NCBI GenBank assembly: GCA_022843585.1 | Contig: JALHNJ010000001.1 | Location: 124,001 to 188,000, forward strand | Direction of reading: 5' to 3' | DNA length: 64,000 nucleotides | From: Chitinophagaceae bacterium | GTDB lineage: Bacteria; Bacteroidota; Bacteroidia; Chitinophagales; Chitinophagaceae | Part shown: positions 1 through 64,000 of the stretch, one piece after another | Layout of the letters: each line of letters begins with the position of its first letter | How positions within the stretch are numbered: the first letter of the stretch is position 1 | The notes under the pieces: model-generated | Told to the model about the DNA's origin: nothing | Seen by the model: the letters and a program-made list of their open reading frames with translations, nothing else | Databases searched by the model: none | Position numbers and translations under genes: made by a program

Positions 1-234
1 CGGGTGGTCCTTCGCCACGCCGGCAATATTAGCTTCACTCCAAACAAACAGTTCATTTGGCGTACAGGTACACAAAATGCAGAGATGTTCAATCGTCGCA
101 TAGGTAAGGCTATCCGTCTTTCCGGTCAGCAACCGGTTCACCGTGTGGTACTTCATGCCCTTTTGCACCAGGTACTTGCTCGCATTGTCGATACCACGGC
201 TCTTTAAAAGGCTGGCAACATTCAAACTAAGCAT
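1..234 (-). CDS. XRE/Cro-type HTH regulator (HTH_26-like), 3' end truncated by window edge
   Basis: Reverse strand open for 78 codons from ATG (CAT at 232-234) to the window edge: MLSLNVASLLKSRGIDNASKYLVQKGMKYHTVNRLLTGKTDSLTYATIEHLCILCTCTPNELFVWSEANIAGVAKDHP. Pattern typical of HTH_26. Missing from the ORF track because it is truncated. Confidence 0.75.
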   Translation of the reverse strand, partial: MLSLNVASLLKSRGIDNASKYLVQKGMKYHTVNRLLTGKTDSLTYATIEHLCILCTCTPNELFVWSEANIAGVAKDHP

Positions 235-271
235 AATTAATTGGTTTTTAAAGTTTGTTAGCTGTAAAATG

Positions 272-540
272 CTCATTTACAGCTCCGGAAAGCCTTCTTA
301 CAGTAAAAGAATGTACACTTACCTTACAGGGTTGTACGCTTGCCTTACCGGGAAAGCCATTTACATCAAAAGGAACGCTACTTACAAGAAAATAATTGTC
401 ACTCACCTCAAAATAATTGTTTCTTACATCAAAGGTATAATCACTTACATTATAGGAATGGTCACTTAAAGGAAAGAGATAGTTATTTGCAACGAAGGAA
501 TTGCCAATCGCATTAAAAGAATGGTCAACTGTAATGACAA
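272..540. repeat. Degenerate tandem array, period 21 bp, about 12-13 units
   Basis: Successive 21-mers align: CTTACAGTAAAAGAATGTACA / CTTACCTTACAGGGTTGTACG / CTTGCCTTACCGGGAAAGCCA / TTTACATCAAAAGGAACGCTA / CTTACAAGAAAATAATTGTCA / CTCACCTCAAAATAATTGTTT / CTTACATCAAAGGTATAATCA / CTTACATTATAGGAATGGTCA etc. Confidence 0.85.
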
Positions 541-851
541 ATTTGTCAATTTTTGGCCTGAAACCAGCACCAAAACCACTCAAATTTCAATCAACATTAC
601 CTGTTCTATTACCAGCAGCCGGTAAATAGTAAACTGCAGCAGGCAACTCTAAAGCTTATAAAAACTAAACAGGCATCGCAGAAAAATCAAGATCATTTAC
701 TTCCAAATTTTCAGGCAGTGGTTCATCGCAATTCATGGCTCCATCAAAAAAAGCAAAAGCATTTTCAGATTTTAAAACAGTTAGTCATTCAATTCATTTT
801 TCATTTCACTCGTTAATTTTCCTTTATTTTCAATGCAACAAATAAAAACCC

Positions 852-1331
852 ATGGAAGAAAATCAACCCCCGCAAGAGCAACATCTTTTTGATGATTTTA
901 GTAAAGTGACACAAGCAAGCCAGGGCAAACGCCTCGCTAACTACCTTATTGATCTCGTAGGTTTTTATGTGTTCATGTATTTTTTCAGCTATGTAATTAT
1001 AGAGATCAGTTGGGACCTCGCCGTATTACTCTATGGAGAAGACCAGGGCTTTAATCTCTTAGGCCGGTTAGTAATGCTATTACTTTATGGTATGTATATG
1101 GGTTTAGTAGAAGCCGTATTTAAAGGACGATCATTAGGAAAATTAATAACCGGCACCGTAGCCGTGTATGAAGATGGTACCCGCATCAGCGGACAAACAG
1201 CCCTGCTTCGGGGATTAATAAGAGCCGTGCCCTTTAATGCCTTTAGTGCATTAGGCAATCCGGCACATCCCTGGCACGACAAATGGAGCAAAACCTGGGT
1301 GGTAAATTATAAAGACATCAAACGGAATTAA
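852..1331 (+). CDS. RDD family membrane protein
   Basis: KRLANYLIDLVGFYVF..., GRSLGKLITGTVAV and LLRGLIRAVPF match the RDD pattern; several TM segments. Confidence 0.8.
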   Translation: MEENQPPQEQHLFDDFSKVTQASQGKRLANYLIDLVGFYVFMYFFSYVIIEISWDLAVLLYGEDQGFNLLGRLVMLLLYGMYMGLVEAVFKGRSLGKLITGTVAVYEDGTRISGQTALLRGLIRAVPFNAFSALGNPAHPWHDKWSKTWVVNYKDIKRN

Positions 1332-1350
1332 TAATTGAGTAATCTGCGGG

Positions 1351-2205
1351 TTATTTCTTCTTTCCTTTCAGGATCTTATTGGATTGTTGCTTTACTTTCT
1401 TTTCTTCTGTTGCTAATTTCCGTTGTACTTTTTTTACATCTTCGGCAGCGGGTAGTTGTTCCGGCAATACACCTCTTTCTTTTAGCATTTTACGAACGGC
1501 GAGGTTATTGTCAATATGTTCTTTGCTTATTTGTTGTTCGCCTTTCAGGTCTTTATCGGTAACATTATGGCTGGTAAGTTCTGTAGCAAAATCTTTTGCT
1601 TTAATGGTAAGTGTGGGCAGAAAATCTGCCAATGGCCGGGTGGAAGGTACTCCCAGTTTCTTCTTCATGTCTGTAGTACTGGCACCACCAAATAAGGCTT
1701 GGTCGCCTTTGGAACGAATGACAGCAAAACCTTTATCATCCACCCCTCTTTCGTAAATAATACCCGATAATTTCTTTTCGCTTTTGGTTAATTTTTCCCG
1801 GGCAGAAACCCTTGCTACATCCAGCAATCTTTTTTCAATAATCTCCTGGCGGCGGGTTTGTACGGCAAAATAAGTTTGGGCAAAAGCAATTTCATTTTTT
1901 GCTGAATCACCATTTTGAGCAACCAGGTAACAGGCATAACGGGTAAGTGCAATATCTTCAACTTCCCGTTTAGCAGCACTGCCTAGTTGGACCATTTTCG
2001 TGAAGCCACGAAAATGGTCAGTTACTTCTTCACCGGCATTCTCACAAGCCTTTCTTGCTTTCTCCAATGCATTGATAAAATTCTCCCATCGGGCATAGCC
2101 TAATATGGGTTGTAATTCTCTGGCACTCCAGCATTCTATTCCTTCATAGATATAGCAGGCACTCTCAAATTTTCCAAACAGGTCAGCGATTAGCTCTTTC
2201 TTCAT
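1351..2205 (-). CDS. dinD: DNA damage-inducible protein D
   Basis: FESACYIYEGIECWSARELQPILGYARWENFINALEKARKACENAG...HFR..TKMVQLGSAAKREVEDIALTRYACYLVAQNGD is typical of DinD. Confidence 0.9.
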   Translation of the reverse strand: MKKELIADLFGKFESACYIYEGIECWSARELQPILGYARWENFINALEKARKACENAGEEVTDHFRGFTKMVQLGSAAKREVEDIALTRYACYLVAQNGDSAKNEIAFAQTYFAVQTRRQEIIEKRLLDVARVSAREKLTKSEKKLSGIIYERGVDDKGFAVIRSKGDQALFGGASTTDMKKKLGVPSTRPLADFLPTLTIKAKDFATELTSHNVTDKDLKGEQQISKEHIDNNLAVRKMLKERGVLPEQLPAAEDVKKVQRKLATEEKKVKQQSNKILKGKKK

Positions 2206-2331
2206 GGGTTTAAAATTACCAAATAGGCAGTAGTTTGAACAACCGTAAATGATTAATTATTGATGGAAGAACTGCTTTTTCACAACTAAGGCTGGCAATT
2301 TTTATCATGCCCTTGCGGCGAATAATCGTCT

Positions 2332-2356
2332 AATCACCGCAAATTATGCGGTGATT
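2332..2356. promoter_or_regulatory. Perfect 10-bp inverted repeat in the divergent dinD/htpG intergenic region
   Basis: AATCACCGCA-AATTA-TGCGGTGATT. Confidence 0.6.
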
Positions 2357-2550
2357 TAGGTCAACAATCATCGAAATTGACTCATATCCCAAAAACATCA
2401 ATCAAAAAAGGGGATTTCTGACTCATACCCCAATAACTAAAAGAGCTAATCGCTGTCAATCTGGCAATCTTCCGCCTGTTGGAACAGCTATTGCGTACCT
2501 TGCGCAGCACTTATAACTTAATACTTACAACTTAAAACTTACCTCACATC

Positions 2551-4440
2551 ATGGTACAAGAAAAAGGAACCATTTCCATTAACACCGAGAACATTTTTCC
2601 TATCATTAAAAAATTCCTTTATTCGGATAATGAAATATTTCTGAGGGAGCTGGTAAGCAATGCCGTTGATGCAACGCAAAAAATAAAACGCCTTTCTACA
2701 TTAGGGCATTATAATCAACCCACCGGCGACCTGAAAGTAAAAGTGTCCGTAGATGCCGATGCAAAAACCATCACCATTTCTGATAATGGTATTGGTATGA
2801 CGGCCGAAGAAATAAAAAAATACATTAATCAGGTAGCATTTTCCGGTGCTACCGAGTTCATGGAAAAATTTAAAGAAGCCAAAGATGCCAATGAAATTAT
2901 TGGCCGCTTCGGTCTTGGTTTTTATTCGGCATTCATGGTGGCGGATAAAGTAGAGATTCAAACATTAAGTTACCAGGATGCTGCAGAGCCTGCCCGCTGG
3001 ATCTGCGATGGCAGCACCAGTTTTGAAATAAGCGAAGGCAGCAAAACCGAAAGAGGTACCGACATTATTTTATATGTAAATGCAGAGTCGGAAGAATTTT
3101 TACAGGAAAGCCGCCTCGGCGAGATACTGAACAAGTATGCCAAGTTTCTGCCCGTGCCGGTTCAGTTCGGTACCAAAACAGAAAGAGAACCAGATGGTGA
3201 AGATGAAGAAGGCAAACCAAAATATAAATCAGTAGAAGTTGATAATATCATCAACAATACCAATCCTATCTGGACAAAAGCTCCTGCTGATCTGAAAGAT
3301 GAAGACTATTTGGATTTCTATAGAGAGTTATATCCTTTCTCCGAAGAGCCGTTGTTCTGGATACATTTGAATGTTGATTATCCTTTCAACCTTACCGGTG
3401 TTCTGTATTTCCCCAAACTGAAAAATGATTTTGAAGTACAGAAGAATAAAATAAAACTCTTCAGCCGACAGGTATTTATTACGGATGAAGTAAAAGACAT
3501 TGTTCCGGAATTTTTATTATTACTACACGGTGTTATTGATTCACCGGATATTCCATTGAACGTAAGCCGTTCTTTTTTACAGGCCGATAGCAATGTAAAA
3601 AAGATCAACAGTTATATATCCCGCAAAGTAGCCGATAAACTCAGCGAACTGTTTAAGAAAGATCGCAAAGGCTACGAAGACAAATGGGGCGACATCGGCA
3701 TCTTTGTGAAGTACGGTGCCTTGTCCGACGAAAAGTTTTACGATAAAGCCAAAGAGTTCTTATTGCTCAGCAATACCAACAAAGAAAATTACACACTGGA
3801 TGAGTACAGCATCAAGGTAAAAGATTTTCAAACCGATAAAGAAGATCAACTTATTTATCTCTATACCAATGATCCGGAACGACAAGACAGTTATATACAA
3901 GCCGCATTGAAAAAAGACTACGATGTATTGCTGATGAATTCGCCGATCGACACACATTTCATTCATCATTTAGAAATGAAGCTGGAAAAAACATCGTTGA
4001 AAAGAGTGGATGCAGATGTAATTGATAAGCTGATCGTAAAAGAAGATGCAGCAACACATCAATTAACGGAAGATGAAACAACGAAGCTGAAAAATATTTT
4101 CGATAAAGCCATCAGCAACCCGGCCATGAAAGTGGAAATAGAAAGTCAGCATGCAGAAGGAATGCCGGTAACTATTACGATGGAAGAGTGGATGCGCCGT
4201 ATGAAAGACATGAGTAAAATGGGCGGCGGTGGCGGCATGAATTTTTATGGAGCCATGCCGGATAATTATAAAGTGGCCATTAATGCCAATCACAAGATCA
4301 TCAGCAAAATATTGAATGCAGAAGAAGGGCAACAAACAGCAATGGCAAAGCAAGCCTTTGATCTGGCGATGCTGGCGCAGGGCTTATTAAAAGGTGCCGA
4401 CCTTACTGCATTTGTTGAACGCAGCGTTGAAACGATTTAA
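2551..4440 (+). CDS. htpG: Molecular chaperone HtpG (Hsp90)
   Basis: FLRELVSNAVDA, ISDNGIGMT, GRFGLGFYSAFMVADKV, GVIDSPDIPLNVSRSFLQ. Confidence 0.98.
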   Translation: MVQEKGTISINTENIFPIIKKFLYSDNEIFLRELVSNAVDATQKIKRLSTLGHYNQPTGDLKVKVSVDADAKTITISDNGIGMTAEEIKKYINQVAFSGATEFMEKFKEAKDANEIIGRFGLGFYSAFMVADKVEIQTLSYQDAAEPARWICDGSTSFEISEGSKTERGTDIILYVNAESEEFLQESRLGEILNKYAKFLPVPVQFGTKTEREPDGEDEEGKPKYKSVEVDNIINNTNPIWTKAPADLKDEDYLDFYRELYPFSEEPLFWIHLNVDYPFNLTGVLYFPKLKNDFEVQKNKIKLFSRQVFITDEVKDIVPEFLLLLHGVIDSPDIPLNVSRSFLQADSNVKKINSYISRKVADKLSELFKKDRKGYEDKWGDIGIFVKYGALSDEKFYDKAKEFLLLSNTNKENYTLDEYSIKVKDFQTDKEDQLIYLYTNDPERQDSYIQAALKKDYDVLLMNSPIDTHFIHHLEMKLEKTSLKRVDADVIDKLIVKEDAATHQLTEDETTKLKNIFDKAISNPAMKVEIESQHAEGMPVTITMEEWMRRMKDMSKMGGGGGMNFYGAMPDNYKVAINANHKIISKILNAEEGQQTAMAKQAFDLAMLAQGLLKGADLTAFVERSVETI

Positions 4441-4709
4441 TGACTGAGATTGGAGAGGTCCGGTTTTATTTCCGGGTTGAAAACCAGGAACTCAACGGAT
4501 TCAGGCGCCGAGAGAATGATCTCCCGGTATTTGTCCTTTAAAGTTCGTTTGAATTTGCCCAGGTAACCGGGTACCCGAAGGTCCTGAACATTAATGGTCA
4601 CGGATTCAATCAGGTCATTGCCTATGTACATCATTAGTTGCATAACAGGGATATTGGATAAACAAAGCAATTGATTTTTTTTTGCTTTGGCAATCCTATA
4701 ACTACTCAT
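4437..4709 (-). CDS. Hypothetical protein, 90 aa
   Basis: Open frame, convergent with htpG and overlapping its stop; no family recognised. Confidence 0.5.
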   Translation of the reverse strand: MSSYRIAKAKKNQLLCLSNIPVMQLMMYIGNDLIESVTINVQDLRVPGYLGKFKRTLKDKYREIILSAPESVEFLVFNPEIKPDLSNLSH

Positions 4710-4895
4710 TTTTGATAAGTAGTTTTTCTATAGACAGCTAAGCGTTTTTCCCAACCGTGGAATCTGTGGCTAACCTGTATTCATCGCTGCGCAACGCTGT
4801 GTTTACTTGTATTAATCTGTGTTCATCCGTGGTTAAACTGTATTTATTTTAGCAAGACAGCAGTCAAATTAGCGGCCTCTCAATTTTCCCTGTCG

Positions 4896-4903
4896 TAAAT
4901 TTG
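4896..4903 (+). promoter_or_regulatory. Bacteroidetes-type -7 element candidate (TAnnTTTG)
   Basis: TAAATTTG, 19 nt before the ATG at 4922; no clear -33 element seen. Confidence 0.4.
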
Positions 4904-4921
4904 CCCTTCAATTATCGCCAT

Positions 4922-6037
4922 ATGACAATCGCAGTATTAGGAGCCGGCATGGTCGGCCGTGCCATCGCCCTTGACCTCGCAGCAGAACATGCTGTTACCT
5001 CTTTCGATCTTAACGCAGCCAACCTTGAAGAATTAAAAAGCAGGAACCCCAACATACATACCGCCGCCGCCGATCTTGCTGATTTCAACAGCTACACAGA
5101 AATGCTATCGCCGTTTGATGTGGTAGTAACAGCAGTACCCGGCTTTATGGGATATAAAACATTAGAAGCTGTAATTCATGCCGGAAAAAATGTGGTAGAC
5201 ATTTCATTCTTTCCGGAAGATGTGTTGCAGTTAGACGAATTAGCCAAAGAAAAAAATGTAACTGTCATTACCGATTGTGGTGTAGCACCGGGTATGAGCA
5301 ATTTCATCATCGGCCGCTACAATGAAGAAATGAAAATAGAATCTTTTGAATGTTATGTAGGCGGATTACCAAAAGAAAGAAAACCACCGTTCCAATACAA
5401 AGCACCCTTCTCCCCGGTGGATGTGATACAGGAATATATTCGTCCCGCAAGATTAGTAGAAGATGGAATAATTGTAACCAAGCCAGCATTAAGCGATATA
5501 GAGTTAATGACATTTGAGAATGCAGGAGAACTGGAAGCATTCAATACGGATGGTCTTCGTTCATTGATCTACACCATGGGTCATATTCCGGATATGAAAG
5601 AAAAGACCTTGCGATATCCCGGACATATTGATCTGATAATTGCCATGCAGCAGGCCGGTTTTTTTGATACGACTCCCTTACGAATAAAGGATGTTGACAT
5701 TTCTCCATTAGACTTTACTTCCAAAATATTAGTGAACCAATGGAAACTCGGTGCCGAAGAACAAGAGTTTACGGTAATGAAAGTGATTCTAAGAAGCAAC
5801 GAAAAAACAGTTGAATACAATTTGTATGATGAATATGATGCTGCATCAAAGCTTTCTTCTATGGCCAGAACAACAGGCTACACCTGCACTGCTGCTGTTA
5901 ATTTAATAGGCAAGGGTTTGTTTATGGAGAAAGGAGTTTTTCCACCGGAATTAGTAGGCAAGCATCAAACCTGTTTTGATTTTGTGATGGAATATCTGAA
6001 AGAAAGGAATGTAATTTGGGAAAAAACGGAATCGTAA
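4922..6037 (+). CDS. Saccharopine dehydrogenase family protein
   Basis: MTIAVLGAGMVGRAIALDLA Rossmann motif, TDCGVAPGMSN; ATG at 4922 preferred over the track TTG at 4901. Confidence 0.85.
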   Translation: MTIAVLGAGMVGRAIALDLAAEHAVTSFDLNAANLEELKSRNPNIHTAAADLADFNSYTEMLSPFDVVVTAVPGFMGYKTLEAVIHAGKNVVDISFFPEDVLQLDELAKEKNVTVITDCGVAPGMSNFIIGRYNEEMKIESFECYVGGLPKERKPPFQYKAPFSPVDVIQEYIRPARLVEDGIIVTKPALSDIELMTFENAGELEAFNTDGLRSLIYTMGHIPDMKEKTLRYPGHIDLIIAMQQAGFFDTTPLRIKDVDISPLDFTSKILVNQWKLGAEEQEFTVMKVILRSNEKTVEYNLYDEYDAASKLSSMARTTGYTCTAAVNLIGKGLFMEKGVFPPELVGKHQTCFDFVMEYLKERNVIWEKTES

Positions 6038-6048
6038 ATCAATAAAAA

Positions 6049-6067
6049 AAAGCGGCACAGCCGCTTT
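6049..6067. terminator. Bidirectional intrinsic terminator-like hairpin
   Basis: AAAGCGGC-ACA-GCCGCTTT between convergent genes. Confidence 0.7.
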
Positions 6068-6104
6068 ATCATTTTTATCATTGTAATCAAATTAATCAGC
6101 GGTC

Positions 6105-6701
6105 TTATTCCGCCTCTGCTACCACTTCCTTCACTTCCGGTATCATCCGCTTCATCATTCCTTCAATACCTGCTTTCAAAGTGATCATTGAGGAAGGACA
6201 TCCACTGCAACTTCCCTGCATGGAAAGATTTACGGTACCTGCATCATAACTTTTAAATTGAATAGCACCGCCATCCATTTCTACCGCCGGACGAACGTAA
6301 TTATCTAACAACTCTTTAATACGTTTTACTACATCATCATCATCGGCAGATACTTCATTACTGCTGGTTTGTTTTACCGCGGCAAGCTCTTCTTCATTCA
6401 CTACTGCTTTACCTTCTTCCAGGTAGTCTTTCAAAAACTGGCGGATAGAAGGAATTACATCCTGCCAATCTGTTTCTGTAGTTTTTGTAAGCGTTACAAA
6501 ATTGCTGGCGATAAATACCGCTTTGATGAAAGGGAAACCAAATAATTCTGTTGCCAAAGGCGATGGCTTTGCACTTTCCGCATCGGGAAAATCAATGCTC
6601 TTGCCGGGATACAAAAGCTTGTTGGCCACGAACTTCATTGTCTCCGGGTTAGGAGTCATTTCAGTATAAATGCTGATAACGGGATTGCCTGTTTTAATCA
6701 T
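6105..6701 (-). CDS. NifU/Nfu-type Fe-S scaffold protein (Nfu_N plus NifU C-terminal domain)
   Basis: IYTEMTPNPETMKFVANK (Nfu_N); RPAVEMDGGAIQFKSY...GSCSGCPSSMITLKAGIE (CxxC). Confidence 0.92.
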   Translation of the reverse strand: MIKTGNPVISIYTEMTPNPETMKFVANKLLYPGKSIDFPDAESAKPSPLATELFGFPFIKAVFIASNFVTLTKTTETDWQDVIPSIRQFLKDYLEEGKAVVNEEELAAVKQTSSNEVSADDDDVVKRIKELLDNYVRPAVEMDGGAIQFKSYDAGTVNLSMQGSCSGCPSSMITLKAGIEGMMKRMIPEVKEVVAEAE

Positions 6702-6863
6702 AACTGCTCAAATTAGAACTACAAAAATAACAAGATTTAGCGGGGATTTGTTTACGAAGGAGGGAACGATTAAAAAGTCCGAAAGACCATAAGTCGGGAA
6801 GTCCGAAAGAATATTTCGCTTACCGCCAATGTCTTGCGGACTTTCTGACCCCTGACTTTCCGG

Positions 6864-7586
6864 CTACTCTTTGAACTTCCCCGTTTTTTTTAAATACCGG
6901 ACCAACACATAAATAAGGAGTAAGGCACCCAGTATAATTCCAAGAAGGAGATTCCTTCGGCTTTCATCATGACCTGTCAATTCAGGATAATTGAGTAATA
7001 AGATCAGCGTAATACCGATCAACCAAATAAATTGGGTGGTATGTTCTTTTAGAATCCAACGTTTCCAGTTGAACTGCATGCTGCTGAAAGTTTTGCCAAT
7101 ACCGCCCAGGTTAGGAAACCAACGATTCACTTTTTTGCAATACTCGTCAAAGCCGGCTCCAAACTTTACCCGAAGAAAATTTTCTTCCGCCAACACAATA
7201 GCCTGGTAGATGAATAAGAAAATGGGAATAACAATTGCCACATACACTAAAGAGTTGGCAAGAATGCCAACACCCAGCAACATCAAAATATTTCCAACAT
7301 ATAATGGATTGCGGCAATGATTAAATATTCCTTCGGTTACCAATCCTTCTGCATAAGGCTTGCCTTCCTTGCCACCACGGATAATGTAGGCGAGTCCAAT
7401 CGTCAATCCCCGTATCAATTGCCCCAAACAAGTAACGAATAAACCAATACCTATTGGCCATATATAATAAGAGCTTCCAAATTTTGCTGGTGAAAACAAT
7501 GGCCAGGAAGGAATGAACAATGCACCGTAGAAAAGAATAAAGATCCAGTTGCGATACTTAAAGAAAAAATTACCGGTACTAATCAT
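6864..7586 (-). CDS. Isoprenylcysteine carboxyl methyltransferase (ICMT)/PEMT-like membrane methyltransferase
   Basis: LVTEGIFNHCRNPLYVGNILMLLGVG...EENFLRVKFGAGFDEYCKKVNRWFP. Confidence 0.8.
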   Translation of the reverse strand: MISTGNFFFKYRNWIFILFYGALFIPSWPLFSPAKFGSSYYIWPIGIGLFVTCLGQLIRGLTIGLAYIIRGGKEGKPYAEGLVTEGIFNHCRNPLYVGNILMLLGVGILANSLVYVAIVIPIFLFIYQAIVLAEENFLRVKFGAGFDEYCKKVNRWFPNLGGIGKTFSSMQFNWKRWILKEHTTQFIWLIGITLILLLNYPELTGHDESRRNLLLGIILGALLLIYVLVRYLKKTGKFKE

Positions 7587-7660
7587 AGGTACATAAATTA
7601 AAATTCAACAGCACAATTGAGCTTTGTATGAATTGAATTTTCTATTGGTTATTTAATGCC

Positions 7661-8389
7661 TTATTTTTTTACAGCTATTAATCCTGCAAAATTATACCAC
7701 TTAAAAAACACTTCGCAATGATTAAAACCTTTATCCCGTAGCAGTGTAATGTTCTCGGTAAGTTTATAGGGAACGAGTACATTCTCCAACGCTTCTCTTT
7801 TTTGAGAAATCTCCATTTCACTGTAATTATTACGGCGTTTATAGTTGTAATAGTATTTAATAAAGTCACGGTTGAAATTGCTTTCTTCCGCTAATATTTT
7901 TTCTACCAGTATCAACACTCCGCCGGGATTAAGACCATCATAAATATTTTTTAATACCTGCTCTCTGTAAACGGGGCGTACAAATTGAAGCGTTAAGCAC
8001 AACACTACAACAGAAGCGTTTTTAATTTCAATGCCTTGCCCGAGGTCAGCGCAACGTAGTTCGTAGGGACGGGAGAAACCCAACTCCAATAATTTTGATT
8101 TGCATTTATCCAGCATTTCCTGCGAATCATCTACACCTACAAAGCGTATGTTTTGATTCACCATAGTATCCATTCCAATCAACGTAGTTCCGGTAGAGCA
8201 ACCCAGGTCATATACATCAGAGCCCTCTTTGGCATGGTCGGCAGCGAGTTCGGCCATCATCCGTTGTATTTCTCCATAGTAAGGAACGGAACGGTTCACC
8301 ATATCATCAAAAACCTTTGCTACACTAGCACCAAATTTAAAATCGCTGGCTTTTTCAATTTCCTCTCTGAAAACTTCATCTTTGCCCAT
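7661..8389 (-). CDS. cmoA: Carboxy-S-adenosyl-L-methionine synthase CmoA-like methyltransferase
   Basis: DEVFREEIEKASDFKFGASVAKVFDDMVNRSVPYYGEIQRM...DLGCSTGTTL...; strong overall resemblance to CmoA. Confidence 0.85.
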   Translation of the reverse strand: MGKDEVFREEIEKASDFKFGASVAKVFDDMVNRSVPYYGEIQRMMAELAADHAKEGSDVYDLGCSTGTTLIGMDTMVNQNIRFVGVDDSQEMLDKCKSKLLELGFSRPYELRCADLGQGIEIKNASVVVLCLTLQFVRPVYREQVLKNIYDGLNPGGVLILVEKILAEESNFNRDFIKYYYNYKRRNNYSEMEISQKREALENVLVPYKLTENITLLRDKGFNHCEVFFKWYNFAGLIAVKK

Positions 8390-8488
8390 AGTACATATAT
8401 AAATAGATTCAAAGTTACATTTTTACTATTGCATGAACGAATAAGGGATAATGAGTGTTAAATAGTTTATTGTTATTAATATTTAAAT

Positions 8489-8863
8489 ATGAAAAAAATA
8501 TATCATCTCGGAAACTGTACCACTTGCCAGGCCATTATAAAAGAAACAGCTATTGATAAAAAAGGTTTTGTTATGCAAAACATAAAGTCGGAGAAAATTA
8601 CACCGGCCCAATTGGAGGAAATGAAAAAAATGGCAGGTACTTACGAAGCCTTATTCAGCCGCCGGGCTATGAAATACAAAGAACTTGGGTTAAAGGACAA
8701 AAAACTTACCGAAAAAGACTACCGGGATTTTATACTGGAGGAATACACTTTCTTAAAAAGACCAGTGGTACTCATCAACGATGCTATTTTCATTGGCAGT
8801 GAAAAGAAAGCAGTGGCCGCATTAAAAACACATTTGAAATCGATTAGAATTGTTTATAGGTGA
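8489..8863 (+). CDS. ArsC/Spx-like (thioredoxin fold) arsenate reductase family protein
   Basis: MKKIYHLGNCTTCQAIIKE...FSRRAMKYKELGL...FLKRPVVLIND. Confidence 0.8.
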   Translation: MKKIYHLGNCTTCQAIIKETAIDKKGFVMQNIKSEKITPAQLEEMKKMAGTYEALFSRRAMKYKELGLKDKKLTEKDYRDFILEEYTFLKRPVVLINDAIFIGSEKKAVAALKTHLKSIRIVYR

Positions 8864-9010
8864 AAAACAAACGTATTGCTTGATTAATTTCGAATATAGA
8901 AAGCATTAACTGATAAGTTTTTCCAATTAAATGATAAAAAATTATCATCTGGCATGTTTTTAGAAAAGGAATATTAACAAAGCTTCAATAGTAACCCGCA
9001 TTGTTATTTT

Positions 9011-9018
9011 TAACTTTG
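9011..9018 (+). promoter_or_regulatory. Bacteroidetes-type -7 element candidate
   Basis: TAACTTTG upstream of the OmpA-family gene. Confidence 0.4.
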
Positions 9019-9077
9019 CCACTCATTAAAATAAGGTAGTGGTCGTAAAACTATTATCATCTTTTCATATAAAATCA

Positions 9078-9977
9078 ATGCACATGAAACTGAGCCAACT
9101 TGTATTAATCGCATCTTCTTCTGTATTATTATTCTCTTGTGTAAGCAGTAAAAAATTTAAAACTGCACAAGCGGATTATGTTACGTTGGAAACAAAGTAT
9201 AAAACATTAGAAGGCGATCTGTCTGATTGCAGCACCGAAAAAGCAACACTGGCCCGTGAAAAAGCAGATCTGGAAAGAGAAATGGCCTTGGTGAATACCC
9301 GTGTAAAAGATTTGAACAGCCAGATAGATTTTTTAAAAGCAAATAATAATCAGGCCTTAAAACAGTTGCAGGACTTATCAGTTATTTCAAATACACAAGC
9401 AGAGAGCATAAGAAAATCAATGGAGAATATTGGCGCCAAAGATTCTTATATTCAAACATTGCAACAGCAAATGGCGCATAAAGATTCCCTGAACATGGCA
9501 CTGGTAATGAATTTGAAGGGAGCGATTGGGAACTTAGATGACGATGATATTAATATTAAAGTGGATAAAGGAGTAGTGTATATAGATATTTCTGATAAAC
9601 TACTGTTCACTACCGGCAAGTATGAAGTAACTAACCAGGCGAAAACAGTATTAGGTAAAGTAGCAACTGTATTAAAAAATCAACCAGATATTGAATTTAT
9701 GGTAGAAGGGCATACCGATAATGTGCCTTTGAAAGGAAGCGGTGCTATGCTGGATAACTGGGACCTGAGTGTAAAAAGAGCCACAGCCGTAGTAAGAATT
9801 TTGCAAAATCAATATGGGCTGGATCCAACCAAGATGGCCGCAGCAGGTCGTGGTGAATTTAAGCCGATTGCAGATAACAGTACAAAAGAGGGAAAAGCAT
9901 CTAACCGCAGAACAAGGATTGTGATTCTGCCACAGTTAGATCAGTTCTTCCAGTTGCTGGAAACAAAAACTAATTAA
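9078..9977 (+). CDS. OmpA family lipoprotein
   Basis: Lipobox LLFSC; coiled coil; C-terminal MVEGHTDNVPLKG...NWDLSVKRATAVVRIL...GRGEFKPIADN...NRRTRIVI. Confidence 0.93.
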   Translation: MHMKLSQLVLIASSSVLLFSCVSSKKFKTAQADYVTLETKYKTLEGDLSDCSTEKATLAREKADLEREMALVNTRVKDLNSQIDFLKANNNQALKQLQDLSVISNTQAESIRKSMENIGAKDSYIQTLQQQMAHKDSLNMALVMNLKGAIGNLDDDDINIKVDKGVVYIDISDKLLFTTGKYEVTNQAKTVLGKVATVLKNQPDIEFMVEGHTDNVPLKGSGAMLDNWDLSVKRATAVVRILQNQYGLDPTKMAAAGRGEFKPIADNSTKEGKASNRRTRIVILPQLDQFFQLLETKTN

Positions 9978-9994
9978 TATAATAGTATGAATTA

Positions 9995-10023
9995 AAAAGG
10001 CCTCACAACTTGTGAGGCCTTTT
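9995..10023. terminator. Intrinsic terminator-like hairpin
   Basis: AAAAGGCCTCACA-ACT-TGTGAGGCCTTTT. Confidence 0.85.
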
Positions 10024-10026
10024 AGT

Positions 10027-11622
10027 TTAAGAAATTTGTTGCAGTCTTGCTTCTTCCAAATCTAATTCCCACTCTCTTTCCCGTATCAGCTCTTCACTAT
10101 ATTCTGCTTTATGCCGTAAGTAAGTTAATTCTCTCCGGCGAATATGGATTAACTCCAGTAGCATTTGCCTGTATTGCGGTAAAAAAGAGGCTGATTCCTG
10201 TTCCTCATCCCCTTCGAGTTTTCGTTTGGTGATCTCGATCATTCTTTCATAACGATCTCTTACCCGTTTATAGGTATCATTATTTTGTGTTTCTTCCGGG
10301 TAATTGGTATCTAAATAGGAAAGAACAGATTCTGCTAATCGTATCCGTAAGGAAAGTGTCTTTAATTGTTCATCTTCTTTATTGCCTTCTTCAATATTCA
10401 GTATTCGTATCAATGGTTTTAGACTAAGCCCCTGCAATACCAGTGTAATAAGTATAACGACAAAAGTGATAAATAGAATAAGGTTACGATGTGGAAATGC
10501 CTGCCCGGCTAATGTAAGTGGTATAGCTAATGCAGACGCTAATGATACTACACCCCGCATACCACTCCAGGCAATCAAAAATACTTGCTTCCAACCCGGC
10601 TTGGGTTCTGTAGTACGTATACTCCTAAACAACCATCGGGGAATATAAGCTCCCGGAAAAACCCAGATGATACGAACTAAAATGGTAACGATACTGATTA
10701 TTACACCATAGCCAATGGCTTCCCATACAGAATAGTTTCCCAGTCCTTTTACAATACCCGGTAGTTGCAAACCAATCAGTATAAATACAAATCCATTTAA
10801 TAAAAAGATTAGCGTATCCCAAAGACCTGCAATTTGTATGCGGGATTCAGAATTAAAAATTTCATGCGAACGATAGGTAAGAAATAATCCTCCGCTTACA
10901 ACAGCCAGCACACCAGAGTAATGAAAATGTTCTGCTCCTACATACATGGCGTAGGGTGTTATTAATGTAAGACCCGCATCAATACTGGCAGTAGTAGGAA
11001 AGAAACGGTGAATGATATAAACGATATATGCAATTGCCACCCCAATTACTATACCCATACCAGCTACCAGGGCAAATTGACGGGTGGCATCCCACATGCC
11101 AAACTGCCCGGTTATAATAGCAGCTAATGCAAATCGAAATACAATCAAACTGGATGCATCATTCACCAGGCTCTCTCCTTCTAAAATTGTAACTACTCTT
11201 TTCGGCACTTTTAATCCTTGTAAGACAGAGGTAGCTGCAACAGCATCGGGCGGAGAAATAATACCGCCCAGTAAAAATCCAAATGCCAAAGAAAAATCTG
11301 GAATGATAGCATGGGACACTACAGCAACAGCCGCTGAGGTAAATATCACTAGACCAAAAGCAAGTAAACTAATGGGCCGGCGTAATTTCCAAAAATCTTT
11401 CCACGAGGTATTCCATGCTGCTGCATATAATATCGGCGGAAGAAAAATCAGGAAGACCAGATCAGGTTCTAATGAAATAGAGGGCATACCCGGTATCAGG
11501 CTTATTACCAATCCGCTGATAACTAATAAAATCGGGTACGACATTTTGAGTTTCTCACTCAACATGGTCAGCATCGCAATGCCGAACAATAACGATATTA
11601 CTACTAAGAGTTGCTCATGCAT
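10027..11622 (-). CDS. Na+/H+ antiporter (CPA1 family)
   Basis: FLPPILYAAAWNTSW, SPPDAVAATSVLQGLKVPKRVVTILEGESLVNDASSL, WSGMRGVVSLASALAIP. Confidence 0.95.
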   Translation of the reverse strand: MHEQLLVVISLLFGIAMLTMLSEKLKMSYPILLVISGLVISLIPGMPSISLEPDLVFLIFLPPILYAAAWNTSWKDFWKLRRPISLLAFGLVIFTSAAVAVVSHAIIPDFSLAFGFLLGGIISPPDAVAATSVLQGLKVPKRVVTILEGESLVNDASSLIVFRFALAAIITGQFGMWDATRQFALVAGMGIVIGVAIAYIVYIIHRFFPTTASIDAGLTLITPYAMYVGAEHFHYSGVLAVVSGGLFLTYRSHEIFNSESRIQIAGLWDTLIFLLNGFVFILIGLQLPGIVKGLGNYSVWEAIGYGVIISIVTILVRIIWVFPGAYIPRWLFRSIRTTEPKPGWKQVFLIAWSGMRGVVSLASALAIPLTLAGQAFPHRNLILFITFVVILITLVLQGLSLKPLIRILNIEEGNKEDEQLKTLSLRIRLAESVLSYLDTNYPEETQNNDTYKRVRDRYERMIEITKRKLEGDEEQESASFLPQYRQMLLELIHIRRRELTYLRHKAEYSEELIREREWELDLEEARLQQIS

Positions 11623-11800
11623 AATAAAATTCTAAAGTAAACTTTTTATAGAAATCATCGATAAAATGAATGACTGATGTAAAAATCCGACAAGGATTAA
11701 CAAAAATCAACCCACTCATGCAGCTAATGCCACCCATAATATAGTTTAGCTCGCAAACCAGCGATTTTTAAACAACTTTTGAGCAAATGAATAGAATAAC

Positions 11801-14245
11801 ATGACAAGAATATTTTTGGTTTTGTCCATACTTACAAGCCTGGCAGCAAATGCACAACAGGGAAAAATAAGGATAACTGTGGTAAACGATCAACAAGCAG
11901 CAGTAGAAAATGCAACCGTTGAACTACTTTGGAATAAAGATTCTTCGATCGTAAAATTATCGCTTAGTGATAAAACAGGGGTAGCAGAATTTGAGAATAT
12001 TAAATTTGGAGAATATCTTCTGCGAATAACCGTAGTAAACTATACTACTCAATTTTCATCTTCATTTTCATTGAGTGCCGAACAGGCGGATGTGACCGTT
12101 CCTAAAATTGTGTTGCAGCAAAAAGCAACTCAATTGGGTGGCGTAACTGTTACCGCTAAAAAACCATTCATTCAAAAACTGAGTGATAGAATTGTAGTGA
12201 ATGTAGAAAATAGTATTGTAAGTGCAGGTAGTTCTGCTATGGATGTGCTGGAAAGATCGCCGGGAGTGAATGTAGACCAGAATGATAATATCAGCCTTCG
12301 TGGCCGCAGCGGTGTTATCATTATGATTGATGGAAAGCCAACGGCTATGACTGGCGCAGACCTCGCTAATTATTTAAAGGGCCTTCCGTCTGCTGCTATT
12401 GAACGAATAGACCTGATCACAAATCCTTCTTCCAAATATGATGCAGCAGGAAATTCTGGTATCATTGATATACGGATGAAAAAAGATCAACGATTTGGCT
12501 CCAACGGAACATTTACTGCGGGTTATGGACAGGGTGTTTATCCTAAAACAAATGCAGGCAATACTTTCAACTACCGGAATAAGAAAGTCAATATTTTCGG
12601 TAACTATAATTATGCCTACCGCATCGGTCTTAATCATCTTATTCTTGATCGTAATTTTTATACCGACCAGGGGGTATTTAACGGGCAGGATTTAAAAGAT
12701 AATTATACCAAACCAAAATTCGGCGCACATACAACAAGGCTGGGTGCTGATTTTTTTCCTTCTAAGAATACTATTATCGGCTTTGTTGTTAATGGGAACT
12801 TCAATCATTTTCAACGAACCAATGATAATAATTCAATTGTGATCGATGACCAGAAACAAAGGACCAGTACTTTTGCTACGCAGGCAAGCAATAATGACCA
12901 TGCAAGAAATTTTGTTTCGAACATCAACTTCAAACATACTTTCGATAGTACGGGCAAAGAAATTACTGCGGATGTGGATTATGGAATTTATAATTCTAAT
13001 TCTCTGTCAACTATTGCTACACAGTATTACAAATTAGATGGTACAGCATTACAGCCTGACTATATTTTAGATGGAGATCAAAAAGGAAAGCTGGATTTAT
13101 TTACCGTAAAATCTGACTATACCAATCCATTAAAAAAAGGTGCGAAGCTGGAAGCTGGATTTAAACTTAGTTTTGTTTCGGCCGACAACGATGCCAGGTT
13201 TTGGGATGTAAGTAATGGAACACCCATCAACGATGTAAACAAAACCAATCGTTTCAATTATAAAGAAAATAATAATGCGGGATATATCAATTTCAGCAAA
13301 GACTTTAAAAAGTTTGATCTGCAAGTTGGTTTACGTGGTGAGCAAACGAATATTGATACCAGACAGGTAAACGGAAACATACAATGGGATTCCAGCTATT
13401 TCCAATTATTTCCGAGTGCATTTTTTAATTATAAACTCACTGAAGAAAAAACATGGGGTGTATCGGTAAGCCGTCGTATTGGTCGCCCCGGTTATTCGCA
13501 ACTCAATCCATTCTTATTTTTAATTGATGTTACTACTTATTCAACCGGGCAACCGGGATTGTTACCACAACTTACCTGGTCCTATGAACTTAGTTACACC
13601 GTAAAAATTTTAAGTTTTACATTGGGATACAGTCGCACAAAAAACAATCAGAACATTGCCATCGCCAGGTTTAAAGATGTATTTCCCAATATACCATCGG
13701 ATGATAATGTAACGGTACAAATTCCATTGAATCTTGCTTCATCCGATTATTTTGGTCTTACTATTGCTGCTCCAATCCGCATCAACAAATGGTGGAACAT
13801 GATCAATAATGGAAATATTTATTATGAAAAATTCAATGGCTCTTTAGGGACTACCCAACTCAACGCCGGAAGGCCTGCAGCATATATCCAAACTAACAAC
13901 AGTTTTACATTTAAAAAAGGGTGGACAGCAGAGTTGAATGCCAGCATAAATACCGGCGGACAGTATGGATTTATGGTGGCTGACCCGCAATGGGGTTTAG
14001 CAGCAGGCGTGCAAAAACAAGTATTGAAAAATAAAGGAACCGTTCGATTTAATATCACCGATATTTTCTGGACCAACCTGCCGAAAGCGGTTATTACCTA
14101 TGATAATTATATAGAAAAATGGCATGCCTACCGGGAAACAAGAGTAGCCAATCTGACATTTACGTATCGCTTTGGAAGCAATAAAGTACAACAGGCTCGC
14201 AGAAGAACTACCGGCTCAGAAGAAGAAAGACAAAGAGCACAATAA
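11801..14245 (+). CDS. TonB-dependent receptor / outer-membrane beta-barrel protein with carboxypeptidase-like regulatory domain
   Basis: Signal peptide, Cna-B-like domain, plug (VLERSPGVNVDQNDNISLRGRSGVIIMIDGKP), long beta-barrel. Confidence 0.92.
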   Translation: MTRIFLVLSILTSLAANAQQGKIRITVVNDQQAAVENATVELLWNKDSSIVKLSLSDKTGVAEFENIKFGEYLLRITVVNYTTQFSSSFSLSAEQADVTVPKIVLQQKATQLGGVTVTAKKPFIQKLSDRIVVNVENSIVSAGSSAMDVLERSPGVNVDQNDNISLRGRSGVIIMIDGKPTAMTGADLANYLKGLPSAAIERIDLITNPSSKYDAAGNSGIIDIRMKKDQRFGSNGTFTAGYGQGVYPKTNAGNTFNYRNKKVNIFGNYNYAYRIGLNHLILDRNFYTDQGVFNGQDLKDNYTKPKFGAHTTRLGADFFPSKNTIIGFVVNGNFNHFQRTNDNNSIVIDDQKQRTSTFATQASNNDHARNFVSNINFKHTFDSTGKEITADVDYGIYNSNSLSTIATQYYKLDGTALQPDYILDGDQKGKLDLFTVKSDYTNPLKKGAKLEAGFKLSFVSADNDARFWDVSNGTPINDVNKTNRFNYKENNNAGYINFSKDFKKFDLQVGLRGEQTNIDTRQVNGNIQWDSSYFQLFPSAFFNYKLTEEKTWGVSVSRRIGRPGYSQLNPFLFLIDVTTYSTGQPGLLPQLTWSYELSYTVKILSFTLGYSRTKNNQNIAIARFKDVFPNIPSDDNVTVQIPLNLASSDYFGLTIAAPIRINKWWNMINNGNIYYEKFNGSLGTTQLNAGRPAAYIQTNNSFTFKKGWTAELNASINTGGQYGFMVADPQWGLAAGVQKQVLKNKGTVRFNITDIFWTNLPKAVITYDNYIEKWHAYRETRVANLTFTYRFGSNKVQQARRRTTGSEEERQRAQ

Positions 14246-14263
14246 TAGAAGTAGAAGTGTTAT

Positions 14264-14292
14264 AAAAAGCTGGTCAATCCGACCAGCTTTTT
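14264..14292. terminator. Intrinsic terminator-like hairpin
   Basis: AAAAAGCTGGTC-AATCC-GACCAGCTTTTT. Confidence 0.85.
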
Positions 14293-14311
14293 ATATTATT
14301 TCATTTAGGTT

Positions 14312-14584
14312 TTATGGTCTATCGTCTTTTATAATTGTAGTACGGGTAACTTCTTTTGTGCTATTACTACCACGTAATAAGGCTACTAGTATAATCAGTA
14401 ACACTGCGCCGCCTACTACCCATACCCACGGTTCAGTATACCATTCGCTGGTTGTTGTAGTAGTAGTGGTGGTTTTAGTTACAGTCGCACCTGTGCTGTC
14501 TTGTGCCCAAATACCAAACTGAGTTAAACTAAGAATGAAAGCAAAAAAAATCTTGTAAAAGTTTTCTATGGTTACTTTTTTCAT
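14312..14584 (-). CDS. Small exported/membrane protein with poly-Thr tract
   Basis: Signal peptide ending GIWAQ, TKTTTTTTTTSEW, one TM, charged tail. Confidence 0.6.
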   Translation of the reverse strand: MKKVTIENFYKIFFAFILSLTQFGIWAQDSTGATVTKTTTTTTTTSEWYTEPWVWVVGGAVLLIILVALLRGSNSTKEVTRTTIIKDDRP

Positions 14585-14696
14585 GATTGTGGTTTTAAAA
14601 TAAGTAAGTGGTTGTCATTTCTGGTACTAACATAATCAGGCCAGATTTTCTCCGTATTAAAATCACGGAGCTAAAGGTTGAAATGGGGAATAGTCT

Positions 14697-15551
14697 CTAC
14701 AACTTATTGTGTAAAGACTCAAGAATGATGAGGTGGGGCTGTATATTTTTCAATGTATTCTTTTGCAAAAACTGTTTCAGGTGTTTATAGAAATGGCTAT
14801 GATCATAATAGCCATATAACGAATAGTTGAAATCATCAGGAGAGTTTACAATATGTGCCACGGCCTTTCTTATCCGCATAATTTGTAAAGCCTGCTTACA
14901 GCCAATACCGGTGCAGGTTTCAAAATAACGTTGTAAGGTGCGGGAGGAAATTTTATGCTTACCGGCTTCTTTTTCTAACGAAAGCGAAAAATCATTTTCC
15001 TGAAAAGCATGATCTAATAATTTACTTACAATATGAACGGCTTGCAAAGACCCTTCGTATTCATTTAATATATTGGTAAACGAGGTTGAAAGAATTGTCA
15101 CCCGTTCTTCAAACGTTTTTACTTTTTTAACCCGTTTTATAATTTGTGGACTCAATAAATAACTTAATGGGAAAATATATCCTTTGTACTCGGCGAAATT
15201 TATTTTCTTCTCCAATATAACTGGCGACACACGGAACTTAATTCCAAATAAATGATTACCCGGTTTGTGAAAACATTCAATGGCATTATACCGCGGTAAA
15301 AAGCCATCGGTCTTCATAGCAAATTTTTTATCATCTACCTGCATTACAAAAGGAGTACCCAGATTGATAATATAGGTATAGCCGATATTAGGAAACTGTG
15401 CATCTGAAAAACCTTTGGGGTGTTTTTCCCAGAGCGCATCGAATTTCGTTTCCCAGAAAAAATCGATGAAATGACTAAGGGCAACAGGCGGCGGAACCCG
15501 GTGATAGTTATTTTCAAAATGGCTGTTATCCAGGAACTCGATATGCTGCAT
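14697..15551 (-). CDS. AraC-family transcriptional regulator
   Basis: Conserved N-terminal domain (PPVALSHFIDFFWETKF) and C-terminal AraC HTH (KHKISSRTLQRYFETCTGIGCKQALQIMRIRKAV). Confidence 0.85.
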   Translation of the reverse strand: MQHIEFLDNSHFENNYHRVPPPVALSHFIDFFWETKFDALWEKHPKGFSDAQFPNIGYTYIINLGTPFVMQVDDKKFAMKTDGFLPRYNAIECFHKPGNHLFGIKFRVSPVILEKKINFAEYKGYIFPLSYLLSPQIIKRVKKVKTFEERVTILSTSFTNILNEYEGSLQAVHIVSKLLDHAFQENDFSLSLEKEAGKHKISSRTLQRYFETCTGIGCKQALQIMRIRKAVAHIVNSPDDFNYSLYGYYDHSHFYKHLKQFLQKNTLKNIQPHLIILESLHNKL

Positions 15552-15653
15552 ACTGCAATTTAAGATTTGAATCTCCTTTTTTGAACCAAATTACAGGACG
15601 TACGTTTGATAAAAAACCAAAGGTATTTTATCGATTCGCCTTAATACATCAAC

Positions 15654-16880
15654 ATGCTATTCGATTTCAACCGGTTTAGTTCGCTATTGCTGATCTTTTT
15701 TGTACATGGTTTTGTGTATGCAGCACTCTTGTACAGAAAATCATTGATTCAGGACACCCGTTCGGATAAGTGGCTGAGTCTTTTTCTCTTCTTATGCATT
15801 TTGTATATCACTCCCTGGATGGTAGGCTTTGCCGGTTGGTATGATGCACAGCCATACAGAGATGTTTTGTTTTATGTTCCTTTTCAACACTTATATTTTA
15901 TCGGCCCTGTTATTTTCTTTTACGTACAAAGTTTGCTGAACCCTTCTTTTCGGTTTGGAAAAAAAGAATCGCTGCATTTATTACCCGGCCTTTTGTACCT
16001 GCTGTTTTGTGTAGTAATGGTGGTAACGGATAAGCTACTGTTGAAAAAATATTTTTTCCTTGCTTCTGGTGCAGATCCGGATTTTGATACCTGGTACCAG
16101 CTAACCGGTTTTGCCTCCATGTTGTTGTATTTCTTTTTGTCGCTGCGGTATTATAACCTGTATAAAAAATTAATAGTGCAGGTAATAAGTTATGCAGATA
16201 TGGTTTTCTTTCGGTGGGTACGAAATTTCTTAGTGGCTTTTCTCATCATGCTTTGCGTAAAAGTTGTTTTTTTCATCCTTGGTGAAATAACGGACATGAG
16301 TTACTGGGACACCTGGTGGTATTTTCTTGTCTTTGCGATTTTGTTTTACTATATCGCCATCACCGGATATGCCAATTCAATTGAAACGAAAATTGGGTTT
16401 CAGCCCAATCTTTTGCAGTATCGGCCAGCTTTATTACTCAATTATCATCAATCTTCCATCAATGATTTAGAAATTATGGAGGAAGACGAAATAATAGATA
16501 TTAATTCAATCCCTACAGTAGAGCCAATCCCATCTGAAGAAATAAATAGTTGGAAAGAAAGAATACTTCAATTGATGCAAGCTGGCAAGGCGTATGAAGA
16601 TCCTGAGTTGTCATTAACACAGGTTGCAAAGCAATTGCAAAGCAACCCTTCTCATATTTCCAAAATGGTGAACAAAGGATTTGGTGTAAACTTTAATGAT
16701 TTTGTAAATCAGTACCGCATAGTAGCAGTAAAAGAAATGCTGAGTAATGGCGAACAAAAACAACAAACATTGTTGGGTATTGCATTTGAATGTGGGTTTA
16801 ATTCAAAAGCTACATTCAATAGGGCCTTTAAAAAAGTTACCGGGGTAAGTCCAAAGGAATGGTTACAACAAAACGGATGA
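15654..16880 (+). CDS. AraC-family regulator with N-terminal multi-TM region
   Basis: 7-TM-like N-terminus; LSLTQVAKQLQSNPSHISKMVNKGFGVNFNDFVNQYRI...IAFECGFNSKATFNRAFKKVTGVSPKEW. Confidence 0.93.
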   Translation: MLFDFNRFSSLLLIFFVHGFVYAALLYRKSLIQDTRSDKWLSLFLFLCILYITPWMVGFAGWYDAQPYRDVLFYVPFQHLYFIGPVIFFYVQSLLNPSFRFGKKESLHLLPGLLYLLFCVVMVVTDKLLLKKYFFLASGADPDFDTWYQLTGFASMLLYFFLSLRYYNLYKKLIVQVISYADMVFFRWVRNFLVAFLIMLCVKVVFFILGEITDMSYWDTWWYFLVFAILFYYIAITGYANSIETKIGFQPNLLQYRPALLLNYHQSSINDLEIMEEDEIIDINSIPTVEPIPSEEINSWKERILQLMQAGKAYEDPELSLTQVAKQLQSNPSHISKMVNKGFGVNFNDFVNQYRIVAVKEMLSNGEQKQQTLLGIAFECGFNSKATFNRAFKKVTGVSPKEWLQQNG

Positions 16881-17359
16881 TAACAAAACATATCATACAA
16901 AAAATGGGTGCAGGACATATGCACTATATAGAACTGGATGCAAAAACGGTAAAACGGGTAACCGCCGGTGGCAATAAAAGAGTACTGTGTAAACTTAATG
17001 CAACTGTTCATCTGCATGCTGCGGTAATGAAAACAAAAGAAGGAATGTATTACCTGATGATAAGTGCCGCTAACCTGAAAAAGCTGACTGCAAAAGCCGG
17101 CAGCACCGTGAAGGCTGAAATAGAAATTGATAAAAGCGAATTACAATTTCATATACCGGAAGAATTTGCCGAAGTAATGGCTACGGATGCTACTGCAAAG
17201 AAAATTTTCGACAACCTGACGGATGGAAATAAACGAGGATTGATTGCGTTAGTGAACATGCTAAAATCATCAGATAAAAAGATTGAAAGAGCTTTGTTAA
17301 TAGCTGCCAGGTTAAGATCTGGGATCACCTATCCTGCTAAAATTTTAAAAAAAGAATAA
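16877..17359 (+). CDS. DUF1905/YdeI (OmpD-associated, bacteriocin-protection-like) family protein
   Basis: N-terminal DUF1905-like barrel and KIFDNLTDGNKRGLIALVNMLKSSDKKIERALLIAARL; ATG overlaps the upstream stop as ATGA. Confidence 0.75.
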   Translation: MITKHIIQKMGAGHMHYIELDAKTVKRVTAGGNKRVLCKLNATVHLHAAVMKTKEGMYYLMISAANLKKLTAKAGSTVKAEIEIDKSELQFHIPEEFAEVMATDATAKKIFDNLTDGNKRGLIALVNMLKSSDKKIERALLIAARLRSGITYPAKILKKE

Positions 17360-17362
17360 ACC

Positions 17363-17767
17363 ATGAAACAATTTATTACCTCCTTATTCATCTTAGTAAG
17401 TACAGTAGCAATGTCCCAGGTAGAAAAAAGCAATCCAGTGCCGGCGTTAAACAAACTTGTTGCAGACAGTGTATTGGGTACCTGGATCATTGATCTACGT
17501 CCTACCCCCGATAGCGAACCCTATCTCAAAGAGTTCAAGTTTACAAAGATTGAGGGCAAACAATTCGATGGAGAATTTTATGGCTATCCATTCCAGGGCG
17601 GGTTTTTAAATACGGATTGGGAAAAAAATTATTTTGCTTTTACTACTGCCGATCAGAGTGGCACCTATTTTCATTCGGGTTATATAGAAGGAGATATTGT
17701 GTTTGGGATAACATTAAATGAAAATAGAAAATTTATGTTGCCCTGGAAAGGCACCCGAAAAAAATAA
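17363..17767 (+). CDS. Hypothetical secreted protein
   Basis: Signal peptide MKQFITSLFILVSTVAMSQ; lipocalin-like GTWIIDLRPTPDSEPYLKEFKF. Confidence 0.65.
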   Translation: MKQFITSLFILVSTVAMSQVEKSNPVPALNKLVADSVLGTWIIDLRPTPDSEPYLKEFKFTKIEGKQFDGEFYGYPFQGGFLNTDWEKNYFAFTTADQSGTYFHSGYIEGDIVFGITLNENRKFMLPWKGTRKK

Positions 17768-17797
17768 ATGCTTGATTTCTTGTGTGTAGGAAAAACG

Positions 17798-17828
17798 AAA
17801 CCGTCTCAAATTCAAGCTGAGCCGGTTT
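17798..17828. terminator. Terminator-like hairpin (imperfect)
   Basis: AAACCGTCTCA...TGAGCCGGTTTTATTTTTTT. Confidence 0.55.
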
Positions 17829-17936
17829 TATTTTTTTGAGACCGCTTTATTATGTCTCAAATCATCTTTTGCAGCGACTGCCGCCATCCAACATAACATA
17901 TTTGTGGAAATAAATCATTCACACAAATAGTTAGTT

Positions 17937-18899
17937 ATGAAAACACAGTTCCGTCAATTTATGTTTGGCACCAGCATCGGCGAAAATAAGGTCCTGAATA
18001 TTGGATGGCTTTTATTCCGGGTCCATGTTGGGTTAAGCATTGCCATTCATGCCGGGTGGCCTAAAATGAATACTATTTCAGCACCGGGCTGGTTTGCCGA
18101 ACAGGTATCCGGTCTCGGATTTACATTTCCCTCACCGGAGTTTTGGGCCGTTACAGCCTCCTGGGGTGAGTTTGTTGGTGGTATCCTAATCGCCATCGGT
18201 TTGTTTACCCGATTTGCTGCTGCACAACTCGCCTTTCAATTTTTTGTGATTGCATTTTTGTGGTATGATAAACCGGAGCCAGTTACAGGCATGTATTTTC
18301 AACAATTATTTTTTTGGTGCTATGTACTGGTAACCTTTGCCGGTGGTGGAAAATACTCATTGGACAAATTAATAATGCAAAAGAGAAGCAGGAGAATTGC
18401 AGCGGTGCCTAAAATTGCAATAACAGCAGTATTGCTTATTGCAGGAATGAGCAGCTTTGGTCAAACACCAACAGTATCTATCAATGATTTTGCATCACTC
18501 AAGGGCAGGTGGAATGGCACACTTACCTATCTTGATTATGGCAATAATAAATTACAAACTATTAAAGCCAATGTTGATATAACGTTACACGACTCTACTA
18601 TTTATGAGCTGGCCATTTTTTATACAGACGAGCCGAAGAAAAGCGTTAAAGACAGTTATCGAATCCATCAAAATGGCACCAAAGTAAATGAACGATTAGT
18701 GATTGAAAGAACGGTTGATGCGAATGGAAACGTAAAAATTATATTGCAGGATAAAGGAACAGATGGCAACGATTATAAACCAGCTACTTTTAACCATGTA
18801 TTAGAAATTGGTAAAAATAGTTTTACTATAACCAAGCTGGTAAAGTTTGATGGAGAGAAAGAATTCTTTCAGCGTAATCAATATGTTTTTAGAAGATAA
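17937..18899 (+). CDS. DoxX-like membrane protein fused to a secreted lipocalin-like domain
   Basis: N-terminal 4-TM DoxX pattern (LLFRVHVGLSIAIHAGWPK..., GEFVGGILIAIGLFTRFAA), internal signal-like segment IAITAVLLIAGMSSFGQ, then a beta-rich domain. Confidence 0.8.
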   Translation: MKTQFRQFMFGTSIGENKVLNIGWLLFRVHVGLSIAIHAGWPKMNTISAPGWFAEQVSGLGFTFPSPEFWAVTASWGEFVGGILIAIGLFTRFAAAQLAFQFFVIAFLWYDKPEPVTGMYFQQLFFWCYVLVTFAGGGKYSLDKLIMQKRSRRIAAVPKIAITAVLLIAGMSSFGQTPTVSINDFASLKGRWNGTLTYLDYGNNKLQTIKANVDITLHDSTIYELAIFYTDEPKKSVKDSYRIHQNGTKVNERLVIERTVDANGNVKIILQDKGTDGNDYKPATFNHVLEIGKNSFTITKLVKFDGEKEFFQRNQYVFRR

Positions 18900-18919
18900 T
18901 TTTTTGCCTGTGGCTGATC

Positions 18920-19408
18920 TTACTTCACTTCCTCAAACACACCCGTCTGTTTATTCTTCCGAACATTATCCCAATTAAAGTACCGGCCATTCATAGCTAC
19001 ATAAACACCAGCGGGTAATGTTTGTGCAAAAGCCAGGGCACTGCCCAGATTAAATAAACCATCGGAGCTACCAAACTTAATAGGTATCATAGCACCAGTA
19101 AGTACCACAGTTTTATTTTTTACTTTTTCAGCCAGCACTCTTGCAGTTTCAGCCATGGTATCGGTACCATGAGTAATGACGATTTGATTTTCATCAGCAT
19201 TATTACATTGATAAACGATAAGTTCCCGGTCCTCATCCGTCATTTCCAAACTATCTACCATCATCAATGTTCTTATTTCAACAGCAGCTTTATTGCGACC
19301 CATTTCTAACAGGTCTGACATATGGGTGTCTTTAAAATACAATTGCCCGTTCAGTTCATTGTATTCCTTGTCAAAAGTGCCACCTGTAATAAAAATGCGG
19401 ATAGCCAT
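18920..19408 (-). CDS. Single-domain type I asparaginase-like protein
   Basis: IRIFITGGTFDKEYNELNG, ITHGTDTMAETARVLAEKVKNKTVVLTGAMIP. Confidence 0.85.
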   Translation of the reverse strand: MAIRIFITGGTFDKEYNELNGQLYFKDTHMSDLLEMGRNKAAVEIRTLMMVDSLEMTDEDRELIVYQCNNADENQIVITHGTDTMAETARVLAEKVKNKTVVLTGAMIPIKFGSSDGLFNLGSALAFAQTLPAGVYVAMNGRYFNWDNVRKNKQTGVFEEVK

Positions 19409-19602
19409 AGATCTGTTTTGTTTAGGCGTTGAAGGTAAACATTCAAATATTGGTAACTGAAATGCTGGAATTGAATGGATTCAATAAAAAGCAGTGGGGA
19501 ATAGAAAAAATAAAAAAAGATGGAAAGAAAAGTGGTGGATATTAATAAAATGTTATTTTAGCTGGCCTTTAAACAAAAAAAGGCCCTTCCGTAGAAACGG
19601 AC

Positions 19603-19747
19603 TGACCTCTAACGATTGCTTGCCATATGAAATTCTTAAAGAGTAGTTCTTGATTGCTGAACTCTTGTTGCCAATTATCAGCTTTTGAAGATTATTGGCT
19701 TTAACTTTGACCTCTGACGCTTGCCTTCAACGATTGTTTGCCGTATG
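19603..19747. repeat. Imperfect direct repeats in a long intergenic region
   Basis: TGACCTCT at 19603 and 19708; AACGATTGCTTGCCATATG (19611-19629) versus AACGATTGTTTGCCGTATG (19729-19747). Confidence 0.65.
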
Positions 19748-19881
19748 CTTTAATCTTCTGAAACAAAAGTAGGTAGCGGCACCTTGTCCTTCAAATCAAA
19801 TACGGCATCATTTCAGCATGCCTAAGCGGATGGGTAAAGTGCCAAACCCTTACTGGCAGCTACTTTCAGCAAAAACTCTTT

Positions 19882-21435
19882 ATGATGCCCAACCGTCCGA
19901 CAGACATATTATTTCAACTCATTAAATCGCTGGAAAAGGCCGAAAAACGGCATTTTAAACTATACATAAAGCGTAGTTCCGGCAAAGAAGAACTCAAAAT
20001 TGTACGCCTTTTTGATGCAATGGACAAATTGAAGGACTACGATGAGAAACTACTGATGAAAAAACTAACGGGTGTTACTAAACCACAGTTAGCTAATCTT
20101 AAAACGCATTTATACAAACAAATTTTAGCCAGTCTTCGTTTACTAAAAAGTGCTGATAGTCTCGACTTACAATTGAACGAGCAGTTCGATTATGCACACA
20201 TACTTTATAAGAAAGGATTGTTCCATCAAAGCCTTCGCATTTTAGAAAGAACAAAAGAGATCGCCAAAGCAAACCAGAAATTTAATTTTTTACCACAAGC
20301 TATTGCATTAGAAAAAAGAATTGAGAACCTGCACATCACCAGAAGTATGCAGGACAGAGCAGAGATACTTTCTGCAGAAGCCAATGAAATAAGTCGGCAT
20401 ATTGAAATGGTGGCACGGCTTTCCAATCTTGCATTAAAATTATATAGCTGGTATGTAGAGCATGGACATGCAAGAAATGAAGACGATGAAAAAGATGTAC
20501 GCCAGTTCATGAAAGATAATTTGACCAAAGAAGTGATGGAGCAAACTGGTTTTTATGAAAGATTATACTTGTACCAGAGTTATACCTGGTATGCATTCAT
20601 CCGTCAAGATTTTTTACAATACTATCGCTATACTAAAAAATGGGTTGATCTGTTTACTGAGCAGCCATTGATGGTTCGGGTAGAAACCGGTCACTATATT
20701 AAAGGCATACATAATTTACTGAATGCACATTTTGATTTGCGAAACTACCGGGAGTTTGAAAAAACATTGAAGAAGTTTGAAAAAGTAGCACAGTTGGACC
20801 GGGTAAAGGATCATGATAACTTTCGCATCCTTACATTTATTTACATCAGCACGGCCCGCATCAACCAGCATTTTATGTTGGGTACTTTTAAGCAAGGGCT
20901 TTCGCTTATTCCAGGCATAGAAGAGAAACTGGAAGAGTTTTATCTTTTTATAGATAGTCACCGCATATTGGTATTGAATTATAAATTTGCCATGCTTTCC
21001 TTTGGCAGCGGCGACTATAATCGCAGCATCGATTACCTGCAAAAGATCATTAATGATAAAACTAATCTGCGGTACGATCTGCAATGCTATGCAAGAGTAT
21101 TGCACTTGATGGCGCATTATGAATTAGGGAATGATATGCTGATGGAATCACTCAGCAAATCAGTCTATCGCTTTATGGCAAAAATGAAAAATCTTACAAC
21201 AGTTGAAGAAGCAATGTTTAAATTTTTACGCCATTCCCTTCCCTTATCACCCCGACAACTAAAACCTGAGTTTGAAAAACTCCTTCACACTATTAAACAT
21301 TTAGAAAAAAGCCGTTTTGAAACCCGGGCCTTTGCCTACCTCGATATTATTTCCTGGGTAGAAAGTAAAGTGTATAATAAACCAATGGGAACGGTGATAC
21401 ATGAGAAGTATTTGTTGAGCAAGCGGAAGAAATAA
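19882..21435 (+). CDS. Large helical (TPR-like) hypothetical protein
   Basis: 517-aa continuous ORF, alpha-helical repeat character; no catalytic motif seen. Confidence 0.75.
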   Translation: MMPNRPTDILFQLIKSLEKAEKRHFKLYIKRSSGKEELKIVRLFDAMDKLKDYDEKLLMKKLTGVTKPQLANLKTHLYKQILASLRLLKSADSLDLQLNEQFDYAHILYKKGLFHQSLRILERTKEIAKANQKFNFLPQAIALEKRIENLHITRSMQDRAEILSAEANEISRHIEMVARLSNLALKLYSWYVEHGHARNEDDEKDVRQFMKDNLTKEVMEQTGFYERLYLYQSYTWYAFIRQDFLQYYRYTKKWVDLFTEQPLMVRVETGHYIKGIHNLLNAHFDLRNYREFEKTLKKFEKVAQLDRVKDHDNFRILTFIYISTARINQHFMLGTFKQGLSLIPGIEEKLEEFYLFIDSHRILVLNYKFAMLSFGSGDYNRSIDYLQKIINDKTNLRYDLQCYARVLHLMAHYELGNDMLMESLSKSVYRFMAKMKNLTTVEEAMFKFLRHSLPLSPRQLKPEFEKLLHTIKHLEKSRFETRAFAYLDIISWVESKVYNKPMGTVIHEKYLLSKRKK

Positions 21436-21438
21436 TTA

Positions 21439-21457
21439 GCCCAACTAATTACTACTA
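21439..21457. repeat. Dispersed repeat copy A (GCCCAACTAATTACTACTA)
   Basis: 19-nt exact match to 33600-33618. Confidence 0.75.
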
Positions 21458-21481
21458 GCATCGTCAGTTGCGTCGCACTCT

Positions 21482-21612
21482 TTTACGTTCTGCCTGCCTG
21501 CCGTCAGGCAGGTTCGCTACTCAGCATTATGCAGATTTACGTTCTGTCTCATAGGGACAATTTATGGGTAGAAAAATAAACGAAGAAAGTATTTTACGTT
21601 CCGTCGGAACGT
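21482..21612. repeat. Intergenic repeat element with hairpins
   Basis: TTTACGTTC(T/C)G at 21482, 21536, 21593; hairpins CCTGCCTG-CCGT-CAGGCAGG (21493-21512) and ACGTTCC-GTC-GGAACGT (21596-21612). Confidence 0.7.
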
Positions 21613-21650
21613 TTTATGTTACCATCGCTATAAATTCTTAATTTGTCAGC

Positions 21651-23696
21651 ATGAAAAAGCTTTTATTTTTCTTACTGATTGTAAGCCTTAACACCTCCGC
21701 TCAAATCTCCCCCACCAACATCACCATTGCCCGTGATAGTTTCGGCATTCCCCATGTGTTTGCAAAAACCGATGCTGAAGTTGCCTATGGGATTGCCTGG
21801 GCACATGCAGAAGATGATTTTGAAACTTTACAATTAGTAGTGCTGAGTGGTAAAGCTAAACTGGGAACAGGCCTTGGAAAAAAAGGAGCCGAAGGAGATT
21901 ATGTGATCAACCTGCTACGTATTAGAAAAACTGTAGAAGAACAATGGAATACATTAAGTCCCGATTTTGTAGAATTAATAAAAGGATACGTAGCCGGATT
22001 AAATGCTTATGCAAAAGCACATCCTAAAGAAGTGAAATACAAGAAAGCTTTTCCCTTCGATGAAAAGGAATATTTGACAGCCGTAGTTTTTTCTATTAGC
22101 CTTTTTTGTGGCGTAGATAAAGCATTGCCGGAAATACTCGGTGGTAAAGTAGCCACTATTCCGGGTTTTAATACAGATGGCTCCAATGCATTTGCTATGA
22201 ATTCCACTAAAACAACAACGGGAGAAAGCTTTTTAGCCATTAATGCACATCAGCCTAACACAGGCCCCGTTGCTTTTTACGAAGCACATTTGCAAAGCGA
22301 ACAAGGGTGGAATATGCTTGGCGGTTTATTTCCCGGCGGTTGTTTGATCTTTCATGGAACCAATGAAAATTTGGGTTGGGCACATACGGTAAATTACCAG
22401 GACAAAATTGACATCTTCCAGTTAGAAACAAATCCAGCCAATAAAAATCAATACAAGTTTGATGGGGAATGGATAAACCTGGAAGAAGATAAAGCTAAAC
22501 TAAAAGTAAAAGGCATTCCTATTACAATCGGTAAAAAAATATGGTGGAGTAAATACGGCCCCACTTTAAAAACAGATAAAGGAACTTTTGCATTGCGGGT
22601 CCCGGCTATTATGGATATAAAAGCATTGGAACAATGGTACCGGATGAATAAGGCCAAGAACTTTACCGAATTTTTCAAAGCTCTGAGCATGACGAGCCTT
22701 CCCATGTTCAATATTATGTATGCAGACAGATATGATACGATCTTCTATGTGAGCAATGGAAAAATGCCAAGAAGGAATCCCGATCCAAAATATAACTGGA
22801 AAAGTACACTACCCGGAAATACAGCCGCAACACTATGGACCGAGTTCAAACCTATTATGGAATTACCGCAATATATAAATCCACCATCCGGTTATTTATT
22901 CAATACCAACCATTCTCCGTTTTTAGCTACCGATGCTAAAAATAATTTAGACTCAAAAAAGTTTGATAAAAATGATGGCTATGAAACATATCACAACAAC
23001 CGCAGCCAGCGGGTAACCGAATTAATTAATAATGATAAAGTTGATTACGCCACTTTCAAACGAATAAAATTTGATCAGCAATTACCGAAGCAATTGAAAT
23101 ATACTTATGGTATTGATAGTATGTTTAACTTAAATGTAAATGATCATCCGGCTATAAAAGAAGTGATCAGCAATTTTCAAAGCTGGGATAAAAAATCAAT
23201 TACAACCAGCAAAGGTGCTGCTGTTTTCTTGCTTACGTATTATTATCTCGCTGATAAATTAAAAGGTGTTGCGGCAAGACAAATTACCAAAGCAGAAGCT
23301 ATCGAAACCTTTCAATATGTGAATGATTATATGATCAGGCACTTCGGAAAAACAGATCTGGTATTGGGCGATATTCAAAAATTAGTGAGAGGTGATGAAG
23401 AAAGTCCAGCATGGGGTTTCCCGGATGTACTGACCCCTTCTTTTTCCGAACCGTATAAAAACGGAATGTGGAAAGTAACCGGAGGCGATGCTTATATCTG
23501 TTTTGTTCGTTATCCAAAAAACGGAGGATTACCGAAAATAGAATCTGTAAATACATTCGGAGCTTCCATGCAACCGGATTCGCCGCACTTTAAAGACCAG
23601 ATGGAAATGTTTCAACAACAACAAACAAAGAAAATGACGCTTGATAAACAAGAAGTATTGAAAACAGCAAAGAAAATCTATCACCCAGGTAGCTAA
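21651..23696 (+). CDS. Penicillin acylase / acyl-homoserine-lactone acylase family (Ntn hydrolase)
   Basis: ITIARDSFGIPHVFAKTDAEVAYGIAWAHAEDDF; GSNAFAMNSTKTTTGESFLAINAHQP autocleavage site; GWAHTVNYQDKIDIFQL. Confidence 0.92.
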   Translation: MKKLLFFLLIVSLNTSAQISPTNITIARDSFGIPHVFAKTDAEVAYGIAWAHAEDDFETLQLVVLSGKAKLGTGLGKKGAEGDYVINLLRIRKTVEEQWNTLSPDFVELIKGYVAGLNAYAKAHPKEVKYKKAFPFDEKEYLTAVVFSISLFCGVDKALPEILGGKVATIPGFNTDGSNAFAMNSTKTTTGESFLAINAHQPNTGPVAFYEAHLQSEQGWNMLGGLFPGGCLIFHGTNENLGWAHTVNYQDKIDIFQLETNPANKNQYKFDGEWINLEEDKAKLKVKGIPITIGKKIWWSKYGPTLKTDKGTFALRVPAIMDIKALEQWYRMNKAKNFTEFFKALSMTSLPMFNIMYADRYDTIFYVSNGKMPRRNPDPKYNWKSTLPGNTAATLWTEFKPIMELPQYINPPSGYLFNTNHSPFLATDAKNNLDSKKFDKNDGYETYHNNRSQRVTELINNDKVDYATFKRIKFDQQLPKQLKYTYGIDSMFNLNVNDHPAIKEVISNFQSWDKKSITTSKGAAVFLLTYYYLADKLKGVAARQITKAEAIETFQYVNDYMIRHFGKTDLVLGDIQKLVRGDEESPAWGFPDVLTPSFSEPYKNGMWKVTGGDAYICFVRYPKNGGLPKIESVNTFGASMQPDSPHFKDQMEMFQQQQTKKMTLDKQEVLKTAKKIYHPGS

Positions 23697-23761
23697 ACTC
23701 CGTGTTGCAGGGTATTAATAATAATGAATCGATTTGATAATTTCAAGCATAAACAAACAAC

Positions 23762-24478
23762 ATGAAACGCATAGCTCTACTATTTACTTTTTTTCTTATT
23801 CTTTCCGCTAGTTTATTGGCACAAGGCAAAAGCAATCTTACTATCAGCACAACAGGAAATAGTAATCTGAAAATTATTTATGCTGGTAAAAAATACAGCT
23901 TGCAGGATAGAAGCCAGACCTTTCAAAATCAAAATCCAGGTACTTACACTTTGATTATTTATCAATGGCAAAACAAGCCAACCGGTGGGGAGTATGTGAA
24001 AGTATATGATGGAAATGTAAGATTAGCCAATCAAAAGCATCTCGAAATGTCTGTAATGCGTTTTGGAAAAACAGCCTGGGATGAAAGCGATATTGCCGAC
24101 GACGAGTGGAATGAAAATTATACAAATCCACGACCAAATAATAACCAGAACGGCTATAACAACAATAATTATAACAATGGAAATAATCAGCAAGCTGTAA
24201 ATACCACACAGTATGCGGAGGTAAAAAAAGCGTTGGGCAATGAATACAATGAAGAAGAAAAATTGAATCTGGCAAAAGTGATATTAAAGAATAAATGGTT
24301 TTCTTCTGCACAGATCAGAGAATTGGCCCAAACCTTTTACAACGAAGAACGAAAACTCCGTTTTTTAAAAATGGCCTATGATTTTTGCTGGGATAAAGGA
24401 AACTATTTTACGCTGGCAGATCTTTTCTATAACTCAGGGTATAAGAAGGATTTTATCAATTATCTCGGCACCCAATAA
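23762..24478 (+). CDS. DUF4476-domain secreted protein
   Basis: Signal peptide; Asn-rich linker; C-terminal EEEKLNLAKVILKNKWFSSAQIRELAQTFYNEERKLRFLKMAYDFCWDKGNYFTLADLF. Confidence 0.8.
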   Translation: MKRIALLFTFFLILSASLLAQGKSNLTISTTGNSNLKIIYAGKKYSLQDRSQTFQNQNPGTYTLIIYQWQNKPTGGEYVKVYDGNVRLANQKHLEMSVMRFGKTAWDESDIADDEWNENYTNPRPNNNQNGYNNNNYNNGNNQQAVNTTQYAEVKKALGNEYNEEEKLNLAKVILKNKWFSSAQIRELAQTFYNEERKLRFLKMAYDFCWDKGNYFTLADLFYNSGYKKDFINYLGTQ

Positions 24479-24539
24479 TATTTAGGTAAAGTTGAAAGAC
24501 TAAAATTTTTCTTTTCTGCCCCCTTCGTAACTTGCGGCT

Positions 24540-26912
24540 ATGATTGATTATTTGCAGGGGTTAAACGACCGTCAAAGGGAAGCAGTTTTACATAAAGATG
24601 GTCCGATAATGATCGTGGCCGGAGCCGGAAGTGGAAAAACCAAAGTCCTTACCACAAGAGTTATTCATTTGATGTCGGCGCACAAAGTTGATGCGTTCAA
24701 TATATTGGCATTGACGTTTACAAACAAGGCCGCCAAAGAAATGAAGGAAAGGGTTGAGAAGATCTTAGGCAATGGCGAAGCCCGCAATTTATACATCGGT
24801 ACATTCCATTCTGTATTTGCAAGAATACTCCGCTTTGAGGCAGATAGAATTGGCTACCCAAAGAGTTTTACCATTTATGATACGGATGATGCAAAAAGTG
24901 TGGTGAAGACCGTCATCAACGAAATGGATTTAGATGATAAGCATTACAAACCCAATATAGTTTACAATAGAATTTCGGCAGCTAAAAATGCATTAGTAGG
25001 TCCGGCAGAATACAAAAATGATTATGGCTTGCAACAGGAAGATATGCGGAGCAATCGTCCTGCAATCGGGCAAATCTATGAAGCCTATGCAAAACGTTGT
25101 TTCAAAAACGGGGCAATGGATTTCGATGATCTATTGCTGAAATTTTATGAGTTGCTTAAAAATGTACCTGAGGCATTGTCCAAGTATCAACACAAGTTCA
25201 AATACATATTAATTGATGAGTACCAGGATACCAACCCTTCTCAATATGAAATAATAAAATTACTCGGAGCTATGCATGAAAATGTATGTGTAGTAGGAGA
25301 TGATGCGCAGAGCATTTATAGCTTCCGTGGTGCTACCATTGAAAATATTTTACAGTTTCAGCGGGATTATGACGAAGTGAAAGTGGTGAAGCTGGAGCAG
25401 AATTATCGCAGTACAAAAAATATCATCAACGTTGCCAACGAAATAATCAAGAACAACAAAGGCCAGATTGAAAAAGTATTGTTTACTGACAATAGCGAAG
25501 GAGAAAAGATAAAGCTGGTGCGAACGATGACGGATAATGACGAGGGTAAATTTGTAGCTGATAGTATTCAGGAACAAAAACTCCGCAATCATTACAGCAA
25601 TAAGGATTTTGCAATATTATATCGCACCAATGCACAAAGCCGTGCCTTTGAAGAAGCACTGCGCAGAATGGGACTTGCGTATACCATATATGGTGGTCAA
25701 AGTTTTTATCAGCGAAAAGAAATAAAAGATATTGTTGCCTATCTCCGCATCATTGTAAATCCACAAGATGAGGAAGCGTTGAAGCGGATCATCAATTACC
25801 CGGCAAGAGGAATTGGAAAAACCACCATTGATAAATTGGTATTATCTGCCAATGAAAATAATATCAGCATGTGGCAGGTGCTGGAGAAAGCGAACGAATT
25901 TGGTTTCCGTGCCGGAACTTTTACAGCGTTACAGGATTTTGTAACAATGATAAAAAGTTTTGCCAGCATGCTAACTAAGCAAAATGCTTATGAAGTAGCG
26001 GTGCATGTAGGCAAGCAAACAAGTTTAGTAAAAGAATTATTCAACGATAAAAGTACAGAAGGGGTAGCCAGGTATGAGAATATTCAGGAATTGCTTAACT
26101 CCATAAAAGAATGGACGGAAAGCCCCGACAATGAAGATGGCGAGTTAGTAGATAAAAGTCTCGCCTCTTATTTGCAACAAATTACATTGCTAACCGACGC
26201 AGATGATAAAGACCCTGATGCTGATACCATAAAATTAATGACAATACATGCGGCAAAAGGATTGGAGTTTAGCTGTGTTTTTGCAGCAGGATTGGAAGAA
26301 ATGCTTTTTCCTAATGCAATGGCCATTAATACCAGGGAAGAGTTGGAAGAAGAACGCCGTTTGTTTTATGTAGTAATAACAAGGGCCAAGCAGCGTCTCT
26401 GGATCAGTTATGCTAATACCCGTTATCGGTTTGGTCAATTGGTACAAAATGAACCCAGCCGTTTTATAGAGGAAGTTCCGGAGCAATTTATGGACAGAAG
26501 TTTTGCAGGTGGCGGTGCAAAGAACCAGATCGGTGGCAGCAACTGGGGCAAACAATCTGCATTTGACAGAATGCGGTCCAAGAATGTAGATGATGGAGAA
26601 TCGGGAACGGTAACCAAGCAATCCGGTACCTATTATAATTCGGGTCCGGCCGCAGCTAAATCAGCCCCTTCTTACTTACCACCGAAAGGAGTGCCGGCAA
26701 AAGTAAAAGAGCATGTGCCTTCTGCTGACTTTATTGCCAGCGATACTTCCGGATTAAAAGAAGGCCAAAAAGTAGAGCACCAGAAATTTGGTTTTGGCGA
26801 AGTATTAAAAATGGAGGGTGCGGCACATAATCCTATTGCCACCGTTAAGTTTGAGCATAATGGCGAGAAGAAGATTATGCTGAACTATGCAAAGCTGCGA
26901 ATATTGGAGTAG
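24540..26912 (+). CDS. UvrD/PcrA-type ATP-dependent DNA helicase
   Basis: Walker A AGAGSGKTKVLTTR, LIDEYQDTNPSQY, VVGDDAQSIYSFRGA, TIHAAKGLEF, ERRLFYVVITRAKQRL. Confidence 0.97.
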   Translation: MIDYLQGLNDRQREAVLHKDGPIMIVAGAGSGKTKVLTTRVIHLMSAHKVDAFNILALTFTNKAAKEMKERVEKILGNGEARNLYIGTFHSVFARILRFEADRIGYPKSFTIYDTDDAKSVVKTVINEMDLDDKHYKPNIVYNRISAAKNALVGPAEYKNDYGLQQEDMRSNRPAIGQIYEAYAKRCFKNGAMDFDDLLLKFYELLKNVPEALSKYQHKFKYILIDEYQDTNPSQYEIIKLLGAMHENVCVVGDDAQSIYSFRGATIENILQFQRDYDEVKVVKLEQNYRSTKNIINVANEIIKNNKGQIEKVLFTDNSEGEKIKLVRTMTDNDEGKFVADSIQEQKLRNHYSNKDFAILYRTNAQSRAFEEALRRMGLAYTIYGGQSFYQRKEIKDIVAYLRIIVNPQDEEALKRIINYPARGIGKTTIDKLVLSANENNISMWQVLEKANEFGFRAGTFTALQDFVTMIKSFASMLTKQNAYEVAVHVGKQTSLVKELFNDKSTEGVARYENIQELLNSIKEWTESPDNEDGELVDKSLASYLQQITLLTDADDKDPDADTIKLMTIHAAKGLEFSCVFAAGLEEMLFPNAMAINTREELEEERRLFYVVITRAKQRLWISYANTRYRFGQLVQNEPSRFIEEVPEQFMDRSFAGGGAKNQIGGSNWGKQSAFDRMRSKNVDDGESGTVTKQSGTYYNSGPAAAKSAPSYLPPKGVPAKVKEHVPSADFIASDTSGLKEGQKVEHQKFGFGEVLKMEGAAHNPIATVKFEHNGEKKIMLNYAKLRILE

Positions 26913-27023
26913 TTGCTTTTCTTGCAACAGAATCCAAGTATAATTATATTTTATTTGATAAGGACAGTCCCGAACTTTTCTTACCTTATGGTATATTTTT
27001 AAGCATTACCACCAGCATCTGCT

Positions 27024-28838
27024 TTGATTAATCTTTTTCAACCTCCATCTTTTCAAAGGCAATTAATACTATTTGCAATAGTATTAATTAGCCTTACAAC
27101 CTATGGACAACAGTCTGTAGAGGAAAAATTCAGGCAACAAATAGCTACCGCAAAATCTGATTCCGAAAGAATTATTAGTCTCGGACGATTTTCAAAGTAT
27201 CAGTATGCTATTAAGAACTTTGTAGCGGGAGATAGTCTGATCGAAAAGCAGATCATGCTGGCCGAATCAACCCTAAAACAGAACCTTGTGTTGATGGTGT
27301 ATTTTGGCAATGCTGGTTATTTATCTACCGGTACGGCTACAAAAGAAAGAGCAAAAAATACAGAGGAGTATATAAGAAGAGCCCTGGAATATGCAAAAGC
27401 CAACGATTTTGCCGATTACACTGCCCTGGCATATTCAAATCTTGCGACATTAAATAATTCCAACGGCTTATTCAATGAAGCATTCAAAAATGCAAACCTG
27501 GCGTTTACCACTGCATTAAATACCAATAATGATTCTGCAAAAGTGGTCACAGCTATTCAATTAGGAAATATTTACCAGCAACGTTCAGATGTTTTAATGG
27601 CTTTTAAGACTTTCATGAATGCGCAAAATATTGCCATTCTGGAAGGAGGTGAAACATTGTTACCCTTGGTATATCATGCTATAGCGGGGCTTTATAAGAA
27701 ATTAGGAAAAGAAGAAACAGCGAAGCGATACATTCATCAGAGCCTGGCCATTAATAAAAAGAATGCTAATATAGAAGGGCAGGTTAATGATAATATTTTC
27801 CTGGCTAAGCTGAATAATTATCTCGCTGGAAAAGAATATTTACAACAAGCGGTATTGTTAGCAGATTCAGTACAAAATGTTCCATTGAAAATTGAAGGAG
27901 AACGAATCTTATTTTATCACATGCTTTTTCAGGAAAAACCTTCTTTCATGCTTGCATACCTGGATAAAAATCATGAATTAAGAAATGTTTTCATTAATTC
28001 CGGCCCGGGTTATATAAACTGGATATTGGCAGAAATAAATCTTTATGGCGGGCTACCTGACAGCGCATTATTTTATTTTAATAAGGCAGAACCATATTTT
28101 AAATCGGGATATGATCCGCAGACCCGAAAGAATTTTTTGAATGAATATGCTTATTGCTACACTCTTTTAAATAAGACGGCAGAAGCTATTGCTTATTATC
28201 AGCAGTCGTATGAGCTCAGCAAAACTGTTTCAGATTTAGCAGGACAGAAAAACAATACAAGTGAATTAAAAAAACTATATCAGCAACAAGGCGATTTTGA
28301 ACAAGCATTTACCTACAGCCTTTTATACGACCATTTAAAAGATACTGTTGAATTGCTTGGAAAGGAAAAAGACCTGGCGTTACTGGAAATAGAAAATGAA
28401 GCTAAACTTCAACAACGGGAGATTGATATAAAGCAAGAAAAGCAACAGCGGCAATATAACCTTCAATACATGCTCATTACTATTGTTGTGGCTACTGCTT
28501 TTTTGCTGATGATAATGATCGGTATGTTTAAAGTGTCCACTACTATAATCCGGTTAATGGGCTTTTTGTCACTCCTCTTTTTCTTTGAGTTCATTATACT
28601 TTTACTGGATACCTGGATTCATCATTTGACACATGGAGAGCCCTGGAAAATTTGGTTGATAAAGATCGGGATAATCTCTCTCTTACTTCCCTTACATCAT
28701 TTTCTGGAGCATAAGCTGATTCATTATCTCTTATCAAGGCATCTTATTACTGTACGTAGCCGCTTCTCAATCTCAAAGCTTTTCAAGAAGAAAAAGAAAG
28801 TTCTTCCGCCACAGGATGCAACGGAAGAACAAGCATAA
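27024..28838 (+). CDS. TPR protein with C-terminal TM segments (start codon uncertain, TTG)
   Basis: Signal peptide-like N-terminus, TPR-like repeats, coiled coil, 3 hydrophobic C-terminal segments; no kinase or HTH domain seen. Confidence 0.75.
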   Translation: MINLFQPPSFQRQLILFAIVLISLTTYGQQSVEEKFRQQIATAKSDSERIISLGRFSKYQYAIKNFVAGDSLIEKQIMLAESTLKQNLVLMVYFGNAGYLSTGTATKERAKNTEEYIRRALEYAKANDFADYTALAYSNLATLNNSNGLFNEAFKNANLAFTTALNTNNDSAKVVTAIQLGNIYQQRSDVLMAFKTFMNAQNIAILEGGETLLPLVYHAIAGLYKKLGKEETAKRYIHQSLAINKKNANIEGQVNDNIFLAKLNNYLAGKEYLQQAVLLADSVQNVPLKIEGERILFYHMLFQEKPSFMLAYLDKNHELRNVFINSGPGYINWILAEINLYGGLPDSALFYFNKAEPYFKSGYDPQTRKNFLNEYAYCYTLLNKTAEAIAYYQQSYELSKTVSDLAGQKNNTSELKKLYQQQGDFEQAFTYSLLYDHLKDTVELLGKEKDLALLEIENEAKLQQREIDIKQEKQQRQYNLQYMLITIVVATAFLLMIMIGMFKVSTTIIRLMGFLSLLFFFEFIILLLDTWIHHLTHGEPWKIWLIKIGIISLLLPLHHFLEHKLIHYLLSRHLITVRSRFSISKLFKKKKKVLPPQDATEEQA

Positions 28839-28843
28839 AAATT

Positions 28844-29428
28844 TTAATCAAGTTCAGAATCGCAAGAGCCCGGGGGCGGACAAATAGTACCCAAACTAAA
28901 ATACAAAGCATCTCCCGTTGCAGGAAAATCGCTGTAACCGGCATCAAGTTGTATTAAGCCGGCTGCCAATAAACTCATCATTAAGGGGTGGCCTGCTAAA
29001 TTCGATTTAGCACTGGTAGCACCGGCAAAAACATGCCGCGGAACTTTGAAAACCAAAATTTGGCTGCCTTTTAATTGCTCATCTGTTGCGGTTGATTCAG
29101 GATGGCTTTTACGATAACGAACGATATCGCTCTGCCGGAGTGATACGATCATCACAGCAATTTCGGTAATGTTTTTAGCTGCGCAGGCATCTAAAATTGA
29201 TTTTAATTTATCTACGGGTAAGGCAATTCGTTCCGTAGCATTTTTTTGTCCGCTGCCTTTTATCATGTTCAAATATGTGCTTTTAGCACCAACGGCATCA
29301 TTTTTTGAAACGGTGTCTTTGCTCCAGTCAATCCCTTTGGGGCTTTGTGCTCGAACAACGAAAGAAAAAAGAAGAAGGAAGAAAAAAATACTAACAGGCT
29401 TTATGCCTGCAAACAGTGGCTGTCTCAT
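28844..29428 (-). CDS. Hypothetical secreted protein
   Basis: ATG at 29428 gives signal peptide MRQPLFAGIKPVSIFFFLLLFSFVVRAQ. Confidence 0.7.
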   Translation of the reverse strand: MRQPLFAGIKPVSIFFFLLLFSFVVRAQSPKGIDWSKDTVSKNDAVGAKSTYLNMIKGSGQKNATERIALPVDKLKSILDACAAKNITEIAVMIVSLRQSDIVRYRKSHPESTATDEQLKGSQILVFKVPRHVFAGATSAKSNLAGHPLMMSLLAAGLIQLDAGYSDFPATGDALYFSLGTICPPPGSCDSELD

Positions 29429-29857
29429 AATAAATAGTGTTTGGTTAAAACGGTGGATTAACAATATAATATTTATTTACATTAATTACAAAAAAATTTA
29501 GTAAGCTAGCATCTTACTGTCAAAAGAAGCAGCAAATTATTTCTATCATTATATAGGAGTCTGAAAATCTTGAAAATCATTAATTAAGAATCTCATTAAA
29601 CTCTCATCAAAAAAAAATCTGCAAGTTTTTCCACATTCATTAAACCTGCTGGTATAGTGTTTGTCTATTCTTCACAGTTATAGCATTGCGGATAGTTTAT
29701 CCGGCCATAATCGTTTAACCACCACAAAAGATTCTGTCTATTATTTATAATAACAGATTCTTCTATTTTACCAAATAATAGAAAAGCAACATTGTATGTA
29801 GCAGGGTTATGTCCTGTTCATAATAAATATTTATTTCTAAAACAAAAACAATTAGCT

Positions 29858-30493
29858 ATGAAGACGATTCAAAAAACTTTTGCCATTGTAGTGGCAACAT
29901 TAACGACCACAATTACTTTTGGACAGCCAGGTCTTGGAGTAACATCAACTACACAGGCAGCAACAAAAGCTACCGTTAATACGATGGCTGTAACGCAAGC
30001 AACAAATGCAGTAACCACTGCAACAAAAGCTACAGTAAATACAACTGTAACAAAAGTAGCTGACATTAAAGCCGCTACTGGCGTAGCAGTAAAAACTTCC
30101 AGACAAAATGCTGTAAGTACAGTAAACAATGTAAAGAGTGATGTGAAAAACAAGGCCCATGTAAATGCTGGTGTAGGTGTACAAACGAGTAACAATACGC
30201 AGGCAGCAACAGGTGCTACACAAGCAAATTCTTCAACAAATGCGAATGCAGATGTTGCAGTAGATATAAGTGCCGCTAAAGTGATTGAGAAAGCAGAAGC
30301 AACTTCAGCAAAAGTTACTACGGCTGCAGAAAACAAAGTAGCATCAACAGTAGAAAAAACAAAATCTGTAAAAACGAAAGCCGTAACAGAAGTAAAATCA
30401 ACTGCAGAGGTGGCAAAGCAAACTGCTTCTTCCGCTAAAACAGTTGAAGCAGATGTAAAAGCGGAAACAAAAACAACTGTTACAAAGCAGTAA
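29858..30493 (+). CDS. Secreted Ala/Thr/Val/Lys-rich low-complexity (LEA-like) protein
   Basis: ATG at 29858: MKTIQKTFAIVVATLTTTITFGQ signal, then repeated TKATVNT and KxxEKxxA segments. Confidence 0.7.
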   Translation: MKTIQKTFAIVVATLTTTITFGQPGLGVTSTTQAATKATVNTMAVTQATNAVTTATKATVNTTVTKVADIKAATGVAVKTSRQNAVSTVNNVKSDVKNKAHVNAGVGVQTSNNTQAATGATQANSSTNANADVAVDISAAKVIEKAEATSAKVTTAAENKVASTVEKTKSVKTKAVTEVKSTAEVAKQTASSAKTVEADVKAETKTTVTKQ

Positions 30494-30517
30494 AATAATC
30501 CGTAGACTTCCATATAC

Positions 30518-30568
30518 AGGGCTGCCTGATGCTACAACAGTAACATTTATAAATGGCAGCCCTTTTTT
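30518..30568 (+). terminator. Intrinsic terminator-like hairpin
   Basis: GGGCTGCC ... GGCAGCCC followed by TTTTTT. Confidence 0.75.
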
Positions 30569-30582
30569 CTAAAACCAAGTTT

Positions 30583-31422
30583 ATGAAAACGGAAAAAATA
30601 TTACCGAACTTTCTTTTAGTATTTTTTTCAATAGCTGCAATTGCACAAACAGATACAATACCTTTAAAAGACAAGCCTCAGTTTAAATTAGGTTTATATT
30701 ATAATAGCAAGCTGAACTATTACGGTCGAACTGATAGTCTTCAAAGCAGCGGCTTTTTTCCAGTTACAGAGTTTTGGGTAAATAAAAACATTTATATTAC
30801 TGCATCCCCGGTTTTTATATCCAACACAGCAGCCAGCTTAGAATATGCAGGCTCTGTGGCAACCGCAGGGTTTCGTTTTGAAAAGGAAAAAAAATCGATT
30901 AGTAATATTTACCTTGTAAAGCCGCTTTACAAAGACAATAGTCAGTTAGTGCAATCGGTATTGAAAGCACAAGCTATAGCAACTCACTCCTTTCAAAATA
31001 AAATCCTAAATATTACAATTGGCGGAGACATAAAACTGAGTGACCAGCTTGATTATGGTGCTACGGCAGGTCTTGATCATATTCTTCGTTTTGAATTACC
31101 TGGTCAAGCGGTATTGGTATTGAACCCATCCGCTTATATAAATGCAGGTACACAGCAGTTTACTAAAACATCGTACAAGCAAAGCGGCTTTTTATTCTTT
31201 CCGGGAGCACAGCAGGAAATAACAGAAGAAGTAAATAAGTTTAATATTCTTTCTTACGAATTTTCGATGCCGGTTGTTTTTGCCAAAGGGAAAATGTTGC
31301 TGATTGCCAATCCGGCGTATGTATTACCGCAAAATCTAATTACTATCTCCAATAGACCCGATCTTTCGGAGAGAGGCGAAAATATGTTCTATATCACAGT
31401 AGGCGCAAAAATGAATTTTTAA
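30583..31422 (+). CDS. Hypothetical outer-membrane beta-barrel-like protein
   Basis: Signal peptide MKTEKILPNFLLVFFSIAAIAQ; alternating strands, ends in YITVGAKMNF; start corrected from track 30553. Confidence 0.7.
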   Translation: MKTEKILPNFLLVFFSIAAIAQTDTIPLKDKPQFKLGLYYNSKLNYYGRTDSLQSSGFFPVTEFWVNKNIYITASPVFISNTAASLEYAGSVATAGFRFEKEKKSISNIYLVKPLYKDNSQLVQSVLKAQAIATHSFQNKILNITIGGDIKLSDQLDYGATAGLDHILRFELPGQAVLVLNPSAYINAGTQQFTKTSYKQSGFLFFPGAQQEITEEVNKFNILSYEFSMPVVFAKGKMLLIANPAYVLPQNLITISNRPDLSERGENMFYITVGAKMNF

Positions 31423-31509
31423 TTTGCGGGTATTCACTCATGAATTAACAAATTGCTTGAGGGCTGGTAATTATATTTGTTTTACAGATATTTTATCAGT
31501 AGCCAAATC

Positions 31510-32286
31510 ATGCCATCCGCCAAGACAAAAAAGCAGATCCGAAGCATCATCTTCGCTGTACTATTGTTTACAATAGTGGCTACTGGTGTGTGGATGATCT
31601 ATCAATCACTTACTTACCGAAGGACAAAGTTTACCCGCTACCCGGAATTTGGTATCGTTATTCCCGAAAACTATTCCATTCATGGTATTGATGTTTCAAA
31701 ATATCAATCAAGCATTGTATGGGAGGAAGTAAAAGCGATGAAAGTAAAAGAAGTGCAACTGGGGTTTGCATTTATAAAAGCAACTGAAGGTATTGGCAAT
31801 ACCGACCCGCAATTTAAACGCAATTGGAAAAAGTCAAAAGATAATGGGGTAGTTCGTGGCGCCTATCATTTTTTTATTGCTTCTAAAGATGGGCGATTAC
31901 AAGCTGAGAATTTTATTAATCGGGTTAATTTAGAAACAGGCGATTTCCCACCGGTGCTGGATATAGAGCAATTGAATGGCACAACTGCAGCACAATTAAG
32001 AAAGGAGGCTAAAGAGTGGCTTGAAATAGTAGAAAATTATTATGGGGTAAAACCAATCATCTATACCAATGTTGATTTCTATAAACGAAATCTTGGTGCT
32101 GAGTTCGATAGTTATCCTTTATGGGTGGCGCATTATTACCAGTTACAACAACCCCGTATTGACAGGGGCTGGGTTTTCTGGCAGCATAGCGATATAGGGC
32201 TTGTAAACGGAATCAACGGTAAAGTTGATTTTAATGTTTTTAATGGCGATTCTACAGCGTTCAGAAACTTACTAATCCAACAGTAA
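31510..32286 (+). CDS. Glycoside hydrolase family 25 (lysozyme-like)
   Basis: IHGIDVSKYQSSIVWEEV, GFAFIKATEGIGNTDPQF, GAYHFF, PPVLDIEQ, PIIYTNVDFY. Confidence 0.92.
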   Translation: MPSAKTKKQIRSIIFAVLLFTIVATGVWMIYQSLTYRRTKFTRYPEFGIVIPENYSIHGIDVSKYQSSIVWEEVKAMKVKEVQLGFAFIKATEGIGNTDPQFKRNWKKSKDNGVVRGAYHFFIASKDGRLQAENFINRVNLETGDFPPVLDIEQLNGTTAAQLRKEAKEWLEIVENYYGVKPIIYTNVDFYKRNLGAEFDSYPLWVAHYYQLQQPRIDRGWVFWQHSDIGLVNGINGKVDFNVFNGDSTAFRNLLIQQ

Positions 32287-32396
32287 AACTATTTTACAAA
32301 TATTAGAACAACAGCTTTAGAAAATTGTTTTGAAACACAGGTCATTCAAATAATTGTATTTTACTTTCTTGTAACTTGTTTAAACAAATCAATTTC

Positions 32397-32621
32397 ATGG
32401 AGCAAGGCTGGGATCCGGATGTAAAAAAATTTCTGCTGAAGGTATTGAACTCAATTAGCCTGGTATTACTTTGGATGCTGGTATGCGCCACTCTTGGTAT
32501 TTATTATAAATTAGGGCACACATCAGGGAATCCAATTTTATACCCCATCATTTTTTATGCTTTCATGACCCTTACATTGTTCTTCATTATACGGCATCTT
32601 ATCAAATTATGGAACAAATAA
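32397..32621 (+). CDS. Small two-TM membrane protein
   Basis: ATG at 32397; two hydrophobic segments. Confidence 0.65.
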   Translation: MEQGWDPDVKKFLLKVLNSISLVLLWMLVCATLGIYYKLGHTSGNPILYPIIFYAFMTLTLFFIIRHLIKLWNK

Positions 32622-32705
32622 CAGGGTAAGCCATCCAAAAATACCCGCCGCCCCGTACAATTATATTAGATAAAGTAGGTATTTTAGAAACTAAAAAATT
32701 TGCCG

Positions 32706-33128
32706 ATGGAGTTGAAGCAACTTAGCAAGTGGGTGGTTATTACCGGAACTTTAATAATCTGGACTATTAAACTCGTCATTCGTCCTATGCAGCCGGGTGG
32801 AGGAGCAACCCAATATTTTTTAAATGTTGCACCTAATCTGCTGGGTTCCTTTTTAATTCCTTTTGGTGCTTGCTGGTTTTTTAGTGGCCGTAATTTTTTA
32901 GTGGCCCGGATTTTTAAATTGGAATGTCAGTACGATTTACGCCTGGTATGTTTGATGGGCTTTGGAATGTTAGTGGTGAATGAATACCTGCAACTCATCC
33001 CCTATTTTGGAAGAACATTTGATTATAACGATATTCTCTTTTCGTCTATTGGTTTAGTGATTTCTTGTATGGTGTTTGGAAAAATTCAGGCCCGAACGAA
33101 AGAAAATCCCGAACCCAGGCATATTTAA
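32706..33128 (+). CDS. Membrane protein, possibly VanZ-like
   Basis: Four hydrophobic segments; NEYLQLIPYFGRTFDYNDILFSSIGLVIS resembles the VanZ C-terminus. Confidence 0.55.
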   Translation: MELKQLSKWVVITGTLIIWTIKLVIRPMQPGGGATQYFLNVAPNLLGSFLIPFGACWFFSGRNFLVARIFKLECQYDLRLVCLMGFGMLVVNEYLQLIPYFGRTFDYNDILFSSIGLVISCMVFGKIQARTKENPEPRHI

Positions 33129-33550
33129 CTACTGTGGTCTGCAATAACCACCCATTTACCATTTATTTTTTTAAATAGCAAAGTATAGTGGCCGCTAACG
33201 TCGCCGATGCTGCGTTTTAAGTACCACTTGCCTACTACATGATAATATTTTCCTGATAGTCTTTTTACTGTAATGATATTGAAAGCAAGCCTTCCCATAG
33301 CAGTAGTATCGGGGTAGCCTTTTTTATAATTGTTCAGTGTGTTTGTATAACCATAAGTAATACCGCTTTTACCTATGAACATCAGCGAGTCATTTTCCCA
33401 ATAGCCGATCATAAAATTTTGAAGATCGCCTTTATTCCAGGATTCCGTTTGTGTATCCAGTATTTTGCGTATGGCTTTTTCATTTTTTGATTGTCCAATT
33501 GATTGAAATGTCAACAGCATTAATAATGTAGCAACGAGTATTCGCATCAC
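33125..33550 (-). CDS. Secreted SnoaL/NTF2-like (DUF4440-type) protein
   Basis: AIRKILDTQTESWNKGDLQNFMIGYW...GHYTLLFKKINGKWVVIADHSS. Confidence 0.8.
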   Translation of the reverse strand: MMRILVATLLMLLTFQSIGQSKNEKAIRKILDTQTESWNKGDLQNFMIGYWENDSLMFIGKSGITYGYTNTLNNYKKGYPDTTAMGRLAFNIITVKRLSGKYYHVVGKWYLKRSIGDVSGHYTLLFKKINGKWVVIADHSS

Positions 33551-33599
33551 TTAAAAATTTTAATGAAAGTAATTAATACCATTGATAATACATTTTGTT

Positions 33600-33618
33600 G
33601 CCCAACTAATTACTACTA
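33600..33618. repeat. Dispersed repeat copy B (GCCCAACTAATTACTACTA)
   Basis: 19-nt exact match to 21439-21457. Confidence 0.75.
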
Positions 33619-33835
33619 TTATTGTCCCTTGCAATCTAGGATTAGTTCGCAACTTTTTCTTCCAATAGAAGAAAAGGTGAGAGCCACCCTTGTACTTCAG
33701 AAACACAGATGAGCATTTTGAAAAGTGCCAAATAGAAATCAAAGTGTCCTTTAATGCTATATAAATGTTAGAAGTTTAAAGCCCTTTCTTGTGAGAGCCT
33801 ATCCCATCCGAATGGCGGGAGGTTTGGCGAGGCTT

Positions 33836-34228
33836 TTAGTGGTCACAATCATCCGCATGTGCATGATCATGAACCCGACAGGATTTATAATTTAAGATAT
33901 GCGAAGTAATAATTAACAATACTCCCGGAATGAGCAACCATACTTCGTATTCTAGAAAAAATTGCTTTAATACCAGGAAAATAAATCCTGCAAAGAACAA
34001 AGAAATTGGTACTAGGCTATGATGGTGTTTTTTATAACCATGGTACAATGAGTATGAACCAATGCCCAAAGCAAGCACAATCATAAACACTTCAAAAAAA
34101 GTATTATGAATAATGTTGATACCAAACAACGGAAGGCTGGTTAGAAACAATGGTAAAAGGGCACAGTGAATGGCACAGGCAAGCGAAGCACCTATTCCTA
34201 AAGCGTCCCAATTAATTTTTACTTTCAT
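33836..34228 (-). CDS. MerC-domain membrane protein
   Basis: WDALGIGASLACAIHCALLPLFLTSLPLFG with CxxHC; His-rich C-terminus HDHAHADDCDH. Confidence 0.85.
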   Translation of the reverse strand: MKVKINWDALGIGASLACAIHCALLPLFLTSLPLFGINIIHNTFFEVFMIVLALGIGSYSLYHGYKKHHHSLVPISLFFAGFIFLVLKQFFLEYEVWLLIPGVLLIITSHILNYKSCRVHDHAHADDCDH

Positions 34229-34288
34229 GAAGGACAGCAAATATAGATAAAAGCAACACGGTTGCAAAATAAAACGCTATTCCATTCG

Positions 34289-34296
34289 TACCTTTG
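34289..34296 (+). promoter_or_regulatory. Bacteroidetes-type -7 element candidate
   Basis: TACCTTTG 18 nt before the SCO gene ATG; TTG about 24 nt upstream. Confidence 0.4.
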
Positions 34297-34313
34297 CAGC
34301 TCAATTGGTCATA

Positions 34314-34928
34314 ATGTCGAAAAAAAGAATGCTTTACATCGGGTTCTTCGTAGTGCTGGCACTGAGTTTCTATTTTATATTGACGTTGGTTATTCCGGGC
34401 TTTGGTAAAAAGACGATTCCGCCGGTAAGTTTCATTACTCCCTTTTCTTTTACTACATCAGAAGGAAAAACAATGACGGAGAAAGATGTAGCTGGTAAAA
34501 TATATGTAGCCGAATATTTTTTTACTACTTGCAAAGGTATTTGCCCAAAGATGAATGAGAATATGAAAACGGTGTATGAGAAGTTTAAAGACAATAATAA
34601 TTTTCTGATTCTTTCGCATACCTGCGATCCGGAAAATGATTCCGTAGCACAAATGAAAAGATATGCCGACTCACTGGGTGTAAATACAAGCCGCTGGGTT
34701 TTCTTGACTGGCAGAAAAGATAGTTTGTATAAAATGGCCAGGGTTAGTTACACAATTGATGATCCTGCCAATAATCTGAAAAGCATTAACGATGATTTTT
34801 TACATACACAATTCTGGGCTTTGGTTGATGGCAATGGTGATGTAAGAAAAGTATATGATGGATTAAAACAAAGTGAAGTTAAACTGCTGATAAGAGATGT
34901 TGAGAAATTGCTGAAAGAAAAAGAATAA
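34314..34928 (+). CDS. SCO1/SenC family copper chaperone-like protein
   Basis: AEYFFTTCKGICPKMNENM (CxxxC), LSHTCDPENDSV, DDFLHTQFWALVD. Confidence 0.9.
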   Translation: MSKKRMLYIGFFVVLALSFYFILTLVIPGFGKKTIPPVSFITPFSFTTSEGKTMTEKDVAGKIYVAEYFFTTCKGICPKMNENMKTVYEKFKDNNNFLILSHTCDPENDSVAQMKRYADSLGVNTSRWVFLTGRKDSLYKMARVSYTIDDPANNLKSINDDFLHTQFWALVDGNGDVRKVYDGLKQSEVKLLIRDVEKLLKEKE

Positions 34929-34947
34929 AGTATTTTTATAATTGAAT

Positions 34948-35391
34948 ATGTCAAAAACGGCACACATAAATATTGATGCGCAGGTAGGCGAATTGCTAAA
35001 GCGAAACAGCCTTAGTGTAACCGATAGCCGGAAAAAAATTCTCCAACTTTTTTTGGAGCAGCAAGGTGCATTGGCACATGGCGATATTGAAAAAAGAGCT
35101 GGCGAAAAATTTGACCGTGTTACTGTGTATCGTACCCTGCAAACTTTTGTAGATAAAGGAATCATACACACAATACCTACTGCTGATAATTCCATACGCT
35201 ATGCACTATGCAAGGATGAATGTTCTGCCGGTCATCATCATGACCATCACATTCATTTTGTATGCAATAACTGCAACAATACTTTTTGTTTGGACGATGT
35301 AGTAACTCCGGAAATAAACTTACCAAAAGGTTATGCGGCTGAACATGTTGAAGTAGTGGTAGAAGGAATTTGTAAGAATTGTAATAGTTAA
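34948..35391 (+). CDS. Fur family metalloregulator
   Basis: VTDSRKKILQLFLEQQGALAHGDIEKRAGEKFDRVTVYRTLQTFVDKGIIH; HHHDHHIHFVCNNCNNTFCL and C-terminal CKNC. Confidence 0.92.
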   Translation: MSKTAHINIDAQVGELLKRNSLSVTDSRKKILQLFLEQQGALAHGDIEKRAGEKFDRVTVYRTLQTFVDKGIIHTIPTADNSIRYALCKDECSAGHHHDHHIHFVCNNCNNTFCLDDVVTPEINLPKGYAAEHVEVVVEGICKNCNS

Positions 35392-35467
35392 AACCCCCGT
35401 TCCCTAAAAGAAGCTTAGACCTCCAGCTTACTATTTATTATATACCTGCTAAAAATGCAAGGTATAA

Positions 35468-35581
35468 TTAGAAATTTTTTTTGCCAAACCACTTTTTATA
35501 AATCCAAACTGTTGCCTTTACAGCAACAAAAAAGAGTATAATGCAAAGAGCATATAATATGTAAGACCAAATGTTTTTCAT
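35468..35581 (-). CDS. Candidate 37-aa single-TM microprotein
   Basis: Read by hand on the minus strand: MKNIWSYILYALCIILFFVAVKATVWIYKKWFGKKNF*; below the track length cutoff. Confidence 0.45.
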   Translation of the reverse strand: MKNIWSYILYALCIILFFVAVKATVWIYKKWFGKKNF

Positions 35582-35815
35582 TTCAATTTATTCTTTATAG
35601 TTGGCAGTTACTGCCGATTTTAATATTTCATGGATTCAAATATTAGTTCTCTATTTTTCTAAACTTTTAAATTACACCAGATGGTCTATAAATAGATTTT
35701 TATTGAATAAGCTGATATATGTATTTAGCTCAATAGGGGAAATATTTTTTTTAATTAAATGAGCGAAGAATAAAGAATTTTGATTTAGGTCCCCTTTAGG
35801 GATAGGGGCAAAAAC

Positions 35816-35845
35816 AAAGCCCCGGTGTAGAAACATCGGGACTTT
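35816..35845. terminator. Terminator-like hairpin
   Basis: AAAGCCCCGGTGT-AGAA-ACATCGGGACTTTTT. Confidence 0.6.
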
Positions 35846-35978
35846 TTGGTTAAGGCTCTGATTAGTAGCTATGTTGAAATGCTTATACAGCATTTATAAT
35901 TTCTTACTCAAAAATAGGTGCAACAACTCATATTTCCATATTTATCGCATACCCCTTTAGTGGTATTTTTTTACACAA

Positions 35979-37697
35979 TTATACTTGCTCCATCTCTTTT
36001 TTTACAAATAACATCAACTGGCTGATATAAGCCGGTGAAAAATTGAACTCTAAACCTGCGGCTTTAAATAATTCAGGCAAAGTTCGGGTGCCACCCAGTT
36101 GAAGTGCTGTTATATAATTATTAAGTGCTGTTTCCGGGTTCTGCTTATACTGTTGCCAAAGGCCAATAGCTCCTAGTTGCGCAATTCCGTATTCTATGTA
36201 ATAAAACGGTACTTCAAATAAATGTAACTGGCGTTGCCACCCAAAGCGACGATATTCATCTAATCCCGTAAAATCTATAACTGTAGACGAAAATTCTTCC
36301 TGAATGTTTAACCATTGATTGGCTCTTTCTTCAATTGTATGATTGGGTTTCTCATACACCCAATGCTGAAATTTATCAATCGTAGCTATCCACGGAAAGA
36401 TAGTTATCACTCTTTCAAGCTGTTGTTCTTTTGCACGCAACAATTCATCTTTATTTTCAAAAAATACATGCCAATGGTTCATGCTGAACAATTCCATGGC
36501 CATGCTTGCTACTTCGGCAATTTCTGTTGGGTATTCTTTAAAACCGGTTAATGTAAGTTCATGGGCTAAAAAAGAATGAACAGCATGACCCCCTTCATGA
36601 ACCATTGTTGTAACATCATCTAACTGACCGGCAGCATTCATAAAAATAAATGGCGCACCACTTTCTGCCAACGGGCAATTATATCCACCCGGTGCTTTGC
36701 CTTTTCTGCTTTCCAGATCAAGATGCCCCATCTCTTTCATCTTACGAAGACAATCGCCAAAGAAGGGTTTCAATTCATCAAAACAGGCAATTGTTTTTTC
36801 TGTTAACTCACTACCAGTTTTAAAAGGACGAAGTGGTTGAATACCGGCTGGTTCGGCTTCCACATCCCACGGACGTAAAGTATCTAAACCAAGTTTTTTC
36901 CTTTTTGCCTCATAAATTTGATTTACCAGCGGCATTATATGCTGCTTTACTGCTTCATGAAATTGGTAACAATCTTTGGCTGTATAATCAAAGCGACCTA
37001 ATTCTTTAAAACGAAAATCACGGTAATTTTCAAAGCCGGTATTAATAGCTACCTGGTGACGTTTTTGTAATAGAGAAGAAAACAAATTATTTAGTTCGTC
37101 TTTATCATGTAACCTTCTTTCATTTATTTTTCTATAAACTTCTTCTCTTAATTGCCTGTTGGGATCTTCTAAAAATTTAGCGGCTTGTTGCAACGTATAT
37201 TCTTTTCCGTTTACTTCAATCGTCATTTTTCCTGCAATAACACCAAATTGCTGTTGCAACACATTCAGCTCTGCTTGTATGGGAATATTTACTTCCCTAA
37301 AAAGTTCAATGTTCTTTTTTACATTTCTGAGGTAGGTATAATAAGTTGATTGATCAAGTTCATTTGTAAAAGAACAATCAATTAATTTTTTATTCAGCTT
37401 ATCAGAATAGGATTGAATGTGTGGCTGAATTTCCATCATAAAGAAATTAAAAGCCTCTTCGAGCCTCTTGTTCTCCGTATCGCAGGTCATTTTAATTTGT
37501 CTCCAGCAGGCATCTTCACTTATTACAGCTTCCAGTTCGCTGGCATCTTTCAGCCATTGTTCCAAGTCCGCAGGTGAGTTAATGGTGCGTTCATCCAAAT
37601 TAATAAAATACGGCTCCAGGCTTTTCCAATCTACAATTGCAAAATCAGCGGGTAAAAAAAGTCTCGGCAATTTTTTTATATCAGCATTATAATTCAT
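35979..37697 (-). CDS. M3 family oligoendopeptidase (PepF-like)
   Basis: TTMVHEGGHAVHSFLAHE zinc motif, E...NHWHVFFENKDELLRAKEQQL, VPFYYIEYGIAQLGAI. Confidence 0.92.
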   Translation of the reverse strand: MNYNADIKKLPRLFLPADFAIVDWKSLEPYFINLDERTINSPADLEQWLKDASELEAVISEDACWRQIKMTCDTENKRLEEAFNFFMMEIQPHIQSYSDKLNKKLIDCSFTNELDQSTYYTYLRNVKKNIELFREVNIPIQAELNVLQQQFGVIAGKMTIEVNGKEYTLQQAAKFLEDPNRQLREEVYRKINERRLHDKDELNNLFSSLLQKRHQVAINTGFENYRDFRFKELGRFDYTAKDCYQFHEAVKQHIMPLVNQIYEAKRKKLGLDTLRPWDVEAEPAGIQPLRPFKTGSELTEKTIACFDELKPFFGDCLRKMKEMGHLDLESRKGKAPGGYNCPLAESGAPFIFMNAAGQLDDVTTMVHEGGHAVHSFLAHELTLTGFKEYPTEIAEVASMAMELFSMNHWHVFFENKDELLRAKEQQLERVITIFPWIATIDKFQHWVYEKPNHTIEERANQWLNIQEEFSSTVIDFTGLDEYRRFGWQRQLHLFEVPFYYIEYGIAQLGAIGLWQQYKQNPETALNNYITALQLGGTRTLPELFKAAGLEFNFSPAYISQLMLFVKKEMEQV

Positions 37698-37781
37698 AAG
37701 TCTTTCTTTTATAAACGAAAAAGCTACAATTATCAAGTGTATTGCTTGAGCCTTGTAGCTAGTTCCTTGTTCTTTATTAAT

Positions 37782-38339
37782 TTATTCTGCTTTTTTCTTT
37801 GGCGTAGTTTTTTTGGCTGGCTTCTTAGCAGGTGCTTCTGCAATATCGCTATCAGCTTCTTTTTTAGCAACTGGTTCTTTTTTCTTAGCCACCGCTTTCT
37901 TTGCTGGTTTTTCAGCAGGTACTTCTTCAACAACTTCTTCTTCCTCTTCAGGAAGTTCGGTTAGTTTAATCTCCACATTATTCTTTTTCAACACAGCAAA
38001 CCATTTTACCATCTTCTTCATATCGCTGGCATATACCCTGTCAAAATCCATATCAGGATATACTTTTTCGAAGTATTTTTTTACGGCATCTGCATTTTTA
38101 TCATCCGGCAATTTTTCGGTTGATGTTTCCATGGCATTGAAAATATCCACCAGGTTCACATTATCCCGAACCGTGTAAATTTCAATACTTTCTAAATGCG
38201 AAAAGTTGTGGACACGGGTTGATACAAAACGGGTCGTTTTATCATCCAGGGAGCGAAGGATGGCTCCGTCGGTTTTGCTGTTTAATAACTCAAACAAACC
38301 GGGCAATCCGCTTACGGCAACAAGTTTACTATATTCCAT
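37782..38339 (-). CDS. DUF5606-like protein with a Lys/Ala/Pro-rich tail
   Basis: SGLPGLFELLNSKTDGAILRSLDDKTTRFVSTR...; tail EKPAKKAVAKKKEPVAKKE...KKPAKKTTPKKKAE. Confidence 0.8.
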   Translation of the reverse strand: MEYSKLVAVSGLPGLFELLNSKTDGAILRSLDDKTTRFVSTRVHNFSHLESIEIYTVRDNVNLVDIFNAMETSTEKLPDDKNADAVKKYFEKVYPDMDFDRVYASDMKKMVKWFAVLKKNNVEIKLTELPEEEEEVVEEVPAEKPAKKAVAKKKEPVAKKEADSDIAEAPAKKPAKKTTPKKKAE

Positions 38340-38476
38340 ACGTTTTTAGATAATTAAGGAAGTGCAAGATACTTGAGTTCGGGCAAATAGGGAAGATTGA
38401 AAATATCCACCCGGCGAATGTTTTCAGACCCTCTGCCGTCTCATAACAAACTACTTATCACAAAAACTACAAAAAA

Positions 38477-38869
38477 ATGAAAAAAATAACCCTGTTATTG
38501 CTTGTTTCGATCATTATAGTGGGTGCAGCCAATGCCCAAGGTGGTGGCTTTCAACGCCGCACGGTAGAAGAAAGAGTGGCCATCATTCATGCTAAAATGG
38601 ATAGTGCCTTTAAACTGGAACCTGCTAAAGCTGCTGAAGTTGACGCTGTTTTTACCACTTTTTATAAAGATCAGGACAAAGCAAGAGAAGAATTGATGGC
38701 TGGTGGCGAAAGACCAACCCGTGAAGCATCGCAAGCGAAAATGCAGCCTGTCACGGAAGCAAGAGACGAAAAATTGAAGAAAATATTACCGGAAGCGCAG
38801 TACGAGATCTGGAAAAAAGAAATTGAACCGGGTATGAGACCACAACGTCCAGGTGGTGGCGGAAACTAA
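38477..38869 (+). CDS. Small secreted helical protein (Spy/CpxP-like character)
   Basis: Signal peptide, helical charged core, Gly/Pro-rich end. Confidence 0.6.
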   Translation: MKKITLLLLVSIIIVGAANAQGGGFQRRTVEERVAIIHAKMDSAFKLEPAKAAEVDAVFTTFYKDQDKAREELMAGGERPTREASQAKMQPVTEARDEKLKKILPEAQYEIWKKEIEPGMRPQRPGGGGN

Positions 38870-38896
38870 GCATTCTCATTTTTGGCTATACATGAT

Positions 38897-38947
38897 AACC
38901 GTTCTGTTGAACCGGGCCTTTTAAAGGGTTCATAAAGCAGAACGGTT
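38897..38947 (+). terminator. Intrinsic terminator-like hairpin
   Basis: AACCGTTCTG ... CAGAACGGTT followed by TTTT. Confidence 0.75.
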
Positions 38948-39142
38948 TTTTCTTGCCCATACCTCCTATTCTTCCGGGTTTATTTTGCAAAGCCTTTATT
39001 AAAAATAATAGATTTACAGAGTAGCAAATAAAGAACTGAAAGCCTTTGCTATTTACTTCATGTTATTGCCAGTCTGTTTGAACAAAAGCCTTGGCCTGTT
39101 ATTTTGATGGAAGCTAGTATTGCTGTGTGGCGATAATCAGGG

Positions 39143-39730
39143 ATGAGTGTTTCAGCTAATAACAAAGCGAAGATGTCTATACCAAAAAGTAATATGAGAA
39201 AGCCATTATTAACTGCCATGTTTTTTTGCTTAGTAATACCTGTTATTTCTCAAAAACCTTGTAGCCGCCCGGAATATCGCCAGTTTGACTTTTGGCTTGG
39301 GCAATGGGAAGCATTTAATACTAACGGACAAAAAGCTGGCGATAGTAAAATAACCTTGTTGCTCGATAGCTGTGTAATACTTGAAGAATGGACAAGTGCT
39401 GTTGTAAACAGGGGTATTCGCTTTGCAGGAAAAAGTTTCAATACTTACAATGCTGGTACAAAACAGTGGCAACAAACATGGGTAGATAATGCGGGTGGGA
39501 GTAATGAATATTTGATTGGCAAATTTGAAAACAATAAGATCATTTATAGTTCCTCTCTATTTCCTTTTTCAAAAGATACCATGGCTATCCGTAAAATGAC
39601 ATTTACTAATATAAGTCCTGTGAAACTGCGACAGCACGGAGAAATTTCAAAGGATAATGGTATAAGCTGGACCACAGAGTATGATTTTGAATACAGAAGA
39701 AAAAAAGAAGAGAGAGTTTGTAAATATTAA
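39143..39730 (+). CDS. Secreted DUF1579-like hypothetical protein
   Basis: RQFDFWLGQWEAFNTNGQKAGDSKI...WQQTWVDNAGG. Confidence 0.65.
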   Translation: MSVSANNKAKMSIPKSNMRKPLLTAMFFCLVIPVISQKPCSRPEYRQFDFWLGQWEAFNTNGQKAGDSKITLLLDSCVILEEWTSAVVNRGIRFAGKSFNTYNAGTKQWQQTWVDNAGGSNEYLIGKFENNKIIYSSSLFPFSKDTMAIRKMTFTNISPVKLRQHGEISKDNGISWTTEYDFEYRRKKEERVCKY

Positions 39731-39761
39731 TAGCTTTATCGATATTTAAAACGACTGCTAT

Positions 39762-40871
39762 ATGAAATACTTTTTTCTTGTTTCTGCAATGATACTTTTA
39801 GCTTTTTCTTCCTCTGCTCAAATGGATGTGCCGGCAGTTGGGGGTAATCCACGAGCAACAATATCAGAAGAAGTAGGCATTACAAGCATTACCATTACAT
39901 ACGGAAGACCTGATGTAAATAAAAGGGAAGGTAAAATTTACGGGGATGGCAATGTTGTTCCCTTTGGTTTCAGCACCACTAGCTTTATTACAAACAAAGC
40001 GACTGCCCCATGGAGGGCCGGTGCTAATGATAATACCACTATTAGTTTTGAGCATGATGTAAAAGTTGAAGGCAAAGACATAAAAGCCGGCACTTATGGA
40101 TTACACATGGCGATAGGCACAGATAATGTTACTCTTATTTTCTCCAACCAATCAGAAGCCTGGGGTAGTTTTTATTACGATGAAAAGTATGATGCACTTC
40201 GGGTAGATGTAAAGCCTGTAATGTTGGATAAAAGTGTGGAATGGTTAAAATATGAATTTATTGAGCACAAAGAAAAATCTTGTGTTATCGCAATGCAATG
40301 GGAAAGGCTATCTGTTCCCTTTAAGGTAGAAGTTGATGTAGATAATATTGTTCTAGCAAGATTGCGGGAACAAACTACCAGTCAGAAAAATTTCAATAGT
40401 ACAAATATGATTCAGGCATCTTCTTATTGTTTTAATAAAAACATTAATTTGGAAGAGGCTTTAGGTTGGGCACAACGGGCTGTTATTGGTTTCAATGGTC
40501 AAAAAAGTTATGTAAGCTTAAGAAACCTGGCAACGGGCTATGAAAAATTAAATCGTTTACAACAAGCTGATTCGGTAATGACAGAAGCACTAGCCATTGC
40601 AAACATGAATCAATATGTAGGATACGGCAGGGTGTTAATCAGCCAAAAAAGAAATGATAAGGCAGTAGAAATTTTACAGGGAGCTAAAACAAAATTCGGA
40701 GATGTATTCTCTGTAAACAATGCGTTGATGTTTGCGTATTCCGCAAAAGGAGATTTTACGAATGCAATAAAAGCTGCCGAAAAAGCAATTACACAGGCAA
40801 CCAATGATGCAGCTAAAAAGACATTGGAAGGGCAGCTTATCAAATTGAAAGAAAGAAAAGATATAAACTAA
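39762..40871 (+). CDS. DUF2911-domain protein with C-terminal TPR
   Basis: ITITYGRPDVNKREGKIYG...WRAGANDNTTISFEHDVKVEGKDIKAGTYGLHM...; TPR-like C-terminus. Confidence 0.88.
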   Translation: MKYFFLVSAMILLAFSSSAQMDVPAVGGNPRATISEEVGITSITITYGRPDVNKREGKIYGDGNVVPFGFSTTSFITNKATAPWRAGANDNTTISFEHDVKVEGKDIKAGTYGLHMAIGTDNVTLIFSNQSEAWGSFYYDEKYDALRVDVKPVMLDKSVEWLKYEFIEHKEKSCVIAMQWERLSVPFKVEVDVDNIVLARLREQTTSQKNFNSTNMIQASSYCFNKNINLEEALGWAQRAVIGFNGQKSYVSLRNLATGYEKLNRLQQADSVMTEALAIANMNQYVGYGRVLISQKRNDKAVEILQGAKTKFGDVFSVNNALMFAYSAKGDFTNAIKAAEKAITQATNDAAKKTLEGQLIKLKERKDIN

Positions 40872-40876
40872 TACAC

Positions 40877-41305
40877 ATGGCAGAAATAAAAACAAAAAAG
40901 AATGAAGCTAGTGTAGAGGCCTTTCTTCAAACAATAAAAGAAGAAGGAAAGAGAAAGGATTGTGAGATAATTCTTAAAATGATGAAGCAGGTTACCAAAC
41001 AGGAACCAAAAATGTGGGGAACCAGTATTGTAGGGTTTGGCTCTTATCATTATAAATCTGAAAGAAGTAAACAGGAAGGTGATTGGTTTATCACTGGCTT
41101 TTCACCCCGCAAGCAAAACCTGACTATTTACATTATGCCGGGGATTGATTATTATAAAGACTTGGTAAAACAATTGGGTAAATGTAAAACCAGTGTATCC
41201 TGTTTATACATTAATAAACTGGCGGATGTAGATATAGCCGTTTTAAAACAGCTGATAACTACAGCGTATAAACGGATGAAGGAAATAGCAAAAGAAAAAA
41301 AGTAA
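40877..41305 (+). CDS. DUF1801-domain protein
   Basis: EEGKRKDCEIILKMMKQVTKQEPKMWGTSIVGFGSYHYKSERSKQEGDWFITGFSPRKQNLTIYIM. Confidence 0.9.
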   Translation: MAEIKTKKNEASVEAFLQTIKEEGKRKDCEIILKMMKQVTKQEPKMWGTSIVGFGSYHYKSERSKQEGDWFITGFSPRKQNLTIYIMPGIDYYKDLVKQLGKCKTSVSCLYINKLADVDIAVLKQLITTAYKRMKEIAKEKK

Positions 41306-41338
41306 TAAATTTAACTACAACTAAAACCAACCAATAAC

Positions 41339-41722
41339 ATGAACAATGCTATCAGCTGGTTCGAAATAGGAACCACCGACCTCAACAGAGCCACAAAATT
41401 TTATGAAGCTATTTTTGGTATCACACTCATTCCAATGGACCTGGAGAATATTAAAATGCGGATGTTCCCATTAAATGACATGATGACACAGGTAGGCGGT
41501 GCTTTGGTAGATAGTGGTGGGTTTCATAAACCCTCATCAACCGATGGTCCATTAATATACTTGAATGGAAATCCGGATGTACAAAATGTTTTGGATAAAG
41601 TGGAAGCTGCTGGCGGAAAAATTTTTCTTGCCAAAACAGAAATTTCTCCTGAATATGGATTTATGGCGGTCATTATTGATACGGAAGGCAACAGGATTGG
41701 GCTACATTCAGTTCCTGCATAA
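41339..41722 (+). CDS. VOC family (glyoxalase-like) protein
   Basis: ISWFEIGTTDLNRATKFYEAIFGITL...GFMAVIIDTEGNRIGLHS. Confidence 0.9.
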   Translation: MNNAISWFEIGTTDLNRATKFYEAIFGITLIPMDLENIKMRMFPLNDMMTQVGGALVDSGGFHKPSSTDGPLIYLNGNPDVQNVLDKVEAAGGKIFLAKTEISPEYGFMAVIIDTEGNRIGLHSVPA

Positions 41723-41754
41723 CATTTCATTTATAATTATAGAAACTCAATAAC

Positions 41755-42279
41755 ATGATAGTACTTTATATTATTCTCGGCATCATAGCAGCCCTATTAG
41801 TGGCAGGCTTATTTGTTCCAAAAGGAATGAAAGCTACCCGTGAAATTGTAATTAATAAACCCAATGCTGAAGTATTTAATTACATTAAGCATTTAAAAAA
41901 CCAGGACAACTATAGCAAATGGGGCAGTATGGACCCGAATATGAAAAAAGAGTATAAGGGTACCGATGGAACTCCTGGTTTTATAAGTGCATGGGAAGGC
42001 AATAAAAAAGTTGGCCAGGGCGAGCAGGAAATTATCAGCATTGAAGAAGGAAAAAAATTGAATACTGAATTGCGATTTATAAAACCATTTAAATCAGTGG
42101 CTCAATCCAGTATGACAACTGAAGCAATAAATGATAATAGCACCAGGGTAAGTTGGGGTTTTGAGGGTAGTATGAATTATCCTATGAATACAATGAAGCT
42201 ATTTATGAACATGGAAAAAGCAATCGGAAATGACTTTAGTACGGGCTTAAGTAACCTGAAATCGTTGCTGGAGAAATAA
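41755..42279 (+). CDS. SRPBCC family protein with N-terminal TM
   Basis: One TM, then ATREIVINKPNAEVFNYIKHLKNQDNYSKW... Confidence 0.85.
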   Translation: MIVLYIILGIIAALLVAGLFVPKGMKATREIVINKPNAEVFNYIKHLKNQDNYSKWGSMDPNMKKEYKGTDGTPGFISAWEGNKKVGQGEQEIISIEEGKKLNTELRFIKPFKSVAQSSMTTEAINDNSTRVSWGFEGSMNYPMNTMKLFMNMEKAIGNDFSTGLSNLKSLLEK

Positions 42280-42322
42280 CATTTCATATTGATATTGTGT
42301 ACGAACCAATAAAATTGATTTT

Positions 42323-42793
42323 ATGCAATCAAAAGCAACTACTGTTGATGCTTATATAGCAGAACTATCGGAAGAAAGGCAAAAAGCAATTAGTGAACTG
42401 CGTAAAGTAATTAAGAAAAATCTGCCTAAAGGATTTAAAGAGGAAATGGGTTATGGTATGATGGGTTGGAGTGTTCCGCATAGCATTTATCCCGCGGGGT
42501 ATCATTGCAATCCAAAAGATCCTTTGCCGTTCATGGGTATTGCTTCGCAGAAGAATTCCATTAATCTATACCACATGGGTATTTATGCCGATCCTAAACT
42601 GCTAAAATGGTTTCAGGAGGCGCATGCAAAAGCAAGCCCTAAAAAATTAGACATGGGTAAAAGCTGCATACGGTATAAAAAAGCAGAAGACATTCCATAT
42701 AAGTTGATTGGCGAACTGGCTACTAAAATAACAGTCGAAGAATGGATAGAAAAATATGAAACAGAGTTGAAGGACAGCAGAAAGAAAAAATAA
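42323..42793 (+). CDS. DUF1801-domain protein (second paralogue)
   Basis: VDAYIAELSEERQKAISELRKVIKKNLPKGFKEEMGYGMMGWSVPHS... Confidence 0.88.
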   Translation: MQSKATTVDAYIAELSEERQKAISELRKVIKKNLPKGFKEEMGYGMMGWSVPHSIYPAGYHCNPKDPLPFMGIASQKNSINLYHMGIYADPKLLKWFQEAHAKASPKKLDMGKSCIRYKKAEDIPYKLIGELATKITVEEWIEKYETELKDSRKKK

Positions 42794-42803
42794 ATACGTA
42801 CAA

Positions 42804-43190
42804 ATGAAGGAATTACTAATACTCATCACTATTATAATATCGGCTCAGTGCATTGCACAAAATGGTACTGGCGAAAAGCGAAAAGAATGGCTCGGAGTGC
42901 TTACACTTACTGAAAAATATACAGTAGAAGCTAATTGGACACCGGCTGACCAGGCTGTGGTTGGGGAGCATTATAAACGACTTGTACAAATGAAAGATAG
43001 CGGAACTGTTATATTGGCCGGTAAAATGGAATTGCAACTCAATGATCCTGAGATGAAGGGGCTCGTTATCTTTTATGCGAAAGATGAAAAAGATGCGCTG
43101 CAGTTTATGTTGGAAGATCCGGCTGTTAAAAGTAAAATAATGCTGGCAAAGGTATATCCTTATGGGGTGGCTGTTAAAAAATGTGACTAA
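42804..43190 (+). CDS. Secreted YciI-like protein
   Basis: Signal-like N-terminus; EHYKRLVQMKDSGTVILAGKMEL...FYAKDEKDALQFMLEDPAVKSKI. Confidence 0.75.
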   Translation: MKELLILITIIISAQCIAQNGTGEKRKEWLGVLTLTEKYTVEANWTPADQAVVGEHYKRLVQMKDSGTVILAGKMELQLNDPEMKGLVIFYAKDEKDALQFMLEDPAVKSKIMLAKVYPYGVAVKKCD

Positions 43191-43215
43191 CGATATTAAA
43201 ACCAAAACAGTTTTT

Positions 43216-43785
43216 ATGAGTAACGAATCAATTGACAAGGCAACACAAACCCAGATTGCCAATATTGAAAAAGCTACAGGAAAAAAACTAAACGATTGGA
43301 TTAGTATCGTAAACAAAAGCGGCTTTGCAAAGCATGGTGAACTGGTGAATTTCCTGAAAGAAAAACATGGCTTTACTCATGGTAATGCAAATACCATTGT
43401 TCATTTTGCCAAACAATCTCATGCCGGTGCGCCAGAAAACGAAACCGATTGGATAGTAGAACAATATAAAGGCAAAGAAAACTTAAAGCCTTGGTATGAT
43501 AAAATAATGGCAGCTATAAACAACTTTGGGAGCGATGTAGAAGTGGCTCCCAAAAAAACCTATGTAAGTTTGAGAAGAAAAAAACAGTTTGCCATCATTC
43601 AACCGTCCACTAAAACAAGATTGGATATAGGATTAAATATAAAAGGTGTAGCCGCCACTGGAAATGTAGAAGATGGTAAAAGCTGGAATGCTATGTGTAC
43701 GCATCGTATAAGAGTTGAGGAAGAGGAAACAATCAATAAGGAGTTGGTTAACTGGATAAAGCAGGCGTATGAACAGGCGGGATAA
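43216..43785 (+). CDS. DUF4287 + DUF5655 protein
   Basis: KATGKKLNDWISIVNKSGFAKHGELVNFLKEKHGFTHGNANTIVHFAK; YVSLRRKKQFAIIQPSTKTRLDIGLNIKG. Confidence 0.88.
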   Translation: MSNESIDKATQTQIANIEKATGKKLNDWISIVNKSGFAKHGELVNFLKEKHGFTHGNANTIVHFAKQSHAGAPENETDWIVEQYKGKENLKPWYDKIMAAINNFGSDVEVAPKKTYVSLRRKKQFAIIQPSTKTRLDIGLNIKGVAATGNVEDGKSWNAMCTHRIRVEEEETINKELVNWIKQAYEQAG

Positions 43786-44773
43786 AATCTGTGTACAGGT
43801 AGCAATGTTCTTAATGGTTATGCTATTCAGCAATTTTCTGTTTGCACAAAAGACTATGTATAAAATTTTGTACAATGTGCTGGAAGATCGGGAAAAGGAC
43901 AACTATGATATTTATAGCATGAACATGGATGGCTCCGACAAAAAAAACATCACCAATACACCCGGTGTAGAATGGGTCTATTATGCTTCAGGAAATAAAG
44001 TGTACTATGTTAGTGATATTGATACTTGCCACCGATGTTATTTTTTGTATGAAATGGATGCGGGGGGAAATGGTAAAAGGAAAGTTTCAAGCCTGCAAGT
44101 AGAAGATAGCTGGATGAGCAGATATGATAATGTCCGGGGTGAGCACTTACTGGTGATGGGAAGAATCGGGAAGGCAATAAGAAATCAATTGTTTGAGGTT
44201 AATATTAATGATGGTACATACAAACAAATAACTGACGATACTGTTTCTACTAAGAGGGACCCGTTATATATTCCAACAAGAAAGGAACTAATAATGGTTT
44301 ACCGACCTGATAAGGCACTCCGGAAAATAGTACCGGATGAATTATGGAGATTCTGCTTTGATTTTAAAGCCTGCAGTTCCAATCCTTTTGGTTCAGGATC
44401 GTGGAAATATCAGCTCACACATTTTCCGAAAGGGGATACAACTACACAATGGTTCGAGTATCATGCCGGTCCACCACAATGGAACAGCAAGCATCAATTT
44501 ATCAGCTATTTGTCGAGGCAAAAAGGGCAACACCAGATTTATGCTATAACGCCAAATGGAAAAAAGCAATGGCAAATTACCAGCGGAGAAATGGGTAGCG
44601 GCTGGCATAGCTGGAGTAGTGATGGTAAATGGTTGGCAATGGATAAAAGCACACCGGACGAAAAAAGTTATGATATTTACCTGATGAATTATAAAACAAA
44701 GAAAACAATTCAACTTACTTCAGATAGTAAATATGAACAAGCCCCGGTGATTGTAGAAATAAAAAAGCCCTGA
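43769..44773 (+). CDS. Secreted TolB/PD40-type beta-propeller protein
   Basis: Signal peptide; DNYDIYSMNMDGSDKKNITNTPG..., KSYDIYLMNYKTKKTIQLT. Confidence 0.8.
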   Translation: MNRRDKICVQVAMFLMVMLFSNFLFAQKTMYKILYNVLEDREKDNYDIYSMNMDGSDKKNITNTPGVEWVYYASGNKVYYVSDIDTCHRCYFLYEMDAGGNGKRKVSSLQVEDSWMSRYDNVRGEHLLVMGRIGKAIRNQLFEVNINDGTYKQITDDTVSTKRDPLYIPTRKELIMVYRPDKALRKIVPDELWRFCFDFKACSSNPFGSGSWKYQLTHFPKGDTTTQWFEYHAGPPQWNSKHQFISYLSRQKGQHQIYAITPNGKKQWQITSGEMGSGWHSWSSDGKWLAMDKSTPDEKSYDIYLMNYKTKKTIQLTSDSKYEQAPVIVEIKKP

Positions 44774-44812
44774 TATGTTTAACCAGAGCTTTTGTGTATA
44801 GAATCAAAAGTT

Positions 44813-45478
44813 TTATTTTTTCCGCTTAAAAGTTCCCTCCATAAATTTTTGTTCCGACTTTCCATCATGCCCGGTGCCATACATCGCCATGGTGTAACTG
44901 TTATCATCATGAAATTTTAATTCTTGTCTTATATCAGTTTCCATTTTTCTTCCCGGGTCTGATTGTTTTCCAGACAGGTTCAATGTTTTTGTAGCATCAT
45001 CATACGAGCCTTCCATTCGTACAATGCCCGAACCCATATTATCAATCCAGCTCAGCACAAATTTCTTTTTCATTTTATCATAGCCCATTAGGCCGTGCCC
45101 CATCATTGGTTGTCCCATCATGGAACTGCTAAAGTCACTCATTTGGTACAAGCCGTTCATTCCCATCGTTACTACATCAGTAGCTTTTGCTGTTGTTGGT
45201 GGTTGTGAAGGATCCATCCATTGTTTTACAGAATCACATACCCATGTTCCTGCATGGGTGGCCATCCAGGCATGTTCCGCACCAGGCTTTGCAAAATCCA
45301 TCCAGGCTTCCATCATAGCAGCCATTCCTGCAGAATCAGTAGGAGCAGAAGGTATAGAAGATGTTGCCGGGGCTTCTGTTTTGCTATCATCAGTGGTAGC
45401 GGCATCTGTTTTCTTCTCATTATTGCAGGCTGTAAATAGTAATGCAGCCAAACAAAAGGCAATCAGGTTTTGTTTCAT
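44813..45478 (-). CDS. DUF1579-domain lipoprotein
   Basis: ATG at 45478; lipobox LLFTAC; AWMATHAGTWVCDSVKQWMDP. Confidence 0.8.
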   Translation of the reverse strand: MKQNLIAFCLAALLFTACNNEKKTDAATTDDSKTEAPATSSIPSAPTDSAGMAAMMEAWMDFAKPGAEHAWMATHAGTWVCDSVKQWMDPSQPPTTAKATDVVTMGMNGLYQMSDFSSSMMGQPMMGHGLMGYDKMKKKFVLSWIDNMGSGIVRMEGSYDDATKTLNLSGKQSDPGRKMETDIRQELKFHDDNSYTMAMYGTGHDGKSEQKFMEGTFKRKK

Positions 45479-45552
45479 GTTATTTTGTTTAGGAAGAAAA
45501 GGTACAAACAAAGTATTTCCTTCACAAAAAATACTTGATAAGAGGCAGTAGT

Positions 45553-45930
45553 TTAATCTAACTGTTTGATTTTTATCTGCATCACAGTGGCAATGCTGGT
45601 AGCTCTTTCTTTAATTACAAAAGCATTTTGTCCGTCAAACAACTCATCTACTGTTGTTTTAAAATATCCAAGCCATGTATTAAAATGATGCTTTTCTAAT
45701 GGAGATTTTTGATGTAAAGCAAGATGCGGCTGCATGGCATTCTTTTGATAAGTGCCTGATTGAAAAAGTACACTATCCCAAAAATCAACCAGCACTGGAA
45801 AATGATGATCGAGATTAATATTGGCGACAGCTGTAAATAAATAATTAATAGAATCGTCGGCTAATAATTTGTTATAAAACTCTTGCATGAGTAAAAGCAA
45901 ATCGTCACGGTTTTCAATATCTTTTTTCAT
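45553..45930 (-). CDS. Group III truncated hemoglobin
   Basis: FYNKLLADDSINYLFT...HHFPVLVDFWDSVLFQSGTYQKNAMQPHLALHQKSPLEKHHFNTWL. Confidence 0.9.
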   Translation of the reverse strand: MKKDIENRDDLLLLMQEFYNKLLADDSINYLFTAVANINLDHHFPVLVDFWDSVLFQSGTYQKNAMQPHLALHQKSPLEKHHFNTWLGYFKTTVDELFDGQNAFVIKERATSIATVMQIKIKQLD

Positions 45931-45983
45931 GCTTATTTTTTTCTGCTCGTTAAATTCTTTAACAGGGCACTGCTAAAAAATTA

Positions 45984-46901
45984 TTATATAGAAATAGTGG
46001 CAAACAATTTTTCAGCATCAGCTTTATTAAACAACTGAGTGCCATGATTCATGGTGGCAGCACTGCCACAAGCCACACCAAAACGAATTGCTTCTTTCAA
46101 ACTCACTTGTTTCTGCAACGAGTATGTAATGCCAGCCACCATACTATCGCCTGCGCCAACGGTACTTTTTTTCTCCACCAGTGGAGCAGCTACAAAATAT
46201 TTTTCATCGGCTGTAACTAACCAGGCACCCTCTGGCCCCATGGAAACAACAATGATTTCTGCAAAGCCGTCTGCAATGGCCTGTTGTGCGGCATCCGAAA
46301 TTTCATTTTTCTCCAGGGTCTCTACATTAAGCATTTTACACAACTCACTGCTATTTGGTTTTATAAGATAGGCACCTTTTCCCTTTAATGCCTGTAATGC
46401 AGGACCGCTTGTATCTACAATGCATTTAGCTCCCACTGCTGCTGCATTTTTTACAATTAATCCATAAAAATAATCGGGAAGGCCCGGAGACAAACTACCA
46501 CTAGCTACTACATAAGTTGGTGAAAAGGAACGAATCTGGTCAACCAATGTTTTGATGGTTTCTTCTAATACCTCTCTTCCGGGAAAAGTAAAACGATATT
46601 GGTTATTGCCGCTTGTTTCAAGCACTATCCAGTTTTCTCTTGTTTCCACTTTTGTATCAACGGCATGAAATAAAATCCCTTCTTCTTTTAATAATGAACA
46701 CAACATATTTCCATTATGTCCCCCGGCCGGAAATAGCGCAACAGAAGGAGACTCTAGTTTTTTTAGTGCTTTACTCACATTGATTCCACCACCGCCGGGT
46801 TCGTTTACTATCTCGGTACACCGAAGTTTATTTTCAGGTTTAAACTTTTCTACCGATGAGCTTTTATCAATGCAGGGATTTAGTGTAACGGTAAGAATCA
46901 T
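45984..46901 (-). CDS. 1-phosphofructokinase/PfkB family hexose kinase
   Basis: MILTVTLNPCIDKSS, NEPGGGGINVSKAL, KSTVGAGDSMVAGITYSL. Confidence 0.93.
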   Translation of the reverse strand: MILTVTLNPCIDKSSSVEKFKPENKLRCTEIVNEPGGGGINVSKALKKLESPSVALFPAGGHNGNMLCSLLKEEGILFHAVDTKVETRENWIVLETSGNNQYRFTFPGREVLEETIKTLVDQIRSFSPTYVVASGSLSPGLPDYFYGLIVKNAAAVGAKCIVDTSGPALQALKGKGAYLIKPNSSELCKMLNVETLEKNEISDAAQQAIADGFAEIIVVSMGPEGAWLVTADEKYFVAAPLVEKKSTVGAGDSMVAGITYSLQKQVSLKEAIRFGVACGSAATMNHGTQLFNKADAEKLFATISI

Positions 46902-46915
46902 AGTGGAGTATTAAG

Positions 46916-47584
46916 TTATGAAGAAGGAGATTGAGCTTCTTTTAAAACAGACTCGATACGCTGTTTTAATGTGTCATAGTCTGTATAACCTTTTGCCAGC
47001 AAATAAAATTTTTGTTCAGCCACTTGTAAAAGTACTTGCGGATAGCCGGTCACTTGTAATTGCTTGCAGAGGGCAAATTCATACTGGGCTTTTTCTTTGT
47101 ATTCTTCGCTGCCCAACTTTTTATAAAAACCTTCTTTATCAATTTTATATTTTTCCAATAGCAAACGATACGCTTCATCATCCGTCAAATCTCTTCCTTC
47201 ATAATGTAAGGCATATTGCAAGTCTGCAGCAAATGCTACCTGTTGTTCCGGATACAACTCTTTAAAAATGCACATAGCAATAGCGGCTTTTTCGGAATGT
47301 GGAAACCAATCGCTTTTATCCGGGTTTCGGATATGCCAGAGATAATCTTCACCAAATTTAATTCCTGTTAACTCTTCAACTCTATGATACGCTTCGTTGA
47401 TATAACTGGCTGTAGCTGAAATAGGCCTTGGATTTTCAGCAGGGATCATTCCACCACTCAATACTTCAAACGAAAGCTTATTGTGGTATTCTTCTGCTAT
47501 TTTTTTTATAACAGTACTAAAACCATAGCACCATCCGCAATAGGCATCATAGCAATAATAAATTACTGGATTCATAGGTTGCAA
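46916..47584 (-). CDS. DsbA/FrnE-like thioredoxin-fold protein
   Basis: YYCYDAYCGWCYGFSTVIKKIAEEY (CGWC); VTGYPQVLLQ cis-Pro loop. Confidence 0.9.
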   Translation of the reverse strand: MQPMNPVIYYCYDAYCGWCYGFSTVIKKIAEEYHNKLSFEVLSGGMIPAENPRPISATASYINEAYHRVEELTGIKFGEDYLWHIRNPDKSDWFPHSEKAAIAMCIFKELYPEQQVAFAADLQYALHYEGRDLTDDEAYRLLLEKYKIDKEGFYKKLGSEEYKEKAQYEFALCKQLQVTGYPQVLLQVAEQKFYLLAKGYTDYDTLKQRIESVLKEAQSPSS

Positions 47585-47646
47585 ACTTACAACCTCTTTT
47601 GTGTTATGGTTTATGAGAGTGGTAAAACCTTTACTGAAAGTAGTAA

Positions 47647-48228
47647 CTAAAGCAGCTTCACTTTAAACTTACCTGTATTAATAGAAGAGCCACCTGAAGT
47701 TGCCCGATAACCAAAGCCAAAAAAACTTCCTGTAATCATTCGGTCGTTATGGGTATAACTTTCAATTGTCACTGTAAATGGTGATTGCTGCCGGTTCATA
47801 TAAATGTAGGTGTTGGCAACATTGTCGTAATAATAAAAAGCAGAACGGCTGTAGGTTATGTTATATAAATCCCTGTTTAATCGGGTGGTGTCAAGTATTA
47901 TTGTCATAATAATTCCGGTATCGATAGAGCAGGCCGATGGGCCAAAAAAAGTGAAGCCAGTTCTGGTAGGATTTGCAATGGCCGTATCTATTATGCCGCA
48001 GCGAAGCAAGCCATTGTCGCTAAAACTCCATTTATTTTCTTGAAAATTTGTATTAGTAATACAGGAGGGGCATATGTATGGCTGGCTAACACCTGGAATA
48101 TTTGTAGTGTCATTAGCTGTCGATATAGGTGAGCCTTCATAACTATACTCCTTTGCACAACTTGTATATATAAGGATAAGCAAAAGTGCAGGAACACTAT
48201 TTCTTAGTATGAATACACAAAACCTCAT
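47647..48228 (-). CDS. Hypothetical lipoprotein
   Basis: Hydrophobic leader with lipobox-like IYTSCAKEYSYEG. Confidence 0.7.
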   Translation of the reverse strand: MRFCVFILRNSVPALLLILIYTSCAKEYSYEGSPISTANDTTNIPGVSQPYICPSCITNTNFQENKWSFSDNGLLRCGIIDTAIANPTRTGFTFFGPSACSIDTGIIMTIILDTTRLNRDLYNITYSRSAFYYYDNVANTYIYMNRQQSPFTVTIESYTHNDRMITGSFFGFGYRATSGGSSINTGKFKVKLL

Positions 48229-48331
48229 AATTTATTTATAAAACGAACCTTTAAGAAAAAGTTGCTTCTGCTTTTAAATTTCTTGTAAGCTACGGCAATT
48301 CCAAAATATCCAGACTATTACTATCATTCGG

Positions 48332-49087
48332 CTATTTTCTGCTTTTTACTTCATCAAATCTCTCATCATAATCTTTTCGGATAGTTCCCATCATTCTGTC
48401 CCAGAATAGAAAATACAAACCATAATTGCCTTTAAAATACTGGTGATGCATGTTATGGTTAACTGAAGTGTTGATCCACTTTCCAATCCAATGTCGGCTA
48501 AACCCTTTGGGATAAAGTTCCCAGCCCAAGTGGCCATATACATTGTAGATTATCATAAATAAAAAGAAGAACAGTAAATGAAAAAGATGAACGGGAATAG
48601 TAAAAACAAATACCAAAAATATTCCTGCCTCTACAATAGCCTCCAAAGGGTGAAAAGCATAAGCCGCAAACGGACTGGGATTGGTTGACTTATGATGAAT
48701 AAGATGTACTAATTTAAAAACCGAAGGATGGTGCATCAACCGGTGCATCCAGTAAAAATAAGTGTCATGCATGATGGCCATCAATGGGAAAGCAAGAATA
48801 AAATAAAGATTTCCATGCTGATTAATGTCCGTATAAAACTTTGTATGCTTTGCCAACTCCGGACTTCCTAACACCAAGGCCGGAATAAATGCCATTATAA
48901 AAACCGTTGCGATAGAGAAACCAATTTCTCTGGTATAGTCTATGGCTTTTGGAAAACGGTGCTGAATTTTTTTTGATTGAACAATGCGACGGAATAATAC
49001 ATACCAAATAATAAAGGCAATACTGGCTATCAGCAAATAGCGGCTACCAATAATTAATACATCCTGAAAATAAAAAGACCAGTTCAT
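48332..49087 (-). CDS. Sterol desaturase / fatty acid hydroxylase superfamily protein
   Basis: HDTYFYWMHRLMHHP, HLIHHKSTNPSPFAAYAFHP, NHNMHHQYFKGNYGLYFLFWDRMMGT His boxes. Confidence 0.93.
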   Translation of the reverse strand: MNWSFYFQDVLIIGSRYLLIASIAFIIWYVLFRRIVQSKKIQHRFPKAIDYTREIGFSIATVFIMAFIPALVLGSPELAKHTKFYTDINQHGNLYFILAFPLMAIMHDTYFYWMHRLMHHPSVFKLVHLIHHKSTNPSPFAAYAFHPLEAIVEAGIFLVFVFTIPVHLFHLLFFFLFMIIYNVYGHLGWELYPKGFSRHWIGKWINTSVNHNMHHQYFKGNYGLYFLFWDRMMGTIRKDYDERFDEVKSRK

Positions 49088-49097
49088 GAATTTATGT

Positions 49098-51941
49098 TTA
49101 ATGAGCTTCCAGCCAGTTGTTGCCTTCCCCGCACTCTGCAATCACCGGGACTTTATGAGGGAGGAACATGGCAGATTGCATACATTCAATGATCAGAGGT
49201 TTTAATTCTTTTACTTCCGATTTTAATGCATCAAAAACTAATTCATCATGTACCTGCAACAACATTTTACTTTGCATTTTTTCTTTTTTCATAGCAGCAT
49301 GCACTTTTTGCATGGCTAGTTTAATCATATCTGCTGCAGTTCCCTGAATAGGAGAGTTGATAGCATTTCGTTCCGCAAAACCACGAACTGTAAAATTGGC
49401 GGAGTTTATATCCCGTAGCCAACGTTTTCTTCCCATCAATGTTTCTACATAACCATTTTCCCTGGCGAAGTTGATCGTATCATCCATATACTTCTGAATA
49501 CCCGGAAATTCTTTTTTATAATTATCAATAATCTCTTTTGCTTCTGTTCTGCTGATGCCGAGATTATCGGCTAACCCAAATGCACCTTGTCCGTAGATGA
49601 TTCCAAAGTTTACACTCTTGGCTTTGTAGCGCATTTCTTTGGTTACTTCTTTTTCATCAATATTATATACTCTGGCGGCAGTAGCTGTATGTATATCTGT
49701 TCCATCCTGGAAAGCTTGACACATGTTTTTATCGCCGCTGATGGAAGCAACAATTCTTAATTCTATTTGCGAATAGTCTGCAGATAATAAAATATAATTA
49801 TTATCTCTTGGTACAAATGCTTTACGCACCTCTTTACCTCTTTCTGTTCTTACGGGGATGTTTTGCAGATTAGGATTATTGCTTTGTAATCTTCCGGTTA
49901 CTGCTACAGCCTGGCCATATGAAGTATGTACTCTTCCAGTTTTTCGGTTAATCAGTTGCGGCAATGCATCAACATAAGTTGATTTTAGTTTTGTCAACTC
50001 CCGGAAGATTAAAATATCTTCTACTATCTGGTGTCCTTTGGCTGCAAGCTTCAATAATACATCTTCACCTGTTTGATATTGGCCTGTTTTTGTTTTTTTA
50101 GCTGATGAATCCAGTTTTAATTTATCAAACAATACTTCACCTAATTGTTTTGGGGAAGCAAGATTAAAACGTACACCTGCTTGTTTGTATACACTCTCTT
50201 CTGCTTTCTTGGCATCTTTCTCTAACTCTTTGGAGTAGCTGTTCAGGAAGTCGGTATCTACTTTTATTCCTTCAAATTCCATATCCACCAGCACTTTTAC
50301 CAGCGGATTTTCTACTTCATTAAATACTTTTTCTACTTCTTTGCTTTTTAGTAACGGAACAAATGTATTTTTCAGTTGGAGTGTTATGTCTGCATCTTCC
50401 CCGGCATATTCTTTTATCTTTTCAATCTCTACATCTCTCATGTTGCCCTGCGACTTTCCTTTTTTACCTATCAATTCTTCAATAGAAACAGGTTCGTACC
50501 CTAAGAAGCGTTCGCTAAGTGCATCCATACTTCTTTTCCCATCTGGCTCTATTACATAATGCGCCAGCATGGTGTCAAAAATATTCCCGGCCAGTTCTAT
50601 GCCGTACCATTTCAATACCAGCATATCATATTTGGTATTTTGGCCTATCCATGTTTTGTTTTTATCAGCAAACAAGGGCTCAAATTGTGCTAATATCTCT
50701 TTTGTTCTTTCCTGATCCGCAGGACAAGGAACATAAAATGCTTCGCCGGGTTTTACAGCAAAGCTTAAACCTACCAACTCAGCATCATTCGCATCAATGC
50801 CGGTTGTTTCAGAATCAAAACAAATTTCAGTATGCTTTTGTAAATCAGTCACTAATTTCTTAATAGCAACATCACCTTCTATTGATTCATATCTATGTAC
50901 TGTGTTGCTAATATTTTTATCGACTGGCAAAGCTGACTCATCATCATCGCTGTGTATAGGTTCTGCTTTTATGGGTTCAGGCTCAATGATATTACCAAAT
51001 AGATCTGTTTGTATTCCCTGCGGAATCTCTTTTTCCACTACTCCTTTTGATCCGGTAGTTATAGAAAAATCATCACCTAATAATCGTTTTCCTAATGTTT
51101 TAAATTCCAGGTCTGCAAAAACTTCTTTCAGTTTTTCTTTATCCCAATCTTTGAGTTTATAATCTTCTTCATGAAATTCAACGGGTACATTCGTAATAAT
51201 CGTTGCCAGTTTTTTTGAAAGAATAGCCATATCCTTTCCCTTCCTCACTTTTTCACCCATTGCACCTTTTATCTTATCTGCATTTGCTAAAGTATTTTCA
51301 AGCGAACCATATTCTGCTAAAAATTTAGCGGCCGTTTTTTCACCTACACCTGGTATACCCGGAATATTATCAACTGCATCACCCATCATGCCCAGCATAT
51401 CTATTACCTGCATTACATCTTTTATATTCCACTTGGCACATATTTCTTCCGGCCCTAATATTTCTGCATCATTTCCCTGGTAGGCGGGTTTGTATATTTT
51501 TATTTTTTCTGAAACAAGTTGACCATAGTCTTTATCGGGAGTAACCATGTATACTTCATACCCTGCTTTTTCTGCCTGCTTGCTCAACGTTCCAATCACA
51601 TCATCAGCCTCATAGCCATCAACAGCAATAACAGGAATATTAAAACCTTCAATTATTTTTTTAATATCTGGTACAGCAGCACTAATGTCTTCCGGTGTTT
51701 CTTGCCGGTTGGCTTTATAATCTGCAAAATCTGTGTGGCGTTCGGTAAGAGCAGAAGTATCGAAACAAACTGCCATGTGTGATGGCTTCTGTTTATTTAT
51801 TAATTCCACCAGTGCATTGGTGAAGCCAAATTGTGCGTTGGTATTTTTGCCTTTAGAAGTTATTCGGGGACTGCGGATAAGGGCATAATAGGCTCTGAAA
51901 ACAAGAGCAAATGCATCCAAAAGAAAGACTTTTTTTTCCAT
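49098..51941 (-). CDS. polA: DNA polymerase I
   Basis: 5' nuclease domain, 3'-5' exonuclease-like domain, ADYSQIELRIVASISGD, VHDELVFD. Confidence 0.98.
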   Translation of the reverse strand: MEKKVFLLDAFALVFRAYYALIRSPRITSKGKNTNAQFGFTNALVELINKQKPSHMAVCFDTSALTERHTDFADYKANRQETPEDISAAVPDIKKIIEGFNIPVIAVDGYEADDVIGTLSKQAEKAGYEVYMVTPDKDYGQLVSEKIKIYKPAYQGNDAEILGPEEICAKWNIKDVMQVIDMLGMMGDAVDNIPGIPGVGEKTAAKFLAEYGSLENTLANADKIKGAMGEKVRKGKDMAILSKKLATIITNVPVEFHEEDYKLKDWDKEKLKEVFADLEFKTLGKRLLGDDFSITTGSKGVVEKEIPQGIQTDLFGNIIEPEPIKAEPIHSDDDESALPVDKNISNTVHRYESIEGDVAIKKLVTDLQKHTEICFDSETTGIDANDAELVGLSFAVKPGEAFYVPCPADQERTKEILAQFEPLFADKNKTWIGQNTKYDMLVLKWYGIELAGNIFDTMLAHYVIEPDGKRSMDALSERFLGYEPVSIEELIGKKGKSQGNMRDVEIEKIKEYAGEDADITLQLKNTFVPLLKSKEVEKVFNEVENPLVKVLVDMEFEGIKVDTDFLNSYSKELEKDAKKAEESVYKQAGVRFNLASPKQLGEVLFDKLKLDSSAKKTKTGQYQTGEDVLLKLAAKGHQIVEDILIFRELTKLKSTYVDALPQLINRKTGRVHTSYGQAVAVTGRLQSNNPNLQNIPVRTERGKEVRKAFVPRDNNYILLSADYSQIELRIVASISGDKNMCQAFQDGTDIHTATAARVYNIDEKEVTKEMRYKAKSVNFGIIYGQGAFGLADNLGISRTEAKEIIDNYKKEFPGIQKYMDDTINFARENGYVETLMGRKRWLRDINSANFTVRGFAERNAINSPIQGTAADMIKLAMQKVHAAMKKEKMQSKMLLQVHDELVFDALKSEVKELKPLIIECMQSAMFLPHKVPVIAECGEGNNWLEAH

Positions 51942-51980
51942 GCTGCTAAGGTAAAGATTTCAACTTAGCGATGTTTAAAG

Positions 51981-52020
51981 CAAAAAAAGCCCTTCCTGCG
52001 GGAGCAAGAAGAGCTTTTTT
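51981..52020. terminator. Terminator-like hairpin
   Basis: AAAAAAGCCCTTCCTGC-GGGAGCAAGAAGAGCTTTTTTTT (imperfect stem). Confidence 0.5.
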
Positions 52021-52040
52021 TTATTACAACTGTTTTGGGT

Positions 52041-52310
52041 TTAATTAATAGAAAGTTTTAGAGCTGTGTTACCTTCTTCTTCTTTAGTAGCTACAGGCTT
52101 AATAGAAGTAGACAGGTCAGATTTTTGTCCATTTTGTTGCGGATTGTCAACTAATACGGTACCGCTAAAAGCTGCTGTATTTTGCTGACTGGCCGTTTGT
52201 GTCATACCAGGAACACCTGTTTTATCTTTATGGATGAAGTTCAGGTATAAAGCGAAGAACAAAAGATTGAAGGCAAAAAAGTTGGCGATTTTACGAACTC
52301 TTCTTTTCAT
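52041..52310 (-). CDS. Small single-TM hypothetical protein
   Basis: MKRRVRKIANFFAFNLLFFALYLNF plus hydrophilic tail. Confidence 0.6.
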   Translation of the reverse strand: MKRRVRKIANFFAFNLLFFALYLNFIHKDKTGVPGMTQTASQQNTAAFSGTVLVDNPQQNGQKSDLSTSIKPVATKEEEGNTALKLSIN

Positions 52311-52463
52311 AAATAGTGGATTTATTGGATTTTAAAAATTTGGGTTTCTCTGATATTCTATTGCTAAGATAGACCTGCCATTGTGTGTGTGCAAGAACTA
52401 GGATAGTGTAAATGATAAAATCGGGCACAAGTACTTTGATGGGATTCGTAAAACTACGAGAGG

Positions 52464-54503
52464 CTAGTTCTTCATTTCCGTAAGCTTCTTCTGGAGCAGG
52501 AACATTTCATCCCTTAAACGGGCTGCTTCCATAAAATCTAGGTCTCTCGCCGCCTTCTCCATCTCTTTCTTAATTTTTGAAATGGCTTTTTCTGCCTGTG
52601 GGATGGTTTTGTATTCAGCCTGCTCTTCGGCAGCCAGTGTGATCATATCCATTTCATTTGGAATGGCGTAAGGATTCTTTTCATCGAAGCCCTTAATATC
52701 TAATACTGATGTTTGGGCAAATACATCTTTAGTTGATTTGATGATTGTTGTTGGAGTTACGCCATGCTCAATATTCCAGGCAATTTGTTTTTCACGGCGG
52801 CGGGTAGTTTCATCAATTGTTTTCTGCATGCTTTCTGTCATCTTATCCGCATAAAAGATAACAAGGCCATTTACATTACGGGCTGCTCTGCCGGCCGTTT
52901 GAGTTAAGGATTTTTCGTTGCGCAAAAACCCTTCTTTGTCTGCATCCAATATGGCTACTAATGAAACTTCTGGCAGATCTAATCCTTCACGAAGCAGGTT
53001 TACACCTACTAATACATCTATTACACCTAAACGAAGCTCCCGCAAAATTTCAACTCTGTCCAATGTATGTACTTCGCTGTGTATATATTTTGATTTGATA
53101 TTGATACGATGCAGATACTTGTCCATCTCTTCTGCCATTCGTTTGGTCAATGTTGTTACCAATACCCGATCGCCTTTTTTAATTCGTTTATCAATTTCAT
53201 CTAACAGATCATCTATCTGGTTTACACTTGGGCGAATTTCAATAGGTGGATCTAATAAACCTGTAGGCCGCACTACCTGTTCTACCACTACCCCACCACA
53301 TTTCTCCAGCTCATAATCATCCGGTGTTGCAGATACATAAATGGTTTGATTGGTGAGTGATTCAAATTCATGAAAATTCAGTGGACGGTTATCTAATGCG
53401 GAGGGTAAACGAAATCCATAATCAACTAAAATGAGCTTTCTGCTTCTATCACCGCCATACATACCGCTAACCTGTGGAATGGTTTGATGACTTTCGTCTA
53501 CTACTAATAAAAAATCTTTTGGAAAATAATCCAGTAAGCAGAAAGGCCTTGTGCCCGGTTTTCTTCTGTCGAAGAAACGGGAATAGTTTTCGATACCGTT
53601 GCAATAACCCAACTCCCGTATCATTTCAATATCATAATTCACTCGTTCACTCAATCGTTGCGCTTCAATATATTTTCCTTCTTTCTTAAAATATTCAACC
53701 TGAGCTGCCATTTCATCCTGCATTTCATATAATACCTGTTGCAGAATATCTTTTGGTGCTACATATAAATTGGCCGGAAATATGGCGGCATTTTCCATCT
53801 TAGCTATTCGTTTACTGGTAACAACATCTATGCTTTCTATTTCTTCTATCTCATCTCCAAAGAAAGTAATGCGGTAGCCATAATCAACATACGGAAGATT
53901 AATATCAACCGTGTCTCCTTTTACCCGGAATGTTCCCCGGTTAAAATCAATAGTAGTTCTGTTATAGGTTGAATTAACTAATGAATGAAGAAAAGCCTGG
54001 CGTGAAATTGTTTGCCCTTTATTAATACGGATGATTCCGTTTTCATAATCGGTAGGATTTCCCATACCATAAATACAGCTAACGGAAGCTACCACAATAA
54101 TATCTCTTCGTCCGCTTAGTAAACTTGACGTAGCTCTTAACCGAAGTTTATCCAGTTCATCGTTAATGCTAAGATCTTTTTCAATGTATACGTCGCTAAC
54201 CGGCATATATGCTTCGGGCTGGTAATAATCATAATATGAAACAAAATACTCAACTGCATTATCGGGGAAGAACTGACGAAACTCTCCATAAAGTTGAGCA
54301 ACGAGTGTTTTATTATGCGTTAATACAAGAGTTGGTCGTTGTACATTTTGAATCACATTGGCAATGGTAAATGTTTTGCCACTTCCGGTTACGCCCAGCA
54401 ATGTCTGGTATTTTTCCCCATTAAGAATTCCCTCCGTAAGTTGACGAATTGCATCGGGTTGATCTCCAGCCGGGGAAAAAGGATTATGAAGTGTGAAAGC
54501 CAT
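52464..54503 (-). CDS. uvrB: Excinuclease ABC subunit B
   Basis: FSPAGDQPDAIRQLTEGI, LLGVTGSGKTFTIANVI, DEIEEIESID, RAARNVNG, C-terminal UVR motif; ATG at 54503. Confidence 0.98.
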   Translation of the reverse strand: MAFTLHNPFSPAGDQPDAIRQLTEGILNGEKYQTLLGVTGSGKTFTIANVIQNVQRPTLVLTHNKTLVAQLYGEFRQFFPDNAVEYFVSYYDYYQPEAYMPVSDVYIEKDLSINDELDKLRLRATSSLLSGRRDIIVVASVSCIYGMGNPTDYENGIIRINKGQTISRQAFLHSLVNSTYNRTTIDFNRGTFRVKGDTVDINLPYVDYGYRITFFGDEIEEIESIDVVTSKRIAKMENAAIFPANLYVAPKDILQQVLYEMQDEMAAQVEYFKKEGKYIEAQRLSERVNYDIEMIRELGYCNGIENYSRFFDRRKPGTRPFCLLDYFPKDFLLVVDESHQTIPQVSGMYGGDRSRKLILVDYGFRLPSALDNRPLNFHEFESLTNQTIYVSATPDDYELEKCGGVVVEQVVRPTGLLDPPIEIRPSVNQIDDLLDEIDKRIKKGDRVLVTTLTKRMAEEMDKYLHRINIKSKYIHSEVHTLDRVEILRELRLGVIDVLVGVNLLREGLDLPEVSLVAILDADKEGFLRNEKSLTQTAGRAARNVNGLVIFYADKMTESMQKTIDETTRRREKQIAWNIEHGVTPTTIIKSTKDVFAQTSVLDIKGFDEKNPYAIPNEMDMITLAAEEQAEYKTIPQAEKAISKIKKEMEKAARDLDFMEAARLRDEMFLLQKKLTEMKN

Positions 54504-54540
54504 TGTCTTGCAATTTAGCAAATGTGCTATTGAAAAAGAG

Positions 54541-54574
54541 AAAAGCCCTGCCATATAATGGAAGGGCTTTTAAC
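54541..54574. terminator. Intrinsic terminator-like hairpin
   Basis: AAAAGCCCTGCCAT...ATGGAAGGGCTTTT. Confidence 0.75.
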
Positions 54575-54591
54575 AAAAAATGATATGTTGA

Positions 54592-55134
54592 TTAAAACTG
54601 AACAGCAACAGCAACTGTTGGTTTTTCCGCCACTTTACCAGCATCAATAGCCTGGCCGGTAATGCCAAAATCTTTCAGTTTAATTGTGAAATTAGAAGTA
54701 GCAGATACAGCCCCTCCCTTTACAGTAACTTTTGCAGGCGCATTAATTGGTTGTGAAACACCTTTTACATTTATATTTCCAGACACTTCCACATCATAAG
54801 TGCCGTCTTTGGTAAAATTAATCTTGCTAATTTTATCAATTTTACCAATAAATGTAAATTTTGGAAAAGCTGCAGAGTTCATCCATTTTTCTTCGTTAAA
54901 ATGGTCTTGTATCATTGGGTTTGTAAAGGCAAAATTATTTACCGCAGCTTCAAAAGCTAAAGCACCGGTTGTTTTATCAAAAGATGCGATTACTGTTTTA
55001 TTCTCTGCTTTTGGTAAAGCATCTTTTGGCGTTGTAGCATCAAATGTTACCACAGCAGAAGAAGTAGTTAACTTTTGAGCCATTACTGTTGCAGTAAAAG
55101 CAAAGAAAGAAAGAGATAGAATTGTTTTTTTCAT
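54592..55134 (-). CDS. YceI family protein
   Basis: Signal peptide; SAVVTFDATTPKDALPKAENKTVIASFDKTTGALAFEAAVNNFAF...; KGVSQPINAPAKVTVKGG. Confidence 0.85.
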   Translation of the reverse strand: MKKTILSLSFFAFTATVMAQKLTTSSAVVTFDATTPKDALPKAENKTVIASFDKTTGALAFEAAVNNFAFTNPMIQDHFNEEKWMNSAAFPKFTFIGKIDKISKINFTKDGTYDVEVSGNINVKGVSQPINAPAKVTVKGGAVSATSNFTIKLKDFGITGQAIDAGKVAEKPTVAVAVQF

Positions 55135-55186
55135 TTGTTTGTTTTTTATTTTAATATTTAATTTATTACCATAGCAGGGCTATGGA

Positions 55187-56089
55187 TTATTTTTTATTTA
55201 AAGTTGCCCTTTTAAAACTTATAGATGTAGTACCTAATATTTCACTAAAAATACTTCCGCTACACACCCCTTTTAATGATATAGCATCCCCAGATTTTAT
55301 ATTCTTTACATTTTCAATCTCGGTTTTCGCTAAAGAGAAAATTGCGTAGGATCCGCTACTGTCTTCAAATTTAATTGTACTGGTTGAATCTGGTAACACA
55401 TTTACAGCAGAAGCGTTCCCATTTACAACTAAAACTTTATCAAGGTATTTCTTGTTTGTAGCAGTATCATTTGTAAGAAACTCTTTAATTAAAGCGTCAG
55501 CATTAACGGTATAATCAGCTTTTACATTGGCTGTATCATCAAATGTCTCTTTTTCCAGGTGCTGCTGTATAAACATGAAACTCGCAAATGCAAAAACCGG
55601 CCCAATTATCACCCAGCCCAATTTCTTAACAACGCTGCCACCATTTGCAGAAAAAGCAAAGCCAATGGCAGCAACAGCATGTACATAAATCCATGGTGAA
55701 AGCATTGCAAACAATCCTTTACCAACGCCAAGACTTATTAATGTATTGGTGAACAAAACAAACACTGCTACCAGCGATAAGGAAAGAGCACTTGCTATGG
55801 CGGCAAAAAGAAATGATTTTTTCTTTTGAAAGCTTACTAGAATTGAAATGACAGCTAACAAAGGAATGAGCCAGAATATTAATAAAGTAAAATTGAATTG
55901 GGGAAAAGGATTGTCAAGCCCGAATTTTGAACCAGAAGTAGCAAAAAAATCACCAGCCGGCATCGAGTAACCGCTTATTGGTGAACCCTCCCAAGAAACC
56001 CAGGAAAGAAAAAATGAAGCAATCAGCAGAAGGCCAAATATAAGATGAGCCACTCCATTGTTACCTCTATTAGTTTTAGTTTGATTCAT
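55187..56089 (-). CDS. Membrane protein with C-terminal OB-fold (tRNA_anti-like)
   Basis: Multiple TMs; C-terminal KYLDKVLVVNGNASAVNVLPDSTSTIKFEDSSGSYAIFSL...KSGDAISLKGVCSG. Confidence 0.75.
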   Translation of the reverse strand: MNQTKTNRGNNGVAHLIFGLLLIASFFLSWVSWEGSPISGYSMPAGDFFATSGSKFGLDNPFPQFNFTLLIFWLIPLLAVISILVSFQKKKSFLFAAIASALSLSLVAVFVLFTNTLISLGVGKGLFAMLSPWIYVHAVAAIGFAFSANGGSVVKKLGWVIIGPVFAFASFMFIQQHLEKETFDDTANVKADYTVNADALIKEFLTNDTATNKKYLDKVLVVNGNASAVNVLPDSTSTIKFEDSSGSYAIFSLAKTEIENVKNIKSGDAISLKGVCSGSIFSEILGTTSISFKRATLNKK

Positions 56090-56148
56090 AATTGTAGTTT
56101 CTATAACGAGGAATTTCCAGCATTAGTTGGCCTTGTGAAACAAATATA

Positions 56149-56164
56149 CAATGTTTAAACATTG
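56149..56164. promoter_or_regulatory. Perfect 16-bp palindrome, candidate operator
   Basis: CAATGTTTAAACATTG, 60 bp upstream of the start at 56089. Confidence 0.6.
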
Positions 56165-56204
56165 AATAATGCAAAACACTTTAAATTTTTTGTGAATAAA
56201 TGAA

Positions 56205-56233
56205 AAAACCCTTCTGCGGCTGCAAAAGGGTTT
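56205..56233. terminator. Intrinsic terminator-like hairpin downstream of recA
   Basis: AAACCCTTCTGCGGCTGCAAAAGGGTTT. Confidence 0.7.
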
Positions 56234-56271
56234 ACTGACTAACCCATCTTAAATTCTTGATAAATATATAG

Positions 56272-57306
56272 TTAAGAAGCCTGCATTTCTTTTATTTTCT
56301 CCCTGATCTTTCCTTCTATTTCGTTGGCCAGCTCAGGATTATCAACCATCAATTGTTTTACTGAATCCCGGCCCTGCCCTAATTTGTCGTTATTATAGCT
56401 GTACCAGCTACCACTTTTCTGAACGATTCCCAATTCTGTACCCATATCCACTATTTCACCCGTTTTAGAAATACCTTCTCCAAAAATGATATCAAACTCA
56501 GCGGCACGGAAGGGAGGTGCCACCTTATTCTTTACCACTTTTACTTTTACGTGGTTGCCTATTGCTTCATCTCCATCTTTTACCTGCGTCATTCTACGGA
56601 TATCCAAACGAACAGAAGCATAAAACTTCAATGCATTACCACCGGTAGTTGTTTCGGGATTACCAAACATCACCCCTATCTTTTCACGAAGCTGGTTGAT
56701 GAAAATACAAATGGTATTTGTTTTAGAAATTGTGGCGGTCAATTTTCTTAATGCCTGGCTCATCAATCTTGCATGCAATCCCATTTTGCTGTCACCCATT
56801 TCACCTTCCAGTTCACTTTTAGGAACGAGTGCTGCCACAGAGTCGATCACCACTACATCCAATGCACCCGAAAGAATCAAACGGTCTGCAATTTCAAGGG
56901 CTTGTTCACCATAATCAGGTTGTGATATTAAAAGATTGTCAACATCAACACCGAGTTTCTTAGCATACGAGCTATCAAAAGCATGTTCAGCATCTATAAA
57001 AGCACACATGCCTCCTTTCTTTTGTGCTTCGGCTATTACATGTGTAGCGATGGTTGTTTTACCAGAAGATTCTGGTCCATATATTTCAATGACCCGTCCT
57101 CTTGGAAGTCCACCAATACCAAGCGCAACATCTAAACCGATAGAACCGGTAGAAATTACCTCTTGCATAGTTTCGGCTTTATCGCCCAGCATCATTACGC
57201 TGCCTTTGCCGTAGTCCTTTTCCAGCTTATCCATTGTAAGCTTAAGGGCTTTAAATTTTTCACTGTTGTTGCCAGTAGTTTCGGGTGTTTTGTCTGCTTT
57301 TGCCAT
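56272..57306 (-). CDS. recA: Recombinase A
   Basis: [78 protein letters not shown]. Confidence 0.99.
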
Positions 57307-57358
57307 GGGTTAAATTTATTTATTTGCGTATTGTAAGTCGGAAAATCCCGACCAGATC

Positions 57359-57390
57359 CAAAACTAAATGATTTAGTATTTAAAAACTAA
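57359..57390 (-). promoter_or_regulatory. recA promoter region: candidate -7 element with overlapping palindromes
   Basis: Minus strand TAGTTTTG (57366-57359); ACTAAAT-G-ATTTAGT (57363-57377) and TTAGT-N8-ACTAA (57373-57390). Confidence 0.45.
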
Positions 57391-57568
57391 TAATTTGGGG
57401 AAAATATTTTTCAGTTTACTGAATCAATGGGTTTTCAGTGTTAGAGTATAGGTTTTTTCAATTCTATCCCGTAGATTTTGAAGTTAAGAATGTAAACTCA
57501 AAAAACTACCCATTGTATGGTATTGGGCAAATAAATTATTAGTCCTACTTTTTACTAAAGATTTGGTA

Positions 57569-60500
57569 ATGATAATAAAGAGGCTATATGGCATTTGTTT
57601 ATTGCTGCTGTTGTATAATATTAATTTATTTGGACAGCAGCCGAAGTTGGTGTTGCCATTTGTTCATTCAAATACTATTTATTCCACAAAATTTAGCCCG
57701 AATGGAAAATTAATAGTCACATCGTCTGCAGACTTCACTTCAAAAATATGGGATGTTGCAACAGGCAAAATGCTCTCTACTTTAGCAGGGCATTTAAGAG
57801 GAGTTACTTATTCAGAATTCAGTCCCGACGGAAAAAAGGTTGTTAGTTCGTCACAAGATCGTACAGCTAAAATATGGGATGTAGCCTCAGGTTCGTTATT
57901 ATTTAATTTAACCGGACATTTGAAAGGGATAAACTCAGTTCAATTCAGTGCTGACGGGAAAATGATTGCTACATCTTCTGATGATAGTACTGCCAAAGTA
58001 TGGGATGCCCTTACAGGAAGATTACTCTTTAAACTGAAAGGACACTATGCTGCCATCAATTCTGCTTATTTCAATTCAGGGGCTAATAAAATAGTCACCT
58101 CATCTGCAGATCTCAGTACCAGAGTTTGGGATGCTCAAACAGGTGATTTACTCCTCTTGTTGACCGGTCATAAGGGTGAGGTTACTTCTGCACGGTTCAG
58201 TCCTGATGGGAAAACGATAATCACATCATCTAAGGATCACACGGCTAAACTTTGGGACGCCGAAACCGGGGCTTTACTTTTTGAACTAACAGGTCATAAC
58301 AAGCAAGTTAATTCTGCTTTGTTTAGTCCTGACGGAAAAAAAATAATAACAACTTCATCTGATAGCACGGCAAAATTGTGGGACAGCTTCGGTCGGTTGA
58401 TACATACATTTAAAATACAAGAACCCGAAATTCTGTTTGCCCAGTTCAGTCTTGATAGTAAGAAACTAACCACTGCTGCCCGGTATTCTGCACAGATATG
58501 GGATCTCCAAAACGGGAAATTGATAAGCGACTTGGAGTCTCAAAGTGGTTATGCTTCATTCAGCCCAGACAGTAAAAAAGTTCTGACTCTTTCCGGAAAA
58601 ATTTTCGATGCTGCAACAGGTAAGTTTCTTGGCGGTATTAGCGGATGGGTTTCTCCATGGATATATTCAATAGATTTCAGTCCCGATGTTCAAAAAATGG
58701 CCCTCATTTATGAGCAGCGACACTTAAAAATTAGAAATGTGAATGATGGGAATTTGCTTGTTGATTTAACGGCGAAAGGAAAATTACTTTTTAGTACAAA
58801 CGAGTTGATTAACTCAAGTTGCAAAATAAAATTCAGTGCGGATAGTAAAAAATTTGCTACCGCTAATAATGCCAAGGCAGTCAGAATTTGGGAAATCGGC
58901 AGTGGAAAGCTGATCGCTGAACTGGGTGGGCATATCTCAAATGTTAGCTTTGTACAGTTTAGCCATGATGGTAATAGAATCATTACGGCTGACACGTATA
59001 ATAGCCGAGTATGGGACATTAGAACTGGTAATTTGATTTGTAAAGCCGTGCATTCCGAAAAAATAAGCACCGCAATCTTCAGTTCCGACGACAAAAAAAT
59101 CATTACAGCCTTATGGAACGGTACTTTTGAATTACTTGATGCAACAAATGGAAAAAATCTATTGACATTCGAAGGCTACCGTCCCCAGTTCAGTTCGGAT
59201 GGTAGCAGAATTATTTGTGCATCTCAAGAAAATACGATTAGGTTATGGGATTCCAACACCGGAAAATTGTTATACGAATCTCAGAAATATGAAGGGAGAT
59301 TCAATCAATTTAGCCCAGACGGTAAGAAATTCATCACCGTACTTTCAGGAGAAATGGCAAAAGTAGATACGGCAAAGCTTTGGGACGTTGCTACCGGGAC
59401 TTCGATTGCAACCCTTGAAGGCTTGGTTATTTACCCGTACTCTTCTCAGTTCAGCCCGGATAGCAGGAAATTTATCGCTGCCTCCGATCACAATTCCACT
59501 AAAATATGGGATGCGAACACAGGCAGTTTAATTGAGGATCTAAAAGGACATACTAATATTATCATGTCAGCAAGATTCAGCGCTGATGCAAAAAAAGTAT
59601 TCTCTACATCTGGCGATGGCCTTTCTAAAGTATGGGATACTGAAAATGGCAAATTGCTTTACACATTTGCTGAAATTAATAATAACGAATATTTCATTCA
59701 AACTGCCAGGGGCTATTATAAACGCAACAAAGAATCGGCCAGGCTGTTGTATTATATTACAAAAGATCTAAAGATAATCGGCTTCGAGCAACTCGATGTT
59801 AAATACAACCGACCCGACAAAGTACTCGAAGCAATCGGTAATACCGACACAGCATTAATAAAGTCTTATCGCAAAGCCTGGGAAAAAAGAATTAAGAAAT
59901 TGGGCATTGATACCACATCATTCAGAGAGGGGTATAGCGTACCCGAAGCCGATTTTACAAACAGAGATGTAATTGAGTATGAACAAAAAACTGGAATACT
60001 AAAACTTCTAATCAAAGGGAATGATAGTACATATAAATTGGATCGTTTTAATGTTTGGGTAAATGAAACTCCCATCTTTGGTCAACGGGGAATTAATATT
60101 CGTAAAAGAGATAAGAATGATTTTGACACCACTATCACCATCAAACTTTCACAAGAAGAAAATAGAATTGAAACGTCCATCACCAATGTGAACGGAACAG
60201 AAAGTTACCGGATGCCGCTAACAGTAAATTATTCTCCGGCAGTTAAACAAAAAGAATCAGTTCGCTTTATCGGTATTGGTATAGACCAGTTTGCAGAAAG
60301 CCAGTACAACTTACAGTATAGTGCCAAAGACATCAGGGACTTATCGAAAAAACTGAAAGAGAAATATAAGGATGATATTATTATTGATACTTTGTTCAAT
60401 GAAAATGTAACCACCAGCAATGTAAAAGCATTAAAACAAAAACTGCTTCAAACAACCGAAAATGATAAAGTAATTGTTGCTTATTCAGGTCATGGAATGT

Positions 60501-61042
60501 TGAGTAAAGAATATGATTATTATCTATCGACCTATGCTGTGAACTTTGAGAACCCAGAGCAAAATGGATTACCCTATGATGAACTGGAAAATTTGCTGGA
60601 TAGTATTCCCGCCAGAAAAAAACTGATGCTGATTGACGCCTGCCACAGTGGTGAAGTTGATAAAGAAGATTTAATTACACTTACGGCCAGTTCTGATTCA
60701 TTAATAAAAGGATTTAAACCCGTGGTCTATAAAAAAGACGAAAAGCATCTCGGTTTAAAAAACAGTTTTGAGTTAATGCAAAGCCTTTTTGTAAATGTTG
60801 GAAAGAGTACCGGTGCAATAATTATCTCTGCGGCAGCAGGAACACAATTTGCTTTGGAAAGAAATGATTTGAAGAACGGTGTATTTACATATTCAATCCT
60901 GGAAGCGATGAATAAATACCCAACAATGAAAATAGGTGAATTGAAAAAAACGGTTGGTGAAAGAGTAGAGCAATTAACCAAAGGATTACAGAAGCCAACA
61001 TCAAGAAATGAAACTATTGCGGTGGATTGGAATTTATGGTAA
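57569..61042 (+). CDS. Exported WD40-repeat / caspase-like (peptidase C14) protein, copy 1
   Basis: Signal peptide MIIKRLYGICLLLLLYNINLFGQ; about 16 repeats ending in (K/R)(I/V/L)WDxxTG; linker FEQLDVKYNRPDKVLEAIG; caspase-like fold with VIVAYSGHGM and LMLIDACHSGEVDKE. Confidence 0.93.
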   Translation: MIIKRLYGICLLLLLYNINLFGQQPKLVLPFVHSNTIYSTKFSPNGKLIVTSSADFTSKIWDVATGKMLSTLAGHLRGVTYSEFSPDGKKVVSSSQDRTAKIWDVASGSLLFNLTGHLKGINSVQFSADGKMIATSSDDSTAKVWDALTGRLLFKLKGHYAAINSAYFNSGANKIVTSSADLSTRVWDAQTGDLLLLLTGHKGEVTSARFSPDGKTIITSSKDHTAKLWDAETGALLFELTGHNKQVNSALFSPDGKKIITTSSDSTAKLWDSFGRLIHTFKIQEPEILFAQFSLDSKKLTTAARYSAQIWDLQNGKLISDLESQSGYASFSPDSKKVLTLSGKIFDAATGKFLGGISGWVSPWIYSIDFSPDVQKMALIYEQRHLKIRNVNDGNLLVDLTAKGKLLFSTNELINSSCKIKFSADSKKFATANNAKAVRIWEIGSGKLIAELGGHISNVSFVQFSHDGNRIITADTYNSRVWDIRTGNLICKAVHSEKISTAIFSSDDKKIITALWNGTFELLDATNGKNLLTFEGYRPQFSSDGSRIICASQENTIRLWDSNTGKLLYESQKYEGRFNQFSPDGKKFITVLSGEMAKVDTAKLWDVATGTSIATLEGLVIYPYSSQFSPDSRKFIAASDHNSTKIWDANTGSLIEDLKGHTNIIMSARFSADAKKVFSTSGDGLSKVWDTENGKLLYTFAEINNNEYFIQTARGYYKRNKESARLLYYITKDLKIIGFEQLDVKYNRPDKVLEAIGNTDTALIKSYRKAWEKRIKKLGIDTTSFREGYSVPEADFTNRDVIEYEQKTGILKLLIKGNDSTYKLDRFNVWVNETPIFGQRGINIRKRDKNDFDTTITIKLSQEENRIETSITNVNGTESYRMPLTVNYSPAVKQKESVRFIGIGIDQFAESQYNLQYSAKDIRDLSKKLKEKYKDDIIIDTLFNENVTTSNVKALKQKLLQTTENDKVIVAYSGHGMLSKEYDYYLSTYAVNFENPEQNGLPYDELENLLDSIPARKKLMLIDACHSGEVDKEDLITLTASSDSLIKGFKPVVYKKDEKHLGLKNSFELMQSLFVNVGKSTGAIIISAAAGTQFALERNDLKNGVFTYSILEAMNKYPTMKIGELKKTVGERVEQLTKGLQKPTSRNETIAVDWNLW

Positions 61043-61106
61043 TCGTTTTCAAATTAATCTATTATTATTTGGGGCTGGGTACAACATCAGGCCATTATTC
61101 TACCAC

Positions 61107-64000
61107 ATGAAAAAAATATATTTATACATAGCGGTTCTTTTCTTGTTTTCAATCCGTGGGATTACACAGGATACAAAGTTGATACTGCCAGCTGCCCAGG
61201 GAATTAATATCAGATCGGCCAGTTTTAGTCCGGATGCGAAGTTTTTTGTTACTACCCAGGATAAAACGATAAAATTCTGGGAAGTACTCACGGGCAAGGT
61301 TGCTAAAAATATTGAACATAAAACAGATTACGCTATATATAGTCATAACGGCAAGTATATCCTAACTGATAATGGGCAAGTATGGGATGTTGAAAATGGA
61401 ACAATTATATTTTCAACCGATGAAGATGGTTGCGACTTTAGTAAAGATGATAATTTCTTATTAACTACGAAGGGGAATAAAATAAATATTCATGAAATAA
61501 AGACAGGGTTGGTTAACCAGATTGAATTGGCTGGTGCTGGCCCTAAAATATGGGCGTTTTTTACCCCGGATGGAAAAAATATACTTGCATGGACCAATAC
61601 TAAAGTAGAGGTTTGGAATATAAGCCAAAAGAAGCGGGTTGCTTCTTTTAAAGAAAACCACTATGTCAGGTGGGCTTCGTTTAGCCCAGATGGTTTACAT
61701 ATTATTACAAGTACGGTTGACAGTGTACTAAAAATCAGGGATGCCGCTACAGGCAATTTGCTAAAAGAGTTAAAAGGCCATTCTGGAATTGTTGCTACAG
61801 TTTCGTATAGCCCTGATGGATTGAGTATAGTATCAGCATCATACGATAATACAATAAAGATATGGGATGCTAAATCCGGGAAAATAAGATTTACGATTCC
61901 GGCGCATAGCGATAGAGTTAATTCGGCGTTTTATAGTACTGATGGCAAATGGATTATTACTTCTTCCTGGGATAAATCGGTTAAAATTTGGGAAAGTGCT
62001 ACTGGTAAATTATATGGGCACTATATGGGCAGTATTAATCTTATTACTACCGCTATTTACAATGGTAGCGGAGATCAAATGGCGATACTTACTGATAGCA
62101 GTATTAAACTATGCAATACTGCTAACATGGAGATTACAAAATCGCTTAATGAAGGTAAAGGCTATCGGCAACAAGTGGAGTTTAGTGCAGATGGAAAATT
62201 CCTTATTACAAAAGGCGCAGTATCCTATTCACCACATCTCTGGAATCTATCTTCCGGAAAAATAACAAATGTTATACCCTTTAATGATTGGATTAGTAGT
62301 CTAAAATATAGTGCAGATGGAAAATATATTGCAGCCTCTGTCGTATCCACTAAGCCAGTTCAAATATGGAATGTGCAAAATAGCACTAAAGCAATGGAAC
62401 TTAAAACCACAAAAAGTGCAAACACGGTGGCTTTTGATAAAAATAGTAATGTGTTGTATCTCGCCGGTGAAGAAATTTTTCTGGCTGATATTCAAAATCG
62501 CAACTATTTTAAAAAATATACATCAATTAAAGACAGTACAATCCATACACTACAATATAGTACCGACTTTCAATTTATATTTATTGCATCAAAAAACGCC
62601 GCAGCAGTTATTGATGCAGCAAGAGATTCTGTACTTATAGTTTTTGACAATCCATTAGTAAATTATGAAACAGCAACTTTTAGCCAGGATAGGCTTTTAG
62701 TAAAAGCTGGCGATTCTCTTGAAATAAGCAACACAACAGATGGTACGCTGCTTCATAAAATCGCCTTTAATAATTCAATGCTTTACAAAACGAGTCTTAC
62801 TCCAGATAAAAAATTTATAATGAGTGCGGGATTTGATAATTCTTTAAAGTTTTGGGATATAAGCACTGGGAAACTCGCCTGGTCCTATTTTGTACTGTTC
62901 AACACAGATTTTTTTACCTTACTGAATAGCCAATCTGGGGTAGGATATTACTATGGCACAAAGAATGCTGTAAAGGAATTGTCATTTGAAGTAAACGGGA
63001 TACGTTACCCATTCGAACAGCTCGATGTAAAATATAACCGACCCGACAAAGTACTGGAAGCGATTGGTAGTACTGATACAGCTTTAATCAAAAGTTATCG
63101 AAGAGCATGGGAAAAAAGAATAAAAAAGCTGGGTATTGATACAGCGGCTTTTAGCGAAAGCTATAGTGTATTGGAAGCAGACTTTGCTAATAGAGAGACC
63201 ATACAGTATGAACAAAAAGGCAACAGGTTAAAATTGCATATCAAAGGATTTGATAGTACTTATAAACTAGATCGTTTTAATGTTTGGTTAAACGAAGTTC
63301 CTGTGTTTGGTCAACGGGGAATTAGCATCCGGAAGAATAATAAAAATAGTATTGATACTATCATTACAGTTAAGTTATCTGAAGGCAAGAACCAATTAGA
63401 AACTTCTATTACAGATGTTAATGGTACAGAGAGTTATCGGTTGCCATTGAGAGTGAACTACACACCAGTCGTTAAATCGAAAGAAAAACTTTATTTTATC
63501 GGCATTGGTATTGACAAATTTGTAGAAAGCAAATACAATTTGCAATATAGTGCCAAAGACATCAGAGACCTATCTAAAAAGCTAAAGGAAAAATATGGTA
63601 ACAATATCATCATAGATACATTGTTCAACGAGAATGTTACTGTAAAAAATGTAAAAGCATTTAAAAGAAAGCTGCAACAAACTACTGAGAACGATAAAGT
63701 AATTGTGGCCTACTCCGGGCATGGTTTGTTGAGTAAGGAATACGATTATTATCTTTCTACTTACCCAGTCAATTTTGAAAGCCCGGAACAACATGGTTTA
63801 CCATATGATGAATTGGAAAATTTACTCGATAGTATTCCTGCCAGAAAAAAATTGATGCTAATTGATGCCTGCCACAGCGGAGAAGTGGATAAAGAAGACC
63901 TTGTTACATTAAATGCAAGCTCTGACTCGTTAATAAAGGGACTAAAACCGGTCGCTTATAAAAAGGAAGGAAGCCTTGGTTTAAAAAATAGCTTTGAATT
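61107..64000 (+). CDS. Exported WD40-repeat / caspase-like (peptidase C14) protein, copy 2, 3' truncated by window edge
   Basis: Hand translation from ATG 61107 is open to the end: MKKIYLYIAVLFLFSIRGITQDTKLILPAAQ...; about 14 propeller repeats; FEQLDVKYNRPDKVLEAIGSTDTALIKSY...; VIVAYSGHGLLSKEYDYYLSTYPVNF...LMLIDACHSGEVDKEDL. Missing from the ORF track. Confidence 0.92.
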   Translation, partial: MKKIYLYIAVLFLFSIRGITQDTKLILPAAQGINIRSASFSPDAKFFVTTQDKTIKFWEVLTGKVAKNIEHKTDYAIYSHNGKYILTDNGQVWDVENGTIIFSTDEDGCDFSKDDNFLLTTKGNKINIHEIKTGLVNQIELAGAGPKIWAFFTPDGKNILAWTNTKVEVWNISQKKRVASFKENHYVRWASFSPDGLHIITSTVDSVLKIRDAATGNLLKELKGHSGIVATVSYSPDGLSIVSASYDNTIKIWDAKSGKIRFTIPAHSDRVNSAFYSTDGKWIITSSWDKSVKIWESATGKLYGHYMGSINLITTAIYNGSGDQMAILTDSSIKLCNTANMEITKSLNEGKGYRQQVEFSADGKFLITKGAVSYSPHLWNLSSGKITNVIPFNDWISSLKYSADGKYIAASVVSTKPVQIWNVQNSTKAMELKTTKSANTVAFDKNSNVLYLAGEEIFLADIQNRNYFKKYTSIKDSTIHTLQYSTDFQFIFIASKNAAAVIDAARDSVLIVFDNPLVNYETATFSQDRLLVKAGDSLEISNTTDGTLLHKIAFNNSMLYKTSLTPDKKFIMSAGFDNSLKFWDISTGKLAWSYFVLFNTDFFTLLNSQSGVGYYYGTKNAVKELSFEVNGIRYPFEQLDVKYNRPDKVLEAIGSTDTALIKSYRRAWEKRIKKLGIDTAAFSESYSVLEADFANRETIQYEQKGNRLKLHIKGFDSTYKLDRFNVWLNEVPVFGQRGISIRKNNKNSIDTIITVKLSEGKNQLETSITDVNGTESYRLPLRVNYTPVVKSKEKLYFIGIGIDKFVESKYNLQYSAKDIRDLSKKLKEKYGNNIIIDTLFNENVTVKNVKAFKRKLQQTTENDKVIVAYSGHGLLSKEYDYYLSTYPVNFESPEQHGLPYDELENLLDSIPARKKLMLIDACHSGEVDKEDLVTLNASSDSLIKGLKPVAYKKEGSLGLKNSFE

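Follow-up and report, generated by a model that had tools for sequence, protein, structure and literature searches.

Caspase homologs are widespread in bacteria, and their roles are mostly unknown. In bacterial metacaspases, WD40 is the most frequent accompanying Pfam domain (10.9%) (PMC3501461), orthocaspases cut after basic residues (PMC6426788), and caspase effectors and WD40 sensors have been found in bacterial conflict systems (PMC7159879, PMC9218822). The window analyzed here, by which we mean the whole 64,000-nt stretch of Chitinophagaceae DNA, ends in two tandem genes that carry both domains. The family to which they belong offers a compact system for asking what bacterial caspase homologs sense.

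Architecture and predicted export of the tandem pair

A first-pass annotation of the window had proposed an adjacent, co-directional pair of genes sharing one architecture and separated by 64 nt, which is confirmed by the open reading frames and the Pfam matches. The gap of 64 nt runs from the stop codon of copy 1 to the ATG of copy 2, and each copy consists of a signal peptide, a WD40 region, a linker with a β-sandwich, and a caspase domain (Table 1). The conserved stretch opens with FEQLDVKYNRPDK at 59783 in copy 1 and 63012 in copy 2, within one base of the junction annotated earlier (about 59784 and 63013), and all motifs quoted in that annotation are present. Further copies or partner genes had been considered possible to the right; extension of the assembly beyond the window instead reached a PAP2-like membrane gene on the opposite strand, with neither a third copy nor a substrate gene to the right of copy 2. 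Elsewhere in the window, long open frames overlap on opposite strands (29792-30493, +, and 29869-30513, −) in a low-complexity stretch rich in Ala, Thr, and Val, and likely only one of them is a gene.

Table 1. Positions of the features discussed, in window coordinates unless a locus is named
Feature	Position	Strand	Basis or detail
recA, left flank of the array spot in congeners	56272..57306	−	
Copy 1, exported WD40-caspase, 1157 aa (export predicted)	57569..61042	+	ORF, ATG 57569; Pfam WD40 and Peptidase_C14
Copy 1 predicted signal peptide (MIIKRLYGICLLLLLYNINLFG)	57569..57631	+	Sequence; modeled hydrophobic helix 2-20; similar N-termini in relatives
Copy 1 variable region, ~14-16 WD40 blades of ~42 aa, residues ~26-720	57644..59728	+	Modeled β-propellers
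Copy 1 start of constant half, helical linker and β-sandwich	59783..60259	+	Identity profile; structure models
Copy 1 caspase (Peptidase_C14) domain	60266..61039	+	
Copy 1 catalytic residues	His975 60491-60493; Cys1025 60641-60643; Asp1023 60635-60637	+	
Copy 2, exported WD40-caspase, 1053 aa (export predicted)	61107..64000, final 268 nt beyond window; L017:4105-7269	+	ORF, ATG 61107
Copy 2 variable WD40 region	61170..63011	+	
Copy 2 constant half	63012..64000	+	Caspase from 63495; His872 63720-63722, Cys922 63870-63872
GLCYYWYYYCDGYGYCYWYKYWYYC-block small protein	L019:2761-3144	−	
GLCYYWYYYCDGYGYCYWYKYWYYC-block protein elsewhere	L118:1997-2380, L120:6435-6845, L120:11967-12356, L171:4959-5348, L173:3929-4318, L174:14769-15176, L175:6131-6520, L176:12163-12546		
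TGYEYKWNL-type family	L137:13802-14251, L138:1997-2437, L054:5180-5668, L174:16898-17338		

The Peptidase_C14 profile matches the two copies at 72.3 and 71.1 bits (cut-off 21.4), and the match reaches 226 of the 233 profile positions; the C-terminal part of the domain is of low confidence in both structure models. An alignment of 44 members shows no variation at His975, Cys1025, or Asp1023. Loss of proteolytic competence, considered in the first-pass annotation, is thus not suggested by the sequences, in which the catalytic dyad is retained throughout. In metacaspases, an Asp two residues before the catalytic Cys predicts specificity for Arg or Lys, and the residue in this position is Asp in all 44 members. 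A family profile searched against solved structures found Arabidopsis metacaspase 4 (E 3e-8) with the dyad aligned; a direct search of solved structures with a single sequence gave no useful match.

The full model (mean pLDDT 75.5) begins with a helix at residues 2-20, followed by propeller strands at ~26-720, a helical linker, a β-sandwich at ~793-888, and the caspase domain from ~898. It matches a Nostoc repeat propeller and Apaf-1, in both cases via the propellers only. A model of the constant half (pLDDT 82, pTM 0.83, with low confidence in the C-terminal part of the caspase) is structurally similar to GSU0716, MALT1, and metacaspases, although the TM-scores are modest. The linker and β-sandwich stretch of copy 1 is matched by none of the Pfam families shown, nor does an immunoglobulin-like domain appear among them before the p20 unit, where the β-sandwich is modeled. 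The signal peptide, propellers, linker, β-sandwich, and caspase fill the whole chain, and there is no NTPase domain. A signal-peptide-like N-terminus is found in 47 of 49 members by a hydrophobicity heuristic, which suggests that the protein is exported past the inner membrane.

The recA spot, a second island, and genomic context

The genome that contains the window (G000) has 16 C14 matches. Congeners have from 0 to 18, and most genomes of 2 Mb or less have none. Among 42 congeners, 10 carry the WD40-caspase subfamily, as do 40 genomes in a sample of 399 from the taxonomic family, a patchy distribution rather than the single conserved orthologs in all relatives that the earlier annotation had weighed. 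A tandem pair of the subfamily, 51 nt apart, also occurs in Solitalea longa (Sphingobacteriaceae by taxonomy).

The pair in the window is placed between recA and the PAP2-like gene. This spot is empty, with recA directly beside the PAP2-like gene, in G129, G137, G132, G160, and G139, and coordinates suggest that the two are direct neighbors in five further congeners as well. Family members occupy the spot or its recA side in G122 (one copy), G120 (two), G148 (two or more complete copies plus a fragment), and G146 and G151 (one or more in each, at contig ends). Family copies at the spot thus number 1 to 3 or more in six genomes and from 0 to at least 3 overall. In G133, G152, and G143, the spot holds other WD40/caspase-type genes of ~1310 aa, joined in two of the three by a caspase gene of 821 aa, and a similar WD40/caspase-type gene lies beside recA in G131. 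With occupants this varied, the recA-PAP2 interval (L141, L142, L143, L155) resembles a site where caspase genes in general become inserted. In G120, both tandem copies are frame-broken at the same place in identical DNA (L127:7690-7730 and 11060-11100); a misassembled repeat is the probable cause, although the copies might share a mutation, and the breaks are not used as evidence.

When neighboring genes within 6 kb were clustered, those at the recA spot were the syntenic recA, uvrB, and PAP2-side genes, with no partner gene, and those around family members elsewhere were other caspase genes. One such setting is a second caspase island (G000:C1 ~1062000-1090000; L018, L019), which has seven C14 matches, is syntenic in G122 and G120, and holds TPR-caspases, two small exported proteins, and a broken WD40-caspase copy, c3, whose propeller is frameshifted and in which an in-frame stop codon precedes the catalytic Cys.

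Set between caspase genes of the second island is a small exported protein of 127-136 aa, rich in Tyr, Trp, and Cys, that has a conserved C-terminal block such as GLCYYWYYYCDGYGYCYWYKYWYYC. It matches no Pfam or NCBIfam model. Of the 42 congeners, 6 encode it, and each of these belongs to the 10 that carry WD40-caspases (hypergeometric 4e-5, uncorrected for kinship); it is also found in the three genomes with the closest effectors in a 299-genome sample. A basic residue, Arg in most copies, directly precedes the block in nearly all of them. The protein is a candidate substrate or secreted peptide. Four genomes, S. longa among them, encode another small exported protein family close to caspase genes; its members are 146-162 aa long and have C-termini resembling TGYEYKWNL.

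No ligand, substrate, or defense partner gene was found at the recA spot. Searches of 50,697 phage records returned no match and plasmids gave distant matches only, and there is therefore no link to mobile defense islands. PADLOC reported no named anti-phage system, giving only weak single-protein matches ("caspase," 33-40 bits). A diversity-generating retroelement was ruled out, as the window's own assembly has no match to the reverse transcriptase profile RVT_1. A role in defense or cell death would, given the signal peptides, lie outside the cytoplasm, unlike that of the known cytoplasmic caspase effectors.

Divergent propellers on a constant, locally homogenized protease

Between copies 1 and 2, the propeller regions are 31% identical in amino acid sequence with 240 gapped columns, and sliding-window identity rises abruptly at the junction with the effector region. 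Both the strong divergence of the propellers and the non-uniform identity along the length had been expected from the first reading of the locus. The effector regions had also been called nearly the same, which is apt for the protein (84.7% identity) but not for the DNA (77% identity, with saturated synonymous sites). Along the effector, the linker and β-sandwich are ~70-75% identical, and the caspase domain reaches 90-98%.

Between the two copies, synonymous differences per site (pS) have reached saturation in both the propeller (0.767) and the effector (0.771) and lie at 0.76-0.79 in every part; the corresponding nonsynonymous differences are 0.469 and 0.093. With pS saturated in both halves, the likeness of the two effectors reflects purifying selection with no recent conversion, and recent gene conversion between these two copies is ruled out. 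The same saturation means that a dN/dS above 1 cannot be shown for the propeller. Birth of new propellers by recent blade amplification is likewise ruled out for copies 1 and 2, given the low blade-versus-blade nucleotide identities (median 39% and maximum 65% in copy 1; 31% and 48% in copy 2).

Genes at the same spot in congeners extend the pattern. The single G122 gene is 92.3% identical to copy 1 in the effector and 41.6% in the propeller, with 128 gapped columns, and the first G120 gene is 92.0% and 26.1% identical, respectively. As controls, the island member c4 compared between G000 and G122 gives 86.8% in the effector and 81.5% in the propeller with 1 gapped column, and a TPR-bearing island member gives 94.3% and 86.8%. 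Single-copy members in three further genomes have effectors 86-88% and propellers 65-81% identical, with 3-10 gapped columns. Because island and single-copy members keep both halves, strong decoupling of the halves is not general to the protein. The suggestion of duplication with a diverging sensing half on a constant protease thus emerges stronger than first stated, with same-spot congener genes carrying unlike propellers on a 92% identical effector. Effector pS between copy 1 and the G122 gene is 0.68 compared with 0.50-0.58 for the island controls, and because it exceeds the controls, the same-spot genes of G000 and G122 may be old paralogs rather than orthologs.

Gene conversion of the effector half, the other option raised at first reading, is not supported for the window pair and is well supported by the sequences of tandem neighbors in several relatives, mainly in the caspase domain. 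Caspase pS is 0.11-0.63 in homogenized tandem arrays and 0.69-0.85 between dispersed paralogs of one genome, and the per-genome difference is significant when G088 and G120 are left out (one-sided Mann-Whitney p 0.006). Tandem neighbors with saturated propellers have a caspase pS of 0.56 in G148, 0.45-0.55 in G124, 0.55 in G375, and 0.63 in Solitalea, and G120 has values of 0.24 and 0.60 against 0.75. In G088, where contigs break within the identical stretch, pS drops from 0.82 in the propeller to 0.64 across the linker and sandwich and 0.11-0.20 in the caspase, and the low synonymous divergence spans ~290 codons. In G375, the linker and sandwich parts of neighbors are 33% identical and the caspases 85%. 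Little or no caspase homogenization is seen in the window pair (0.76) and in G283 (0.71). Some of these relatives are metagenome assemblies. A third-position change-point test also flags a control pair of dispersed genes (G069), as conserved residues raise third-position identity, and pS was relied on instead.

The two halves also give conflicting trees. The propeller of G124_t2 falls beside those of G000_c4 and G122_isl1 with a support of 100, and the propellers reject a clade of the G124 array (p-AU 5e-38). The caspase tree instead unites the G124 array including G124_t2 (98/95), and here it is the grouping with G000_c4 and G122_isl1 that is rejected (p-AU 5e-5). The p values err on the optimistic side, as the groups were picked after pairwise identities had been viewed and one tree was a quick one with long branches. 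A milder conflict of this kind involves the broken copy c3, whose caspase part gives p-AU 0.066. Array homogenization of the caspase and the tree conflict show recombination and not only loose constraint.

Interpretation and comparison with known systems

The evolutionary description can be given with high confidence: the propeller is the faster-changing or exchanged half on a constant protease, and the caspase is homogenized in arrays. Immune and self-recognition gene families are known for this kind of pattern, in which binding halves stay apart while cutting halves are copied, and a constant, partly neighbor-copied protease attached to a binding half that diverges at the same spot points to recognition of changing partners. 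We favor, with moderate confidence, an exported sensor-protease repertoire that evolves like a recognition gene family; for a recognition role as such, our confidence stops just short of even. The protein would be secreted across the inner membrane and its WD40 propellers would engage a ligand that is either extracellular or located in the envelope. Binding would be relayed through the helical linker and β-sandwich to the C-terminal caspase, of the orthocaspase/metacaspase kind, which upon activation would cut a target, probably after Lys or Arg. Changes in the propeller, as the ligand sensor, may track shifts in its ligands, whether these are non-self proteins, proteins of phages or competitors, or kin markers, and the outcome may be damage to the invader or to the own cell. 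More tentatively, the tandem arrays beside recA could be an envelope-facing generator of new specificities in which conversion keeps the caspase uniform and leaves propellers free to be swapped or to diversify, opposite to the scheme of the fungal hnwd genes, where the WD repeats are the homogenized part.

Unlike propellers could also be left behind by ancient duplications and differential loss on a tolerant WD40 scaffold under loose constraint, with no arms race or special mechanism. The window pair, saturated at synonymous sites in propeller and effector alike, fits such a history, as do the raised effector pS of the same-spot genes (0.68, above controls) and the dispersed paralogs elsewhere, whose propellers are also only 24-37% identical. 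However, same-subfamily genes of similar effector divergence keep 65-82% propeller identity, and the caspase-only homogenization and tree conflict in arrays indicate recombination; we regard old paralogy with loose constraint as rather unlikely to account for the pattern.

It is improbable, in our estimation, that the family consists of processing proteases that mature exported peptides or envelope proteins of their own cell, with propeller diversity reflecting different clients. An example client would be the GLCYYWYYYCDGYGYCYWYKYWYYC-block protein, cut after the conserved Arg before its C-terminal block, and both its confinement to WD40-caspase carriers and the basic residue just before the block accord with this. 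Yet that protein is absent from the recA spot and, in G075 and G151, has no caspase gene near it on the contigs examined, and replacement of propellers in place is not explained by client processing. The scenario we rate lowest, and consider very improbable, is a cytoplasmic abortive-infection effector with the propeller as phage sensor: conflict systems do use caspase effectors and WD40 sensors (PMC7159879, PMC9218822) and PADLOC gives its weak "caspase" match, but signal peptides occur in both copies and nearly all relatives, and the operon lacks a STAND NTPase, an adaptor, or a partner gene. Taken as a whole, the interpretation in the first-pass annotation is partly supported.

In searchable open-access papers, we did not encounter arrays of exported WD40-caspases that combine homogenized caspases with exchanged propellers. 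The proteins resemble bacterial orthocaspases and metacaspases (PMC3501461, PMC6426788) in the p20 caspase fold, the His/Cys dyad, and the DxCHSG motif, and differ from known ones in having an N-terminal WD40 region, a C-terminal caspase, a signal peptide, and exchange between halves in arrays. Like MALT1 paracaspase, one of the top-ranking folds recovered with the constant half, they have a β-sandwich beside the caspase domain; the TM-score is ~0.4 by query length, however, the domain order differs, and no immunoglobulin Pfam match was seen. The full-model fold search recalls the Apaf-1 apoptosome, in which two WD40 propellers also act upstream of a caspase, although in animals these are separate proteins with a nucleotide-binding oligomerization domain, and the likeness is in the propellers only.

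Closer in their evolution are the fungal hnwd genes (het-d, het-e, het-r; PMC1805685, PMC2873952), paralogs with a variable WD40 recognition region, a constant effector, and recombination between members. There, however, near-identical WD repeats are homogenized within STAND proteins, whereas here the blades are unlike each other, the protease is homogenized, and no NTPase domain is present. The cyanobacterial WRAP propellers on STAND, TIR, and caspase proteins (PMC9218822) likewise tie a WD40 propeller with rapid turnover to caspase or TIR effectors; their blades are nearly identical and recently amplified, whereas the best blade pair here is 65% identical in nucleotides and there is no STAND domain. 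An extracytoplasmic location, if true, would separate the present family from the known caspase-based defenses.
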